DNA of 64,000 nucleotides from Komagataeibacter swingsii (GTDB lineage: Bacteria; Pseudomonadota; Alphaproteobacteria; Acetobacterales; Acetobacteraceae): positions 1-64,000 of the forward strand of contig NZ_NKUB01000005.1 in NCBI RefSeq assembly GCF_003207895.1, in the 5' to 3' direction. A model generated the notes under the pieces. That model worked only from the letters and a program-made list of their open reading frames with translations. It made no database searches and was not told where the DNA came from. This document shows, piece by piece, positions 1 through 64,000 of the stretch. Position 1 is the first letter of the stretch. Each line of letters opens with the position of its first letter. A program made the translations under genes and the position numbers.

Positions 1-102
1 GTCAATGAAGACCAGACGCGTGGGATCTATATCGGTCTGATATCGCTTCCAGAACCTGCGCTTGCGCGCGACGTCAGGCCGGTCCTGCTCGCAGGGCAGC
101 AC
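1..102 (-). CDS. IS630 family transposase, second reading frame, partial
   Basis: After the A8 run, translating from 102 in the +1 frame gives 34 uninterrupted residues, including EQDRPDVARKRRFWKRYQ and ending DPTRLVFID. This is the conserved start of the IS630 catalytic domain; the final Asp would be the first residue of the DDE triad. The reading continues off the left edge. It has no credible start of its own, so it is expressed only by frameshifting from the first frame, if at all. Confidence 0.65.
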   Translation of the reverse strand, partial: MLPCEQDRPDVARKRRFWKRYQTDIDPTRLVFID

Positions 103-454
103 GCTTTTTTTTGAAGCTGATCCCTTCGGATTGAAAAAAGCGCGACAGCATGCCCGTGTCGGCCTGAACGCCACGCTCGTCGCGCAGTCGGATCGACAGC
201 GCCGCAAGGGTAATGTCAGGTTCGGCTGCAATGATGGCCAGCAGCCAGGCTCGTTCAGGCCTGGTTTTCGATGGACGGTGCCCGCCCGTGCCCGCGCAGC
301 AGCGATCCCCGATACGTCTTGCGCGCTGAACCCATTTGATCGCCGAGGCCTCACTTACCCCAAAGCGCCGTGCCGCCGCCCGGCAGCTCATGCCGTCTTG
401 CTCCACCCCGTCAATCACGCGGTCCCGTAAATCCTGTGAATAGGCTCTGGGCAT
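74..454 (-). CDS. IS630 family transposase, first reading frame (DNA-binding half)
   Basis: A 126-residue product beginning MPRAYSQDLRDRV, with helix-turn-helix segments including RFGVSEASAIKWVQRAR, typical of the N-terminal DNA-binding half of IS630 transposases. The start at 454 is chosen because GGAGGAGG lies 7 nt upstream. The frame ends shortly after a run of eight A residues (minus strand) inside the codons for FKKK. The transposase continues in another frame (see next entry). Either a programmed frameshift joins the halves, as in some IS630 members, or this copy is frameshifted and dead. Confidence 0.8.
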   Translation of the reverse strand: MPRAYSQDLRDRVIDGVEQDGMSCRAAARRFGVSEASAIKWVQRARRIGDRCCAGTGGHRPSKTRPERAWLLAIIAAEPDITLAALSIRLRDERGVQADTGMLSRFFQSEGISFKKKRAALRAGPA

Positions 455-546
455 GAAGTCTGGCCTCCTCCGCCAGTCTTCATCTTGAATCACATCACAT
501 GCCCTTTGGAAATCCTGCGATTCAAGCTATTCGCAGCGTGCTCTAA

Positions 547-708
547 GAGACTGTTTAAAAACAAACCATTGATAAAAAACAATAAAAGTTTTTGGGTGCT
601 GTCTTTTTTCAAAAAGGCGGCGTTCTTTCGAAGCTTTTGCAAAAAGCTTCACCAAAAACTTCCTTTAATTTTAAAGTGCTATCATGAACTGACTTTTCAA
701 GCAGTCTC
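547..708. mobile_element. MITE-like element with terminal inverted repeats
   Basis: A 162-bp segment without a gene. Its ends are imperfect inverted repeats: GAGACTGTTTAAAAA (547-561) against GAGACTGCTTGAAAA read from the other strand (708-694), 13 of 15 positions identical. Both sides are flanked by TAA (544-546 and 709-711), consistent with a 3-bp TNA target duplication as made by some IS5-family elements. Inside it lies repeat copy 1. A non-autonomous derivative of an IS5-like element is the best reading. The right flanking TAA falls inside the 3' end of the glycerate kinase reading frame. Confidence 0.55.
584..662 (+). repeat. Three-way-junction intergenic repeat, copy 1
   Basis: Begins AAAAGTTTTTGGGTGC, ends CACCAAAAACTT, with two inner palindromes. 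The first is degenerate (CTGTCTTTTTT against AAAAAGGCGG); the second is GAAGCTTTTGCAAAAAGCTTC. It shares the upstream flank CATTGATAA with copy 2. It lies inside the 547-708 element. Confidence 0.85.
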
Positions 709-2033
709 TAAACGACCATTACCGCACGGATGTCATTCACGTTGGTCAGGGTGGGGCCGGTCATAACCAGGTCGCCCGTCTGCCGGAACAGCGTGTAGCT
801 GTCATGCGCGCGCAGGCAGGCGCGCGGGTCACACCCCAGCGCGCGGGCGCGGGACAGGGTGGTGGGGGTGATGATGGCGCCGGCCGCGTCCTCGGTCCCG
901 TCAATGCCGTCGCTATCCGCCGCGATCGCCCAGATTCCCTCATGCCCCTGCAGGGTAATGGCCATGGACAGCAGGAATTCCGTATTGCGTCCGCCCCGTC
1001 CCGGCGCGGGCTGGTCGGGGGGGATGGTCACCGTCGTCTCGCCCCCCGACAGCAGCACCGCAGGCCCCGTCACCGGCATGCCATGCTGGCGTGCGGACAG
1101 GGCGATGCCCGCCATGAGCGTGCCCGCGTCGCGGCTTTCCCCCTCCAGCGCGTCGCCAAGGACCAGCGTGGCCAGCCCCAGTTCACGCGCCGTGCGGGCG
1201 GCGGCCTGCAGCGCCATGAACGGCGTGGATAAAAGCGTATAACGGTTGCGTGGGGAAAGCGTGCTGGCGATCGGCGGGCGCATGAGCACGCGCCGCACCG
1301 CATCGGGCACGGTAATGCCGTAATGCGCGATGATGGCGCGGGCGTCGGCCGCGGTGGTGGGATCGGCCACCGTCGGGCCGCTGGCGATGGTCAGCGGATC
1401 ATCGCCCGGCACGTCGCTTATGGCCAGTGTCACCACGCGCGCGGGACCGGCGGCGGCGGCCAGGCCACCCCCCTTGATGGCCGACAGGTGGCGGCGGACC
1501 ATGTTCATGTCGCGTATGCTGGCCCCGGAATGCAGCAGGGCATGGTTGACCGCGCGGATGTCATCCAGCGTCAGGCCATCGGCCGGCAGTTCCAGCAGCG
1601 CCGACCCCCCGCCCGAAATCAGGGCGATGACAAGGTCATCCGGTCCCAGCCCCGCCATTTCGGCCATCATGGCACGCGCCGCGGCCTCGCTCCGGCTGTC
1701 CGGCACGGGGTGGCTGGCTTCCAGCACGCGGATGCGGCGCGTGGGGGCCGTATGGCCGTCACGCGTCACCACGCAGCCCGTCAGGTCCACATCAGGCCAT
1801 GCCTGTTCCAGCGCGGCCGCCATGGATGCGGCGGCCTTGCCCGCGCCCACCACCACGCACCGGCCCTTTGGCCGCTGCGGCAGGTAGCGCGCCAGCACGG
1901 CATCGGGCATGGCGCTGCGGATGGCGGCATCCAGTATGCGCCGCAGGGCCGTGCGCGCACGGCCATCCGTCCAGTCCGTGGCCGTGGTGATGCGTGGTGA
2001 GGCGGAAAACGGGTGGATGGTGGCGTCGTTCAT
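708..2033 (-). CDS. Glycerate 2-kinase (MOFRL family, TtuD/GckA type)
   Basis: Predicted cytoplasmic 441-residue enzyme phosphorylating D-glycerate to 2-phosphoglycerate; older annotations call this family hydroxypyruvate reductase TtuD. The N-terminal DUF4147-type domain shows VVVGAGKAAAS (about residues 60-70) and a glycine-rich ALISGGGSALLELP loop (about 137-150). The C-terminal MOFRL domain contains GRGGRNTEFLLSMA and AADSDGIDGTEDAAGA. Length is normal for the family. It is divergent from coaA across 292 bp and has no obvious operon partner. Its 3' end runs to the edge of the 547-708 element, so the last residues may derive from that insertion. Confidence 0.85.
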   Translation of the reverse strand: MNDATIHPFSASPRITTATDWTDGRARTALRRILDAAIRSAMPDAVLARYLPQRPKGRCVVVGAGKAAASMAAALEQAWPDVDLTGCVVTRDGHTAPTRRIRVLEASHPVPDSRSEAAARAMMAEMAGLGPDDLVIALISGGGSALLELPADGLTLDDIRAVNHALLHSGASIRDMNMVRRHLSAIKGGGLAAAAGPARVVTLAISDVPGDDPLTIASGPTVADPTTAADARAIIAHYGITVPDAVRRVLMRPPIASTLSPRNRYTLLSTPFMALQAAARTARELGLATLVLGDALEGESRDAGTLMAGIALSARQHGMPVTGPAVLLSGGETTVTIPPDQPAPGRGGRNTEFLLSMAITLQGHEGIWAIAADSDGIDGTEDAAGAIITPTTLSRARALGCDPRACLRAHDSYTLFRQTGDLVMTGPTLTNVNDIRAVMVV

Positions 2034-2325
2034 TGCAGGGGTCCGGGTCCTTCATGCATGCACCGGCATGGGCCGGGCGCATATCCTAACGCACGATGTA
2101 CGGGCGGGATGCGCGCTGGCCCCTGCGCCGGTTCCATACCATCCATGCAGGGGCGGACAGTGTGTCACAATTATCACGTCTGTATCAGGATACGGGGAAA
2201 GCCCGGCCGGTGGGGCCTGCACACGCTAAATTGGGGGGCGGGCATATGGATTGGCGCGGGCGATGGTGATACGCGGCAGATGGCCTGCACCCACGCGCAG
2301 GCGCCATAGCAGAAAGGACAAGGGC

Positions 2326-3303
2326 ATGGAGAACTGTGTGCTGGACACGTGTCCCGTCACCTCCACGCATCCGCCCCACGGGATGGTGCAGCCTTATCTG
2401 GTCTTTCCACGTCCGGAATGGGCGGCCCTGCGCGCGAATGTGCCCCAGTCGCTGGGGGAGGCGGATATCGCCGCCCTGCGGGGGCATAACGAGCCGGTCT
2501 CGCTGGAAGACATAACCGAGGTCTACCTGCCGCTTTCGCGCCTGCTCAACCTGCATGTCATGGCGACGCGCAGCATGAACAACATGGTCAAGAGCGCCTT
2601 TATCGGCGCGCCGGCGGTGACCATGCCATTCGTGATCGGCATCGCGGGCAGCGTGGGCGTGGGCAAGAGCACGTTCGCCCGCCTGCTGCAGGCGGTGCTG
2701 TCGCGCTGGCCCGACCACCCGAATGTGGCGCTGGTCACGACTGATGGCTTCCTGCATTCCACCCGTGAACTGGAACGGCGTCACCTCATGCACCGCAAGG
2801 GCTTTCCCGAAAGCTATGACCTGCGGCAGATGATTGCCTTCCTCGCCGCGCTGAAGGCGGGGGAGCGTGACCTGAAGGTGCCCGTCTACTCGCACGAAGC
2901 CTATGACATCGTGCCTGACCGCTATCAGGTGATCGACCAGCCCGACATCCTGATATTCGAGGGGCTGAACGTGTTGCAGACCGTATCCGAACAGCCGTTC
3001 ATGGCGTCCGACTTCTTCGATTTTTCCATTTATCTGGATGCCGATACACAGGTGATCGAGGACTGGTACGTAAAACGCTTCCTGTCCCTGCAGTGCACGG
3101 CGTTCCGCAAGCCGACATCCTATTTCCATCATTGCGCCGACCTGACACCCGATGAGGCCGCGCGCATGGCGCATGATATCTGGCGGCGCATCAACCTGCC
3201 CAACCTGCGGCAGAACATCCTGCCCACGCGCGAACGCGCCCGCGTGGTCATGCACAAAAGCGCCAGCCACGCGATCGATACGGTGTGGATGCGCCAGATT
3301 TAA
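2326..3303 (+). CDS. coaA: Type I pantothenate kinase
   Basis: 325 residues. Catalyses ATP-dependent phosphorylation of pantothenate, the first step of coenzyme A synthesis. The Walker A loop GIAGSVGVGKSTFARLL lies at about residues 105-121, followed by TTDGFLH (Mg-binding Asp region) and HRKGFPESYD, all typical of prokaryotic type I CoaA. The ATG at 2326 is preferred over an in-frame upstream start because AAAGGA lies 8-14 nt before it and homologues begin near here. The 3' end is followed after 34 nt by repeat copy 2. CoaA of this class is usually feedback-inhibited by CoA. Confidence 0.93.
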   Translation: MENCVLDTCPVTSTHPPHGMVQPYLVFPRPEWAALRANVPQSLGEADIAALRGHNEPVSLEDITEVYLPLSRLLNLHVMATRSMNNMVKSAFIGAPAVTMPFVIGIAGSVGVGKSTFARLLQAVLSRWPDHPNVALVTTDGFLHSTRELERRHLMHRKGFPESYDLRQMIAFLAALKAGERDLKVPVYSHEAYDIVPDRYQVIDQPDILIFEGLNVLQTVSEQPFMASDFFDFSIYLDADTQVIEDWYVKRFLSLQCTAFRKPTSYFHHCADLTPDEAARMAHDIWRRINLPNLRQNILPTRERARVVMHKSASHAIDTVWMRQI

Positions 3304-3337
3304 TCGCTTATTTCAAAGCAACGCATTGATAATAAAT

Positions 3338-3417
3338 AAAAGTTTTTGGGTGCCGCCTTTTTTCAAAAAGGCGGCGTTCTTTGAAGCTTTTTGAAAAAAG
3401 CTTCACCAAAAACTTTT
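3338..3417 (+). repeat. Three-way-junction intergenic repeat, copy 2 (best-preserved)
   Basis: Outer arms AAAAGTTTTTGG (3338-3349) and CCAAAAACTTTT (3406-3417) are perfectly complementary over 12 bp. Between them sit hairpin A, GCCGCCTTTTT/AAAAAGGCGGC (3352-3375, 11-bp stem), and hairpin B, GAAGCTTTTT/AAAAAGCTTC (3383-3404, 10-bp stem). The folded form is a three-way junction. It separates convergent coaA and the ferritin-like gene. The rest of the 3304-3607 gap holds only a 7-bp stem, CCCCGGT/ACCGGGG, at 3547-3563. Confidence 0.95.
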
Positions 3418-3607
3418 CATGGCTGGCACCGCCTTTGCCCGCGATCGCCATATCGGCCAGCACTTCCCGGTTGCGGGATGACGGATGGGATCGCGTTCGG
3501 TATTGCCGGCCCTGTGGCCGGACGCCGCGCGCGACAATGCCATCCGCCCCGGTCCGACCGGGGTAGGGCGCATGCGGGGCAGGCGGCGGAAAGCGGGCGG
3601 GACAGGG

Positions 3608-4174
3608 TCAGGATGGCAGGAAGGGGCGGCCTTCATGGGCGACCAGCAGGTCGTGCATGTCGGTTGCGTGTTCTTCCTCTTCCGCCAGGATCTTTTCAAG
3701 CATGATCCGCGTTGTGGGGTCATGGTCGGCAAAATAGCGGATCAGTTCGCGGTAATGTTCGATGACCAGCCGTTCGGCCACAAGGTTCTGGCGCACCATT
3801 TCCACCAGGTTGCCGCCATCGCCATATTCGGTGGCGGACCGGGTCGCCAGCCCTTCAGGCGACAGGTCCGGCACGCCGCCAAGCTGGTCGATGCGGTTGG
3901 CCGCCCACATCATATGGGCACGTTCCTCCTTGGCATGGGCGGCGAATTCGTCGGCAACACTTTCGCTGGTAATGCCCGTGACGGAAATGGAATGCATGGT
4001 ATAGCGCAGCACGCATACAAGTTCGGTCGCAACGACAGTCTGCAGCAGGTCGATCGCAGTCTGGACATTGCCCTGATAGGCGGGGGTAAGGGCGCCTTTC
4101 TCGATCGTCTTCTTCGCGCGTTCCCGCAGGGTCCGTACATCGGTCAGGAACGTGTTTTCGCCTGTCTCGGACAT
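3608..4174 (-). CDS. Ferritin-like (bacterioferritin/Dps superfamily) protein
   Basis: 188 residues, almost entirely helical. It has the spaced Glu/ExxH signatures of a di-iron four-helix bundle: VVATELVCVLRY, HAKEERAHMMWAANRI, RLVIEHYRELIRYF and ILAEEEEHATDMHDLL. Likely stores or oxidises iron in the cytoplasm and protects against peroxide; the subfamily is neither classical bacterioferritin nor canonical Dps. The start at 4174 (MSETGENT) is chosen over one 13 codons upstream because AAGGAGAG precedes it. Monocistronic and convergent with coaA. Confidence 0.8.
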   Translation of the reverse strand: MSETGENTFLTDVRTLRERAKKTIEKGALTPAYQGNVQTAIDLLQTVVATELVCVLRYTMHSISVTGITSESVADEFAAHAKEERAHMMWAANRIDQLGGVPDLSPEGLATRSATEYGDGGNLVEMVRQNLVAERLVIEHYRELIRYFADHDPTTRIMLEKILAEEEEHATDMHDLLVAHEGRPFLPS

Positions 4175-4417
4175 GATGCTCTCCTTGTCGGTTCCGGGCA
4201 TGCGGGTAGGCACGTCCGTGACGGATCATTGTTGGTGCTAACGGGCCGAGCGGAAAGGGGTTCCTTCATCAGGCGGTTTTGGGGGCGGGACAGGCCGCTA
4301 ACATCCTAAATGCGGGAAAAACGGGTTTTTCGTTACGTCAGGCGTTGCCATTCACGCCGAGATCATTATTGATCTGTACTAATAAGACCTATTTGCATTA
4401 AGGATGAAGTAAACGGC

Positions 4418-5092
4418 ATGGTATCATTCAGCGCAGGCCAGTCTGAAAAGCTTCCCCGCCGCGCGTTGAGCGACGACGCCTATGAGCATGTGCGTCGTGG
4501 GCTGATCCGCAGCCGTTATCGCTCGGGCGAACGGCTGGTGCTGCGCCCACTGGCGGCGGAACTGGGGCTTAGCCCCACCCCCGTGCGCGAGGCGCTGCTG
4601 CGCCTTGTGTCCGAACATGCGCTGGAACTCAATGACCGCAATACGGCCGTCGTGCCCGCCATGACCCAGCGCAGCTTTGCCGAAATCCATGACCTGCGCG
4701 TTGACCTGGAAATGCGCCTTGCCGCCGCCGCCGCCCGGCGCGCGTCCGATCATGGAATCGAGGCGCTGGTCATCTTGCAGCAGCAGTTCATGACTGCCTC
4801 GCACGCGAATGACGATGGCGGCATGGCGGCCTTCAACGCGGATTTCCACACCACGGTGGCGACATTGGCCGAACTGCCGCTGACCGCCACGATCCTGCGT
4901 AACCTGTGGATGCGGATCGGGCCGATCTATGCCCTGTCACGCCCTATGATCCAGATGCAGCACGAAGGGCGCACCCATCCGCATGACGACCTGATCGCGG
5001 CATTGCGCCAGCGTGACGTGGCGGCGGCGCAGGCGGCGGTCACGCGCGATTTCGAACACGCGCGCCGCTGGATCGAACCCCGCCTGTCCTGA
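4418..5092 (+). CDS. GntR family transcriptional regulator (FCD subfamily)
   Basis: 224 residues. The N-terminal winged helix contains LRPLAAELGLSPTPVREALLRL (about residues 46-67), the classic GntR recognition helix. The C-terminal helical FCD-type domain carries the metal-ligand pattern DLRVDLEMRLA, FHTTVA and HDDLIAALRQRD. It senses an unknown small organic acid-like ligand. AAGGATGAAG lies ahead of the ATG. It is convergent with minE (26 bp apart) and not linked to an obvious metabolic operon, so its targets cannot be named. Confidence 0.88.
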   Translation: MVSFSAGQSEKLPRRALSDDAYEHVRRGLIRSRYRSGERLVLRPLAAELGLSPTPVREALLRLVSEHALELNDRNTAVVPAMTQRSFAEIHDLRVDLEMRLAAAAARRASDHGIEALVILQQQFMTASHANDDGGMAAFNADFHTTVATLAELPLTATILRNLWMRIGPIYALSRPMIQMQHEGRTHPHDDLIAALRQRDVAAAQAAVTRDFEHARRWIEPRLS

Positions 5093-5118
5093 CGCGGCGT
5101 AACCCGGACGGGCGCGCC

Positions 5119-5394
5119 TTACGGGTGGCCCGGCGTGCGGATCTGCGGTACCTCGATGTCGATTTCCAGCATCGAGACGGAATTGCCACGGTCCAGCTTC
5201 ACCTGCACCTTTTCCTGGTCGACGGGGATATGCCGCTTGATGACCTGCAGGATCTCCGCCTGCAGCTTGGACAGGAGATCGGATTCATAGCCTTCCCCCG
5301 TACGTTCATGCGCCAGCAGGATCTGCAGCCTGTCGCGGGCGACCGGGGCCGATGTTTTCGTGGCGCGGCCAAAAAGGGAACCAAACAGGCTCAT
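5119..5394 (-). CDS. minE: Cell division topological specificity factor MinE
   Basis: 91 residues, the usual MinE length. It starts [11 protein letters not shown] (membrane-targeting segment), continues with [13 protein letters not shown] (MinD-binding helix) and has the C-terminal topological domain containing [21 protein letters not shown]. It stimulates MinD ATPase to drive Min oscillation and keep the Z ring at midcell. Last gene of minCDE; its ATG overlaps the minD stop in TGATG, implying translational coupling. Confidence 0.95.
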
Positions 5395-6206
5395 CAGCTT
5401 TTCCCCTTGAACAGGCGTGCGAGCAGCCCCTTGCGCTCGGTCGGGACCGTGATCTCCAGCTTTTCGCCTTCCAGTCGGCGGGCGGCTTCGGCATAGGCCC
5501 GGGCAGGCGGGCTGTCGGGACTGCTTAACGTGACCGGCGCGCCAAGGTTCGATGCACGCAGCACTTCCTCGCTTTCGGGAATGATGCCCAGCAGCGGGAT
5601 GGACAGGATTTCCAGCACGTCCTCGATGCGCAGCATCTCGCCGCGCGCCGCGCGCGCGGGGTCGTAGCGGGTCAGCAGCAGGTGTTTTTCGATCTTGCCG
5701 CCGCCCTTCGCCTTTTCGGTCGTGCTGTCCAGCATCCCGATGATCCGGTCACTGTCGCGCACGGACGATACCTCGGGGTTGGTCACGACAATGGCGTGGT
5801 CGGCATGGTACATGGCCAGTTGCGCGCCGCGTTCGATGCCTGCCGGGCTGTCACAGATCACCCAGTCGAACTTTTCGCGCAGTTCCTGCATGACGCGGGC
5901 GACGCCTTCGGCCGTCAGCGCGTCCTTGTCGCGCGTCTGGGACGCGGGCAGGATGGACAGCGTCTCGATGCGCTTGTCGCGGATCAACGCCTGCGACAGC
6001 TTGGCGTCGCCCTGGATCACGTTGATCAGGTCGAACACGACCCGCCGCTCAGCCCCCATCACGAGGTCGAGGTTACGCAGGCCCACGTCAAAATCGACCA
6101 CGACGACATTCTGCCCGGTCTGTGCCAGCGCGGCGCCCAGTGCGGCGGTTGAGGTGGTTTTTCCGACGCCGCCCTTGCCGGATGTGACAACCAGCACTTT
6201 TGCCAT
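5394..6206 (-). CDS. minD: Septum site-determining ATPase MinD
   Basis: 270 residues from the chosen start [18 protein letters not shown], the same length as E. coli MinD. The deviant Walker [10 protein letters not shown] is at about residues 10-18, followed by [17 protein letters not shown]. An amphipathic membrane-targeting C terminus ([11 protein letters not shown]) is visible. It binds membrane as an ATP dimer and recruits MinC. The frame is open 15 codons further upstream to an ATG at 6251; neither start has a strong ribosome site, and the shorter form matches the family. Centre of the minC-minD-minE operon. Confidence 0.95.
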
Positions 6207-6319
6207 TGAGGTACCTGCTTGTCCGCTTTTAGGGGGTGTTTTCTTGTTCATGACCTGATGGATACGGTTGGATGGTTGGCACGCGTAAGGAGCGCGACGG
6301 GGGACTTTCGGGCGCCTGC

Positions 6320-7054
6320 CTAGCGTTTACGCACGGGAAAGGCAGGCGGCACAAGCGGCTGGACCACAAGTGTGTCATTAGTGAGGACGATCTGCGCGGG
6401 TTTTTCAACATACTGAGGATCAATTTCCTCCGCAGTTATGTAATATCCGTCAATGGCCAGTAGTTCCGCCTGCATGGAATGGGCGAATATGCGCGCGTCG
6501 GGCTGGCCGTTCATGCCCGCGATGGCGCGGCCGCGCAGCGGGCCATAGACATGGATCGACCCGCCGGCCGTCACCTCGGCCCCCGACCCGACGGAGCCGA
6601 TGACGATCACATCACCATCGGGGTTCATGATCACCTGCCCCGAACGGATGGGCTGTTCGATGATCATGGATGACCCGCGTGAGGGCTGCGGCTGCGCGGG
6701 GGCGGCGTCATCGGGTATGTCCACGGCGCCGGACGCGCGGCCGCCCATGAACCCCGATGGCCAGTCCCATCCCGCGCAGGCGGGCCATGCGGCGTCGCCG
6801 CCTTCTATGCCGATGACGCGGATGCCGCGCGCGCACAGCGCGGGATACAGGTCGGCCAGCCCTTCCGTCGCGGCGTCCAGCAGGGACAGGTCAAGGATGA
6901 CCGGCTTGCCGGCGAAGAACGTGCTCGATCGCGCGATCTGCGCGTCAAGCCCGGCCAGCCAGTCGGCCAGGACAGGTTCGGGCGACAGCACCAGGGCAAG
7001 GAACGACCGCCCGCGTGCGCGGATTTTCGGTGTGGGACGCAGTTCGTCGGGCAA
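6320..7054 (-). CDS. minC: Septum site-determining protein MinC
   Basis: 244 residues. The N-terminal domain is weakly conserved (FTSZ-inhibiting MinC_N type). The C-terminal beta-helix domain is clear from VIMNPDGDVIVIGSVGSGAEV and IHVYGPLRGRAIAGMNG. It inhibits FtsZ polymerisation when bound to MinD. The start is TTG at 7054, preceded by AGGATAACG; no ATG gives a full-length N-terminal domain. First gene of minCDE, 113 bp before minD. Divergent from the FzlA-like gene. Confidence 0.92.
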   Translation of the reverse strand: MPDELRPTPKIRARGRSFLALVLSPEPVLADWLAGLDAQIARSSTFFAGKPVILDLSLLDAATEGLADLYPALCARGIRVIGIEGGDAAWPACAGWDWPSGFMGGRASGAVDIPDDAAPAQPQPSRGSSMIIEQPIRSGQVIMNPDGDVIVIGSVGSGAEVTAGGSIHVYGPLRGRAIAGMNGQPDARIFAHSMQAELLAIDGYYITAEEIDPQYVEKPAQIVLTNDTLVVQPLVPPAFPVRKR

Positions 7055-7221
7055 CGTTATCCTGTCCTGTCTGGTGAGTGGGGCATGGTGTTTCCAGCTA
7101 CCGTGTCAGGCCATCCCTGTCGAGGGAAGGATGTCCCGTCCACCCGCCATGCAGCCATACTTTTTCATGCCTGCGCACTCGGGGCTTGGCGAAGGGCGGG
7201 ACAATGCAATAAAGCGGGAAC

Positions 7222-7890
7222 ATGCGCATCCTGTATCACCTTCCCCTTTCCCCCTATTCCCGCAAGGTCCGCCTCGTGCTGGGGGAAAAGCGCTTGCCCT
7301 TCGAACTCAAGACCGAGCGGGTGTGGGAACGCCGTCCCGAATACCTTGATCGCAATCCTGCCGGCACGGTGCCCATGCTACAGGAAAGCAACGGGCTGTG
7401 CATTCCCGATTCGTGGGTCATCTGCGAATATCTGGAGGAAGCCTATCCCGACACCCCGCTGCTGGGCCGCACGCTGGCCGAACGGGTGGAGGTGCGCCGG
7501 CTGGTGGTCTGGTTCGACGAGAAATTCGGGGCCGAGGTGTCGCGCAACCTGCTCAATGAAAAGGTGATGAAGCGCATTTCGGGCAAGGGCAACCCCGATG
7601 GCGCGGCCCTGCGCGCGGGATACGCCAATATCCGCACCCACCTGTCCTATATCGACTGGCTGGCCGAAACGCGGCAGTGGCTGGCGGGCAACATGCTGTC
7701 GATGGCGGATTTCGCCGCCGCCGCCCACCTGTCGTGCCTTGATTTCCTTGATGACGTGGACTGGTCGCGCGCACCCGCGGCCAAGGACTGGTACGCCCGC
7801 GTCAAGAGCCGCCCATGCTTCCGCGCCCTGCTGCAGGACCGCATCACCGGCTTCACCCCCCCCGCCCATTACGCGGATCTGGATTTCTAG
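7222..7890 (+). CDS. Glutathione S-transferase family protein, probable FzlA-type division factor
   Basis: 222 residues. Thioredoxin-fold N domain (LYHLPLSPYSRKVRLVLGEK, NPAGTVPML, DSWVICEYLEE) and an all-helical C domain (LSMADFAAAAHLSCLDFLDD). Several stretches resemble the alphaproteobacterial GST-like protein FzlA, which binds FtsZ filaments in Caulobacter, notably AEVRRLVVWFDEKF-like and NLLNEKVMKR segments. FzlA is a divergent GST not thought to work as an enzyme. Location beside minCDE fits a division role, but this is inference; a catalytic GST remains possible. Confidence 0.72.
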   Translation: MRILYHLPLSPYSRKVRLVLGEKRLPFELKTERVWERRPEYLDRNPAGTVPMLQESNGLCIPDSWVICEYLEEAYPDTPLLGRTLAERVEVRRLVVWFDEKFGAEVSRNLLNEKVMKRISGKGNPDGAALRAGYANIRTHLSYIDWLAETRQWLAGNMLSMADFAAAAHLSCLDFLDDVDWSRAPAAKDWYARVKSRPCFRALLQDRITGFTPPAHYADLDF

Positions 7891-7894
7891 GGAC

Positions 7895-9127
7895 ATGACG
7901 GCACATACCACCGGTTTCGGCGCCATCGTGCTGGGGGCGGGGGCTGCGGGCCTCATGGCGGCCGCCACGGCGGGGCAGGCGGGCGCGCGGGTGCTGGTGC
8001 TGGACCATGCGCCGCATGCGGGGCGCAAGATCCTGATTTCCGGCGGGGGCCGGTGCAATTTCACCAATATGGATACCGGGCCGGGGCAGTTCCTGTCCGC
8101 CAACCCGCATTTCGCCAAGTCGGCGCTGGCGCGGTACACGCCCGCCGATTTCCTGGCGATGGTGCAGCGGCATCGCATCCCGTGGCATGAAAAGGCGGCG
8201 GGGCAACTGTTCTGTGACCGTTCGGCGCGCGACATCGTGGACATGCTGCGGCGCGAATGTGCCGCGGGGCAGGTGGATGTGCGGGTGTCGCACCGGATCA
8301 TCGACGTGGCGCGTGACGGGGCAGGGCATTTCCGGGTCGAGACGGATCACGGCATTTTCCATGCCCCCAGCCTGGTTGTCGCAACCGGCGGGCTGTCGAT
8401 ACCCAAGCTGGGGGCGACGGGGCTGGCCCACGACCTTGCGCGCCGGTTCGGGTTGCGTGTCGTCCCGCCCGCGCCAGCCCTGGTGCCGCTGACATTCGGC
8501 GTGCAGGACCGCGAATGGATGGAGCCGCTGGCCGGGCTGTCGGTCACGGTGGGCATTACCTGCCATGAGGGGGAGGGACGGCAGGCGCGGCAGGTCACCT
8601 TCCGTGATGGCATGGTCTTTACCCATCGTGGCCTGTCGGGGCCTGCCATCCTGCAGGCTTCGTCCTACTGGCGGCCGGGGCAGGTGCTGGATATCGACCT
8701 GCTGCCCGGCATCGACGCCGTGCACAGGCTGCTGGATATCAAGCGCGACCGCCCGCGCGCGGGCGGGGTGGCCATGCTGTCCATGCTGCTGCCGCAGCGT
8801 CTAGCCCAGCTCATGGCGCAAGCGCACCTGCCTGACGGGCAGCTTGCGGGCATGCCTGATGCGGTGCTGGCCAATGCCGCCAGCGTGCTGTCGCACTGGC
8901 GGCTCAACCCGCATGGCACCGAAGGCTACGTGAAGGCCGAGGTCACGCGCGGCGGGGTGGATACGGACTGCCTGTCCTCACGCGACATGCAGGCGCGTGA
9001 CGTGCCCGGCCTGTTCATGGTGGGCGAAGCGGTGGACGTGACCGGCTGGCTGGGCGGCTACAATTTCCAGTGGGCATGGGCCAGCGGCCATGCGGCGGGG
9101 CAGGCGGTGGCGGAACGCGACGGCTGA
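7895..9127 (+). CDS. HI0933/BaiN-family FAD-dependent oxidoreductase
   Basis: 410 residues. N-terminal dinucleotide-binding loop AIVLGAGAAGLMAAATAGQAG (about residues 10-30) and the family signature GRKILISGGGRCNFTN. Near the C terminus, VPGLFMVGEAVDVTGWLGGYNFQWAWASG is the second FAD contact. Members of this family are flavoproteins of largely unknown substrate; some reduce bile-acid enones, and many are annotated only as NAD(P)/FAD-dependent oxidoreductase. The start is the ATG 4 nt after the previous stop. Its stop overlaps the next ATG (TGATG), so it is co-translated with the MBOAT gene. Confidence 0.88.
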   Translation: MTAHTTGFGAIVLGAGAAGLMAAATAGQAGARVLVLDHAPHAGRKILISGGGRCNFTNMDTGPGQFLSANPHFAKSALARYTPADFLAMVQRHRIPWHEKAAGQLFCDRSARDIVDMLRRECAAGQVDVRVSHRIIDVARDGAGHFRVETDHGIFHAPSLVVATGGLSIPKLGATGLAHDLARRFGLRVVPPAPALVPLTFGVQDREWMEPLAGLSVTVGITCHEGEGRQARQVTFRDGMVFTHRGLSGPAILQASSYWRPGQVLDIDLLPGIDAVHRLLDIKRDRPRAGGVAMLSMLLPQRLAQLMAQAHLPDGQLAGMPDAVLANAASVLSHWRLNPHGTEGYVKAEVTRGGVDTDCLSSRDMQARDVPGLFMVGEAVDVTGWLGGYNFQWAWASGHAAGQAVAERDG

Positions 9128-10503
9128 TGCTGTTCGCGTCGCAGTCATTCCTGGTTGTCTTCCTGCCGCTGGTCCTTGGGCTGTATTACGCCGTGGGCGA
9201 CAGCCGGGCCGCGCGGCAGGGTGTCATCATCGCGGCCTCGGTACTGTTCTATGGATTGTGGGACTGGCGCTTCGTCCCGTTCCTTCTGGCGATGATCGGG
9301 TTCAGCCAGATGGTCGCCATCCTGTGGGGGCGGACCGGCCAGCGCATGTGGCTGCGGGCGGGGATCGCGGGCAACCTTGCCGTGCTGTTCGGCTTCAAAT
9401 ACGCCGACTGGCTGGCAGGCAGCTTCATGCACTGGATGGGGCGCGACCATGCGCCGTGGCCCATCGTGCTGCCGCTGGGGCTGTCGTTTTTCGTGTTCCA
9501 GAAAATCTCCTACCTTGTCGATCTGGGGCGCGGGCAGGCGCGGGTGTACCGGCTGGCGGATTTCATGGAATTCGTCACGTTCTTCCCGCAGCTCGTGGCG
9601 GGTCCCATCGTGCGGCATAACGAACTGATCCCGCAGTTCGATACCAGTCCCCGCAACGCCGCGATGTGGGAAAACCTTGGCCGGGGCGGTCTGCTGCTGC
9701 TGGTGGGCCTTGGCAAGAAGGTGGGGCTGGCCGACACGCTGGGCACCATCTGCACCCCGGTGTTTGACGCAGCCCAAGCGGGCCATGTGCCGGGCATGGG
9801 GGCGGCGTGGCTTGCGGCGGTAGCCTACATGCTGCAGATCTATTTCGATTTTTCGGGTTATTCCGACATGGCCATCGGCATGGCGCTGATGATGGGCATC
9901 CGCCTGCCATTCAATTTCAATGCGCCCTACAGGGCGGTTTCGGTGCGGGATTTCTGGCGGCGGTGGCACATGACGCTGTCGCGCTTCCTGCGTGATTACA
10001 TCTATATCCCACTGGGTGGAAACCGCTGCACGCCGCAGCGGCAGGCCGCCAACGTGATGGTGACGATGTGGCTGGCGGGCGTGTGGCACGGGGCGGGATG
10101 GAATTTTGTCGTCTGGGGCCTGCTGCATGGCGCGGCGCTGGCGGTGGCCCATGTGTGGGACCGTGCGGGCCGGGCCATGCCGCGCGTGGGCGGCTACGTG
10201 CTGACCATGGGGTTCGTGCTGCTGACATGGGTGGTGTTCCGCGCGGCCGACCTTGCCACGGCCGGGCACATGCTGGGGGCGATGGCCGGGCTGCATGGCA
10301 CGGGCGCGACCGCCATCCGCCATCCGGTCGTGCTGGCGCTGGCGGCAGGTGTGGCGGTGATCGGCCCCGCGTCGCAGCAGGTGGTGCTGGAACGCCTGCG
10401 GCCCGCGCCGTGGATGGCGGTGGCAGCGGGCGTCGCCTTCGTGCTGCTGGTGTTCCTGATTGGCGGGCGACCACCCGAACCCTTCATCTATTTCCAGTTC
10501 TGA
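9127..10503 (+). CDS. MBOAT family O-acyltransferase (AlgI type)
   Basis: 458 residues, polytopic inner-membrane protein with roughly ten hydrophobic segments. MBOAT signatures are clear: FPQLVAGPIVR, YMLQIYFDFSGYSDMAIG, FNFNAPY, FWRRWHMTLSRFLRDYIYIPLGG and the active-site region GVWHGAGWNF with a second His in WGLLHG. AlgI relatives transfer acetyl groups to exported polysaccharides. The usual AlgJ/AlgX SGNH partner is not in this window, so the acceptor is unknown; a surface polysaccharide is a reasonable guess. Translationally coupled to the upstream flavoprotein. Confidence 0.9.
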   Translation: MLFASQSFLVVFLPLVLGLYYAVGDSRAARQGVIIAASVLFYGLWDWRFVPFLLAMIGFSQMVAILWGRTGQRMWLRAGIAGNLAVLFGFKYADWLAGSFMHWMGRDHAPWPIVLPLGLSFFVFQKISYLVDLGRGQARVYRLADFMEFVTFFPQLVAGPIVRHNELIPQFDTSPRNAAMWENLGRGGLLLLVGLGKKVGLADTLGTICTPVFDAAQAGHVPGMGAAWLAAVAYMLQIYFDFSGYSDMAIGMALMMGIRLPFNFNAPYRAVSVRDFWRRWHMTLSRFLRDYIYIPLGGNRCTPQRQAANVMVTMWLAGVWHGAGWNFVVWGLLHGAALAVAHVWDRAGRAMPRVGGYVLTMGFVLLTWVVFRAADLATAGHMLGAMAGLHGTGATAIRHPVVLALAAGVAVIGPASQQVVLERLRPAPWMAVAAGVAFVLLVFLIGGRPPEPFIYFQF

Positions 10504-10625
10504 GGGCGCGTGCCGCTGCCCTGTGGGGCATGTATTGTGCCGGGGGTACTGGTATTGAAGGGCGAGAGTTCCCAGATTCAGCGAGGGTCCGCCACGTGGG
10601 GCCGCTATGATACAGGCAGGAGCAT

Positions 10626-12014
10626 ATGGCAGGCAGGCGAGACAGCATGGATAACGAACCGGCGGACCTGTTTGGCGCCCCCCCGCCACGGCACGACGGG
10701 CGTGGCCCGGTTCCGTTCCCGGCCCATGAACCGAAAGTCGCCGCGCGCACCCAGCCCCTGGCCGACCGCCTGCGCCCGGCCACGCTGGATGAGGTGGTGG
10801 GACAGGACCATCTGCTCGGCCCCCAGGGCAGCCTGCGCCAGATGCTGGCGCGCGGGTCGCTGGCCAGCCTGATCCTGTGGGGCGGGCCGGGTGTTGGCAA
10901 GACCACCATCGCCCGCCTGCTGGCGAATGCGGCGGGGCTGCGCTTCGTGCAGCTTTCGGCGGTGTTTTCCGGTGTGGCCGACCTCAAGCGCGCGTTCGAG
11001 GATGCGCGGCGCACCAGCGCCAGTGGCGGCGGCACGTTGCTGTTCGTGGATGAAATCCACCGCTTCAACCGCGCCCAGCAGGACGGTTTCCTGCCGGTGG
11101 TGGAAGATGGCACCGTGGTGCTGGTGGGGGCCACGACGGAAAACCCGTCCTTCGCGCTGAACAGCGCCCTGCTGTCGCGCTGCCAGGTGCTGGTGCTGCA
11201 CCGGCTGGATGACGCGGCGATGGAAAAGCTGCTGGAACGCGCCGAAGCCACCACGGGCACGACCCTGCCGCTGACGCCCGAAGCCCGCGCCACCCTGCGC
11301 GCCATGGCCGATGGCGACGGGCGCTACCTGCTGAACATGGTCGAGCAGCTTCTGGCCCTGCCACCGCAGAAGGCGCCGCTGGACCCCGCAGCCCTGTCCA
11401 GCCTGCTGGCCCGGCGCGCCGCATTGTATGACAAGGACCGGGAGGAGCATTACAACCTGATCTCGGCGCTGCATAAATCCATGCGCGGATCGGACCCGGA
11501 CGCGGCGCTGTACTGGTTCGCCCGCATGCTGGAAGGCGGCGAGGACCCGCGCTACATCGCCCGCCGCCTGACCCGCTTCGCCGCCGAGGACGTGGGCATG
11601 GCCGACCCGCAGGCCCTGCCGCTGGCGGTCGCCGCGTGGGAGACGTTCGAGCGCCTGGGATCGCCGGAGGGCGAACTGGCGCTGGCCCAGCTTGTGGTGC
11701 ACCTGGCCACCGCGCCCAAGTCCAACGCGGTGTACAAGGGCTACAACATGGCCCGCAGGGCGGCGCGCGCCACCGGCAGCCTGATGCCGCCGGCGCATAT
11801 CCTCAACGCGCCGACCACGCTCATGAAGGATATCGGCTACGGCAAGGGGTATGAATACGACCACGATGCCGAAGGGGGCATATCGGGCCAGAACTACTTC
11901 CCCGATGGCATGCGCCGCCCGAAACTGTACCAGCCCACCGGGCGCGGATACGAACGCGAAGTGGCGCGACGACTGGACAGTTGGAACAGAGTGCGCGAAA
12001 GCCGTGGGTCATGA
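10626..12014 (+). CDS. rarA: Replication-associated recombination protein A (AAA+ ATPase)
   Basis: 462 residues. Clamp-loader-like AAA+ protein acting at stalled replication forks. LADRLRPATLDEVVGQDHLLG precedes Walker A GGPGVGKTTIARLL (about residues 88-101); Walker B is LLFVDEIHRFN. The C-terminal tetramerisation part includes YDKDREEHYNLISALHKS and VYKGYNMA. The ATG at 10626 follows AGGAG by 5 nt. Its stop overlaps the following ATG in ATGA. Confidence 0.95.
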   Translation: MAGRRDSMDNEPADLFGAPPPRHDGRGPVPFPAHEPKVAARTQPLADRLRPATLDEVVGQDHLLGPQGSLRQMLARGSLASLILWGGPGVGKTTIARLLANAAGLRFVQLSAVFSGVADLKRAFEDARRTSASGGGTLLFVDEIHRFNRAQQDGFLPVVEDGTVVLVGATTENPSFALNSALLSRCQVLVLHRLDDAAMEKLLERAEATTGTTLPLTPEARATLRAMADGDGRYLLNMVEQLLALPPQKAPLDPAALSSLLARRAALYDKDREEHYNLISALHKSMRGSDPDAALYWFARMLEGGEDPRYIARRLTRFAAEDVGMADPQALPLAVAAWETFERLGSPEGELALAQLVVHLATAPKSNAVYKGYNMARRAARATGSLMPPAHILNAPTTLMKDIGYGKGYEYDHDAEGGISGQNYFPDGMRRPKLYQPTGRGYEREVARRLDSWNRVRESRGS

Positions 12015-12988
12015 GTGTCGTTACCCTTACCGTCAGCGATGACGAAGCCGATATCCGCCTCGACCGCTGGTTCCGCAGGCATTACCCCCACCTGACGCAG
12101 GGTGCGTTGCAGAAGCTGTGCCGCACGGGGCAGGTGCGCGTGGATGGCAGGCGCGCCACCGCCGCCACCCGGCTGGAGCCGGGGCAGGCCGTGCGCGTGC
12201 CGCCCATCCCCAATGCCAACCGTCCCCCGCCACTGGCGGTCAGGCCGCTGGACGAACGGCAGGTGCGCGAGATCAACAAGATGGTCATCTACCGTGATGA
12301 CCACGTGATCGTGCTGAACAAGCCCGCCGGCATCGCGGTGCAGGGCGGTCCGGGCATTACGCACCATATCGACGCGCTGCTCGATGGCCTGCGCGAAAAT
12401 CCCGATGACCCGCGCCCGCGCCTGGTCCACCGCATCGACCGTGATACGTCCGGCCTGCTGTTGGTCGCGCGCACGCCCGGGGTTGCCGCCAGGCTGGCGG
12501 CGGCCTTTCGCGGGCGTGACGTGCACAAGGTCTACTGGGCGGTGGTCGTGGGCCGCCCCAGCCCGGCCACGGGCATCATCGACCAGCCGTTGACCAAACT
12601 GGGCGCGGGGGCGGGCGCGATCAGCGTGGTGGCCGAACGCGGGGACGCGGATGCGGTGCACGCCCTGTCGGAATACGAGGTGCTGGATGCGGCGGGGCGC
12701 AAGCTGTCATGGCTGGCGCTTTCCCCGCTGACGGGCCGCACCCACCAGTTGCGCGTGCATTGTGAGGCATTGGGCAACCCCATACTGGGCGATCCGAAAT
12801 ATGGCGGTGACATAGCGCATGTCACGGGGTTTACGGATAAGCTACACCTGCATGCCCGCAGGCTGGAACTGCCGCATCCGGCCGGGGGTACTCTGGTGGT
12901 CGAGGCGGACCCGCCCCCCCACATGCGTGAGACATTCCGGCAGATCGGTTTTGTCGCACCCGCCACGGCGCAGCCCCGCCGCAGCTAG
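12011..12988 (+). CDS. rluC: RluA-family 23S rRNA pseudouridine synthase (RluC type)
   Basis: 325 residues. An N-terminal S4 RNA-binding domain (DIRLDRWFRRHYPHL, CRTGQVRVDGRRA) is followed by the RluA catalytic domain with RLVHRIDRDTSGLLLVART; the Asp of HRIDRDTSG is the nucleophile. GRTHQLRVHCEALGNPILGD is also typical. It isomerises specific uridines of large-subunit rRNA; the RluC assignment rather than another RluA paralogue rests on the S4 domain and general resemblance. The ATG overlaps the rarA stop by 4 nt. Confidence 0.85.
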   Translation: MSVVTLTVSDDEADIRLDRWFRRHYPHLTQGALQKLCRTGQVRVDGRRATAATRLEPGQAVRVPPIPNANRPPPLAVRPLDERQVREINKMVIYRDDHVIVLNKPAGIAVQGGPGITHHIDALLDGLRENPDDPRPRLVHRIDRDTSGLLLVARTPGVAARLAAAFRGRDVHKVYWAVVVGRPSPATGIIDQPLTKLGAGAGAISVVAERGDADAVHALSEYEVLDAAGRKLSWLALSPLTGRTHQLRVHCEALGNPILGDPKYGGDIAHVTGFTDKLHLHARRLELPHPAGGTLVVEADPPPHMRETFRQIGFVAPATAQPRRS

Positions 12989-13021
12989 CGCGGCCAGAAT
13001 GGTACAGGACAGGAATTGAAA

Positions 13022-15499
13022 ATGGCACAGAACGGAAATGCACGGCGCATCCTCCTCGGCTCGGTCGCAGCACTGGTCGTGATCGCGGGCGGGGCCGGGC
13101 TTGCGGTCAAGTCCATGCTGGACCCTGACGCGCTGCGCACCAAGGCCATCGCCGCGATTGAAAAACAGACCGGCCGCAAGGTGCGCATGGGGGGGCTGGA
13201 ACTGCATGTATTCCCGACCCTGTCGCTGTCTGTCAGTGATGTCGGGCTGTCGGACATGGCTGGCGGCGCCTATACCGACATGGTGACGGCGGAAAAACTG
13301 CAGGCCAGCATGGGGCTGATGGCGCTGCTGCACCATGAAATCCGGCTGGAGGACCTGAAGCTGGTCCACCCCGTCGTCCATCTGGAACGCACGGACAAGG
13401 GAGAGGCGAACTGGCGCCTGTCGCCCACCGGGGCGCAGGCCACGGCCACGCCTGATGCAAAGGCCACGCAGGCCGCATCCGACTGGAAGGTGCAGGTCGG
13501 CAGCATCCGCATAAGCAATGCCGACCTTGACTGGGATGACAGGATGTCGGGCAGCAAGGGCAAGGTGGTGCTGGACCACATCAACCTGTCGGGCGTTGAT
13601 GGCGCGAAACCCGAAATTGACGTGGCGGGCCATAACGACAGCGGCAGCTTCACGCTGGCGGGCCATACGGGTGCGCTCAACCTGACATCCACCGCGCGCG
13701 CCGGGTGGCCGGTTGCATTGCAGGCGGCGTTCAGGGCCGGCGGGCAGCAGGTCGGGCAACTGGCGGTGGATGGCACCGTGGCCGATCCCGACCACATGAA
13801 GGGCTACAACGTCACACTGGATGGCAACATCGCCAGCCTGAAGGCGATCGAGGCCTTCGTGCCGGGGCTGAGCCTGCCGGACGTGCGGCGGCTGTCGCTC
13901 AAGGCCAATGTGGTCGATGGCAGTGCGGCGGACAAGGACGGCAGCACGCCGCTGCTCAATTCCCTGCACCTGGACACGGGCGCGGTGGATGCCGGGCAGT
14001 ACCTGTCCGGCCTGACGTTGCAGGGGCTGTCGGTTGACGCGCCGGGTCCGAAGGACGCCGTGACCATCCGCAGCCAGGGCACATGGCAGGGACAGGGGCT
14101 GAAACTGTCCGGCACGCTGGGATCGCTGCAGCAGGTGGAACAGGCGGCGCTGACGCATCTGGCGGACCCGTTGCCGCTGTCGCTGGACCTGTCGGGTGAC
14201 CCGGGCAGCCTGCGTGTCGCGGGCACGCTGGGCGGGTCGCGCGCGGTGGTGAATGTCAACGCGACCGCGGGCAAGCTGCCGCTGCCCAATGGGGCCGTGA
14301 TCGACCATCTGGAAGCCTCGACCCATCTGGTCAGCGAGGATAACGGCGCGCATTTCCAGCTTTCGGATATTGCGCTCAAGAGCACGCAGGTCTCCCTCAA
14401 GGGGGCGCTGGACCTGTCGGTCCATGGCGGGCATTCGGGCGTGCCGCTGGTCAGTGGCGCGCTTGACGCAAGCTGGGTGAATGCGGATGCCCTGATGGGC
14501 AACGCCACCGCGACCAGGGCCGACGCCAGCACTGTCGCCCCTGCGAATGGCAAGGGCAGTGATGAAACGCTGCCGTTCGACCGGCTGCGCAAGCTGGATG
14601 CAGACCTGCGCCTGACGGCGGCGCAACTGGAATTCGAGGGTGATGAATACCACAACGCCCTGACCCATATCAGCCTGCGCAACGGGCTGCTGAAGGTTGA
14701 TCCGCTACAGGCCGAAGGCACCGGCCGCCGCCTGTCGGGCCAGTTCGAGGTCGATGCATCGGGCAGCGTGCCCACCGTATCGGGCACCATCGGCACGCTG
14801 GTGCTGCCGGCGACATGGCTGGAAAGCAAGGCGGGCCTGTCCAACATGGTGCAGGGCGCGCTGCAGGTTGTGGGGCAGGTGCGTTCGCAGGGGAACACCG
14901 CGACCGAACTGCGCACCGCCATGACCGGGCACCTTGGCGTGTCCATGGTCAATGGCACGGTCAGCGGCAGTGCGCTGGGTGAACTGCTGGGGGATGCGGC
15001 GCGTGGCGCGCTGGGGTCCGGCCCGATCGCGCTGCGATGCTTCGGCCTGCACATGAACATGGCGGACAGGCAGGCGAATGTCGACACCATCGGCGTGCAG
15101 ACCAATGCGCTGACCGTGACCGGCAAGGGCACGGTGGGCATGGTATCGCATGACCTGGACCTGCATCTTGTGCCGCAGGTCATGATTGGTGGCACCGGGG
15201 CCACGGTGCCGCTGCGCGTGGGGGGCACGCTTTCATCCCCGCGTCCCAAGATGGATGGCGGCGCCGATGGCCGTTACGCCATCGGCCTGCTGCTGGGCGG
15301 GTCGGACAGCAAGGCGGCGGTCGATCCATGCCCCGCCACGCTGAAGGCCGCGCGCGAGGGACAGGCCGGCCCCGAACCCACGACGGCGGCACCCAAGGCG
15401 CAGTCCTCGGGCGCTGCGGGGCTGCTGGGCAATTCCAAGTCCTCGCCGGATGTGAAGAAGGCGGCTGGCCTGCTGAAGGGGCTGGGCATCCTGAGATGA
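13022..15499 (+). CDS. AsmA family protein
   Basis: 825 residues. One N-terminal membrane anchor (about residues 9-30) precedes a long periplasmic portion rich in beta strands, with the AsmA opening DPDALRTKAIAAIEKQTGRK and the C-terminal AsmA_2-like GHLGVSMVNGTVSGSALGELLG. AsmA proteins resemble bridge-like lipid-transport proteins and affect outer-membrane lipid balance. The ATG at 13022 is preferred over a TTG 6 nt upstream; AGGAA lies 6 nt before it. The stop overlaps the next gene's ATG (ATGA). Confidence 0.85.
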   Translation: MAQNGNARRILLGSVAALVVIAGGAGLAVKSMLDPDALRTKAIAAIEKQTGRKVRMGGLELHVFPTLSLSVSDVGLSDMAGGAYTDMVTAEKLQASMGLMALLHHEIRLEDLKLVHPVVHLERTDKGEANWRLSPTGAQATATPDAKATQAASDWKVQVGSIRISNADLDWDDRMSGSKGKVVLDHINLSGVDGAKPEIDVAGHNDSGSFTLAGHTGALNLTSTARAGWPVALQAAFRAGGQQVGQLAVDGTVADPDHMKGYNVTLDGNIASLKAIEAFVPGLSLPDVRRLSLKANVVDGSAADKDGSTPLLNSLHLDTGAVDAGQYLSGLTLQGLSVDAPGPKDAVTIRSQGTWQGQGLKLSGTLGSLQQVEQAALTHLADPLPLSLDLSGDPGSLRVAGTLGGSRAVVNVNATAGKLPLPNGAVIDHLEASTHLVSEDNGAHFQLSDIALKSTQVSLKGALDLSVHGGHSGVPLVSGALDASWVNADALMGNATATRADASTVAPANGKGSDETLPFDRLRKLDADLRLTAAQLEFEGDEYHNALTHISLRNGLLKVDPLQAEGTGRRLSGQFEVDASGSVPTVSGTIGTLVLPATWLESKAGLSNMVQGALQVVGQVRSQGNTATELRTAMTGHLGVSMVNGTVSGSALGELLGDAARGALGSGPIALRCFGLHMNMADRQANVDTIGVQTNALTVTGKGTVGMVSHDLDLHLVPQVMIGGTGATVPLRVGGTLSSPRPKMDGGADGRYAIGLLLGGSDSKAAVDPCPATLKAAREGQAGPEPTTAAPKAQSSGAAGLLGNSKSSPDVKKAAGLLKGLGILR

Positions 15500-16269
15500 C
15501 GCAGGGCAACGCGATGAAGGCGGGGGTACGCCCCCCCACGCCCCAGACACAGGGCAGGCGCAAGCGGTTCTGGACACAGGCCGCCGCCTGCCCGGCGGAG
15601 GGGGGATTCAGCGTCGCGCTTGACGGGCGCGGCATCCGCCTGCCCGGCGGGACGCCGCTATGTGTGGCGTCGCGCGCGCTGGCCGGTGCGATTGCCGATG
15701 AATGGGCGCATGCCGGTGGAGAAAAGGGTGGGGACTTCACCCCCGATGACCTGCCGCTGACCCGTATCGCCGGTACCATGATCGAACGTGTCGCCCCCGA
15801 CCCGGCAGCACAGGTGACGGCCCTGCTGCAATATGTGGATGGGGAACTGCTGTGCTACCGCGCGGACCATCCCGCCCTGCTATGCGCGCGGCAGAAGGCG
15901 GAATGGGACCTGCAGCTTGCATGGCTGCAGGCGCGCTATGGCATCGACATGGCGGTGACGCAGGGCGTCATGCCCCTGTCGCAGCCGCAGGCGGTGCAGG
16001 CGGCGTGGCGTGGCATACTGGAAAAGATGGATGACCCCACGCTTGCCGCGCTGGGGGTTATGGTCCCCGCGATGAAAAGCATCGTGCTGGGGCTGGCGGT
16101 GGTGACCGGCGCGCTGTCCGCCGCGAAGGCAGCCGAGATCGCATCCGTGGATGAACGCACCCAGATGGACATATGGGGCCGCGATGACAGGCAGGAAGCA
16201 GGCCTGCGCCTGCTTGCGCTGGAGGTTACGGACGCATCGCGTTTCCTGCGCCTGTGCCATATGGGCTGA
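15496..16269 (+). CDS. ATP12 family F1-ATPase assembly chaperone
   Basis: 257 residues. Matches the ATP12 family: RRKRFWTQAAA near the N terminus, FSVALDGRGIRLPGGTPL, ALAGAIADEWAHAG and LTRIAGTMIERV, then YVDGELLCYRADHPALLCARQ. Mitochondrial Atp12 guides the F1 alpha subunit into assembly, and alphaproteobacteria keep a homologue. It is coupled by a 4-nt overlap to the AsmA gene, perhaps fortuitously. Repeat copy 3 follows 22 nt after the stop. Confidence 0.85.
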   Translation: MTQGNAMKAGVRPPTPQTQGRRKRFWTQAAACPAEGGFSVALDGRGIRLPGGTPLCVASRALAGAIADEWAHAGGEKGGDFTPDDLPLTRIAGTMIERVAPDPAAQVTALLQYVDGELLCYRADHPALLCARQKAEWDLQLAWLQARYGIDMAVTQGVMPLSQPQAVQAAWRGILEKMDDPTLAALGVMVPAMKSIVLGLAVVTGALSAAKAAEIASVDERTQMDIWGRDDRQEAGLRLLALEVTDASRFLRLCHMG

Positions 16270-16290
16270 GGCAAGGGGTGGCCTGAAAGA

Positions 16291-16367
16291 CGTTTTTGGT
16301 GAAGCTTTTTTCAAAAAGCTTCAAAGAACGCCGCCTTTATTGAAAAAAGGCGGTACCCGAAACTTTA
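16291..16367 (-). repeat. Three-way-junction intergenic repeat, copy 3
   Basis: Inverted relative to copy 2. On the plus strand it reads CGTTTTTGGTGAAGC, then hairpin B (GAAGCTTTTT/AAAAAGCTTC), then hairpin A as GCCGCCTTTATTGAAAAAAGGCGG, then CCGAAACTTTA. Outer arms carry a few mismatches. It sits between convergent atp12 and ispDF. Confidence 0.9.
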
Positions 16368-16389
16368 TTTTTCAGGAACCTGCAAACAA

Positions 16390-16422
16390 AAACGGCCCGG
16401 TATCGCACCGGGCCGTTTTTTT
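16390..16422. terminator. Bidirectional Rho-independent terminator
   Basis: Stem ACGGCCCGGT/ACCGGGCCGT with loop ATCGC, preceded by an A-rich run and followed by T7. It can terminate ispDF on the minus strand and read-through from the ATP12 gene on the plus strand. Confidence 0.85.
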
Positions 16423-16435
16423 GCGTCTCAGGCGA

Positions 16436-17605
16436 TCAGGGCACCAGCACCGTGGCGCTGGCCAGGCAGGCGATGCCTTCCTCGCGCCCGGTGAAGCCCA
16501 GGCGTTCGGAGGTCGTGGCCTTGACCGAAATCCGGTCCACGTCAACCTTCAGCAGTTCCGCCAGGCGGGCGCGCATCGCTTCCGAATGGGGGCCGATCTT
16601 GGGCCGTTCACAGATCAGCGTCACGTCGGCATTGACCAGCATGCCGCCACGCAGGCGGATGCGCTCGCCCGCATGGACCAGGAAGCGCGCGCTGTCGGCA
16701 TCCTTCCATTCATTCTGGCTGGGCGGGAAGTGGCGGCCGATGTCGCCTTCGGCCAGCGCGCCGTAAATGGCGTCGCACAGGGCATGGATGCCCACATCCG
16801 CATCCGAATGGCCCGCAAGGCCGCGCGTATGCGGCACGTTGATGCCGCACATGATCAGGGGCCGGTTTTCGGCAAAGGCGTGTACGTCGTAGCCCGTCCC
16901 GGTGCGCGGCAGCAGGGTCGGGCCGATCAGGCGTTCCAGGCGCACCAGATCCTCCTTGTAGGTCAGTTTGATGTTGTCTTCCGAACCGGGCACGATGGCC
17001 ACGTGATGTCCCGCCTGTTCCAGCAGGGCGGCATCATCGGTGGCGTCGGCGGCACTGGCCGCGCGGTGCAGGTCGCGCAGCAGCGCGAAACGGAAACCCT
17101 GCGGCGTCTGGGCGCGGAACAGGTCGGTGCGGGGCACGGTATCGGTAATGATGCCGTCCTTCGCGCGCTTGATGGTGTCGGCCACCGGGACCGCGGGGAT
17201 GACGCCCGCATGCTTTTCCAGCGCCGCGATCACGCCCTGCGTCACCGCGGCCGGGACATAGGGGCGCGCGCCGTCATGGATCAGCACCAGTTCGGGGCGC
17301 GCGTTTTCGGGCAGTCGGTCAAGGGCGTCCAGCCCGGCGCTGACGCTGGCCTGTCGCGTGGCCCCGCCCGGCACGATTGGCAGGACCGTGCAGCCGGCGG
17401 GGGCGAACCCTTCCAGCGCACTGGCCAGCAGGGCGGGATCGCCCACCGGCTGGATCATGCCGACATGAGGGGCAAGGGCATCCGCCGCGTGGCGGATGAC
17501 GGGCCGCCCGCCGAGCGTGACATACTGCTTGGCGAGGGGTGTCGCGGTCTGGGCGCTGTACCGGCTGCCCTGGCCCGCGGCGAGAAGGATGGCTGCAACA
17601 CGCAT
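16436..17605 (-). CDS. ispDF: Bifunctional IspD/IspF isoprenoid biosynthesis enzyme
   Basis: 389 residues, a natural fusion common in alphaproteobacteria. IspD half (about 1-230) is the CTP:2-C-methyl-D-erythritol 4-phosphate cytidylyltransferase, with [15 protein letters not shown] and [12 protein letters not shown]. IspF half (about 234-389) is the cyclodiphosphate synthase, with [36 protein letters not shown] and [17 protein letters not shown]. They are non-consecutive MEP-pathway steps. The start MRVAAILL at 17605 is preferred; the frame is open 7 codons further to an ATG at 17626, and neither has a strong ribosome site. Divergent from dusB. Confidence 0.94.
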
Positions 17606-17842
17606 GATGCGGAGCAATGCGGCCATGTGGCCCGCGCGTCAAGCATTGAGCATGGATTGGCTGCCCGCGCGGGGCATTGGCCTGCGCGAAAATGTTTCCC
17701 CAATGCACCGAACCTGATTGCACGGGGCGGCGGGAGAGGGTATTCTGCCTAAATCATAAGCATTATTGATGGATATTGCAGCCGGCATGCCTTTCTGCCG
17801 CCATCGGGCGCGGCTGGGGTTTTCGGCGGGGAAGCGTGGTTC

Positions 17843-18904
17843 ATGTCGTCTCAGCTACTGTCGCCCATTGATCTGGGGGGTGGGGTCGTCCTTCAGGCGC
17901 CCGTCATCCTGGCGCCCATGGCCGGGGTGACCGACCTGCCGTTCCGCAGGCTGGCGCGCAGGCTGGGGGCGGGGCTGGTCGTGTCCGAAATGATCGCGTC
18001 ATGGGCCATGGTGCGTGAAAACGAGAACACGCTGCGCATGGCCGAAGTGGCGGATGACGGCCCCAATTCCGTGCAACTGGCCGGCTGCGACCCCGACGCC
18101 ATGGGGCAGGCCGCGCGGATCGCGGTCGATCGCGGGGCGGACATTATCGACATCAACTTCGGCTGCCCGGTGAAAAAGGTGGCGGTGGGGCAACTGGCCG
18201 GTTCCGCGCTGATGCGCGACGAGGTACAGGCCGCCCGCCTGCTGGAAGGCGTGGTCCGCGCGGTGGATGTGCCCGTGACGCTGAAGATGCGCATGGGCTG
18301 GGACCACAACAGCCTGAACGCCCCTAGGCTTGCGCGGATTGCACAGGAATCGGGCATACGCATGGTGACGGTCCATGGCCGCACCCGGCAGCAGTTCTAC
18401 AATGGCACGGCGGACTGGCATTTCGTCCGCAATGTGGTCGATGCGGTGGACCTGCCCGTCATCGTCAATGGCGACATCCTGACGGTGGAGGACGCCCGCG
18501 TGGCGCTGGAACGCTCCGGCGCGCAGGGGGTCATGATCGGGCGCGGCTGCTATGGCCGCCCGTGGTTCCTGGCGCAGGTGGCGCGCGCGCTCATGCATGG
18601 CGAACACGTGCCCGAACCCGACCTTGCGGCGGAAAAGGCCATCGTGCTGGAACATTACGGCATGATGATCGCGCATTTCGGCGCCCATCCCGGCCTGCGC
18701 CTCGCACGCAAGCATGTGTCGTGGTACTCGGCGGGCCTGCCGGAGTCCGCGGGTTTCCGCGCCGCCGTCAACCGGGTCGATACGGTGGACGCGGCCGTTG
18801 GCATGATCCACGACTTCTATGACCGCCAGATCGCGGCAGGCAATGCGCGCGGGCCACGCCCGTCCACCATAGGGGCGGAAAGGGCCGCGGCACAGGCGGC
18901 ATGA
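17843..18904 (+). CDS. dusB: tRNA dihydrouridine synthase DusB (NifR3)
   Basis: 353 residues. FMN-dependent TIM-barrel enzyme reducing uridine in tRNA. LAPMAGVTDLPFRRLARRLG is the flavin-site signature; the catalytic Cys lies in DINFGCPVKKV; HGRTRQQFYNG and VNGDILTVEDA complete the family pattern. In alphaproteobacteria this gene (once called nifR3) heads the ntrBC operon, as here: the dusB stop overlaps the ntrB ATG in ATGA. Confidence 0.95.
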   Translation: MSSQLLSPIDLGGGVVLQAPVILAPMAGVTDLPFRRLARRLGAGLVVSEMIASWAMVRENENTLRMAEVADDGPNSVQLAGCDPDAMGQAARIAVDRGADIIDINFGCPVKKVAVGQLAGSALMRDEVQAARLLEGVVRAVDVPVTLKMRMGWDHNSLNAPRLARIAQESGIRMVTVHGRTRQQFYNGTADWHFVRNVVDAVDLPVIVNGDILTVEDARVALERSGAQGVMIGRGCYGRPWFLAQVARALMHGEHVPEPDLAAEKAIVLEHYGMMIAHFGAHPGLRLARKHVSWYSAGLPESAGFRAAVNRVDTVDAAVGMIHDFYDRQIAAGNARGPRPSTIGAERAAAQAA

Positions 18905-20046
18905 GGATGGGCCAGCCTTCCCCCGCTCCCCATGAACCCTGCGCGCCCGGTAACGTGACGGGCAACGGGCGCGTGATCCTCGACTCGCTGGCGCTGCCGG
19001 TCGTGGTCGTGCGGGCGGATAACGCCATCGGATACGTCAACAGCGCGGCGGAACCCTTTTTCGGCATGTCGCGCGCGCATCTGGTGCAGATGCGCCTGAC
19101 CGACATCCTGCCCGGTGACAGCCCGCTGTTCCTGCTGATGGAACAGGTCCGCGCCGAGGACCATACGGTGGTCGAGCACGAGGTCACGCTGGAAAGCCCC
19201 CGCCTGCGCCATGACGGGGTGACGGTGCAGGGCGCGCCGGTCATGGAGGAACCCGGATCGGTCGTGCTGACATTCCATGATTTTTCGGCCGTGCGCGTGC
19301 TGGACCGGCAACTGACCTTCCGCTCCGCCGCCCGCAGCGTCGCGGGCATGGCGGCCATCCTCGCCCATGAGGTCAAGAACCCGCTATCGGGTATCCGGGG
19401 GGCGGCGCAACTGCTGGAAACATCAGTGGGCGAATCCGACCGTGAGCTTGCGGTGCTGATCCAGGACGAGGTCAACCGCATCCGCGACCTGGTGGACCGG
19501 ATGGACATGTTCAGCGACCGGCCGATCGAGCGCCGGCCGGTCAACATCCACCGCGTGCTGGAACATGTGCGCAGGCTGGCGCAGCAGGGCTTTGCCGCCG
19601 ATATCCGCTTTCACGAGGTGTATGACCCCTCGCTGCCGCCGGTATGGGGCAACCGCGACCAGCTGGTGCAGGTGCTGCTCAACCTGGTCAAGAACGCGGC
19701 CGAGGCCCTGCACACCAATCCCGATGGCGCGGCCCCGCCCGAAATCACCCTGACCACCAGCTACCGGCCCGGCATATGGGTTTCAACCGGGGCGGGCAGC
19801 CAGCGCGTGCAGCTGCCGCTGCTGGTGTCGGTGCGCGACAACGGGCCGGGCATTCCCGAAAACATCCGCCCGCACCTGTTCGAACCCTTCCTGACGACCA
19901 AGACCACGGGCAGCGGGCTGGGGCTGGCGCTGGCTGGCAAGATCGTGGGCGACCATGGCGGCGTGATCGAGGTGGAAAGCCAGCCCGGCCGCACCGAGGT
20001 CCTGCTGCACCTGCCCGTCGTGACCGAGGGCCGGGACACGCCCTGA
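18901..20046 (+). CDS. ntrB: Nitrogen regulation sensor kinase NtrB
   Basis: 381 residues, soluble. An N-terminal PAS domain (about 20-130) precedes the HisKA motif ILAHEVKNPLSGIRGAAQLLE with phospho-His near residue 156. The HATPase domain shows LVKNAAEAL (N box), VRDNGPGIPE (G1) and TTKTTGSGLGLALAGKI (G2). Phosphorylates or dephosphorylates NtrC according to PII signals. Coupled to dusB and followed 34 nt later by ntrC. Confidence 0.93.
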   Translation: MRMGQPSPAPHEPCAPGNVTGNGRVILDSLALPVVVVRADNAIGYVNSAAEPFFGMSRAHLVQMRLTDILPGDSPLFLLMEQVRAEDHTVVEHEVTLESPRLRHDGVTVQGAPVMEEPGSVVLTFHDFSAVRVLDRQLTFRSAARSVAGMAAILAHEVKNPLSGIRGAAQLLETSVGESDRELAVLIQDEVNRIRDLVDRMDMFSDRPIERRPVNIHRVLEHVRRLAQQGFAADIRFHEVYDPSLPPVWGNRDQLVQVLLNLVKNAAEALHTNPDGAAPPEITLTTSYRPGIWVSTGAGSQRVQLPLLVSVRDNGPGIPENIRPHLFEPFLTTKTTGSGLGLALAGKIVGDHGGVIEVESQPGRTEVLLHLPVVTEGRDTP

Positions 20047-20080
20047 TGTTCCCCCACTGGACCTGAGAGATTTATAGCGT

Positions 20081-21529
20081 ATGTCGCTGCCGACCATTCT
20101 TGTTGCCGATGATGACCGTTCCATCCGCACGGTGCTGAGCCAGGCGCTGGGGCGTGGGGGCTACCAGGTCCGCACCACCGCGCAGGCGTCCACCCTGTGG
20201 CAGTGGGTGGAGGAAGGCGAGGGCGACCTTGTCATCACCGATGTCGTCATGCCCGATGAAAACGGGCTGGACCTGATCCCGCGCATCCGCCGCATCCGCC
20301 CCGACCTGCGCGTTGTGGTCATGAGTGCCCAGTCCACGCTGATGACGGCGGTCAAGGCGACCCAGCGCGGCGCGTTCGAATACCTGCCCAAGCCCTTTGA
20401 TCTCAAGGAAGTGCTGGCGGTGGTCGCCCGCGCGCTGGCGACGCCCGCGACACCCGTGCAGCCGCTGGCCCCGCCGCAGCCGGATGAACAGATGTCGCTG
20501 ATCGGGCGGTCGGTGGTGATGCAGGACATCTACCGCATCATCGCCCGCCTCACGACATCGGACCTGACGGTGATGATCAACGGCGAAAGCGGCACCGGCA
20601 AGGAACTGGTGGCCCGCGCCCTGCATGATTACGGGCGCAGGCGCGCTGGTCCCTTTGTCGCCGTCAACATGGCCGCCATCCCGCGCAACCTGATCGAAAG
20701 CGAACTGTTCGGGCATGAACGTGGCGCCTTTGCCGGGGCGACCACACGCGTTGCCGGGCGGTTTGAACAGGCGGCGGGGGGCACGCTGTTCCTGGATGAA
20801 ATCGGCGACATGCCGCCCGAAGCCCAGACCCGCCTGCTGCGCGTGCTGCAGGATGGGGAGTTCACGACCGTGGGCGGCACCACGGCCATCCGCGCCAATG
20901 TACGCATCATCGCCGCCACCCACCGTGACCTGCGGCAGGCGATCCGGGCCGGCACGTTCCGCGAGGATCTGTACTACCGCCTGAACGTGGTGCCGATGCG
21001 CCTGCCGCCGCTGCGCGAACGGGTGGAGGACATTCCCCTGCTGGCGCGGCACTTCCTGAATGAAAACGCCGAAGGCGCGGGCAGCGTGCGCGTGCTGGAT
21101 GACGAGGCGATGGCCCGGCTCCAGGCCTATCGCTGGCCGGGCAACGTGCGCGAGCTTGAAAACCTGATGCGGCGCATCACGGCGCTGCACCCGCAGGAAA
21201 GCATAGGCGCTGACATCATCGCCGCCGAACTGGCCGAGGCCAGCATGGCGGCGCCGGGCGAAGGCGCGGGCGGTAGTGCTGCCGAGACGCTGGCCGAGGC
21301 GGTGGAGCGGCACCTGCGTCGCTTCCTGGCGTCCGGGCAGGACGGGATGCCGCTGAGCGATATTTACGACAAGGTGATTGCCGAGGTCGAACGCCCGCTG
21401 ATCACCATGACGCTGGCGGCGACAAGGGGGAACCAGATCCGGGCCGCGGCCATGCTGGGGCTGAACCGCAATACGCTACGCAAGAAAATCAGGGACCTGG
21501 ATATTCCGGTCGTGCGCGGCGGCGCGTGA
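20081..21529 (+). CDS. ntrC: Nitrogen regulation response regulator NtrC, altered sigma-54 contact loop
   Basis: 482 residues. Receiver domain with phospho-Asp54 in [15 protein letters not shown]+ domain with Walker [10 protein letters not shown] (about 168-175) and Walker [13 protein letters not shown], and a C-terminal Fis-type helix-turn-helix ([17 protein letters not shown]). The motif that contacts sigma-54, normally GAFTGA, reads GAFAGA at 215-220. Loss of that Thr generally disables sigma-54 activation in related activators, so this NtrC may act with sigma-70 or as a repressor. Second gene of dusB-ntrBC-ntrYX. Confidence 0.93.
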
Positions 21530-23793
21530 GCATGAACGCGACACAACGCCCCGGCATGGCCTACCGGCTGGCCCGGCGGGGGCTGGACATGCTGGTGCGG
21601 CGCAACGTGGCGCTGGTGCTGGTGCTGCTGGCGCTGGTGCTGGGGGTCGCGACCTTCGTGGTGCTGTCGGGCGGCAAGTCGCTGGCCCATCACCCGCAGA
21701 TCCAGGCGCTGGTCTTCATCCTGAACTTCCTCGTGCTGCTGCTGCTGGCGACCTCGCTTACGGAAAAGGTCGGGCGCGTGGTGGCCGAACGCCGCAGCGG
21801 GCTGGCGGGCGCGCGGCTGCATGTGCGGCTGGTCACGCTGTTCGGCATTGTCGCGGTGGCGCCCACCATCGTGGTGGGCACGTTCGCCGCCGTGTTCTTT
21901 CACTACGGCATCCAGATCTGGTTCAGCGACCGGGTGAACACCGCGCTGAACGAGGCGCTGGAGACATCACGCGGCTACCTGCAGGAACATAACGCCAATA
22001 TCCGCACCGAGGCGTTCTCGCTGGCCAACTACCTCGTCAGCGCGCAGAACGGGCTGTCCGGTTCGGGGGGCGACCTGTTGCATGATCCCGACGCGCTGTC
22101 GCAGGTGCTGGATTCGCAGGCCACGCTGCGGGGGCTGGACGTGGCGGTGGTGTATGACCCGTTCACCAATACCGTCGTGGCGTCGGGCGGCCTCATGGGG
22201 CGGGCGGCCAACCTGAAGGACCTGCCGCCGCCCGCGGCCACGCTCATGGCGCGGACGAATGAGATCGCGATCCTTGATTCGCCCGATGAAAAGACCGTCC
22301 GCGCGGTCGTGACGCTTGGGGATACGCCGCCGCTCATGCTCATGATCGCGCGGCCGGTGGACCCCGATATCCTTGAACACATGCACCGCACCGAACAGGT
22401 GGTGGCCGATTACAGGCGCCTGAACGGCAACCGGGCCAAGATCCAGTTCACCTTCGTGCTGATCTTCGCCCTTGTGGCCGTGCTGGTGCTGGGGGCGGCG
22501 ATCCTGATCGGCCTCATGCTGGCCAACCAGATCGTGCGGCCGCTGGGGCTGCTGATCCTGGCGTCCGAACGGGTCAGCAAGGGCAACCTGGACAGCAACG
22601 TGCCCGAGGGCGAGCGCGATGACGAGGTCTCCAGCCTGTCGCGCGCCTTCAACCGCATGACCACGCAGCTTGCGACCCAGCGCGCGGAACTGGTCAACGC
22701 CACCAACCAGATCAACGAACGCCGCAGGTTTACCGAAGCCGTGCTGTCGGGGGTGTCCGCCGGTGTCATCGGGCTGGATTCGCACGGCATGATCGAACTG
22801 CCCAACCGTGCCGCAAGCGTCCTGCTGCAGCGTGACATGGCGGCCAGCGTGGGCCGCCCGCTGACCGAGGTGGTGCCGGAACTGGGTGTCATGCTGGGGC
22901 GCATCGCGCAGGAAAAGGGGCGCGAGCTGACGGGCGAGGTGCAGGTGCTGGCCGGTGGGCGCGCCTGCACGCTGCTGGTGCGAATCGGCGCGGAAATGCA
23001 GAGCACGGTGACCGGCGATTTCGCTGATGGCTATGTGGTTACCTTTGACGACATAACAGCCCTGCAGGTTGCGCAGCGCAAGGCGGCATGGGCCGATGTC
23101 GCCCGCCGCATCGCGCATGAAATCAAGAACCCGCTCACCCCCATCCAGCTTGCCGCCGAACGGCTCAAGCGCCGCTTCCTGCGGGAGATATCATCCGATC
23201 CCGACACGTTTGCCCAGTGCGTGGACACCATCATCCGCCATGTGGGGGATATCGGGCGCATGGTGGACGAATTTTCTGCCTTTGCCCGCATGCCGCAGCC
23301 GGTCATGCGCATGGAGGACCTGTCGCGCATCGTGCGGGAGGCGCTGATCCTGCAGCGCAACGCGCATCCGGAAATCCTGTATGAGGTCCACCTGCCCGAC
23401 CGTGGCCCGCTGGTGCGGTGCGACCGCAGGCTGGTGGGGCAGGCGCTGACCAACCTGTTGCAGAACGCGGCGGACGCCATCGCCATGCGTCCCGAAGTCG
23501 GGCCGGCCGGCGGGGATGGCGTGATCGGCACGATCCGTATTACATTGAAGCAGGATGATCCGAACGTCATCCTGAGCGTTGAGGATGATGGAATCGGGTT
23601 GCCGGTCGAGGATCGCGCCCGGTTGACCGAGCCATATGTGACCCACAAGCCCAAGGGAACCGGACTTGGTCTTGCGATCGTCAAGAAGATTCTTGAGGAT
23701 CATGGCGGTAGCATCGGGCTTGCGGACCGCGCCGGGAGCAGGGGAGCTGTGTCGACATTGATTTTGCCGATAAAGGACGACCATGGGGCATGA
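21526..23793 (+). CDS. ntrY: Sensor histidine kinase NtrY
   Basis: 755 residues. N-terminal membrane segments near 25-50, 60-80 and 100-125 and a further one near 305-330 enclose a periplasmic sensor region. A HAMP linker, a PAS domain, HisKA ([23 protein letters not shown], His near 530) and HATPase ([32 protein letters not shown]) follow. Partner of NtrX in nitrogen, redox or envelope signalling. The start is GTG at 21526 overlapping the ntrC stop, or ATG at 21532. Confidence 0.93.
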
Positions 23794-25174
23794 AATCCTG
23801 ATCGTCGATGACGAGCCGGATATTCGGCTTCTTATCGAGGGTATTCTGGCTGATGAGGGATACGAGACGCGGCTGGCGGCGGATTCCGATTCCGCCATCG
23901 CAGCCTTCCGGGAACGTCGGCCCTCGCTGGTGGTGCTTGATGTATGGTTGCAGGGTTCACGTCTGGACGGGCTGGGCATCCTGAATGTCCTGCATAAGGA
24001 GGAGCCGTCCATCCCGGTCATCATGATCTCGGGACATGGCACGATCGAAACCGCCGTCGCCGCCCTGCAGCACGGCGCGTATGACTTTATCGAAAAACCC
24101 TTCCAGGCCGACCGCCTGCTGGTCGTGGTGCGCCGCGCGCTGGAGGCATCCCGCCTTGCGCGCGAAAATGCCGAGCTGCGCCTGCGCGCAGGCTCCGGCA
24201 CCGTGCTGGAGGGGCGCAGTGCCGCCATTACCGCCGTGCGCAACCAGATCGACCGCGTGGCCCCCACCGGGTCGCGCGTGCTGATTTCGGGCATGGCGGG
24301 CACCGGCAAGGAAGTGGCGGCGCGGATGATCCACGCCAGTTCCCGCCGGGCCGAAGGGCCGTTCATCGCGCTCAACTGCGCCACCCTCGCACCCGGCCGG
24401 TTCGAGGAGGAACTGTTCGGCATCGAGGGCGGGGATGACGGCGCGGGCCGCCGTACCGGGGTGCTGGAACGCGCGCATGGCGGCACGCTGGTGCTGGATG
24501 AAGTGTCCGACATGCCGCTGGAGACGCAGGGCAAGATCGTGCGCGCGCTGCAGGACCAGACCTTCGAGCGCCTGGGCGGGGCGCGGCGGGTCAAGGTGGA
24601 TGTGCGCGTGCTGGCCACCACCAACCGCGACCTGCAGTCCGAAATCGCGATGGGGCGCTTCCGCGAGGACCTGTACTACCGCCTTGCGGTCGTGCCGCTG
24701 CGCATTCCCAGCCTGCGTGAACGGCGCGAGGACATACCCGAACTGGCCCGCATGTTCCTTGACCGCGCGGCCGAGAATGCCGGCCTGCCGCTGCGTGAAC
24801 TGTCGGGTGATGCGATCGCGGCGCTGCAGAGCTATGAATGGCCGGGCAACGTGCGTGAACTGCGCAACCTCATGGAACGCCTGCTGATCATGATGCCGGG
24901 CAACAGCTCGGACCCGATCCGCGCCGACATGCTGCCTTCCACCGTGGGGGAAGGGGCGCCCGCGCTGCTCAAGTTCGATTCTGACGAGGATGTGATGAGC
25001 CTGCCGCTGCGTGAGGCCCGTGACCTGTTCGAGACCCAGTACCTGCAGGCGCAGCTGCTGCGTTTCGGGGGGAACATCAGCCGTACCGCGGGGTTTGTGG
25101 GGATGGAGCGCAGCGCGCTGCATCGAAAGCTCAAGCAGCTTGGTGTCACGTCCGAGGATCGTAACACCGGATGA
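23783..25174 (+). CDS. ntrX: Response regulator NtrX lacking the GAFTGA loop
   Basis: 463 residues. Receiver with phospho-Asp53 in LVVLDVWLQGSR, AAA+ domain with Walker A SGMAGTGKE (about 169-177) and Walker B GGTLVLDEVSDM, and C-terminal helix-turn-helix NISRTAGFVGMERSALHRKL. Where sigma-54 activators have GAFTGA, this protein reads LFGIEGGDDGAGRRTGVLERA (about 211-231). NtrX proteins lacking the motif are known in other alphaproteobacteria and act independently of sigma-54. It overlaps ntrY by 11 nt. Confidence 0.92.
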   Translation: MGHEILIVDDEPDIRLLIEGILADEGYETRLAADSDSAIAAFRERRPSLVVLDVWLQGSRLDGLGILNVLHKEEPSIPVIMISGHGTIETAVAALQHGAYDFIEKPFQADRLLVVVRRALEASRLARENAELRLRAGSGTVLEGRSAAITAVRNQIDRVAPTGSRVLISGMAGTGKEVAARMIHASSRRAEGPFIALNCATLAPGRFEEELFGIEGGDDGAGRRTGVLERAHGGTLVLDEVSDMPLETQGKIVRALQDQTFERLGGARRVKVDVRVLATTNRDLQSEIAMGRFREDLYYRLAVVPLRIPSLRERREDIPELARMFLDRAAENAGLPLRELSGDAIAALQSYEWPGNVRELRNLMERLLIMMPGNSSDPIRADMLPSTVGEGAPALLKFDSDEDVMSLPLREARDLFETQYLQAQLLRFGGNISRTAGFVGMERSALHRKLKQLGVTSEDRNTG

Positions 25175-25299
25175 GCTTTTGCCCACGCAGCCCATGACTG
25201 CTAGACAACGAACCGTGATACGGACGGTGGCAACGCCGTAGCATGACACGCGACTGTGCCGTGTGATTCCGCCCAACAAGCAACAAGTAAGGCCCTGCC

Positions 25300-25584
25300 G
25301 TGGCAAAAGAACCTTCACAGAATGTCCAGGACGTGTTCCTCAACCACGTTCGCCGGTCGAAAACGCCGGTTACCATCTTCCTGGTCAATGGCGTCAAGCT
25401 TCAGGGGATCATCACCTGGTTTGACAACTTCTCCGTCCTGCTGCGCCGCGACGGGCACACGCAGCTTGTGTACAAGCACGCGATCAGCACGGTCATGCCG
25501 GCCACCCCGGTCAGCCTGTTCGAACCGCCAGCCGAGGCCGACGGCACAGAGGAGCGTGCAGCCACGGATGGCAGCCCGTCGTGA
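25300..25584 (+). CDS. hfq: RNA chaperone Hfq
   Basis: 94 residues. Sm1 motif [20 protein letters not shown] and [15 protein letters not shown], with Sm2 motif [10 protein letters not shown]. Forms a hexamer that pairs small RNAs with mRNAs. The start is GTG at 25300 with TAAGG 8 nt upstream. It lies between ntrX and hflX, the standard alphaproteobacterial order. Its stop overlaps the hflX GTG in GTGA. Confidence 0.96.
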
Positions 25585-26891
25585 CGGTGGCGCAGCCACC
25601 CTCCGCCACGCGTGCCGCCGTCATCCTGCCATGGGAACGCCCCGACCGGCATGATGACGCGCGCGCGGCCGAAGCCCGGCTGGAGGAAGCGGTCGGCCTT
25701 GCCGCCTCCATCGGGCTGGTGGTCGTGTGCCAGGCGGTGCTGCTGCTGCGCGCACGCAGGCCGGCGACCCTGCTGGGGGGCGGGCAGGTGGATTCGCTCA
25801 AGGAAACGGTCAAGGCCGACAACATAACCGTCGTCATCATCGATTCCCGCCTGACCCCGGTGCAGCAGCGTAACCTGGAACGCGCGCTGGGCTGCAAGGT
25901 GATCGACCGGACCGCGCTGATCCTTGATATCTTTGGCGAACGCGCCGCTACGCGGGAAGGCACGCTGCAGGTCGAACTGGCCCATCTGGAATACCAGCGC
26001 AGCCGCCTCGTGCGCACATGGACCCACCTTGAACGCCAGCGCGGCGGCTTCGGCTTCCTTGGTGGCCCAGGTGAAACCCAGATCGAGGCCGACCGCCGGA
26101 TGATCGGCGACCGGATCGTGCGCCTCAAGCGCGAACTGGAACAGGTGCGGCGCACGCGCGGCCTGCACCGGCAGGCGCGCCGTCGCGTGCCGTTCCCCAT
26201 CGTGGCGCTGGTTGGCTACACCAACGCGGGCAAGTCTACCCTGTTCAACGCCCTGACGGGGGCCAGCGTGTACGCGCAGGACCAGTTGTTCGCGACACTG
26301 GACCCCACCATGCGCGGCATCCAGCTTCCATCGGGGCGGCGGGTGATCCTGTCCGACACGGTGGGGTTCATCAGCGACCTGCCGACGGAACTGATCGCCG
26401 CCTTCCGCGCCACGCTGGAAGAGGTGGCGGAAGCCGACATCATCCTGCACGTGCGCGATGTCTCGCATCCCGACAGCGCATCGCAGCGCAGTGACGTGAT
26501 CGAGGTGCTGGAGGGCATGGCCCGCAATGGCACGATCGAACAGGACTGGCAGTCGCGCGTGATCGAGGTGCTGAACAAGGCCGATCTGGTGGGCGGGCGC
26601 GACGCCGTGGGTGCGCGGCCGGGCAATGTGGTCATTTCCGCCATTACCGGCGACGGGCTGCCCGACCTGCTGGCCGCGATTGACGAACGCATGACGCGGG
26701 CGATGGAAGTCGTCGCCTACCGCGTGCCGCTGGTCGAAGGGGCGGTGATGGCATGGCTGTATGAACATGGCGAGGTCACGCAGCGCGAGGACGGGGAGGA
26801 CGGCGCGGAGATGACCGTGCGCCTGTCGCCTGCCAACCGCGCGCGTTTCGAGATGCAGTTCGGCCGTATCGTGACCTGCCTGCTGGATTAG
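25581..26891 (+). CDS. hflX: Ribosome-associated GTPase HflX
   Basis: 436 residues. N-terminal HflX domain with [17 protein letters not shown] and the linker [14 protein letters not shown], then a G domain with G1 [17 protein letters not shown] (about 212), G3 [10 protein letters not shown] and G4 NKAD. Splits or rescues stalled ribosomes under heat stress. GTG start coupled to hfq. A 9-bp stem CCTTCACCG/CGGTGAAGG without a T-tract lies at 26944-26977 downstream. Confidence 0.95.
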
Positions 26892-27003
26892 GGCGTGCCT
26901 GCGTGCTGACTGTCCTGTGACCATGGGCGGGGTGGAAAACATGCCTTCACCGGCGCATGGATGGGCGGCGGTGAAGGACGGACACGCATAGCGGAGGGCG
27001 GCA

Positions 27004-27843
27004 ATGACGGCACGGATCACACTGGTGGACATGCGCAACGTGGTGGACATGATGCGGGGGGCGGCATCGCGCCATGTCATGCCGTCCTTCCGCTGCCTTG
27101 GCCATGCCGACATCCGCGCCAAGAGCGGGCCGCTGGACATCGTGACCGTGGCCGATGAAGCGACCGAACGCGACCTGACCGCCGCCCTGCGGGCCGCATG
27201 GCCCGACGCCCTGGTGCTGGGGGAGGAAGCGGTCGCGGCCGATCCCGCCCTGCTGGACGGGCTGGCGACAGCGGACCTTGCCTTCGTAATCGACCCGATC
27301 GATGGCACGGCCAATTATGCGGCGGGCGTGCCACTGTTTGGCGTCATGGTCTCCGCCGTGTCGCGGGGGGATGTGGTTGGTGGAGCCATTGTCGACCCCG
27401 TGTGCGACATCGCGGTTCTGGCCGCGCGTGGGCAGGGGGCGTGGCTGCATGATGGCAGGGGCGCCGAACGCAGGCTGCATGTGGCCGCTCCCGTGCCCGC
27501 GCGGGAGATGTCGGGTAATGCGTCATGGCGCTACCTGCCCGCGCCAGTACGCGACGTGGTGACGCACAACCTGCCCAAGGTTGCGGGGTCGTGGGATTTC
27601 CGGTGTGCGGCGCATGAATACCTGATGCTGGTCGATGGGCGGTGCCACTTCCTGCTGTTCAACCGCACCCTGCCGTGGGACCATCTGGCGGGGTGGCTGA
27701 TCCATGCGGAAGCGGGCGGCTACAGCGCCCATTTTGACGGTTCGCCCTATCGTGTCACGGATCGCAGCGGCGGGCTGCTATACGCGCCGGACCGGGCCAG
27801 TTGGCAGGCGCTGCATGACCTGCTGCTGACCCCCGCCACATAA
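27004..27843 (+). CDS. Inositol monophosphatase family protein
   Basis: 279 residues. Metal-dependent phosphatase with the family motifs LGEEAV, FVIDPIDGTANYAAGVP (about 95-111) and PWDHLAGWLIHAEAGG. Substrate candidates are inositol phosphate, histidinol phosphate (HisN role in alphaproteobacteria) or other sugar phosphates; the sequence alone does not decide. AGCGGAGG precedes the ATG. Repeat copy 4 begins 17 nt after the stop. Confidence 0.85.
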   Translation: MTARITLVDMRNVVDMMRGAASRHVMPSFRCLGHADIRAKSGPLDIVTVADEATERDLTAALRAAWPDALVLGEEAVAADPALLDGLATADLAFVIDPIDGTANYAAGVPLFGVMVSAVSRGDVVGGAIVDPVCDIAVLAARGQGAWLHDGRGAERRLHVAAPVPAREMSGNASWRYLPAPVRDVVTHNLPKVAGSWDFRCAAHEYLMLVDGRCHFLLFNRTLPWDHLAGWLIHAEAGGYSAHFDGSPYRVTDRSGGLLYAPDRASWQALHDLLLTPAT

Positions 27844-27860
27844 ATCGTTGGCAAAAAAGT

Positions 27861-27941
27861 AAAAGTTTATGGGTGCCGCCTTTTTTCAAAAATGCGGCGT
27901 TTCCTGAAGCTTTTTTGAAAAAAGCGTCACCAAAAACTTTT
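27861..27941 (+). repeat. Three-way-junction intergenic repeat, copy 4
   Basis: AAAAGTTTATGGGTGCC, hairpin A GCCGCCTTTTTTCAAAAATGCGGC (one mismatch), hairpin B GAAGCTTTTTTGAAAAAAGCGTC (one mismatch), then CACCAAAAACTTTT. It fills the space between the convergent phosphatase gene and mazG. Confidence 0.93.
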
Positions 27942-27957
27942 GATGGTTTGTGCGCGT

Positions 27958-28752
27958 TCAGTCCTGTGGCTGCGCCGTGCGTTCGCGGCGTTTGACGGCC
28001 TGCCAGCCTTCTTCCATGGTTTTGACATCCACATCCGTCAGCGCAAGGCCGCGGGCGGCGAGGTCGTGCTCGACAGCGGTAAAGCGGCGGGTGAACTTGG
28101 CATTGGCCTGGCGCAGGCAGGCTTCGGGGTCCATGTCCAGCTTGCGCGCAAGCGTTGCCAGCGTGAACAGCACATCGCCCAGTTCATCGAATATCTTCGC
28201 CCGGTCGCCGCTTTCCAGTTCGACCTTCAGTTCGTCCAGTTCTTCATCCACCTTGGCCGCGACCTCGCCTACCGTGTCCCAGTCGAAGCCGGTGCGGGCC
28301 GCGCGCGCGGACAGCTTGCGCGCGCGCAGCAGGGCGGGCAGGCCCACCGGCACGTCATCCAGCGTGCCGCCTTTGTTACGCGCCAGCCGTTCCTGCGCCT
28401 TGCCGGTTTCCCACTGCCCGGCCTCGGCCGGGGTGTCGCCAAAGACATGGGGGTGGCGGCGGATCATCTTGTCGCCAATCATGCGCGCCACGGTGGCGAA
28501 GTCGAACATGCCTTTTTCATCGGCCATCTGCGCGTGGTAGACGACCTGCAACAGCAGGTCGCCGAGTTCATCGGGCAGGCCGTCCCAGTCCTCGCGCGCG
28601 ATGGTGTCCGCGACTTCATACGCTTCCTCGATGCTGTAGGGTGCGATGGAGGCGAAGTCCTGTTCGCGGTCCCATGGGCAGCCGGTCTGCGGGTCACGCA
28701 GGCGGGCCATGATGTCCAGCAGGCGGGCAAGGGCGGAAGACGCATCGTGCAT
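27958..28752 (-). CDS. mazG: Nucleoside triphosphate pyrophosphohydrolase MazG
   Basis: 264 residues from MHDASSALARLLDIM, the length of E. coli MazG. Two MazG repeats: the first with GCPWDREQDFASIAPYSIEE, DELGDLLLQVVYHAQ and HVFGD; the second with EELDELKVELESGDRAKIFDELGD and LFTLATLARKL. Hydrolyses NTPs to NMPs, clearing aberrant nucleotides and affecting ppGpp. The ATG at 28752 has AGGACT about 10 nt upstream; a GTG 13 codons earlier is an alternative. Divergent from argC. Confidence 0.94.
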   Translation of the reverse strand: MHDASSALARLLDIMARLRDPQTGCPWDREQDFASIAPYSIEEAYEVADTIAREDWDGLPDELGDLLLQVVYHAQMADEKGMFDFATVARMIGDKMIRRHPHVFGDTPAEAGQWETGKAQERLARNKGGTLDDVPVGLPALLRARKLSARAARTGFDWDTVGEVAAKVDEELDELKVELESGDRAKIFDELGDVLFTLATLARKLDMDPEACLRQANAKFTRRFTAVEHDLAARGLALTDVDVKTMEEGWQAVKRRERTAQPQD

Positions 28753-28849
28753 GGGTGGGAAGTCCTGCCTGTTTGTATTGCGGTCGGGCACAGGTCTTGT
28801 ATAGATCGCCCATCCCGAGGCGGGAAGTTTTTATCAGGACACACCGAAC

Positions 28850-29785
28850 ATGAGCAGCAGCGGACAGGCAACGGTCTTTATTGATGGTGAGGCGGGCACG
28901 ACGGGACTGGGCATCCGCCATCGCCTGCGCCACCTGCCTGTCACGGTGCGCTCCATCGACCCGGCCCGCCGCAAGGACCCCGACGCCCGGCGGGAGATGA
29001 TGGCGGCGGTTGATGTCGTCATCCTGTGCCTGCCCGATGCGGCGGCGAAGGAAGCGGTCGCCATGGCCGACGCCATGGGCAGCGCCGCGCCGAGCATACT
29101 GGATGCCAGCACCGCATTCCGCACCGACCCGGCATGGGTCTATGGCTTTCCCGAAATGGACGTGGCCCAGCCTGCCGCCATCCGGGCCGCCGCCCGCGTG
29201 TCCAACCCCGGCTGTTACCCCACCGGGCTGATCGGCCTGCTGCGCCCGCTGGTCAAGGCAGGGCTGGTGCCGGCGGATTACCCTGTGTGCGTGAATGCGG
29301 TCAGTGGCTATAGCGGCGGCGGACGCAGCATGATCGAGGCGCATGAGCGTGATGGCGGCCCGGCGTTCGAGTTGTACGGGCTGGGCCTTGGCCACAAGCA
29401 CATGCCGGAAATGACGCTGTATGCCGGTCTGGCGCAGCCGCCGGTTTTCGTGCCGTCGGTCGGGCATTTCCCGCAGGGGATGATCGTGTCCGTGCCGCTG
29501 CATCTGGACCGCCTGCCGGGCAAGGTGCGGATCGCGGACCTGCATGCGGCCCTGGCTGCGCATTACAAAGGTTCGGACCGTGTCACGGTGGCCGAACCAT
29601 GCGCCAAGCTGGTGGCGGACGCGCTGGCGGGCACCGACCGGATGGAACTGCGCGTGCATGGCGATGACGCGCTGCGGCAGGCCGTGCTGACCGCGCGGCT
29701 GGACAATCTGGGCAAGGGCGCGTCGGGCGCCGCGTTGCAGAATGTGGCGCTGATGCTTGGGCTGGAACCGCCGCCGCCCGTGTGA
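28850..29785 (+). CDS. argC: N-acetyl-gamma-glutamyl-phosphate reductase (type 2)
   Basis: 311 residues, the shorter type of ArgC. N-terminal NAD(P)-binding [17 protein letters not shown]; catalytic Cys in [29 protein letters not shown] and [11 protein letters not shown] follow. Reduces N-acetylglutamyl phosphate to the semialdehyde in arginine synthesis. Divergent from mazG. tRNA-Leu follows 74 bp after the stop. No other arg biosynthesis gene is adjacent. Confidence 0.94.
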
Positions 29786-29859
29786 TATAGCGGGTCCGCA
29801 AGACGTCCCTGGACTGATTGCCGTGGTATTCCGTCCCGCACAGGGCGGGCTGCCTGTAT

Positions 29860-29943
29860 GCGAGAGTGACGGAACGGTAGACGTAGTCGACTCAAAATCG
29901 ACCGCCGAAAGGCATGGGGGTTCGAATCCCCCCTCTCGCACCA
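29860..29943 (+). tRNA. tRNA-Leu (anticodon CAA)
   Basis: 84 nt including an encoded CCA. Acceptor arms GCGAGAG/CTCTCGC pair fully. Anticodon stem GTCGA/TCGAC with loop CTCAAAA gives anticodon CAA at 29893-29895. T loop TTCGAAT. The length leaves room for only a short variable arm, which is small for a class II leucine tRNA; the identity rests on the anticodon. Confidence 0.93.
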
Positions 29944-29998
29944 GTCTGGCGCACCGCCCCGGTGTTGCTGTCCCTTTGCCCGTGTCGCGAACAGGACG

Positions 29999-31180
29999 AT
30001 GTCTCCCTTGCCTGATGCCCTTACTGCAAAGCCGTCCGTACGGCCTGCCAATCCGTGCTTTTCTTCCGGTCCCTGCGCCAAGCGCCCGGGCTGGTCGCTC
30101 AATGCCCTGTCGGATGCGCTGGTGGGGCGGTCGCACCGTTCGACCGAAGGGCGCGCACGGCTGAACGAAGTCATTACCCGTTCAAAGGCCATCCTTGGCA
30201 TGCCGGATGACTGGGTGCTGGGCATCGTGCCCGCGTCGGACACGGGCGCTGTGGAAATGGTGCTGTGGTCCATCCTGGGCACCCGCCCGGTGGACGTGCT
30301 GGCGTTCGAGAGCTTTTCCGCCACATGGGCCAATGACATCATCGCCCAGCTGAAACTGTCCGACGCCCGCGTGCTGAAGGCCGAGTACGGCGAAGTCCCC
30401 GACCTGTCGCAGGTGGACTGGGCGCGCGACGTGGTGCTGACATGGAACGGCACGACATCGGGCGCGCGCCTGCCCTATGACGCCGCCATCCCCACGCAGC
30501 GCGACGGGCTGGTGATATGCGACGCCACATCCGCCGCCTTCGCCATGGACCTGCCGTGGCAGAAGCTGGATGTGGTCACATGGTCATGGCAGAAGGTGCT
30601 GGGGGGCGAGGCCGCCCACGGCATGCTGGCCCTGTCGCCGCGCGCGGTGGAACGGCTGGTGTCCACGCCAGCCCCCCGTGCGCTGCCCAAGATCTTCCGC
30701 CTGACCAGCAGCAAGGGCCTGATTGACGGCATCTTCCGGGGCGACACGATCAATACGCCGTCCATGCTGTGCGTGGAAGATGCGCTGGATGGCCTGAAAT
30801 GGGCGGAAAGCGTTGGCGGCCTGAAGGGGTTGATCGCCCGCAGCGAAGCCAACCTGGCCGCCATTGCCGGGTGGGAGGCGCAGTCCGACTGGGCGCGGTT
30901 TCTTGCCCCCGATCCGAAGCATCGTTCCAGCACGGCCATCTGCCTGCGCATTGTCGCCCCGTGGTTTACTGCGCTGGACCACGCGGGCCAGACGAAGGCT
31001 GCCAAGCAGATCGTGTCCCTGCTGGGCAGGGAAGGGGTGGCGCTGGACGTGGGCAGCTACCGTGATGCGCCGCCGGGTCTGCGGCTGTGGGGCGGGGCGA
31101 CGGTGGAAACCGCCGACCTGCGCGCGGTCCTGCCGTGGCTGGACTGGGCTTATGCGCAGGTGCGCGGCCAGCACGCCTGA
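29999..31180 (+). CDS. serC: Phosphoserine aminotransferase
   Basis: 393 residues, PLP-dependent class V aminotransferase of the alphaproteobacterial SerC type. [12 protein letters not shown] near residue 21, [42 protein letters not shown] and the lysine region [15 protein letters not shown] are visible. Converts 3-phosphohydroxypyruvate to phosphoserine. CAGGA lies 5 nt before the ATG. Downstream neighbour hisZ lies 78 bp away; serA is not in the window. Confidence 0.93.
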
Positions 31181-31258
31181 TCCCTTCCGCTTTCCATGCC
31201 CGATCCATCATGCCCCGGCTGCCACCGTGGGCATGATGTAGCACGATAGGCCGCCGAT

Positions 31259-32410
31259 ATGACTGATGACCCGCCGTTCAACCCCGCGCTGCTGCCCGCA
31301 GGCTTCGTGGACAGGCTCCCCCCCGAGGCCGAGGCCGAGGCGGCGGGGGTCGAGACGCTGATGCGCGTGTTCGCGGCCCATGGGTATGACCGCGTGACGC
31401 CGCCGCTGCTGGAATTCGAGGAAACGCTGCTGTCGGGTTCGGGCGCCGCCGTGGCGGAACAGACCTTCCGCCTGATGGACCCCGAGACGCGCCGCATGAT
31501 GGCGCTGCGGCCGGACATGACGCCGCAGGTCGCGCGCATTGCCGCGACCCGGCTGCCCGATGTGCCGCGTCCCCTGCGGCTTGCCTATGCCGGGCCGTGT
31601 ATCCTCATGGCCGGCAACCGGGGCGATGGCGAACGCCAGATCTCGCAGGCAGGCGTGGAACTGATCGGACCCGACCAGCCGGAAGCGGATGCCGAAATCG
31701 TGGCCCTTGCCGCCGAATGCCTGGCTACGCTGCGGGTGCAGGGCGTGTCCTTCGACCTGACCATGCCCGCGCTGACCACCGCGCTGGTGGATGCCGGGGG
31801 CTTTGACGCCCATGTGCGCGGCATGCTGATGCGCGCGCTGGACCGCAAGGACGCCGCCGCCGTGGAACGCCATGGCGGTGAACTGGCCCCGGTCCTGATC
31901 CGCCTGCTGCATGCGGCCGGTCCCGCCCATGGGGCACTGGCCGAACTGGCGGCGGTGGACCTGCCGCCCGCGGTGCGCGTCCATAGTGCGCGCCTGGCGG
32001 CCACCGTCGCCGCGATCGAGGCGCGGGTGCCGGGCATCCGCCTGACGGTGGACCCGGTGGAATTCCGTGGCTGGCAGTACCATACCGGCGTATGCGTCAC
32101 CGTCTATGCCGCGGGCCAGCGCGAAGAACTGGGCCGGGGTGGCCGTTACCTGTCCAATAATGACGAGCCGGCCTGCGGGCTGACCCTGCGGCCCGACATC
32201 ATCCTGCGCGCGGCCCCGCCGCTGCCATGCCGGACACGTGTGTTCCTGCCGTGGGGGACATTGCCAGAAGTGGGGGCCGCCCTGCGTGCGGGGGGCTATG
32301 CCACCGTCAGCGCGCTGGGTGATGAAGCCGACGCGCGGGCCGCGGCCCGGCGCCTGTCCTGCGCGCTGGTGGTGGTTGATGGCCGGCCCGTGCCGGTGGA
32401 TGGCATCTGA
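31259..32410 (+). CDS. hisZ: ATP phosphoribosyltransferase regulatory subunit HisZ
   Basis: 383 residues. A histidyl-tRNA-synthetase-like paralogue without tRNA charging function, required by the short form of HisG in the first step of histidine synthesis. RPDMTPQVARIAATRL is the class II motif 2-like segment; VEFRGWQYHTGVCVTVYA and RGGRYL follow. Length fits HisZ. HisG is not in the window. purA follows 85 bp downstream, a common alphaproteobacterial pair. Confidence 0.92.
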   Translation: MTDDPPFNPALLPAGFVDRLPPEAEAEAAGVETLMRVFAAHGYDRVTPPLLEFEETLLSGSGAAVAEQTFRLMDPETRRMMALRPDMTPQVARIAATRLPDVPRPLRLAYAGPCILMAGNRGDGERQISQAGVELIGPDQPEADAEIVALAAECLATLRVQGVSFDLTMPALTTALVDAGGFDAHVRGMLMRALDRKDAAAVERHGGELAPVLIRLLHAAGPAHGALAELAAVDLPPAVRVHSARLAATVAAIEARVPGIRLTVDPVEFRGWQYHTGVCVTVYAAGQREELGRGGRYLSNNDEPACGLTLRPDIILRAAPPLPCRTRVFLPWGTLPEVGAALRAGGYATVSALGDEADARAAARRLSCALVVVDGRPVPVDGI

Positions 32411-32495
32411 AGTTTTTGTTAGTCGTTTAAGATAACAGGGTTTTTTCCGGCTGGTCGCCTGTGTTCCGGTCGGGCAGCATATCAAGGAGCATGAA

Positions 32496-33785
32496 ATGTC
32501 CAACGTCACCGTGATCGGCACCCAGTGGGGTGACGAGGGCAAGGGAAAGATTGTGGACTGGCTGGCCAGCCGGGCCGATGTGGTCGTGCGTTTCCAGGGT
32601 GGCCACAATGCGGGCCATACGCTGGTCGTGGGCGCGCACACCTACAAGCTGTCCCTGCTGCCGTCCGGGCTGGTGCGTGGCAAGATGGGCGTGATCGGCA
32701 ATGGCGTGGTGGTTGACCCCGAAGCGCTGCTGAAGGAAATCGACCGCGTGACGGCGCAGGGCCTGAAGGTCACGCCCGAGACGCTGAAGATCGCTGAAAA
32801 CGCGCCCCTGATCCTGCCCGTGCATGGCGCGCTGGACCGCGCGCGTGAAGCCGCGCGTGGTGAGCGCAAGATCGGCACCACCGGCCGTGGCATCGGCCCC
32901 GCCTATGAGGACAAGGTGGCCCGCCGCGCCATCCGCCTGTGTGACCTGGCCGAGCCGGAAACGCTGGACTGGAAGCTGGATGAACTGCTGCTGCACCACA
33001 ACACCCTGCTCAAGGGTCTTGGCGCGGATACGTTTACCAAGGCGGAGCTGCTGGACTTCCTCAATGGCGTAGCACCCCGCGTGCTGCCGTTCATGGCCCC
33101 GGTGTGGGACCTGCTGGATGACAGCCGCCGCAGTGGTTCACGCATCCTGTTCGAGGGCGCGCAGGCCGTGATGCTGGATGTGGACCACGGCACCTATCCG
33201 TTCGTGACCAGCTCAAACACCGTTGCCGCCAATGCGGGCACGGGCGCGGGCGTAGGCCCCACCAGCATCGGTTTCGTGCTGGGCATTGCCAAGGCGTACA
33301 CCACGCGCGTGGGTGAGGGGCCGTTCCCCAGCGAACTGCATGACCAGATGGGCCGCACGCTGGGTGAGCGCGGGCATGAATTCGGCACCGTGACCGGCCG
33401 CCCCCGCCGCTGTGGCTGGTTCGATGCCGTGCTGGTGCGCCGTGCGGTGCGCGTGGGTGGCGTGAACGGCCTGGCGTTGACCAAGCTGGACGTGCTAGAC
33501 GGTCTGGACGAAATCAGCATCTGCGTTGGTTACGAACTGGACGGTAAAAAGATCACGTCTTTCCCGTCAGCCCCCGGCGCGCAGCAGCGCATCCGCCCGG
33601 TGTTCGAGACGATGGAAGGCTGGAAGGACAGCACCAGGGGCGCGCGGTCCTGGGCCGAACTGCCCGCGCAGGCTATCAAGTATGTCCGCCGGATCGAGGA
33701 ACTGGTCGAAGCGCCGGTGACCCTGCTCTCCACCAGCCCTGAACGTGACGACACCATCCTGATGCGCGACCCGTTTGAGGACTGA
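32496..33785 (+). CDS. purA: Adenylosuccinate synthetase
   Basis: 429 residues. GTP-dependent ligation of IMP and aspartate in AMP synthesis. N-terminal [38 protein letters not shown] and the GTP-site [10 protein letters not shown] are all intact. AAGGAG precedes the ATG. It ends 13 nt before repeat copy 5 and then a true terminator. Confidence 0.97.
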
Positions 33786-33798
33786 TTAAAACAGAATA

Positions 33799-33877
33799 GA
33801 AGTTTCTGGGTGCCGCCTTTTTTCAAAAAGGCGGCGTTCCTCGAAGCCTTTTGAAAAAAGCTTCACCAAAAACTTTT
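33799..33877 (+). repeat. Three-way-junction intergenic repeat, copy 5
   Basis: GAAGTTTCTGGGTGCC, perfect hairpin A (GCCGCCTTTTT/AAAAAGGCGGC), slightly altered hairpin B (GAAGCCTTTTGAAAAAAGCTTC), then CACCAAAAACTTTT. Lies between convergent purA and rpoH, immediately before a separate terminator. Confidence 0.93.
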
Positions 33878-33889
33878 CCCAAAGAACAA

Positions 33890-33930
33890 GAAAAAGCCCC
33901 GCAGCGCCAGAAGCGTGCGGGGCTTTTTTT
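33890..33930. terminator. Bidirectional Rho-independent terminator
   Basis: AAAAAGCCCCGCA pairs with TGCGGGGCTTTTT around a 12-nt loop, with A-rich and T-rich flanks. It serves purA (plus) and rpoH (minus). Confidence 0.9.
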
Positions 33931-33951
33931 ATCGGGTATGCCGTCGGGTGG

Positions 33952-34854
33952 TCAGGCCTCGGCCTGTGCCTCATGTTTCGCGCGGCGGGAAGCGACTTCC
34001 GCCTTCATCGCGGTCTGCACCTTTTCAAAGGCGCGGACCTCGATCTGGCGCACGCGCTCGCGCGAGATGTTGTAGACATGGGACAGTTCTTCCAGCGTCG
34101 CCGGTTCGTCCTTGAGCCGCCGTTCGGTCAGGATATGACGTTCACGGTCGTTCAGTGACTTCATGGCATTGGCCAGAAGCGCCTGCCTGCCGGAATATTC
34201 CTCGCTTTCGGCAAGGGTTTCTTCCTGGTTGTCGTTGTCATCAACCAGCCAGTCCTGCCATTCCCCCTCGCCATCCATGCGCAGCGGCGCATTCAGGCTG
34301 TGGTCGGGGGCGGCAAGCCTGCGGTTCATGTTCACCACGTCCTGTTCGGGCACGCCGAGGGACTGGGCGATCTTGTTGACCTGTTCGGGTTGCAGGTCGC
34401 CATCATCAATCGCCTGCATCTGCCCCTTGAGGCGACGCAGGTTGAAGAACAGTTTTTTCTGTGCGGCGGTTGTGCCGATCTTCACCAGTGACCAGCTATG
34501 CAGGATGTATTCCTGTATCGCGGCACGGATCCACCACATGGCGTATGTGGCCAAGCGGAAGCCCCGGTCGGGGTCGAAGCGGCGGACCGCCTGCATCATC
34601 CCGATATTGCCTTCGCTGATCAGTTCGCCCACCGGCAGGCCGTAACCGCGATAGCCCATGGCGATCTTGGCGACGAGGCGCAGGTGGGAGGTGACAAGCT
34701 TATGCGCGGCTTCGGTGTCGCCCTTGTCCTTCCAGCGGCGCGACAGGTGAAGCTCCTCCTCGGGGGAGAGCATGGGAAACTTGCGGATGTCCCGAAGGTA
34801 TTTGGACAGGTTGTTTTCGGGACCGGAAATAAGGGCAGAAGCAGAAGAGGCCAT
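33952..34854 (-). CDS. rpoH: Heat-shock sigma factor RpoH (sigma-32)
   Basis: 300 residues. Region 2 contains LRLVAKIAMGYRGYGLP, ISEGNIGMMQAVRRFDP and FRLATYAMWWIRAAIQEYI. The RpoH box QKKLFFNLR is at about 132-140. Region 4 has RHILTERRL and SRERVRQIEVRAFEKV. Directs transcription of chaperone and protease genes, probably including htpG at 53.3 kb. CAGGAG lies 9 nt upstream of the ATG. It is 243 bp downstream of rluD on the same strand, the order seen in other alphaproteobacteria. Confidence 0.96.
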   Translation of the reverse strand: MASSASALISGPENNLSKYLRDIRKFPMLSPEEELHLSRRWKDKGDTEAAHKLVTSHLRLVAKIAMGYRGYGLPVGELISEGNIGMMQAVRRFDPDRGFRLATYAMWWIRAAIQEYILHSWSLVKIGTTAAQKKLFFNLRRLKGQMQAIDDGDLQPEQVNKIAQSLGVPEQDVVNMNRRLAAPDHSLNAPLRMDGEGEWQDWLVDDNDNQEETLAESEEYSGRQALLANAMKSLNDRERHILTERRLKDEPATLEELSHVYNISRERVRQIEVRAFEKVQTAMKAEVASRRAKHEAQAEA

Positions 34855-35097
34855 TCTAACGGACTCCTGTTCCAGAGGGACGGGGCAGCCTTGATCGGGT
34901 CTAACGTAACCGTGACCGGAAGGGTTGCATTCGTCTCTCTGATAGACGCACGACTGGACATCTCACGTCCCTGTATATGACCCCCGTCATGGGCAGTTTT
35001 ATACAGGACGTCCAGTTAGCCTGGGGGCGTCGGCCCCGGCGAACAATCACCGAACATAGGCATTCCGCCCCATTGTGTCAATGAATATGCCTGCAAA

Positions 35098-36069
35098 TCA
35101 GGCAATGCTGGACAGCAGGTGCCGGAAGTCTTCCGGCGGCGCGGTCTCGAACAGCATCTGTTCCCCCATGCGGGGATGGGCGAATCCCAGCCTGCGGGCA
35201 TGCAGCGCCTGGCGCGGGAAATCCAGCGCCGCATCCTTTGCTTCGGGTGGCAGGGCGCGGGCGGCGGCCGGAATCCGGCGCAGATAGACCGGGTCGCCCA
35301 CCAGCGCATGCCCGGCATGGGCGAAATGCACCCGGATCTGGTGCGTGCGTCCGGTCGCAAGCCTGCATTCCACATGGGCCAGGCCGCCATGGAACGTGTC
35401 CAGCACCCGGTAATGGGTCAGCGCCACCTTGCCGCCGCCATTGGCGATCACCGCCATGCGCTTGCGGTCGCGCCGGTCACGCCCGATCGCGCCATCGAAC
35501 GACCCGCTGGCGGGCGTGGGGATGCCCCAGCACACGGCCTGGTACGCGCGGTCGATCCTGCGTTCGGCAAAGGCGAGCGAGAGCGCCTGGTGCGCCATTT
35601 CGGTCTTGGCCGCCACCATGATGCCCGATGTGTCCTTGTCCAGCCGGTGGACGATTCCCGGCCGCCTTTCGCCCCCGATTCCGGTCAGCCCTTCGCCGCA
35701 ATGGGCCAGCAGGGCGTTGACCAGGGTGCCATCCTCGTTGCCCGGTGCGGGGTGGACAACCATGCCCGCGGGCTTGTCCAGCACGATCAGGTCACGGTCC
35801 TCATATAATATGTCCAGCGCGATATCCTGCCCCTGTGGTGTGGTGGGGATTGCGGGGGGGATGTGAATTTCATAACACATGCCTGCCCGCACGGGTTCCG
35901 CCGGATCACGCAGCGGGCTGCCATTGCGCAGCAGGTGCCCGCTTTCCATAAGCGACTTGACGCGTGAGCGCGAAAGGCTTTCGACCGCATTGGCCATGAA
36001 GCGGTCCGTGCGCTGGCCTGCGTCATCGGCCGTGGCGATGACGGGGGTAGGGGGGGCAGTGTCACTCAT
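35098..36069 (-). CDS. rluD: 23S rRNA pseudouridine synthase RluD-type
   Basis: 323 residues. N-terminal S4 domain (QRTDRFMANAVESLSRSR, SLMESGHLLRNG) and catalytic domain with GIVHRLDKDTSGIMVAAKT, where the Asp of HRLDKDTSG is the nucleophile, then GRTHQIRVHFAHAGHALVGD. Modifies helix 69 uridines in the RluD family. The position just upstream of rpoH supports RluD. The second RluA-family paralogue in the window (compare 12011-12988). Divergent from a small membrane protein 48 bp away. Confidence 0.9.
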   Translation of the reverse strand: MSDTAPPTPVIATADDAGQRTDRFMANAVESLSRSRVKSLMESGHLLRNGSPLRDPAEPVRAGMCYEIHIPPAIPTTPQGQDIALDILYEDRDLIVLDKPAGMVVHPAPGNEDGTLVNALLAHCGEGLTGIGGERRPGIVHRLDKDTSGIMVAAKTEMAHQALSLAFAERRIDRAYQAVCWGIPTPASGSFDGAIGRDRRDRKRMAVIANGGGKVALTHYRVLDTFHGGLAHVECRLATGRTHQIRVHFAHAGHALVGDPVYLRRIPAAARALPPEAKDAALDFPRQALHARRLGFAHPRMGEQMLFETAPPEDFRHLLSSIA

Positions 36070-36117
36070 GGCATGTGTCTATCGGAAAAAACGGTATTCG
36101 GGAACGGAAAGCACATA

Positions 36118-36471
36118 ATGGAAAAACAGGGATCGCGCGCGCTGCTTGCGGCGGTGATCGGCATGGGGGTCCTGCTGTTCATAGGCTCGCTGGCGCTGGT
36201 GGGCGTGCTGGTGCATCGCATGATGCATCCGGCGCCCGCCCCGGCTGCTGTCGTGGCGGGGACGGTGACAGCCCCGCCGGTCATCATGGGCGCGGATGCT
36301 GCGGGGGATCTGGTGATGGATGAAGCGCCGGGCACGCATGTGCAGGCGGTGACGGCCCGCCCTGACGGGCTGCTGGCGGTGGTGCTGGGGGGCGGTGGCG
36401 CTGACCGTGTGGTGCTATGGGATCCGGCAGGCCGGCGCATCGTGGCCCGGCTGGTGCTTGGCCATCCCTGA
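36118..36471 (+). CDS. Small single-span membrane protein of unknown function
   Basis: 117 residues. The start MEKQGSRALLAAVIGMG is chosen because GGAACGGAAAG precedes it. One transmembrane segment at about 8-32, then an Ala/Pro-rich stretch and a C-terminal half (VQAVTARPDGLLAVVLGGGG, RVVLWDPAGRRIVARLVLG) resembling a lone beta-propeller-like blade. I do not recognise a named family. Divergent from rluD and followed 67 bp later by tRNA-Glu. Confidence 0.65.
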   Translation: MEKQGSRALLAAVIGMGVLLFIGSLALVGVLVHRMMHPAPAPAAVVAGTVTAPPVIMGADAAGDLVMDEAPGTHVQAVTARPDGLLAVVLGGGGADRVVLWDPAGRRIVARLVLGHP

Positions 36472-36538
36472 TGGCATGGGCCGCAATTCTTTCCTTGCAT
36501 CCCCGCGGGTGATCGCATAGAAGGCGGCACCGGCCTTT

Positions 36539-36614
36539 GTCCCGTTCGTCTAGAGGCCTAGGACACCGCCCTCTCACGGCGGCAACACGGGTTCGAATCC
36601 CGTACGGGACGCCA
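36539..36614 (+). tRNA. tRNA-Glu (anticodon CTC)
   Basis: 76 nt with encoded CCA. Acceptor GTCCCGT/ACGGGAC, anticodon stem CCGCC/GGCGG with loop CTCTCAC giving anticodon CTC, T arm ACGGG/CCCGT with TTCGAAT. Confidence 0.95.
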
Positions 36615-37243
36615 GATGACTGTCCATGGTTTTCCATGGACCGCGGCCGGATATCACCATTTCCCTGATTTCCGGCCCTGAAGCTTTGCTGGAAAAGCTT
36701 TGCCAGGAATTTCCTTATAATTTGCAGCCTGCCAGCATCCGCCTACAGCCGGGGCTTTCATGGCCTGTCCGGATGGCTGGGGCTACAGCGCTGCCCATGC
36801 ATGTTATCCAGGCGCGGCGGCTTCATCATGCCCATGGCTGCTGAATGGAAGGTTGCCGGACGGCGGCTTTTCCGTATGTACTACAGTATTTCGACAGTTA
36901 TTTTTTTGTTAAAAGGTAATCAATCTATGGCGTGGCGATATTTTTAATATTAATATATAATAAAGGCATCTTATATCGATTCCCGCATGATTTGCGTGAA
37001 AGACATTGATTCAGGTCAAGTTACCCTGAAATTTAAAAATATTTTCCATCTTTTAATTTCGGGACGGATGGCAGCATATTGGAACCCGGTCGTTTTCCAT
37101 ATCTCCTTTTTTGATTTTTACAGGAATAATCAACGGGATTTTTGGGGGTGCCCGCAGACCTGACGTGACAAAAATGCAACTTTCTCCCCTTTCCGGTCCG
37201 TAAGGACGCTGGTGGCTGTTTCGCCACCGGGAGGTAAGACGTT
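36615..37243 (+). promoter_or_regulatory. AT-rich upstream control region of the cellulose operon
   Basis: About 630 bp with no convincing gene. Around 36680-36715 is a decayed half of the intergenic repeat (GAAGCTTTGCTGGAAAAGC, then CCAGGAATTTCC). From about 36880 to 37120 the base composition drops sharply to AT-rich, with runs such as TTTTTAATATTAATATATAA, unlike the GC-rich neighbours. An FNR/CRP-type inverted repeat lies at 37006-37019. A promoter is expected here, but no single -35/-10 pair stands out. Such a tract could be bent or bound by a silencing protein; this is inference. Confidence 0.5.
37006..37019. promoter_or_regulatory. FNR/CRP-family type operator
   Basis: TTGAT TCAG GTCAA matches the FNR-type consensus TTGAT-N4-ATCAA at nine of ten defined positions. 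It lies about 400 bp upstream of cmcAx in the AT-rich tract. A CRP/FNR-family regulator is reported to be needed for cellulose production in Komagataeibacter, so the match is plausible, but the protein is not in this window. Confidence 0.5.
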
Positions 37244-37318
37244 ATGCTTCCCTTCCGTAATAAAGTCTGTCTGGTCATGGCCATGTCCGGCTTGCAGGAT
37301 GGAGGAATTTGCGATTAA
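37244..37318 (+). CDS. Possible 24-residue leader peptide
   Basis: ATG at 37244 is preceded by GGGAGGT (37229-37235) with good spacing and encodes MLPFRNKVCLVMAMSGLQDG plus four residues before TAA. A perfect 6-bp hairpin GGTGGC/GCCACC (37211-37228) sits directly before the ribosome site. It lies in the presumed 5' untranslated region of cmcAx. The Shine-Dalgarno match is stronger than that of cmcAx itself. No sequence similarity is known to me. Confidence 0.3.
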   Translation: MLPFRNKVCLVMAMSGLQDGGICD

Positions 37319-37421
37319 GGCGTCATGGGTGTGCCGGGTGTGGGATTGAACACCAGTTCCCACCTGTGGTTGCATCGGTTTGGATTTCTGAAGTGTATGG
37401 TGGTCAATGCTGTTGGATTTT

Positions 37422-38486
37422 ATGAAGCTGCAGAAACATGTATCCGGGATGGGGCGTCGCTCCTTTCTGTCTGTCATGGCGGCAGCCGGCAGCATTCCGC
37501 TTGCTTCATCGGCTGAAGCAGGGGACGGCACGGCCGTGAGCCAGCAGTGGGCCATTTTCCGCAGCAAGTATTTCCATCCCGATGGCCGTATCGTTGACAC
37601 CGGCAATAGTGGCGAATCCCACAGCGAGGGGCAGGGCTACGGCATGCTGTTCGCCGCCACCGCTGGCGACCAGACGGCGTTTGAGGCGATATGGGTGTGG
37701 GCGCGCACCAATCTCCAGCACAAGACCGACGCCCTGTTTTCGTGGCGTTACCTGGATGGGCATAACCCGCCGGTCGCGGACAAGAATAATGCCACCGATG
37801 GCGACCTGCTGATCGCGCTGGGCCTGGCGCGGGCCGGCAAGCTTTGGAAGCGGGCTGACTATATCCAGGACGCTATGGCCATCTACGCCGATGTGCTGAA
37901 GCTCATGACCATGAAGGTCGGCCCCTACGAGGTGCTGCTGCCCGGTGCGACCGGATTCGTCACCAAGGATGCGGTTACCCTCAACCTTTCCTATTACGTC
38001 ATGCCCTCGCTCATGCAGGCGTTTGAGCTGTCGGCCGATGCAAGGTGGCAGACCGTCATGGAAAACGGCCTGCGCATTATCGCCAAGGGACGATTCGGTG
38101 AATGGAAGCTGCCGCCGGACTGGCTGTCGATCAATCGGCAGACCGGCGCTTTCTCCATCGCCAAGGGCTGGCCGCCGCGTTTTTCCTATGATGCGATTCG
38201 CGTCCCGCTCTACCTTTACTGGGCGCATATGCTGTCGCCGGATCTCCTGGCTGACTTCACGCTTTTCTGGAACCATTTCGGCGCATCGGCATTGCCGGGC
38301 TGGGTGGACCTGACGAATGGCGCGCGCTCGCCCTATAACGCGCCGCCCGGCTATCTGGCCGTCGCGTCGTGTTCGGGTCTGGCGTCGGCAGGGGAACTGC
38401 CCACGCTGGATCATGCGCCGGATTATTATTCCGCAGCACTTACATTGCTGGTCTATATCGCCCGTGCCGAGGGAGGTGGGATGTGA
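37422..38486 (+). CDS. cmcAx: Endo-beta-1,4-glucanase CMCax (GH8), twin-arginine signal
   Basis: 354 residues from ATG 37422 (alternatives 37407 and 37449). A secreted glycoside hydrolase family 8 enzyme (BcsZ equivalent) that trims glucan during cellulose assembly. The mature part carries GESHSEGQGYGMLFA (catalytic Glu region), DKNNATDGDLLIALGLARAG and SYYVMPSLMQAF. The signal has GRRSFLSVMAAAGS followed by a cut after SSAEA, a twin-arginine-like motif that is lost or truncated with later starts. No start has a strong ribosome site. First gene of the bcs operon; its stop overlaps the ccpA GTG. Confidence 0.9.
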   Translation: MKLQKHVSGMGRRSFLSVMAAAGSIPLASSAEAGDGTAVSQQWAIFRSKYFHPDGRIVDTGNSGESHSEGQGYGMLFAATAGDQTAFEAIWVWARTNLQHKTDALFSWRYLDGHNPPVADKNNATDGDLLIALGLARAGKLWKRADYIQDAMAIYADVLKLMTMKVGPYEVLLPGATGFVTKDAVTLNLSYYVMPSLMQAFELSADARWQTVMENGLRIIAKGRFGEWKLPPDWLSINRQTGAFSIAKGWPPRFSYDAIRVPLYLYWAHMLSPDLLADFTLFWNHFGASALPGWVDLTNGARSPYNAPPGYLAVASCSGLASAGELPTLDHAPDYYSAALTLLVYIARAEGGGM

Positions 38487-39466
38487 GTTCAGCCGATAAG
38501 GAAGTCGCAGGAGTACAGGCGCCGCGCCCGACCGTGGACATGGATAATCCACAGGATGTGTCCCGCATGCTGACGGCTGGCTACGGCCTGAGCGGGGAGG
38601 GGTTCCATTACCGTTCCTTCCGCTCCGTCGTACGCGATATGCCTGTGGAGGACGCTGAAGAGTCCCTCCATGAAGACACGCCCGACGTGCATGCCTATGC
38701 TGAAGACCAGTATGCCGAACCGGAACCGCACGTTCCCGCCGCCGAGCCGGCACCGGAGCCTGTGGCCCCGCCGGTCGTAGCCTCCCCCGAGGTATCCCCC
38801 GCGCCACCGCCTCCCGCGCCGCCATCGCCAGTGGCGCTGGAGGTCGTGCATGTACCCCAGCCCCCCGTGGCCGAGACCATTGCCCCACCGCCACCGTCCG
38901 CCCCGCCGCCGGAAACGGTGGTGCGCCCCGCACCACGGCCAGCGCCCGCCGCTTCGGCGCCGGGTGTCGTGCAGTCGGGTGGGCAGGAGCGACGGGGCCT
39001 GCCGCCGTTTGCCGAAGCGCCTGCCGCCCCCGTGTCGCCGCGCCCGACACCGGCGCAGTCCGCGCCCTTCACGGTTGCAGCGCCAGAGCCGGTGGTTGCC
39101 GCGACAGATGACTGGGCCCCTGTACCCAAGGCGCAGCAGCGTCGCGGGCAGCGCCCGACCGGACCTGGATTCTTTTTTGCCAGGGCGGGCGACCGGACCC
39201 AGATGGGCCGGTTGTTCCAACCCGCCCCGGTGCCGACAGCACGGCCTGTTCCCAAACCTGCTTCCAAGGTGACCACGATGACCAAGCTAGACAAGAATTC
39301 ATGGAATAAAAGCGCGGGACGGCAGCCGGCCCCGACAGACAATTCCCCGACCCTGACGGAAGTGTTCATGACGCTGGGTGGCCGGGCCACGGACCGTCTG
39401 ATCCCCAAGCCAAGCCTGCGTGAAGCCCTGCTGCGCAAGCGTGAAGAAGAGAACGGGCAATCCTGA
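38483..39466 (+). CDS. ccpA: Cellulose-complementing protein CcpA
   Basis: 327 residues starting at GTG 38483 (GGGAGGTGGG upstream, overlapping the cmcAx stop as GTGA). N-terminal conserved part (about 12-50) contains YGLSGEGFHYRSF. The middle (about 75-200) is Pro/Ala/Val-rich and probably disordered. The C-terminal block has EVFMTLGGRATDRL and KPSLREALLRKREEE, the best-conserved motif in CcpAx proteins. CcpAx interacts with BcsD and is needed for cellulose crystallisation in vivo in Komagataeibacter. Codon and residue bias reflects the low-complexity linker. Confidence 0.9.
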   Translation: MSSADKEVAGVQAPRPTVDMDNPQDVSRMLTAGYGLSGEGFHYRSFRSVVRDMPVEDAEESLHEDTPDVHAYAEDQYAEPEPHVPAAEPAPEPVAPPVVASPEVSPAPPPPAPPSPVALEVVHVPQPPVAETIAPPPPSAPPPETVVRPAPRPAPAASAPGVVQSGGQERRGLPPFAEAPAAPVSPRPTPAQSAPFTVAAPEPVVAATDDWAPVPKAQQRRGQRPTGPGFFFARAGDRTQMGRLFQPAPVPTARPVPKPASKVTTMTKLDKNSWNKSAGRQPAPTDNSPTLTEVFMTLGGRATDRLIPKPSLREALLRKREEENGQS

Positions 39467-39653
39467 ACCGGATCGGCGGGCTGGACATGGTGGCAGGCCG
39501 GCCCGCGACGGGAAGAAGGGCAGGGGATGATCCCCGTATGACCCGCAGGCCACGCGGGCCGAAAGGCGACATGACGGACCAGATGCGTCTGACGGTTTTC
39601 TTTTGAACGTAACTATCTGTTTTATCAGTATTTATTAATCGGACGAGTTATTG

Positions 39654-41891
39654 ATGTCAGAGGTTCAGTCGTCAGCGCCTGCGGAAAGTCGGTTTGACCG
39701 CATTTCCAACAAGATACTGTCACTGCGCGGTGCCAGTTACATAGTTGGGGCAGTGGGGATTTTTGCCCTGCTCGCCGCCACTACAGTCACGCTGTCGATA
39801 AATGAACAGTTGATTGTGGCATTAATATGTATCGCGGTCTTTTTCATCGTCGGCCGGCATAAAAGCCGTCGCACACAGGTCTTTCTCGAAGTGCTTTCGG
39901 CGCTGGTGTCGCTGCGGTACCTGACATGGCGCCTGACGGAAACGCTGGACTTCGACACATGGATACAGGGCGGGCTGGGCGTTACCCTGCTGCTGGCGGA
40001 ACTTTACGCGCTGTACATGCTGTTCCTCAGCTATTTCCAGACGATTTCCCCCCTTCATCGCGCCCCGCTGCCGCTGTCACCCAATCCGGATGACTGGCCC
40101 ACGGTCGATATCTTCATCCCGACCTACGATGAATCGCTGGGCATCGTGCGCCTGACGGTGCTGGGTGCGCTGGGTATCGACTGGCCGCCCGACAAGGTGA
40201 ACGTCTACATTCTGGATGACGGAAGGCGCGAGGAATTCGCCCGCTTTGCCGAGGAATGTGGCGCGCGCTACATCGCCCGTCCCGATAACGCGCATGCCAA
40301 GGCGGGTAACCTCAACTACGCCATCAAGCATACGACAGGCGATCACATCCTCATCCTTGACTGTGACCACATTCCGACGCGCGCGTTCCTGCAGATCGCG
40401 ATGGGCTGGATGGTCGATGATCCGAAGATCGCCCTGATGCAGACCCCGCATCACTTCTATTCCCCCGACCCGTTCCAGCGTAACTTGGCCGTGGGGTACC
40501 GTACCCCGCCGGAAGGCAACCTGTTCTACGGTGTCATCCAGGACGGCAACGACTTCTGGGATGCAACCTTCTTCTGCGGTTCGTGCGCCATCCTGCGCCG
40601 CAAGGCGATTGAGGAAATCGGCGGTTTCGCAACCGAAACCGTGACGGAAGATGCCCATACCGCACTGCGCATGCAGCGCAAGGGATGGTCAACGGCCTAC
40701 CTGCGCATTCCGCTGGCCAGTGGCCTGGCGACGGAACGCCTTGTCACGCATATCGGTCAGCGCATGCGCTGGGCGCGCGGCATGATCCAGATTTTCCGTG
40801 TCGATAACCCGATGATGGGACCAGGGCTGAAGCTGGGGCAGCGGCTGTGCTACCTGTCGGCCATGACGTCGTTCTTCTTCGCCATTCCCCGCGTCATCTT
40901 CCTTGCGTCTCCGCTGGCGTTCCTGTTCTTCAACCAGAACATCATCGCCGCGTCCCCGATCGCGGTGCTGGCCTATGCCATCCCGCATATGTTCCATTCC
41001 ATCGCGACGGCGGCGAAAGTCAACAAGGGCTGGCGTTATTCATTCTGGAGTGAAGTGTACGAAACCGTCATGGCGCTGTTCCTGGTGCGTGTGACCATCG
41101 TGACGCTGCTGTTCCCCTCCAGGGGCAAATTCAACGTGACGGAAAAAGGTGGTGTCCTTGAACACGAGGAATTCGACCTCGGGGCCACCTATCCGAACAT
41201 CATCTTCGCCTGCATCATGGCCCTTGGCCTGCTGCGTGGCGGATATGCGCTGATCTTCCAGCATCTGGACATCATTTCGGAACGTGCTTACGCGCTGAAC
41301 TGCATCTGGTCGGTGATCAGCCTGATCATCCTGCTGGCGGCCGTCGCCGTGGGCCGCGAAACCAAGCAGATCCGCCAGAGCCACCGTATTGAAGCCCATA
41401 TCCCTGTTACGGTTTATGATTACGAGGGCAATTCAAGCCACGGTATTACCGAAGACGTGTCCATGGGCGGCGTGGCGATCCACATGCCCTGGCGCGATGT
41501 GACCCCGGACCAGCCCGTACAGGTCGTGGTCCATACAATACTGGATGGCGAGGAGGTGAATCTTCCGGCCACCATGATCCGCAGCGCCCGGGGCAAGGCC
41601 GTGTTTACATGGTCGATTACCAACATTCAGGTTGAAGCGGCAGTGGTCCGGTTCGTGTTCGGACGCGCCGATGCCTGGCTGCAGTGGAATAATTATGAGG
41701 ATGACCGGCCGTTACGAAGCCTGTGGAGTCTGATCCTCAGCATCAAGGCACTGTTCCGCAAGAAGGGTCAGATGATTGCCCAAAGTCGTCCCAAGAACAA
41801 ACCAATTGCACTGCCGGTTGAGCGTAGGGAGCCAACAACCAGTCAGGGTGGTCAGAAACAGGAAGGAAAGATCAGTCGTGCGGCCTCGTGA
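39654..41891 (+). CDS. bcsA: Cellulose synthase catalytic subunit BcsA
   Basis: 745 residues. Inner-membrane GT2 processive glucosyltransferase polymerising UDP-glucose and extruding the chain. N-terminal membrane spans (about 27-67 and 105-128) precede the catalytic domain with DCDH (236-239), TED (331-333) and QRMRW (369-373). Further spans follow, then the C-terminal PilZ domain with RQSHR (574-578) and DVSMGG (601-606) that binds cyclic di-GMP. All key residues are intact. The ATG at 39654 follows GGACGAG; a TTG is adjacent upstream. 187 bp after ccpA. Confidence 0.98.
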
Positions 41892-41892
41892 T

Positions 41893-44310
41893 ATGAAAAT
41901 GGTGTCCCTGATCGCGCTACTGGTCTTTGCAACGGGAGCGCAGGCTGCCCCGATTGCATCCAAGGCGCCAGCCCCCCAGCCTACGGGCAATGACCTGCCG
42001 CCCCTGCCGGCCTCCGCCCCTGCGGCGCAGCCCCAGGCGCAGGCGGGAAACAATGCGGCCCCAGGTGCGACCGCCGCCGCCACCCCGGCGGCGGATGCGG
42101 CCAATAACGCGGATGCGATACTGGACAATGCCGAAAATGCGGCAGGTGCCGGTTCCGATGTCGCGACCGTTCATACCTATTCCCTGAAGGAACTGGGTGC
42201 GGAAAGCGCGCTGACCATGCGCGGCTCGGCGCCCCTGCAGGGCCTGCAGTTCGGTATCCCGGCGGACCAGTTGGTGACGTCGGCCCGCCTGGTGGTGTCG
42301 GGCGCGATGTCGCCCAACCTCCAGCCCGACAACAGTGCGGTTACGATCACACTGAATGAACAGTATATCGGCACGCTGCGCCCCGATCCGTCGCACCCTG
42401 CGTTTGGCCCGCTGTCGTTTGATGTCAATCCCATTTTCTTTGTCAGCGGCAACCGCCTGAATTTCAGTTTTGCCGCTGGGTCGAAAGGGTGCACGGACCC
42501 GTCCAACGGGCTGCAGTGGGCCAGCGTGTCCGAACATTCGCAGCTGCAGATCACGACCATTCCGCTCCCCCCCCGGCGCCAGCTGGCCCGGCTGCCGCAG
42601 CCTTTCTTTGACAAGACTGTAAGGCAGAAAGTGGTCATTCCGTTTGTCCTTGCACAGACATTTGATCCCGAAGTGCTCAAGGCATCCGGCATCATTGCGT
42701 CGTGGTTCGGGCAGCAGACCGATTACCGTGGCGTCAATTTCCCCGTATTTTCCACCATTCCCCAGACCGGCAACGCCATTGTGGTCGGTGTGGCGGACGA
42801 ACTGCCTTCCGCGCTGGGGCGGCCTTCGATCAGCGGGCCGACCCTGATGGAAGTCGCCAATCCCTCCGACCCCAACGGCACGCTGCTGCTGGTGACGGGG
42901 CGTGACCGCGATGAAGTCATTACCGCAAGCAAGGGGGTCGGCTTTGGTTCCAGCGCCCTGCCGGTCGCCAGCCGCATGGACGTGGCGCCGATTGACGTGG
43001 CCCCCCGCGCCGCGAATGATGCGCCGTCCTTCATACCCACCACCCGCCCGGTCCGGCTGGGCGAGCTGGTGCCTGTCAGCGCATTGCAGGGGGAAGGCTA
43101 TACGCCGGGCGTCCTGTCGGTTCCCTTCCGTGTATCCCCCGACCTGTATACGTGGCGTGACCGGCCGTACAAGCTGAACGTGCGCTTCCGTGCGCCGGAT
43201 GGCCCGATCCTGGATGTGGCGCGTTCGCATCTGGATGTCGGCATCAACAATACCTACCTGCAATCCTATTCGCTGCGCGAGCAGAGTTCGGCAGTCGACC
43301 AGCTGCTGCGCCGTGTTGGCGTGGGCACCCAGAACGCGGGCGTGGAACAGCATACGCTGACCATTCCGCCGTGGATGGTGTTCGGCCAGGATCAGTTGCA
43401 GTTCTATTTTGATGCGGCGCCGCTGACGGAGCCGGGCTGCCGCCCCGGGCCAAGCCTGATCCACATGTCGGTTGACCCGGATTCAACCATCGACCTGTCC
43501 AACTCCTACCACATCACGCGCATGCCCAACCTCGCCTACATGGCCAGCGCGGGCTATCCGTTCACCACCTATGCCGACCTGTCGCGTTCGGCCGTGGTGT
43601 TGCCGGATCATCCCAATGGCACGGTGGTCAGCGCCTATCTTGACCTCATGGGGTTCATGGGGGCGACGACCTGGTATCCCGTATCGGGTGTCGATATCGT
43701 TTCGGCCGATCATGTAAGCGATGTGGCGGACCGGAACCTGATCGTCCTGTCCACCCTGTCGAACAGCGGCGAAGTTTCCTCGCTGCTGGCCAACTCGGCC
43801 TACCAGATTTCGGACGGGCGGCTGCACATGGGGCTGCGTTCCACACTCAGCGGGGTGTGGAACATCTTCCAGGACCCGATGTCGGTCCTGAGCAACACCC
43901 ATCCGACCGAGGTCGAAACCGCCCTGACCGGTGGCGTGGGCGCGATGGTGGAGGCGGAATCGCCGCTGGCGTCCGGCCGCACGGTGCTGGCCCTGCTGTC
44001 GGGTGACGGGCAGGGGCTGGATAACCTGGTCCAGATACTCGGACAGCGTAAGAACCAGGCAAAGGTGCAGGGTGACCTGGTGCTGGCGCATGGCGACGAC
44101 CTGACATCCTACCGCAGTTCACCGCTCTATACGGTTGGCACGCTGCCGATGTGGCTCATGCCTGACTGGTACATGCATAATCATCCGATCCGTGTGGTCG
44201 TGGTTGGCCTGTTCGGCTGTCTGCTGGTCGTGGCTGTTCTGGTGCGTGCACTGTTCCGCCACGCGATGTACCGTCGCCGGCAGCTGCAGGAAGAAAGGCA
44301 GAAATCGTGA
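41893..44310 (+). CDS. bcsB: Cellulose synthase periplasmic subunit BcsB
   Basis: 805 residues. [18 protein letters not shown] is a Sec signal cleaved before APIAS. An Ala/Pro-rich spacer (about 20-90) is followed by alternating carbohydrate-binding and flavodoxin-like domains, and a C-terminal membrane helix (about 770-795) that anchors BcsB to BcsA. It guides the emerging glucan. An in-frame GTG at 41878 has a better ribosome site (AGGAAAG, 7 nt) and would add MRPRD. The frame remains open upstream over the end of bcsA. Its stop overlaps the bcsC start. Confidence 0.96.
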
Positions 44311-47300
44311 TCATGAACAGGCGATACGTCTTTTCACTTTCTGCCGGGCTTCTTGCCAGCAGTTGCATGGGCGTGATGGTGGCCGTGCCGGTCGCCCGCG
44401 CGCAACAGGCGTCAACGGCCATGACGGGCGCGCAGGCCACTGGTGGCGCTGCCGCGCCACGGCAGATCCTGCTGCAGCAGGCGCGCTTCTGGTTGCAGCA
44501 GCAGCAGTATGACAATGCCCGGCAGGCATTGCAGAACGCGCAGCGGATCGCGCCCGACTCGCCCGACGTGCTGGAAGTCCAGGGCGAATACCAGACGGCC
44601 ATCGGCAACCGTGAAGCCGCGGCTGACACCCTGCGTCACCTGCAGCAGGTCGCACCGGACAGTGCGGCGGCGAACAGCCTGACCGACCTGCTGCATGAGC
44701 GTTCCATTGCCACTTCCGACCTGTCGCAGGTACGTTCGCTTGCGGCATCAGGCCATAACGCGCAGGCCGTGGCCGGGTACCAGAAGCTGTTCAATGGTGG
44801 AAAACCGCCCCATTCGCTGGCGGTGGAATATTACCAGACAATGGCCGGCGTGCCGGCCGACTGGGATCAGGCGCGGGCAGGGCTGGCCAGCGTCGTGTCG
44901 GCCAATCCGCAGGATTACCGCGCCCAGCTCGCTTTCGCGCAGGCACTGACCTATAATACCGCGACCCGTATGGAGGGTCTGGCGCGACTGAAGGACCTTC
45001 AGGGCTTCCGCAGCCAGGCCCCGGTTGAAGCCGCGGCCGCGACCCAGTCCTATCGACAGACACTGGGCTGGCTTCCGGTCACGCCGGAGACGCAGCCGCT
45101 CATGCAGCAGTGGCTGGCGGCCCATCCCGATGACGCGGCGCTGAAGGAACACATGCTTCATCCGCCCGGCGGTCCGCCGGACAAGGCGGGCCTTGCGCGT
45201 CAGGCGGGTTACCAGCAGTTGAACGCCGGGCGTCTTTCCGCCGCCGAGCAGTCCTTCCAGTCCGCATTGCAGATCAATTCGCATGATGCGGATTCGCTGG
45301 GCGGCATGGGGCTGGTCAGCATGCGCCAGGGCGACGCGGCGGAAGCACGGCGTTATTTCCAGGAGGCGATGGCAGCCGATCCCAAGACGGCCGATCGCTG
45401 GCGGCCCGCGCTGGCGGGTATGGAAATCAGTGGTGACTATGCCGCCGTGCGCCAGATGATCGCGGCACATGAATATACCGAGGCCAAGCTGCGCCTGACA
45501 TCGCTGGCGCGCCAGCCGGGGCAGTTCACAGGGGCTACCCTGATGCTGGCGGACCTGGAGCGCACGACCGGACAGATTGATGCGGCCGAGCAGTCGTACC
45601 GTTCCGTCCTGGCGCGTGACCCCAACAGCCCGCTGGCCCTGATGGGACTGGCACGGGTGGACATGGCGCAGGGCAATACGGCGGAAGCCCGCCAGCTGCT
45701 TTCACGCGTCGGGCCGCAATACGCCGAACAGGTAGGCGAGATCGAGGTGACGGGCCTGATGGCCGCGGCCGCGCACACGTCGGATTCGGCACGCAAGGTT
45801 TCCATCCTGCGTGAAGCCATGGCACAGGCGCCGCGCGACCCGTGGGTGCGCATCAACCTCGCCAACGCCCTGCAGCAGCAAGGCGACGTGGCGGAAGCCG
45901 GTCGCGTCATGCAGCCGATCCTGGCCAACCCGGTCACGGCGCAGGACCGGCAGGCAGGCATCCTGTATACCTATGGCGCTGGCAACGACGCGGCGACCCG
46001 CCGCCTGCTGTCTGGCCTGTCGCCCGAGGACTATTCCCCGGCCATCCGTTCCATTGCCGAGGAAATGCAGATCAAGGAAGATCTGGCCAGCCGCCTGTCC
46101 ATGGTGGCGAACCCGGTGCCGCTGATCCGGGAAGCGCTGTCCCCGCCGGACCCGACGGGCGCGCGTGGCGTGGCCGTGGCCGATCTGTTCCGCCAGCGTG
46201 GCGATATGCTCCATGCCCGCATGGCGCTGCGCATCGCCTCGACCCGCACGATCGACCTGTCGACCGACCAGCGTCTGGCCTACGCCACCGAATACATGAA
46301 GATCAGCAACCCGGTCGCCGCCGCCCGCCTGCTTGCGCCCCTGGGCGATGGCAGCGGGAACGGGACGGGCAATGCGCTGCCGCCTGAACAGCAGCAGACC
46401 CTGCAGCAGCTTCGCATGGGGATTTCCGTGGCCCAGTCCGACCTGCTGAACCAGCGTGGCGACCAGGCGCAGGCCTACGACCATCTGGCCCCGGCGCTAC
46501 GGGCCGACCCGGAGGCGACCTCGCCCAAGCTCGCGCTGGCCCGGCTGTACAATGGTGAAGGCAAGGCGAGCAAGGCGCTGGAAATCGACCTTGCGGTGCT
46601 GCGTCACAACCCGCAGGACCTTGATGCCCGCCAGGCCGCGGTGCAGGCCGCGGTCAATAGCGGCCGCAAGAGCCTGGCGACCCGTCTTGCGATGGATGGC
46701 GTGCAGGAAAGCCCGATGGATGCCCGTGCGTGGCTGGGCATGGCCGTGGCCGATCAGGCCGACGGGCATGGCCACCGCACCATTGCGGACCTGCGCCGGG
46801 CCTATGACCTTCGCCTCCAGCAGGTCGAGGGATCCCACATGGCGGCGGGCGCCGGTGCGGCGGAAGACGCGCTTGCGCCCCCGTCCAGCAATCCCTTCCG
46901 CCATCATGGATACGGGCGGCAGACGGAACTGGGCGCGCCGGTTACCGGCGGGTCCTACAGCATGGAAGCGACCTCGCCCGAGGCATCGGACCAGATGCTG
47001 TCCTCTATTTCCGGGCAGATCAATACGCTGCGTGAAAACCTTGCCCCGTCCATTGACGGTGGCCTCGGGTTCCGGTCGCGTTCGGGCGAACACGGCATGG
47101 GCCGCCTGACGGAAGCCAATATCCCCATTGTCGGCCGCCTGCCACTTCAGGCGGGTGAGTCCAGCCTGACCTTCTCGCTCACGCCAACCATGATCTGGTC
47201 GGGTGACCTGGACAGCGGTTCGGTCTATGACGTTCCCCGCTTCGGCACCGACATGGCGGTGAAGGCGTGGAACCAGTACGCCAGTTACATGAACCGGCAG

Positions 47301-48293
47301 AACCAGAATTCCACCACCCGCTACAAGACCCAGGATATACGGGGCGGAGAAGGCGAAGCCGGTTTTGCGCCGGATGTCCAGTTCGGCAATAGCTGGGTGC
47401 GTGCGGATGTCGGGGCGTCCCCGATCGGCTTCCCCATCACCAATGTGCTGGGCGGGGTCGAGTTCTCGCCGCGTGTCGGTCCGGTCACATTCCGTGTCAG
47501 TGCGGAACGGCGTTCGATCACCAACAGCGTCCTGTCCTATGGCGGGATGCGTGACCCGAACTACTATTCCGCCATCGGGCGCTATGCCCGCAGCCTGTAC
47601 GGCAAGGAACTGGCGTCACAGTGGAGCCAGGAATGGGGCGGCGTCGTCACCAACCATTTCCATGGGCAGGTCGAGGCAACGCTGGGCAACACCATCCTGT
47701 ATGGTGGTGGTGGCTATGCGATCCAGACCGGCAAGAACGTACGGCGCAACAGCGAGCGTGAAGCCGGTATCGGCGTCAATACGCTGGTATGGCATAATGC
47801 CAACATGCTGGTGCGGATCGGTGTCAGCCTGACCTATTTCGGTTATGCCAACAACCAGGATTTCTATACCTATGGGCAGGGCGGCTACTTCTCGCCACAG
47901 TCCTATTACGCAGCCACCGTTCCGATCCGTTATGCCGGTCAGCACAAGCGTCTTGACTGGGACGTGAACGCCTCCGTGGGCTACCAGGTTTTCCACGAGC
48001 ATTCGTCGCCGTTCTTCCCCACGTCTTCGCTGCTGCAGTCGGGCGCGCAGTATGTGGCCAACAACTACGTGGAAAATGCGACAAGCGCTGACTATCTCTC
48101 GCAGGAAACGGTCAACAGCGCCTATTATCCCGGGGATAGTATTGCTAGTCTTACGGGTGGCTTCAATGCTAGGGTAGGGTATCGATTTACCCACAATCTT
48201 CGTCTTGATCTGTCGGGGCGCTGGCAGAAGGCCGGTAACTGGACTGAAAGCGGCGCCATGATTTCCGCACACTATCTTATTATGGACCAGTAA
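44307..48293 (+). CDS. bcsC: Cellulose synthase outer-membrane export subunit BcsC
   Basis: 1328 residues. Signal peptide ends near PVARA. Residues about 45-800 are tetratricopeptide-like helical repeats (for example [40 protein letters not shown] and [20 protein letters not shown]), the periplasmic superhelix. The final 330 residues form the outer-membrane beta-barrel, ending in strand-like SAHYLIMDQ. Translocates glucan across the outer membrane. GTG 44307 overlaps the bcsB stop; ATG 44313 is the alternative. Confidence 0.97.
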
Positions 48294-48763
48294 TGACAAC
48301 TTTCAACGCAAAACCGGACTTCTCGCTTTTCTTGCAGGCCCTGTCATGGGAAATTGACGATCAGGCCGGGATCGAGGTCAGGAATGACCTGTTGCGGGAG
48401 GTCGGCCGCGGAATGGCTGGTCGCCTGCAGCCGCCCCTGTGCAACACCATTCACCAGCTGCAGATCGAACTGAATGCCCTGCTGGGCATGATCAACTGGG
48501 GCTATGTGAAGCTGGAGCTGCTGGCGGAAGAACAGGCCATGCGCATCGTGCATGAAGACCTGCCGCAGGTCGGCAGCGCGGGCGAGCCGTCGGGCACCTG
48601 GCTGGCCCCGGTGCTGGAGGGGCTGTACGGCCGCTGGATCACGTCGCAGCCCGGTGCGTTCGGTGATTACGTCGTCAGCCGTGACGTTGACGCGGAAGAC
48701 CTGAATTCCGTCCCGACCCAGACCATCATCCTGTACATGCGCACCCGCAGCAACAGCAACTGA
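48293..48763 (+). CDS. bcsD: Cellulose synthase subunit BcsD
   Basis: 156 residues, full length for BcsD. Periplasmic octameric ring through which glucan chains pass; needed for ordered crystalline ribbons in acetic acid bacteria. Recognisable by SLFLQALSWEIDDQAG, LREVGRGMAGRL, LNALLGMINWGYVKLEL and the C terminus QTIILYMRTRSNSN. No signal peptide is visible, as usual for the family. Start ATG overlaps the bcsC stop in TAATG. A strong terminator follows. Confidence 0.97.
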   Translation: MTTFNAKPDFSLFLQALSWEIDDQAGIEVRNDLLREVGRGMAGRLQPPLCNTIHQLQIELNALLGMINWGYVKLELLAEEQAMRIVHEDLPQVGSAGEPSGTWLAPVLEGLYGRWITSQPGAFGDYVVSRDVDAEDLNSVPTQTIILYMRTRSNSN

Positions 48764-48793
48764 TCCGGGTCGCCCCGGCCGCGCTGTTGCTGA

Positions 48794-48840
48794 AAACCCC
48801 GTCCGCAGGCATGCATATGGCCCGCGGACGGGGTTTTTTT
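48794..48840 (+). terminator. Rho-independent terminator of the bcs operon
   Basis: AAACCCCGTCCGC pairs with GCGGACGGGGTTT across an ATGC-rich loop, followed by T7. It separates bcsD from bglX, so bglX probably has its own promoter in 48841-48970. Confidence 0.92.
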
Positions 48841-48986
48841 ACACCTGTCGCGCCCGTTTCCAGTCCAGCCTTGCGCTAGATCATGCGGATTGGGGGTGGA
48901 GTGTTCCAGTAATATTGCCGCAGCAGGTGGACGGGCCGTCTGGCCCGCGCCTCTGCTGCCCCTGTCGTCATGGAGGAGCCTGCCGC

Positions 48987-51191
48987 ATGAAACTGTCCCG
49001 CAAGTTATTCCTGCTGTCTGCCGTGGCATGCGGCCTGGTGGTGGCGCATGGCCCCGCCCGTGCCCATGCCGCCCATGGCGCGAGCGACCCGGCGGATGAG
49101 AGGGCGCGGCAGGTGCTCGCGCATATGAGCCTGGAAGACAAGATGTCCCTGCTGTTCAGCGTGGATGGCGGCGGGTTCAACAGCAGTGTCGCCCCGCCGG
49201 GCGGCTTGGGTTCGGCAGCCTACCTGCGCGCGCCCACGGGTTCGGGCCTGCCTGACCTGCAGATTTCGGATGCAGGGCTTGGCGTGCGCAACCCGGCCCA
49301 TATCCGCAAGGATGGTGCGGCGGTTTCCCTGCCATCGGGCCTGGCCACCGCCAGTTCGTGGGACATGGACATGGCGCGCGAGGCAGGCGCCATGATTGGC
49401 CGCGAGGCCTGGCAGAAAGGGTTCAACATCCTGCTGGGCGGCGGGGCGGACCTGACCCGTGACCCGCGCGGCGGCCGCAATTTCGAATATGCGGGCGAAG
49501 ACCCGCTGCAGACCGGCCGCATGGTGGGCAGCACCATTGCGGGCGTGCAGTCACAGCATGTGATCTCCACCCTCAAGCATTACGCGATGAACGATATCGA
49601 GACATCGCGCATGACCATGAGCGCCGATATCGATCCCGTCGCAATGCGTGAAAGCGACCTGCTGGGGTTCGAGATCGCGATCGAGACGGGGCACCCCGGT
49701 TCCATCATGTGTGCGTATAACCGCGTCAATGACCTGTATGCGTGCGAAAGCCCGTACCTGCTGACAAGGACGCTGAAGCAGGACTGGCATTATCCCGGCT
49801 TCGTCATGTCCGACTGGGGGGCGACCCATTCCTCCGCCCGGGCGGCGCTGGCCGGGCTGGACCAGGAATCCGCAGGCGACCACGCCGATGCGCGGCCCTA
49901 TTTCCGCACGCTGCTGGCGGCGGATGTAAAGGCCGGCCGCGTGCCGCAGTCGCGCATTGACGACATGGCGCAGCGTATCGTCCGCTCCCTGTTCGCGCAG
50001 GGGCTGGTTGACCATCCGCCGCAGCGCGCGCCGCTGGATGTGGTGACCGATACCCTGGTCGCCCAGCGTGACGAGGAGGAGGGCGCGGTCCTGCTGCGCA
50101 ACGCGGGCAATATCCTGCCGCTTGCCCCCACCGCGCGTATTGCGGTCATTGGTGGCCATGCGGATGTGGGCGTGATTTCGGGCGGCGGGTCCAGCCAGGT
50201 CGATCCCATCGGGGGCGAGGTGGTCAAGGGACCGGGCAAGAAGGACTGGCCGGGCGATCCGGTCTATTTCCCGTCCTCACCACTCAGGGCCATGCGGGCC
50301 GAAGCCCCGGCCGCCCATATCACCTATGATCCGGGCACGAATATCGCAGCCGCCGTCCGGGCCGCGCGCGCGGCCGATGTGGCCGTCGTGTATGCCACGC
50401 AGTTCACCTTCGAGGGGATGGACGCGCCGAACATGCACCTTGACGCCAATGCCGATGCGCTGATCGCCGCCGTCGCCGCCGCCAACCCGCGCACCGTCGT
50501 GGTGATGGAAACCGGCGACCCGGTGCTGATGCCGTGGAACAGCAGTGTGGCCGGCGTGCTGGAGGCATGGTTCCCCGGTTCCGGCGGCGGGACCGCCATC
50601 GCCCGGCTGCTGTTTGGCAAGGTCGCGCCCTCGGGCCACCTGACCATGACCTTCCCGCAGGCTGAATCCCAGCTGGCCCATCCCGATATCGCGGGCGTGA
50701 ACGCCAACAACGTGTTCGAGATGCAGTTCCACACCGATCAGGAACTGGTTTATGACGACGGCAGCGATGTCGGTTACCGCTGGTTCGACCGCAATCACCT
50801 CAAGCCGCTCTATCCGTTCGGTTATGGCCTGACCTACACCACTTTCACAACCGACGGGCTGGTGGCGGGGTCTCACCACAAGCAGCTGACGGTGACGTTC
50901 AATGTGCGCAATACCGGCATGCGTGCGGGCGTGGATGTGCCGCAGGTCTATGTCGGGCTGCCCGATGGCGGCGCACGCAGGCTGGCGGGCTGGCAGCGCG
51001 TCAGCCTGGCACCGGGTGAAAGCCGCCAGGTCACGGTGCGGGTCGATCCGCGCCTGCTGGCCCATTTTGATGGCAGGCATGACCGCTGGGACATTCCTTC
51101 GGGCCGGTTCCGGGTGTGGCTGGGTCATTCGGCCGTGGATGACAGCCAGCAGGTGAGCGTGCATCTGTCTGGCCGCACGCTGGCACCCTGA
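48987..51191 (+). CDS. bglX: Secreted beta-glucosidase (GH3)
   Basis: 734 residues. Signal peptide MKLSRKLFLLSAVACGLVVA, cut near ARAHA. GH3 N domain with NILLGGGADLTRDPRGGRNFEY-like substrate region (about 145-170) and nucleophile Asp in GFVMSDWGATHS; C domain with AVIGGHADVGVISGGGSS; C-terminal fibronectin-like domain (VTFNVRNTGMRAGVDVPQVY). Cleaves cellobiose or cello-oligosaccharides released during synthesis; BglAx of Komagataeibacter lies in the same place. ATG at 48987 has GGAGGAG upstream. Behind the bcs terminator. Confidence 0.95.
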   Translation: MKLSRKLFLLSAVACGLVVAHGPARAHAAHGASDPADERARQVLAHMSLEDKMSLLFSVDGGGFNSSVAPPGGLGSAAYLRAPTGSGLPDLQISDAGLGVRNPAHIRKDGAAVSLPSGLATASSWDMDMAREAGAMIGREAWQKGFNILLGGGADLTRDPRGGRNFEYAGEDPLQTGRMVGSTIAGVQSQHVISTLKHYAMNDIETSRMTMSADIDPVAMRESDLLGFEIAIETGHPGSIMCAYNRVNDLYACESPYLLTRTLKQDWHYPGFVMSDWGATHSSARAALAGLDQESAGDHADARPYFRTLLAADVKAGRVPQSRIDDMAQRIVRSLFAQGLVDHPPQRAPLDVVTDTLVAQRDEEEGAVLLRNAGNILPLAPTARIAVIGGHADVGVISGGGSSQVDPIGGEVVKGPGKKDWPGDPVYFPSSPLRAMRAEAPAAHITYDPGTNIAAAVRAARAADVAVVYATQFTFEGMDAPNMHLDANADALIAAVAAANPRTVVVMETGDPVLMPWNSSVAGVLEAWFPGSGGGTAIARLLFGKVAPSGHLTMTFPQAESQLAHPDIAGVNANNVFEMQFHTDQELVYDDGSDVGYRWFDRNHLKPLYPFGYGLTYTTFTTDGLVAGSHHKQLTVTFNVRNTGMRAGVDVPQVYVGLPDGGARRLAGWQRVSLAPGESRQVTVRVDPRLLAHFDGRHDRWDIPSGRFRVWLGHSAVDDSQQVSVHLSGRTLAP

Positions 51192-51199
51192 GGTACCTG

Positions 51200-51868
51200 G
51201 TGAAGGGCGCCCTGCTGGCCATGGGGGTGCTGGGGGCGGGCATGCTGCCGGCCTTTGGTCCCTGTCTGGCGGCAGGGCTGCCCGATACCCCGCTTGATCG
51301 CGCCCGTGTGCTGCTGGTGGTTCAGGAACTGGAAATCACCCTGCTGACCCATCCCAGCGCGACACTGGCGCTGGAGGCCTGGTGCGCCACCCACCACATG
51401 GCCGACAGGCCGGTCGTGGTGGCGCGCAAGATGACACTGCCACCCGCCGATCCCGTGCCCGGACGTGTGCGGGCCGATCTGGGGGCCAGCGCCACGCAGC
51501 CCATCCGGCACCGGCAGGTGCAGCTTGTCTGCGGGACGCATGTGCTGTCGGTTGCCGATAACTGGTACGTGCCCGACCGGCTGACGGCGCAGATGAATGC
51601 AGCGCTGGACGGAACCGATGCCGCCTTCGGGCATGTGGTGGCACCCTTGCATTTTTCGCGCGACCGGCTGGAATTCGCGCGGTTGTGGTCTCCATGGCCG
51701 GGTGGCGGGCAGGGCGCTGGGGGGATGATTACGCCGCCAGCCGCTATCGTGCGCCAGCGCGCGGTGCTGCGCGACACGCATGGCCGGCCTTTCAGCGAGG
51801 TGGTGGAGACCTATACGGACCAGACCCTTGCCTTCATGCCGGCGGTGGATGCGGATTACGCGCACTAG
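51200..51868 (+). CDS. Uncharacterised protein, possibly chorismate-lyase-like fold
   Basis: 222 residues from GTG 51200 (GAGGT upstream, 8 bp after bglX). A hydrophobic N terminus (about 2-25) ending ...PCLAAG looks like a signal or anchor. The body contains IRHRQVQLVCGTHVLSVADN, WYVPDRLTAQMNAAL and IVRQRAVLRDTHGRPFSEVV, a pattern reminiscent of the UbiC/UTRA chorismate-lyase-like fold, with the expected order of segments. Function is unknown; the periplasmic prediction and the position after bglX argue against a ubiquinone role. The fold call is tentative. Confidence 0.6.
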   Translation: MKGALLAMGVLGAGMLPAFGPCLAAGLPDTPLDRARVLLVVQELEITLLTHPSATLALEAWCATHHMADRPVVVARKMTLPPADPVPGRVRADLGASATQPIRHRQVQLVCGTHVLSVADNWYVPDRLTAQMNAALDGTDAAFGHVVAPLHFSRDRLEFARLWSPWPGGGQGAGGMITPPAAIVRQRAVLRDTHGRPFSEVVETYTDQTLAFMPAVDADYAH

Positions 51869-51941
51869 CCTTGCATTGCGGCCTGGGGGCGGTGGCGTTA
51901 CTGCGGTGCATGGCCACATGACCGGAGCAAGAGAATTCACC

Positions 51942-52400
51942 ATGATCGACCTGCGTGATCCCAGTACGCCCGCACGGAATGTGCGGCAGGCGCTTGGCCT
52001 GCAACCCCACCCCGAAGGCGGGAGCTACCGTGAGATCTGGCGTGACACGCCCGCTGATGGCCCGCGTGGCGCGGTCTCGACCATCACGTTCCTGCTGGCG
52101 GAAGGGGAACGTTCGCACTGGCACCGGGTTGATGCAGCGGAAATCTGGTGCTGGCAGGGTGGCAGCCCAATGCTGCTTGAAATCGCGGCGGGGCAGGGCG
52201 CGCCTGTTGAGCAGATCGTGCTGGGGCCGCTGCCCACGCAGGGGCAGGTGTTGCAGGCGGTGGTGCCACCGGGTGCCTGGCAGGCCGCAGCTAGCCAGGG
52301 GGCATGGAGCCTTATGGGCTGTCAGGTCGCGCCTGCTTTTGTTTTCAGCCAGTTTGAACTGGCCCCGCCCGGCTGGTCACCCGAAGGAGAAAATGCATGA
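51942..52400 (+). CDS. Cupin superfamily (DUF985) protein
   Basis: 152 residues. LGLQPHPEGGSYREIWRD opens the DUF985 fold, followed by the cupin strands ITFLLAEGERSHWHRVDAAEIWCW (His pair and Glu as possible metal ligands) and PPGAWQAAASQGAWSLMGCQVAPAF. No enzymatic role is established for the family. Start 51942 (MIDLRD) is preferred; ATG 51918 is in frame. Its stop overlaps the Nudix ATG (ATGA), implying co-translation. Confidence 0.82.
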   Translation: MIDLRDPSTPARNVRQALGLQPHPEGGSYREIWRDTPADGPRGAVSTITFLLAEGERSHWHRVDAAEIWCWQGGSPMLLEIAAGQGAPVEQIVLGPLPTQGQVLQAVVPPGAWQAAASQGAWSLMGCQVAPAFVFSQFELAPPGWSPEGENA

Positions 52401-53026
52401 TAACCCCGCAATGGCTGGCCTGGGCGCGCGACCTGCAGGCACTGGCCCAGAGCGGCCTGGCCTATGCCGAAAGCCCGTTCGATCGTGAACGCTATGAAAG
52501 CATAAGGCGGATCGCAGCCGACATGATGGCCGCGGGCAGCAATGCCGACACGGACCGCGTGCTGGACCTGTTCAGCCAGCAGGACGGCTATGCCACGCCG
52601 AAAATCGTGGTGCGGGCCGCCGTGTTTGATGACCGCCAGCGGATCCTGCTGGTGCGCGAGGTGCTGGACCACGACCGCTGGACCCTGCCCGGTGGCTGGG
52701 CGGATGTGAATCTTACCCCGGTGGAAAACACGGTCAAGGAAGTGCGTGAGGAAAGCGGCTATGATGTCCGTGTGATCCGGCTTGCCGCCGTATGGGACCG
52801 TGACCGGCAGGGCCACCCATCCGCGCCGTTTTCATGCCATACGCTGTATTTCATATGCGAACTGACCGGCGGGCAGGCGCAGACCAGTGTCGAGACATCC
52901 GAAATCGGCTGGTTCGGCCCTGATGAAATCCCTGCTGACCTGTCCATGGGCCGCGTCCTGCCCCATCAGATCGCGCGCATGTTCGACCATGTCCGCGATC
53001 CGGCCCTGCCGACGGATTTCGATTGA
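52397..53026 (+). CDS. NUDIX hydrolase with N-terminal helical domain
   Basis: 209 residues. Helical N-terminal domain (about 1-60, WLAWARDLQALAQSGLAYA, DRERYESIRRIAADMM) as in Nudix proteins of the NUDIX_N_2 type, then a Nudix fold with GGWADVNLTPVENTVKEVREESGY around 100-122. The REVREES-type core (VREES) is intact, but the first Glu of the Nudix box is Leu. Substrate is unknown; ADP-ribose or nucleotide sugars are possible. Coupled to the cupin gene. Repeat copy 6 follows after 7 nt. Confidence 0.85.
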   Translation: MITPQWLAWARDLQALAQSGLAYAESPFDRERYESIRRIAADMMAAGSNADTDRVLDLFSQQDGYATPKIVVRAAVFDDRQRILLVREVLDHDRWTLPGGWADVNLTPVENTVKEVREESGYDVRVIRLAAVWDRDRQGHPSAPFSCHTLYFICELTGGQAQTSVETSEIGWFGPDEIPADLSMGRVLPHQIARMFDHVRDPALPTDFD

Positions 53027-53033
53027 AAATCGG

Positions 53034-53112
53034 AAAAGTCTTTGGGTGCCGCTTTTCTTTAAAAAGGCGGCATTTCTCGAAGCTTTTTGAAGAAAGCTCC
53101 ACCAAAAACTTT
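53034..53112 (+). repeat. Three-way-junction intergenic repeat, copy 6
   Basis: AAAAGTCTTTGGGTGCC, hairpin A with a few changes (GCCGCTTTTCTTTAAAAAGGCGGC), hairpin B GAAGCTTTTTGAAGAAAGCTCC, then CACCAAAAACTTT. Lies between co-directional nudix and htpG, beginning 7 nt after the nudix stop. Confidence 0.9.
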
Positions 53113-53285
53113 CCCTGGTTACAGGATGTTTCCCGGGCTGGTTTCTCAAATGGCTTTTTACAGGCGGAATTCCGAAACGGTCTCGAAGTATCCCTGCACG
53201 CAGGCCATTGAAAACGCCGCGAAGATTTCCATATCCATTACAAATTGAAACCAGACGGCATTTTCATAGACATGAAGGACCGGCC

Positions 53286-55172
53286 ATGACGGAAAACACA
53301 ACGACAACCCCGCCCGAAGCTGCGGGCGAACAGCATGAATTCAGCGCCGAGGTCGGCCGCCTGCTCGACCTTGTGGTGCATGCGCTTTATTCCGAACGCG
53401 AGATCTTCCTGCGCGAACTCGTCGCCAACGCGGCGGACGCGACCGACAAGCGCCGTTTCGAGGCGCTGACCGACGGTGCGCGCGCGCTGCCCGATGACGC
53501 GAAGATCCGCATCAACCCCGACAAGGATGCCCGCCTGCTGACCATAAGCGACGATGGCGCGGGCATGAGCAAGGAAGAACTGGCCCGCAACCTAGGCACC
53601 ATCGCGCGTTCCGGCACCCGCGCCTTTGGCGAGGAACTGGCCAACGCCAGGCCCGAGGACAAGCCCAGCCTGATCGGGCAGTTCGGCGTTGGCTTCTATG
53701 CCGCCTTCATGGTGGCGGACCGGGTGGACGTGATCTCGCGCCGCGCGGGCAGTGATGAGGCCTGGTGCTGGTCCTCCACCGGCAAGGGCAACTACACGAT
53801 CAGCCCGGCGACCCGTGACAGGGCCGGCACCGACATCATCATGCATATCAAGGAAGATGCGAATGACTTCCTTGATTCATGGCAGCTTGAAAGCATCGTG
53901 CGCAAATGGGCGGACCACATCTCGTGGCCCATCACCATCGTCAAGGACGATGGCGCGGAAACGTCGGCCAACAAGGGCACGGCGCTGTGGCGCAAGCCGC
54001 GTGGCGAGATTGACGCGGAACAGCTGAACGAGTTCTATCGCCACGTCAGCCACAACTTCGACACGCCATGGGCCACGCTGCACTGGCATGCCGAAGGGAC
54101 GATGGAATTCTCCGCCCTGCTGTTCATTCCGGGCAGCAAGCCGTTCGAATTCGCCGAGCCGGTGCGTGAAAGCCAGATCCGCCTGCATGTACGCCGCATG
54201 TTCATTACCGATGACGCGGGGCTGCTGCCGCCATGGCTGCGCTTTGTCACCGGCGTGGTGGATACCGAAGACCTGCCGCTGAACGTATCGCGTGAAATGC
54301 TGCAGGCCACACCCGTGCTGGCGCGCATCCGCAAGGCCGTGACCAATCGCGTGATCTCCGAACTCAAGACCCGTTCCAAGGACGAGGCGGATTTCGAGAA
54401 GTTCTGGGACAATTTCGGCCCGACCTTCAAGGAAGGCATCTGGGACGACGGCGAGCACCGTACGGAACTGGCCACCATCGCACGTTTCCGTTCCAGCACG
54501 CAGGACGGCTGGACCACGCTGGATGCCTATCTGGAACGCAGGAAGCCCGAGCAGGAAGCCATCTACTACCTGACCGGCGACCGCACGGAAATGCTGCCAT
54601 CCTCGCCGCAGCTTGAAGGTTTCCGCGCGCGCGGGATCGAGGTGCTGCTGCTGTCCGACCCGGTGGATTCCTTCTGGCCCGAACGTCTGGGTGTGTACAA
54701 GGACACGCCGCTGCGCAATATCAGCCAGTTCCACACCGATCTGGAAAAGTTCGGAGCGCCGGAGGAAACGCAGGCTGAAAAGGACGCGCTGGAGGTCGTC
54801 ATCCCCGCGCTGAAGGAGGCGCTGGGTGACGCGGTATCGGATGTGAAGGGCACCAACCGCCTGGTCAACAGCGCCGTGGTGCTGGCGGCCCCCGAATCCG
54901 GCCCGGACCTGCAGATGTTGCGCCTGATGAAGCGCAGCGGCCAGCAGGTGCCCGATACCGCGCCCGTGCTGCAGGTCAACCCGGCGCATCCGTTGATCGC
55001 GGACCTTGCCACCCGGGTGAGGAATGGCGACCCGGTGCAGGACATTGCCCTGACGCTTATGGACATGGCCCGCATCCAGGATGGCGAAAGCCCGAAGGAC
55101 CCGACCGGCTTTGCCCAGCGCCTGACCACGATCCTGACCCGTCTGCCGCTGTCGGACGGGCCGCAGGGCTGA
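53286..55172 (+). CDS. htpG: Molecular chaperone HtpG (Hsp90)
   Basis: 628 residues. N-terminal ATP domain with [33 protein letters not shown] and [15 protein letters not shown]; middle domain with [12 protein letters not shown]-terminal dimerisation domain. Cytosolic ATP-dependent chaperone, expected in the RpoH regulon. AAGGA lies 5 nt ahead of ATG 53286, and an in-frame upstream start is rejected for lack of homology to Hsp90. A 14-bp perfect stem follows the gene. Confidence 0.96.
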
Positions 55173-55194
55173 ACTGCCTGAGTGCGGAAGTCAT

Positions 55195-55236
55195 CTGCCC
55201 CGCCATGCATGCCGCATGGCGGGGCAGTGCTGTTTT
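55195..55236 (+). terminator. Terminator-like hairpin after htpG
   Basis: Perfect 14-bp stem CTGCCCCGCCATGC/GCATGGCGGGGCAG with loop ATGCC, followed by TGCTGTTTTG. The T-tract is weak, but the stem is very stable. Repeat copy 7 lies just beyond. Confidence 0.75.
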
Positions 55237-55245
55237 GAAGCGAAA

Positions 55246-55314
55246 AAAAGTTTTTGGTGAAGCTTTTTGCAAAAAGCTTCGAAAGAACGCCGACTTTCTT
55301 AAAAAATGCGGCTC
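55246..55314 (-). repeat. Three-way-junction intergenic repeat, copy 7 (one arm decayed)
   Basis: Plus strand reads AAAAGTTTTTGGTGAAGC, hairpin B GAAGCTTTTTGCAAAAAGCTTC, then a decayed hairpin A (GCCGACTTTCTTAAAAAATGCGGC) and no recognisable far arm. Inverted relative to copy 2, between convergent htpG and the methyltransferase gene. Confidence 0.85.
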
Positions 55315-55327
55315 CTGGACATTCCTG

Positions 55328-56113
55328 TTATTTTCTCTTGGCTGGTTTCGTTGCCACAAGAATAAGCATGGGCGGCCGCCGTACTGTATCCTCCAGGTCA
55401 GGTCGCGCCTGCAGCACTTCGGCAGGCGGGCAGGGTTCTGCCAGATGGCGGAGTTGGAAGCCACGGTCGAGAAGCGTGTTGACGTAGGTTTCCATCGTGC
55501 GGTGGTATTTGATCATCCCATCGACAAACCATGACGTGCTGCGCGCGCCCTGCTGCTGGTAGTGGTCGAGTGGCCAGTGCAGCCTGTTGCCATCCGCATC
55601 ACGGACCCACCCCACGGGGTGGGCGGTCTGGACCGGATGCTCGACAGAAAAAACGAAGGTGCCACCGGGTTTCAAACTATCGAAAACGCGCTGCACCACA
55701 GCCGGGTAATCCGCGATGTAGTGCAGGGCAAGGGACGAAACCGTAAGGTCGAAGGCCGCCGGTGCCGTAGTACAGTCCTCGATGGAAGCGTGTCGGTAGG
55801 TAATGGCCGGATCATCTGTCAGCGCGCGTGCGGCGTCGATCATGTTTGCCGATACATCCAGCGCGATAACCTGCTCCGCACCCTGTGCGCGGGCGTAGCG
55901 GGCAAAATCGCCAAACCCGCATCCCAGGTCGAGTACGGCCTTGCCGCGCAGGTCGGGCAGCAGGCGGCGCATGGCCGGGATTTCCAGTGCACCGTTCAGT
56001 CCCGTGTCATTTTCACGAAGGGTGCGGTACCCTTCAAAAAAACGCGGATCGTCATAAATGTTCTGCGGTGATGGGGCCGGCGCCGTGGTATGGTTTTCGT
56101 GTGGTGATGGCAT
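55328..56113 (-). CDS. SAM-dependent methyltransferase (class I) under an FMN riboswitch
   Basis: 261 residues. SAM-binding motif I VLDLGCGFGDFARYARAQG (about 59-77), motif II VIALDVSANMIDAARAL, then DLTVSSLALHYIADYPAVV and SLKPGGTFVFSVEHPV, the pattern of small-molecule Methyltransf_11/25 enzymes. The substrate is not evident. ATG 56113 has AAGGAAG 9 nt upstream (56123-56129). The mRNA leader contains an FMN riboswitch and a stem that can occlude this ribosome site. No other gene lies between riboswitch and start. Convergent with htpG. Confidence 0.85.
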   Translation of the reverse strand: MPSPHENHTTAPAPSPQNIYDDPRFFEGYRTLRENDTGLNGALEIPAMRRLLPDLRGKAVLDLGCGFGDFARYARAQGAEQVIALDVSANMIDAARALTDDPAITYRHASIEDCTTAPAAFDLTVSSLALHYIADYPAVVQRVFDSLKPGGTFVFSVEHPVQTAHPVGWVRDADGNRLHWPLDHYQQQGARSTSWFVDGMIKYHRTMETYVNTLLDRGFQLRHLAEPCPPAEVLQARPDLEDTVRRPPMLILVATKPAKRK

Positions 56114-56125
56114 GCGTCATGTCTT

Positions 56126-56153
56126 CCTTGGTGGACTCGGTGGTCATCCAAGG
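56126..56153 (-). promoter_or_regulatory. Putative ribosome-site sequestering stem
   Basis: On the minus-strand transcript CCUUGG (56153-56148) pairs with CCAAGG (56131-56126); the second arm overlaps the AAGGAAG ribosome site (56129-56123) of the methyltransferase. A second hairpin with a bulge, CGCACG/CGTGCG plus GCCC/GGGC at 56166-56193, lies between it and the riboswitch. No U-tract follows either stem, favouring translational over transcriptional control. Confidence 0.5.
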
Positions 56154-56200
56154 CGATAACGGGCGCGCACGGACCGCCCATTCGGGCCGTGCGACCGCCA

Positions 56201-56346
56201 GTTCTCTTTTATCCGGACTGTAACCGTCGGCTCTGGTTTCTCACCAGATCTGCTGACCCCGGTGGCATAAGGCATGCCAGGCGCTCGCGGGCTTCAGGCC
56301 GTGCGCCTGTTACCGCCGGTAGGGACTTTCACCCCGCCCTGAGAAC
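56201..56346 (-). ncRNA. FMN riboswitch (RFN element)
   Basis: Minus-strand RNA carries the RFN consensus in order: GTTCTCAGGGCGGGGTG (P1 5' arm 56346-56341), AAAGTCCCTACCGGCGGTAA, AGCCCGCGAGCGCC, GGGTCAGCAGATCTGGTGAG, CCAGAGCCGACGGTTACAG, TCCGGATAAAAGAGAAC (P1 3' arm 56206-56201). P1 pairs GTTCTC with GAGAAC. All conserved junction motifs are present. It normally senses FMN in leaders of riboflavin genes; here it leads into the methyltransferase 87 nt downstream. Confidence 0.95.
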
Positions 56347-56554
56347 ACTGACGCGCAGGATAAGGGGTGTACCGCAATGGCGGCAAGTCTGTGGAGGTAT
56401 CCCTGATCCGGTTGTATGATGGAAAGGCGCGGCAAGGGGCCAGACCTGCCGGAATAAAGGCGTATGGCAGATCGGGGCTTGAATAACGGCCTGCCGGATG
56501 TTTCCCTACGCTCCCTTTTGTGTGTTCTGGTTTTTCGATGGCGGCAAGTATTAT

Positions 56555-57646
<1,092 letters not shown>

Positions 57647-57780
57647 GGTACGGCCCCGCAGGCCGGGGCTGCCACCTATGACCTTGACAGGCGCGGGCGG
57701 GATTGGCTTTGTCGCGCCTGCAACCGGGTGTGGCCCCATGGGGCGCATCCTCCCAAATCTGGTAGAATCAGGACAAGATC

Positions 57781-59577
57781 ATGCATCCCTATCGTACCCA
57801 TAGCTGCGCGGCCCTGCGGGCTGCCGACGCCGGGCAGACGGCCCGCCTTTCCGGATGGGTACACTCCAAGCGCGATCATGGCGGCCTGCTGTTCATCGAC
57901 CTGCGCGACCATTTCGGCATGACGCAGATCGTGATCCCCGCAGGCTCCCCCGTGCTGGAAACGGCGGAACGCGTGCGCGTGGAAAGCGTGCTGACGGTCA
58001 CGGGCGAGGTCGTGCTGCGCGATGGCGCGACCAAGAACCCGAACCTGCCCACGGGCGAGATCGAACTGCGCGCGCGCGAGATCGAAGTGCAGTCCAGCGC
58101 CGACGTGCTGCCGCTGCAGGTGGCGGGCAACGAGCACTACCCCGAGGACCTGCGCCTGACCTACCGCTACATCGACCTGCGGCGTGACAAGGTGCACCGC
58201 AACATCATGCTGCGCGCACAGGTGATCGCCAGCCTGCGCAGGCGGATGACGGACCTTGGCTTCGTGGAATTCCAGACCCCGATCCTGACCGCATCCTCGC
58301 CCGAAGGGGCGCGCGACTTCCTGGTGCCCGCGCGCATGCACCCCGGCAGGTTCTATGCCCTGCCGCAGGCCCCGCAGCAGTTCAAGCAGCTTGCGATGGT
58401 GGCGGGCTTCGACCGCTATTTCCAGATCGCGCCGTGTTTCCGTGACGAAGCCGCCCGCGCTGATCGCTCACCGGGTGAGTTCTACCAGCTTGATTTCGAA
58501 ATGGCGTTCGCAACGCAGGAAGACGTGTTCGCGACCCTTGAGCCGGTGATGGAAGGCGTATTCCGCGAATTCGGCGGTGGCCGCATCGTAAGCGAAGGGC
58601 CGTTCGAGCGCATTCCCTACGCCACGGCGATGGAAGTCTATGGCAGCGACAAGCCCGACCTGCGCAACCCGCTGAAGCTGTCGGACGTGACCGAGGCCTT
58701 CGCCGGTTCCGGCTTTGGCCTGTTTGCGCGTATCGCGGCCGATGGTGGCCAGATCCGCGCCATCCCGGCCCCCGGCGCGGGGGACCGCCCGCGCGCGTTC
58801 TTTGACAAGCTGAACAACTGGGCGCGCGAATCCGGTGCCGGTGGCCTTGGCTACATCATCTTCGCCGAAGACGGCGGCAAGGGGCCGATCGCCAAGAACC
58901 TTGAGGCCGACCGGATCGAGGCGATCCGTGCGAAGACCGGCCTGAAGGCGGGGGATGCCGTGTTCTTCGTCGCGGGCAAGGGTGATGAGATGGTCAAGTT
59001 CTCCGGTGCCGTGCGCACGCGGGTTGCGACCGAACTGGACCTGATCGAACAGAACGCCTTCCGCTTTTGCTGGATCACGGATTTCCCGATGTACGAACGC
59101 AATGAGGAAACGGGGCAGATCGACTTCTCCCACAACCCGTTCTCCATGCCGCAGGGTGGCATGGATGCATTGCAGAACCAGGACCCGCTGACCATCAAGG
59201 CCTACCAGTATGATATCGTGTGCAACGGCATCGAACTGTCCTCGGGCGCGATCCGTAACCACCAGCCCGATGTGATGATCCGCGCCTTCGAGATCGCGGG
59301 TTATCCCGCCAGCGAGGTCGAGGCCCGCTTTGGCGGCATGCTCAACGCCTTCCGTTACGGCGCGCCGCCGCATGGGGGTTCGGCGCCGGGCGTGGACCGG
59401 ATCGTGATGCTGTTGGCCGATGAGCCGAACATCCGCGAGGTGATCCTGTTCCCGCTCAACCAGCAGGGCGAGGACCTGATGATGGGCGCGCCCGCCCCGG
59501 TCGAACCGCAGCGGCTCAAGGAACTCTCCCTTGCCCTTGACCTGCCGCGCCCCAAGCCCGGTCAGGCCAAGAACTGA
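57781..59577 (+). CDS. aspS: Aspartyl-tRNA synthetase
   Basis: 598 residues, bacterial type. N-terminal OB anticodon domain ([23 protein letters not shown]), class II core with motif 2 [19 protein letters not shown], an inserted GAD domain (about 280-420) and motif 3 [14 protein letters not shown]. Charges tRNA-Asp, and possibly tRNA-Asn if the species uses the GatCAB route, which cannot be judged here. AGAATCAGGA-like sequence precedes the ATG. Confidence 0.97.
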
Positions 59578-59585
59578 GTGGCGTG

Positions 59586-60491
59586 ATGCCAGCCGATGCA
59601 CTTGCCTGCCTGATGCCCCGTGCCGTGCAGTACGGGGTGCCGGTGGGGCGGTGCGTGATGGTGGGCATGACGCTGGCCGCCCTGTGGCGCGCCCCGCCGG
59701 TGCAGGCCGCGCCGGTCATGGCCGCCCACCGCGCGGTCTATGACCTGACGCTGGTGGCGGTCAGCGGTGGCGATGTCGTCACGGCGGAAGGCAGGCTGAC
59801 CTTCGTCCTGTCCGACATGTGTTCGGCATGGTCCACGCAGCAGCAGTTGCGCCTGCGCACCGTGGACCGGGACGGGGCGGAAACTGTCAGTGATTCGGAT
59901 TACGCCGTGCTGGAGGAAAAGGACGGCTCATCCCTCGTGTTCCGCGCCGACCAGACGGAAAACGGCCATCCCGACCCCCGTATCGCGGGGGAGGCGCATA
60001 TGCGCGCCACCGGGGGGCTGGCGCACTACACCGACCCCGCCGTGCATGACGTGGCGCTGCCCGCGGGCACGCTGTTTCCCGTGGCCCATACGGCAGCCAT
60101 CATCCAGGCGGGGCAGGACGGGCAGGGGCCGATCGCCCCCTATCTGTTCGATGGCACGGTGGATACGGGCGCACTTGGCACCTACGTGCTGTTTCTGGGG
60201 CACGATGCGCCGCCGGTCGCGACCACGTTCCCGGTGCTTGCCCCGCTTGCGGCGCAGCGGGTCCATATCGCCTATTACAATCCAACCACCCGCGACATGG
60301 CGCCGGTGTTCGAGACGGGGATGCGCTATTTCAGCAATGGCGTGGCCGACCGGGTGGATATGGATTTCGGGCAGTTCCGCATGGCGGGCACGCTGCGTGA
60401 ATTCCGGCTGCTGCCAGCGCCCGACCATTGCCCGGTGCCCGCCGGGGCACGCGGGCATGGCCGTGTCAGCCCAGCGCATCCGCCAGCGTAA
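59586..60491 (+). CDS. eipB: EipB-family (DUF1849) cell envelope protein
   Basis: 301 residues from ATG 59586 (GTG 59583 adjacent). An unusual long N terminus precedes a hydrophobic segment VMVGMTLAALWRAPPVQA, a likely signal; starts further in are possible. The body matches the alphaproteobacterial periplasmic EipB family: HRAVYDLTL, AEGRLTFVLSDMCSAWSTQQQ, FETGMRYFSNGVADRVDMD. Two Cys (in SDMCSAW and PDHCPVP) would form the family's disulfide. Needed for envelope integrity in Brucella. Its 3' end overlaps xthA by 26 bp on the opposite strand. Confidence 0.82.
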   Translation: MPADALACLMPRAVQYGVPVGRCVMVGMTLAALWRAPPVQAAPVMAAHRAVYDLTLVAVSGGDVVTAEGRLTFVLSDMCSAWSTQQQLRLRTVDRDGAETVSDSDYAVLEEKDGSSLVFRADQTENGHPDPRIAGEAHMRATGGLAHYTDPAVHDVALPAGTLFPVAHTAAIIQAGQDGQGPIAPYLFDGTVDTGALGTYVLFLGHDAPPVATTFPVLAPLAAQRVHIAYYNPTTRDMAPVFETGMRYFSNGVADRVDMDFGQFRMAGTLREFRLLPAPDHCPVPAGARGHGRVSPAHPPA

Positions 60492-61248
60492 CCGCCAGCG
60501 GCACATGGTCGGATGGCTGCGGCTTGCCCCGTTCATCACGCGCGGGCAGGGCGGTCAGCAGCCGCTGGGCAACACGGGGGGACAGCAGGGCATGGTCAAT
60601 GCGCAGCCCGCTGTCGCGCTGCCATGAAGCCGCCTGATAATCCCAGAATGTATAGAACCGGCCCACCGGGTGCACCGCGCGCAGCGCATCGGTCAGGCCC
60701 AGCCACAGCAGGCGGCGGAAGGCGGCGCGGCTCTGCGGGCGGACCAGCGCGTCATCGGGGGACAGCGCGCCGGGCGCGCAATCCTCATCGGTGGGGCAGA
60801 CATTGTAATCGCCCAGCAGGACGAAATCCTGCCCCGCCTGCAGCATGCCACGTGCATGCAGCGCCAGCGCCTCCATGAACGCCAGCTTGGAGTCGTAGCC
60901 GGCCGAGCCACCGGAATTGCCGTTGGGCAGGTACAGGTTGCCAAACACCAGCCCGCAACTGCGGATCTCGACATAGCGCGCCTGGGGCGGGTCGGTTTCC
61001 CAGCCGGGCAGGGCGGTGTGCGTGACCTCATGCGGGTGGCGGGTTAGGATGGCGACGCCGTTGTAGCTTTTCTGTCCCACCACGATGCTGTCATAACCCG
61101 CCGCCCTGAACGCATCGACGGGAAAGACCTCGGTCTGGCACTTGATTTCCTGCAACGCCAGCACGTCGGGCTGTTCGCGGGCCAGATAGTCCAGCACGTG
61201 GTCCTGGCGCTGGCGGATGGAATTGACGTTCCAGGTGGCGAATTTCAT
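60466..61248 (-). CDS. xthA: Exodeoxyribonuclease III
   Basis: 260 residues. AP endonuclease and 3'-5' exonuclease of base excision repair. MKFATWNVNSIRQR with the conserved Asn, ALQEIKCQTE (metal Glu), LLGDYNVCPTDED, FYTFWDYQAASWQRDSGLRIDH and the terminal SDHVPLAV are all present. Two adjacent ATGs (61251 and 61248) overlap the upstream gene's TGA; the MKFATW start is chosen. Co-transcribed with the HesB gene. Confidence 0.95.
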   Translation of the reverse strand: MKFATWNVNSIRQRQDHVLDYLAREQPDVLALQEIKCQTEVFPVDAFRAAGYDSIVVGQKSYNGVAILTRHPHEVTHTALPGWETDPPQARYVEIRSCGLVFGNLYLPNGNSGGSAGYDSKLAFMEALALHARGMLQAGQDFVLLGDYNVCPTDEDCAPGALSPDDALVRPQSRAAFRRLLWLGLTDALRAVHPVGRFYTFWDYQAASWQRDSGLRIDHALLSPRVAQRLLTALPARDERGKPQPSDHVPLAVTLADALG

Positions 61249-61607
61249 CATTCGACCGAAAAGCTCGTGCCACACCCGCATGATGACGCGGCATTGGGAT
61301 TGCGCACGGTAAAGTGCGCGCCCATCAGGCTGTCGTCGAAATGCAGTTCCGCCCCGCCCAGCAGGTCCATGCTGGCCGGATCGACCACCACACGGACCGT
61401 GCCCGCCGGGATCACGATGTCATCGGGCCGGCTTTCGCCATCCAGCGCGAATTTGTACTGGAAGCCGTTGCACCCCCCGGCTTCGACCGATACCCGCAGC
61501 GCGGGTTCGCCCGTGGGGGAGGCTGGCTGTTCATCCAGTATTTCGCGCAGGCGGCGGGCCGCCGCGTCCGATACGCGGAAGTTTTCGGGGGCGGGGGGCA
61601 TGGACAT
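61248..61607 (-). CDS. HesB/IscA-family iron-sulfur cluster insertion protein (ErpA-like)
   Basis: 119 residues. A-type carrier: VEAGGCNGFQYKF and C-terminal NAASSCGCGTSFSVE provide the three conserved Cys (C, then CGC). It transfers Fe-S clusters to apoproteins. ErpA is the likely subtype in this xthA/dgt/argS neighbourhood, but IscA cannot be excluded. Overlaps xthA by 1-4 nt. Divergent from dgt. Confidence 0.9.
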   Translation of the reverse strand: MSMPPAPENFRVSDAAARRLREILDEQPASPTGEPALRVSVEAGGCNGFQYKFALDGESRPDDIVIPAGTVRVVVDPASMDLLGGAELHFDDSLMGAHFTVRNPNAASSCGCGTSFSVE

Positions 61608-61733
61608 CGGGTTTCACCATGATCTGTGGCGCGCAGGGCCATGGGACCATGTTGGCCACGGGCTGCGCGCGGGTTATGGATGGGGGCGGTATCATCACGT
61701 GCCGTTCCATCCATGGCTGGATCCTGATCCTAT

Positions 61734-62912
61734 ATGAGCACTGCACCCTATGCTGTCCAGACCGCCACGGCCCGTGGCAGGCTCTATCCCGAAGCCGAGG
61801 CCCCGACCCGCAGCCCATGGCAGCGTGACCGTGACCGGGTGCTGCATTCGGCGGGGTTTCGCACGCTGCAGTACAAGACGCAGGTATTCCTCAACCACGA
61901 AGGGGATTTTTTCCGCACCCGGCTGACCCATTCGCTGGAAGTGGCCCAGGTCGCCCGGTCCATCGCGCGCAGGCTGGGGCTGGAGGAAGACCTGACCGAA
62001 GGTCTGGCCCTGGCGCATGACCTTGGCCACACCCCCTTTGGCCATGCGGGGGAGGAAGCGCTGTCGGCGGCCATGAAGCCATGGGGCGGTTTCGACCACA
62101 ATACGCAGTCCCTGCGGCTGGTGACGCTGCTGGAACGGCGGTATTTCGCCTTTGACGGCCTGAACCTGACATGGGAAATGCTCGAAGGGCTGGCCAAGCA
62201 TAACGGGCCGGTGGACCACCCCACGCCCTATGTGGCCGATTACGCGGCCCGGCATGGGCTGGAACTGGGCAGCTATGCCGCAGCGGAAGCGCAGGTCGCG
62301 GCCCTGTCGGATGATATCGCCTACCACGCCCACGACCTTGATGACGGCCTGCGCGCGGGCCTGCTGCATATCGGGGAACTGGAAACCCTGCCCGTGGTGC
62401 GCGAAGCGCTGGCGGATGCCCGCAAGGCCCAGTGCCTCAGCGGCTGTCAGGCCGGCAATGACGACCCCCGCCTGCGCCATGAAACCATCCGCCGGGTCAT
62501 CAACACGCTGGCCATGGACCTGATCGGGCAGACGCAGCGCAACCTTGAACGCCTTGCCCCGCAATGTTCCGATGACATCCGCCATGCCGCCCGTCCCGTG
62601 GTGGCGTACAGCCCGGATATCGCCGCCGCCAACCTGGAAATCCGCAAATTCCTGTACGCGCGGCTGTACCGGCACTGGCGCGTCAACCGCATGACGCGCA
62701 AGGCGCGGCTGACGGTCGAATCGATCTTCACCATCCTGTCGGAAAACCTCACACTGCTGCCCGATGGCGCGCGTGAGCCTGCGCTGGCCGCCCATGATGG
62801 GGGCGACAGGGCAGGTGCATGCCGCGTGGTGGCGGATTATATTGCCGGTATGACCGATCGCTGCGCGATGGAGGAATATCGACGGTTGACGGACCTGTCC
62901 TCGCCGGGGTGA
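61734..62912 (+). CDS. dgt: Deoxyguanosinetriphosphate triphosphohydrolase-like protein (dGTPase)
   Basis: 392 residues, the shorter type 2 dGTPase. HD-domain residues appear as FRTRLTHSLEVAQVARSIARR, ALAHDLGHTPFGHAGEEAL and DDIAYHAHDLDDGLR; FDHNTQSLRL follows. Hydrolyses dNTPs to nucleoside plus triphosphate, controlling nucleotide pools. Located immediately before argS, as in many alphaproteobacteria. Confidence 0.93.
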   Translation: MSTAPYAVQTATARGRLYPEAEAPTRSPWQRDRDRVLHSAGFRTLQYKTQVFLNHEGDFFRTRLTHSLEVAQVARSIARRLGLEEDLTEGLALAHDLGHTPFGHAGEEALSAAMKPWGGFDHNTQSLRLVTLLERRYFAFDGLNLTWEMLEGLAKHNGPVDHPTPYVADYAARHGLELGSYAAAEAQVAALSDDIAYHAHDLDDGLRAGLLHIGELETLPVVREALADARKAQCLSGCQAGNDDPRLRHETIRRVINTLAMDLIGQTQRNLERLAPQCSDDIRHAARPVVAYSPDIAAANLEIRKFLYARLYRHWRVNRMTRKARLTVESIFTILSENLTLLPDGAREPALAAHDGGDRAGACRVVADYIAGMTDRCAMEEYRRLTDLSSPG

Positions 62913-63020
62913 AACACGCCCATCGCATTTATCCGACTGCCTGCCGTGCCGCTGTCACGGCAGGCCCGTCCTGCCGGGCCAGATGGCCCATTGACCGTTT
63001 TTGTTGGGAAACCGTGCCGC

Positions 63021-64000
63021 ATGTCTGACAGTCTGTTCGTCCGTTACCTTACGCATGTGCGCGCCGCACTGGACCGGATCGTGCCCGACCTGCCGCCTGC
63101 GCTGCTGGACCGGGTTGAGGTCACGCCCACGCGCGACCCGGCCCATGGCGACCTTGCGACCAACGCGGCGCTGGTCGTGTCCAAGGCCGCCCGGCGCCGC
63201 CCGGCTGAAATCGCGGCCGAACTGGTAACGGCGCTGGCGGATGCGCCCGGTATCGCGCATGCGGAAGTGGCCGGCCCCGGCTTCGTCAACATGCGCCTGG
63301 CGCCCGCCGTGTGGCAGGATGTTGCACGCAGCGTGCTGGCATCCGGTGAGGATTACGGCACCAGCACCGCGGGCAACGGGGTGAAGGTGAATGTGGAATA
63401 CGTGTCCGCCAACCCCACCGGCCCGATGCATGTCGGCCATTGCCGTGGGGCCGTGGTGGGCGACGTGCTGGCCAACCTGCTGATCAAGGCGGGTTACGCG
63501 GTCACGAAGGAATATTATATCAACGACGCCGGCGCGCAGGTCATCGCGCTGGCATGGGCGGCCTACTGGCGCTACCTGCAGGCGCTGGGCACCACCGTGA
63601 CCGAGGCGGAATTCGCTGCTGTCGTGCCCGGTGGCAAGATCCAGTACGGTGGCGACTACCTGGTGCCGGTGGGCGCGGCGCTGGCCCGTGAACATGGCGA
63701 CAGGCTCGCCGCCCCCGGCCTGAAGCCGGCTGATCCCGCCGTATGGCTGGATACGGTGAAGCGGGAGACGGTCGATACCATGATGGCCATGATCCGCGAG
63801 GACCTGGCGGCCCTTGGCGTGCATCATGATGTCTTCACCAGCGAGGCGAAGATCCTGGCCGATGGGGAAACCGACCGCGCCATAGCGGCACTGGACAAAA
63901 AGGGCCTGATCTACGAAGGCGTGCTGGAACCGCCCAAGGGCAAGCTGCCCGATGACTGGGAAGCCCGGCCGCAGACGCTGTTCCGCGCCACCGAATTTGG
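63021..64000 (+). CDS. argS: Arginyl-tRNA synthetase, partial (runs off the right edge)
   Basis: At least 326 residues visible, without the C-terminal part. Class I synthetase: the N-terminal Add1 domain (DPAHGDLATNAALVVSKAARR) is followed by the HIGH-type motif in VEYVSANPTGPMHVGHCRGA and by YYINDAGAQVIALAW. ATG 63021 begins MSDSLFVRYL. Intact as far as seen; 108 bp after dgt. Confidence 0.95.
   Translation, partial: MSDSLFVRYLTHVRAALDRIVPDLPPALLDRVEVTPTRDPAHGDLATNAALVVSKAARRRPAEIAAELVTALADAPGIAHAEVAGPGFVNMRLAPAVWQDVARSVLASGEDYGTSTAGNGVKVNVEYVSANPTGPMHVGHCRGAVVGDVLANLLIKAGYAVTKEYYINDAGAQVIALAWAAYWRYLQALGTTVTEAEFAAVVPGGKIQYGGDYLVPVGAALAREHGDRLAAPGLKPADPAVWLDTVKRETVDTMMAMIREDLAALGVHHDVFTSEAKILADGETDRAIAALDKKGLIYEGVLEPPKGKLPDDWEARPQTLFRATEF

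Follow-up and report, generated by a model that had tools for sequence, protein, structure and literature searches.

It has long been asked whether a host makes use of its REP-like repeats or only tolerates them, and the question is raised by an element of about 80 nt that recurs at gene ends in Komagataeibacter swingsii. The element was analysed in a window of 64,000 nt (64 kb) at the start of contig C69, in a genome of 3.73 Mb and 113 contigs. An initial annotation, made from the letters of the window, had named seven copies in both orientations, and all seven were found at those places. A covariance model built from 35 copies was used to score them, both in the window and in a sample of five contigs or contig pieces, taken contiguously and amounting to 1.17 Mb in all. 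The core copies of the window, and the parts of the copy from which the question arose, were as follows.

581..663, + strand: core copy 1, covariance-model match of 89.4 bits, inside an intact MITE
3335..3417, + strand: core copy 2, the element in question, model match of 113.2 bits, the top score of the 1.17-Mb sample
3338-3349 and 3406-3417, + strand: outer arms of copy 2, pairing
3352-3375, + strand: hairpin A of copy 2, pairing
3376-3382, + strand: U-rich linker of copy 2
3383-3404, + strand: hairpin B of copy 2, pairing
3319..3331, - strand: exact match, beside copy 2 in its left flank, to the IHF consensus
16288..16371, - strand: core copy 3, 79.2 bits, convergent junction 16270-16435
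27858..27941, + strand: core copy 4, 88.8 bits, convergent junction 27844-27957
33795..33877, + strand: core copy 5, 103.5 bits, purA-rpoH convergent junction 33786-33951
53031..53113, + strand: core copy 6, 81.9 bits, co-directional junction 53027-53285, 4 nt past the upstream stop
55246..55329, - strand: core copy 7, 65.8 bits, convergent junction 55173-55327, outer stem lost

The consensus of the copies consists of two separate hairpins, A (GCCGCCTTTT..AAAAGGCGGC) and B (GAAGCTTTT..AAAAGCTTC), enclosed by outer arms (AAAAGTTTTTGG/CCAAAAACTTTT). This architecture had been ascribed to the element as a whole; it was recovered in the consensus and in the best single-sequence folds of copies 1, 2, 3 and 6 (584, 3338, 16291 and 53034), whereas the best fold of copies 4 and 5 (27861 and 33799) was an alternative long hairpin and copy 7 (55246) has no outer stem. 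Six of the seven window copies were more stable than their shuffled versions (z -3.1 to -6.1), and copy 7, without its outer stem, folded no better than shuffles (z -1.3). The best model E-value, 1.9e-34, together with the 103 copies counted in the 1.17 Mb, indicated that the repeat is not a product of chance. In addition, Rfam 15 gave three gathering matches in the window, none of them at a copy, and a relaxed Rfam search of 3290-3460 returned only eukaryotic families, all under their cut-offs. The window also contains an FMN riboswitch (56197-56350, - strand) and two tRNA genes (29860-29940 and 36539-36611).

The placement of the copies relative to genes was evaluated using a home-made dicodon caller, which called 994 genes with a coding fraction of 0.86-0.90. 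By these gene calls the window has seven convergent pairs, of which five, with gaps of 114-304 nt, hold one copy each; the two copy-free pairs have a 26-nt gap and a 26-nt overlap, respectively. The repeat had been said to occupy every roomy convergent junction, which is correct for the window (5/5) but too strong for the genome sample, where gaps of at least 90 nt were occupied in 55 of 88 convergent cases (62%), 30 of 266 co-directional cases and 7 of 141 divergent cases. The model search of the sample yielded 197 matches at E ≤1; opposite-strand duplicates were merged and weak places (E >0.01) were dropped, leaving a census of 103 copies at E <0.01, into which 13 weak matches were entered by hand. 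This density, one copy per 11.4 kb, extrapolates to about 330 copies per genome, and a model search of the whole genome found at least 150.

None of the 103 copies of the sample lay inside a called gene, and one, at a contig end, was outside any junction. The other 102 were distributed over 64 convergent, 30 co-directional and 8 divergent junctions, against 16.8, 50.5 and 34.7 expected from space alone. The preference for convergent junctions, first seen in the window, was confirmed by 10,000 random intergenic placements, none of which brought more than 31 copies into convergent junctions. Furthermore, in 100 loci of other acetic acid bacteria, picked by an exact 34-mer and including 18 orthologous places, 109 copies were found, 68 of them convergent, 31 co-directional, 1 divergent and 9 at locus edges, and no called gene contained one. 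Close to the upstream stop, co-directional copies were mostly oriented with hairpin A first, by 17:4 within 50 nt in this genome and by 18:6 within 60 nt in the relatives (pooled p 0.0002, from data that are not fully independent because some of the relatives' copies may be one old insertion). At convergent junctions an orientation rule was sought and none was found (27:26, with 11 ties).

The flanks of the cores revealed a longer unit, with a left end GAGRCTGTTTGAAAAC..TTGATAAAAAACAATAAAAG and a right end ..GACTTTTCAAACAGTCTC; a second right-end type was present among the copies. The intact unit is a MITE of about 162 bp with 15-bp TIRs and was found in 12 of the 103 copies, copy 1 of the window (584) among them.

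547..708, + strand: intact MITE of about 162 bp, one mismatch per TIR
547-561: left TIR GAGACTGTTTAAAAA, with the right TIR TTTTCAAGCAGTCTC ending at 708
544..546 and 709-711: target duplication TAA, left and right

When TIRs were called at up to 4 mismatches in 15, they were present on both sides of 12 copies, on one side of 17 and on neither side of 74, and a single one of 131 control intergenic places gave a call; most copies are therefore without transposon ends. Exact 3-bp target duplications flanked 7 of the 12 intact copies (TGA, TTA, CAA, TAA, TTA, TAA and TGA), so that six had a TNA duplication, one had CAA and five had no exact duplication. The 1.17-Mb sample contained 29 TIRs with no more than one mismatch, and 27 of these had a core lying inwards of them; the core is therefore part of the transposon. 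Moreover, alignment revealed filled and empty sites between species, two loci of relatives (L128 and L141) carrying a copy where this genome has about 20 nt. The repeat is thus of mobile origin, and it has the features of a MITE, being short, non-coding and multi-copy, with TIRs and a target duplication. Copy 1 lies at the 3' end of the gene at 708-2033 (- strand) and adjoins a weakly called transposase remnant of IS630 type. The stop codon of this gene (708-710) is made of the last right-end base of the MITE and two duplication bases, so that the insertion determined where this reading frame now ends.

The suggestion of a REP-like mobile unit was borne out as far as mobility is concerned (TIRs, duplications and empty sites), but the unit is not of the RAYT-driven kind: the Y1 (RAYT) transposase PF01797 had no match in this genome and was present in 5 of 14 control genomes. 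The IS1031 group of the IS5 family, first known from Acetobacter xylinum, makes 3-bp TNA target duplications, and the mostly TNA duplications of the MITE resemble this type. The likeness concerns the duplication, and a search of the loci examined and of the 1.17 Mb found no transposase gene between the TIRs of the MITE and no autonomous partner. A three-nucleotide target is described as a common feature of the IS1031 group (PMC2516522).

The fate of the core was then compared with that of the transposon ends, and the contrast was clear. Identity to the consensus in left flank/core/right flank was 0.89/0.92/0.90 in copies with both TIRs, 0.68/0.87/0.65 in copies with one TIR and 0.53/0.83/0.52 in the 74 copies with none, against 0.45/0.47/0.48 for random intergenic sequence, the core values being inflated because copies were found by their core. 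The 55 copies without any flank trace still had a mean core identity of 0.81. That the folded core was kept while the transposon ends decayed suggests that the cell now ends or protects messages with the repeat.

Selection of copies by their core was avoided at two junctions, purA-rpoH and hisN-mazG, since these loci were picked through the neighbouring protein instead of the repeat; 19 genomes of the genus were covered, with this one among them. At purA-rpoH a copy was present in 19/19 genomes (18/18 others), mostly 8-9 nt past the purA stop, and at hisN-mazG (window copy 4) in 16/19 (15/18 others), one of these copies being internally deleted and matching at E 0.03 only. By comparison, the purA loci of 29 other Acetobacteraceae genera had no copy. 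Mean pairwise identity was calculated from 15 of the 19 purA copies (four damaged ones excluded) and from 15 full-length hisN copies. The core was more conserved than its surroundings at both places: at purA it reached 0.80, the next 40 nt 0.62 (shuffled 0.56) and purA third codon positions 0.76, and at hisN the corresponding values were 0.84, 0.67 (shuffled 0.57) and 0.68.

The paired structure was assessed in the same copies. Across the 19 purA copies, hairpin A was paired in 98.4% of cells and four pairs were altered on both sides, in agreement with the compensating structure that the initial annotation had claimed for this hairpin. The whole-structure covariation score at purA (0.145) was reached by 0/500 shuffles and by no slid version; two of the five covariation measures were unremarkable against shuffles, namely the count of pairs changed on both sides (reached by 50/500) and the number of pair types (456/500), and the score at hisN was weaker (33/500). 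In the four damaged purA copies, hairpin A was kept in 4/4, and hairpin B was mostly lost in three and broken in one. Two other genomes (loci L285 and L287) carry at purA-rpoH an additional partial match, which runs the opposite way and lies on that side of the ordinary terminator which faces rpoH; both genes there thus have a copy on their own strand.

These data bear on the reading that the repeat is a purely selfish MITE, which would have inserted widely and survived mainly in convergent gaps because it is least harmful there, its core looking conserved because new insertions recur or copies convert one another. Such an element would have TIRs and duplications, leave empty sites and be patchily present across acetic acid bacteria, as is the case here. 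In addition, the convergent share was 15/29 for TIR-bearing and 49/73 for core-only copies, a difference that is not significant (p 0.18); because TIR-bearing copies already show this share, the placement alone needs no selection for function. However, the reading is hard to reconcile with the core identity held by the 55 copies without a flank trace, and at purA-rpoH the copy is present in every one of the 19 species and shows compensatory variants that differ by lineage, not a homogenised sequence. We therefore regard the purely selfish explanation as unlikely.

The reading that we prefer, with a probability of roughly 55%, is that of a MITE from which selection has retained the core as an RNA element of gene 3' ends, one that probably helps termination or shields mRNA ends. 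A MITE of about 162 bp would have spread through acetic acid bacteria, and copies just behind genes would have been retained because the core, once transcribed, folds into hairpins that would work as a 3'-end element, composed of hairpin A with the U-rich linker and of the outer stem with the final U tract. The core would most likely help to stop RNA polymerase, or else protect the mRNA end, and in convergent junctions it could serve both strands. That the repeat works at the RNA level, and that selection favours it for termination or 3' protection, is our inference. The 8 nt after hairpin A contained 4.0 T on the A-first strand versus 0.26 on the other, and hairpin A, whose motif was found in 69 of 103 copies, had a mean of -13.6 kcal/mol in these.

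Of the roles first put forward, terminator or 3'-end barrier, a 3'-end role draws support from where the copies lie, from their biased orientation and from the conservation of the core, but a strict terminator rule fits few copies: a GC hairpin plus T tract placed a terminator inside the copy at 5/110 convergent and 4/30 co-directional gene ends. Mutual exclusion with ordinary terminators was not seen, these being present at 23/110 convergent gene ends with a copy versus 7/66 without, and purA-rpoH has an ordinary terminator besides the copy. A strand test comparing G-T with A-C mismatches in 90 of the 103 copies was contradictory, with 54:21 for hairpin A and 49:135 for the outer arms. The weak strict-terminator fit, the coexisting terminators and the contradictory mismatch test count against the 3'-end RNA reading, as do the even split of orientations at convergent junctions, the two unremarkable covariation measures at purA, the weaker hisN score and a placement explicable without selection. 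If the 3'-end RNA reading holds, the repeat is a countable case of mobile DNA becoming gene-end parts, with copies numbering about 330 by extrapolation and some holding constant places throughout the genus. Moreover, the orthologous copies, the empty sites and a flipped copy make the question of host use testable in industrial cellulose producers.

The flipped copy was found at hisN-mazG, where the core is inverted in one genome (G455) relative to its sister G458 (support 99) and to the rest of the clade (L304 vs L308), and the sequence on both sides of the inverted core matches that of G458. A flip between the core's own arms would be the simplest reading of this alignment. Three more genomes, from one clade, are inverted at this junction, with flanks that have diverged enough to allow a new insertion, and a further opposite-orientation pair at one junction is formed by this genome and L115. 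Hairpin-bounded small inversions are described in chloroplast DNA (PMC6824564); as with the core, the sequence between inverted arms flips between related species, but the chloroplast inversions described there flip a short loop, whereas here the 80-bp core of a bacterial repeat flips.

The hairpins are also landing sites of an IS. The PF13340 transposase had 23 matches in this genome, including an IS with GGGCCTGTTGGG ends.

L213, L214, L215 and L219-L223 (e.g. C58:127451-128270): copies of the GGGCCTGTTGGG IS, with PF13340 and DDE transposase pieces

In these 8 copies, all 10 ends that were read (10/10) lay in hairpin loop A or B of the repeat. Two copies could be read at both ends; one of them fits a 2-bp TG duplication and the other has none. 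Such IS ends were absent from the other loci examined. REP sequences are described as targets of IS elements, the IS5 family included (PMC1525189), and the GGGCCTGTTGGG IS is therefore a further case and not a new principle. An IS in hairpin loops may also serve as a natural probe of hairpin formation in vivo.

The inversion has to be weighed for a DNA-level element as well, that is, a cruciform, IHF or gyrase site managing supercoiling between convergent genes, since it points to pairing or recombination of the arms at the level of DNA. The convergent preference would suit such an element, and the IHF consensus was matched exactly in 23/103 left flanks (shuffled mean 0.1). Stop codons were considered as an explanation of the TTGATAA in this flank and proved insufficient, because conservation extends to the distal YAA of the IHF consensus. 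The motif was exact in 10/12 intact copies but in only 7/74 core-only copies; it is thus lost with the transposon ends, and an IHF site as a host-selected function was rejected. The nucleoid role raised at the outset retains a weak hint from this motif. Furthermore, the orientation bias of co-directional copies towards the upstream gene is not needed by a symmetric DNA site, making a DNA-level element improbable. A stabiliser of mRNA 3' ends only, as which E. coli REP sequences act, with transcripts ending elsewhere and hairpins blocking exonucleases, would fit copies a few nt past stops, the stable hairpin A and the ordinary terminators beside copies at some junctions, but it is very improbable, given that stabilising alone does not predict the convergent excess over co-directional gaps and that the U-rich run following hairpin A on one of the strands resembles a termination signal.

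Compared with known systems, the repeat resembles the REP/BIME sequences of enterobacteria and pseudomonads as these are commonly described, both being extragenic palindromes in many copies, gene-downstream and IS-targeted. GTAG/CGTC REPs are described as lying mostly downstream of genes, between convergent or co-directional ORFs, and as probably transcribed (PMC3733652). Unlike REP/BIME, the repeat is an 83-nt two-hairpin core in a TIR-bounded MITE with 3-bp duplications and no RAYT gene, and the GTAG or CGTC end tag on a 20-40-nt palindrome was absent from the core consensus. Correia elements of Neisseria have TA as target duplication. They are described as MITEs with an IHF site (PMC10969869), and share with the repeat an intergenic position, a similar length and an IHF-consensus motif within the mobile unit; they belong to another host group, however, and it is the repeat that loses its ends and keeps an inner two-hairpin core at gene 3' ends. 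SPRITE of Streptococcus pneumoniae is described as rho-independent-terminator-like (PMC10969869). SPRITE, RUP and BOX of this species are small and intergenic like the repeat, but differ from it in sequence and host, and no genus-wide orthologous retention appears in the account of them in PMC10969869. A literature search by topic and by arm sequences, over accessible main texts, found no described family matching the repeat.

The taxonomic range of the repeat was determined using exact patterns. Among the matches listed, the 34-mer occurred in Komagataeibacter, Novacetimonas, Gluconacetobacter entanii, some Acetobacter and Gluconobacter, and in four Bacteroidota MAGs (two Tidjanibacter, one Alistipes and one Rikenellaceae). 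A hairpin-B-plus-arm pattern, counted in 18 genomes bearing the 34-mer, gave 163 matches in G. entanii, 144 in N. maltaceti, 56 in A. garciniae, 3 or 4 in three Gluconobacter, and 50, 3 and 9 in three Bacteroidota MAGs. In one genome from each of 45 Acetobacteraceae genera, the arm pattern was found 79 times here, as single chance-like matches in three genera and not at all in 41. A stricter arm pattern had no match in 397 other Pseudomonadota genomes, five of them from the same family. None of 50,697 phage records matched, and the six matches among 72,556 plasmid records were all from Komagataeibacter or Novacetimonas.

Taken jointly, these observations leave room for a wider reading, possible yet doubtful as a whole, of a domesticated invertible 3'-end cassette. 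The MITE would have seeded the genus with bidirectional transcript-end elements, selection would keep the core and discard the transposon, and the core would flip between its own arms; the IS would land in the hairpin loops, and the architecture would also exist in gut Bacteroidota, in up to dozens of copies. If true, this would make the repeat a travelling terminator shared between phyla.

The Bacteroidota repeat itself may reflect either transfer or convergence. The Tidjanibacter copies have the same order as those here (left arm, T/A-loop hairpin, hairpin B and right arm), but their hairpin A differs and their DNA composition is unlike that of this genome. Around 12 Bacteroidota copies, crudely called ORFs showed no clear pattern of placement, with 5 divergent, 3 convergent, 3 co-directional and 1 not classed. 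Loci from gut Bacteroidota MAGs (e.g. L032, L065, L105 and L126) share hairpin B and the right arm, and two further Bacteroidota copies (L094 and L095) lie directly past an apparent stop codon.
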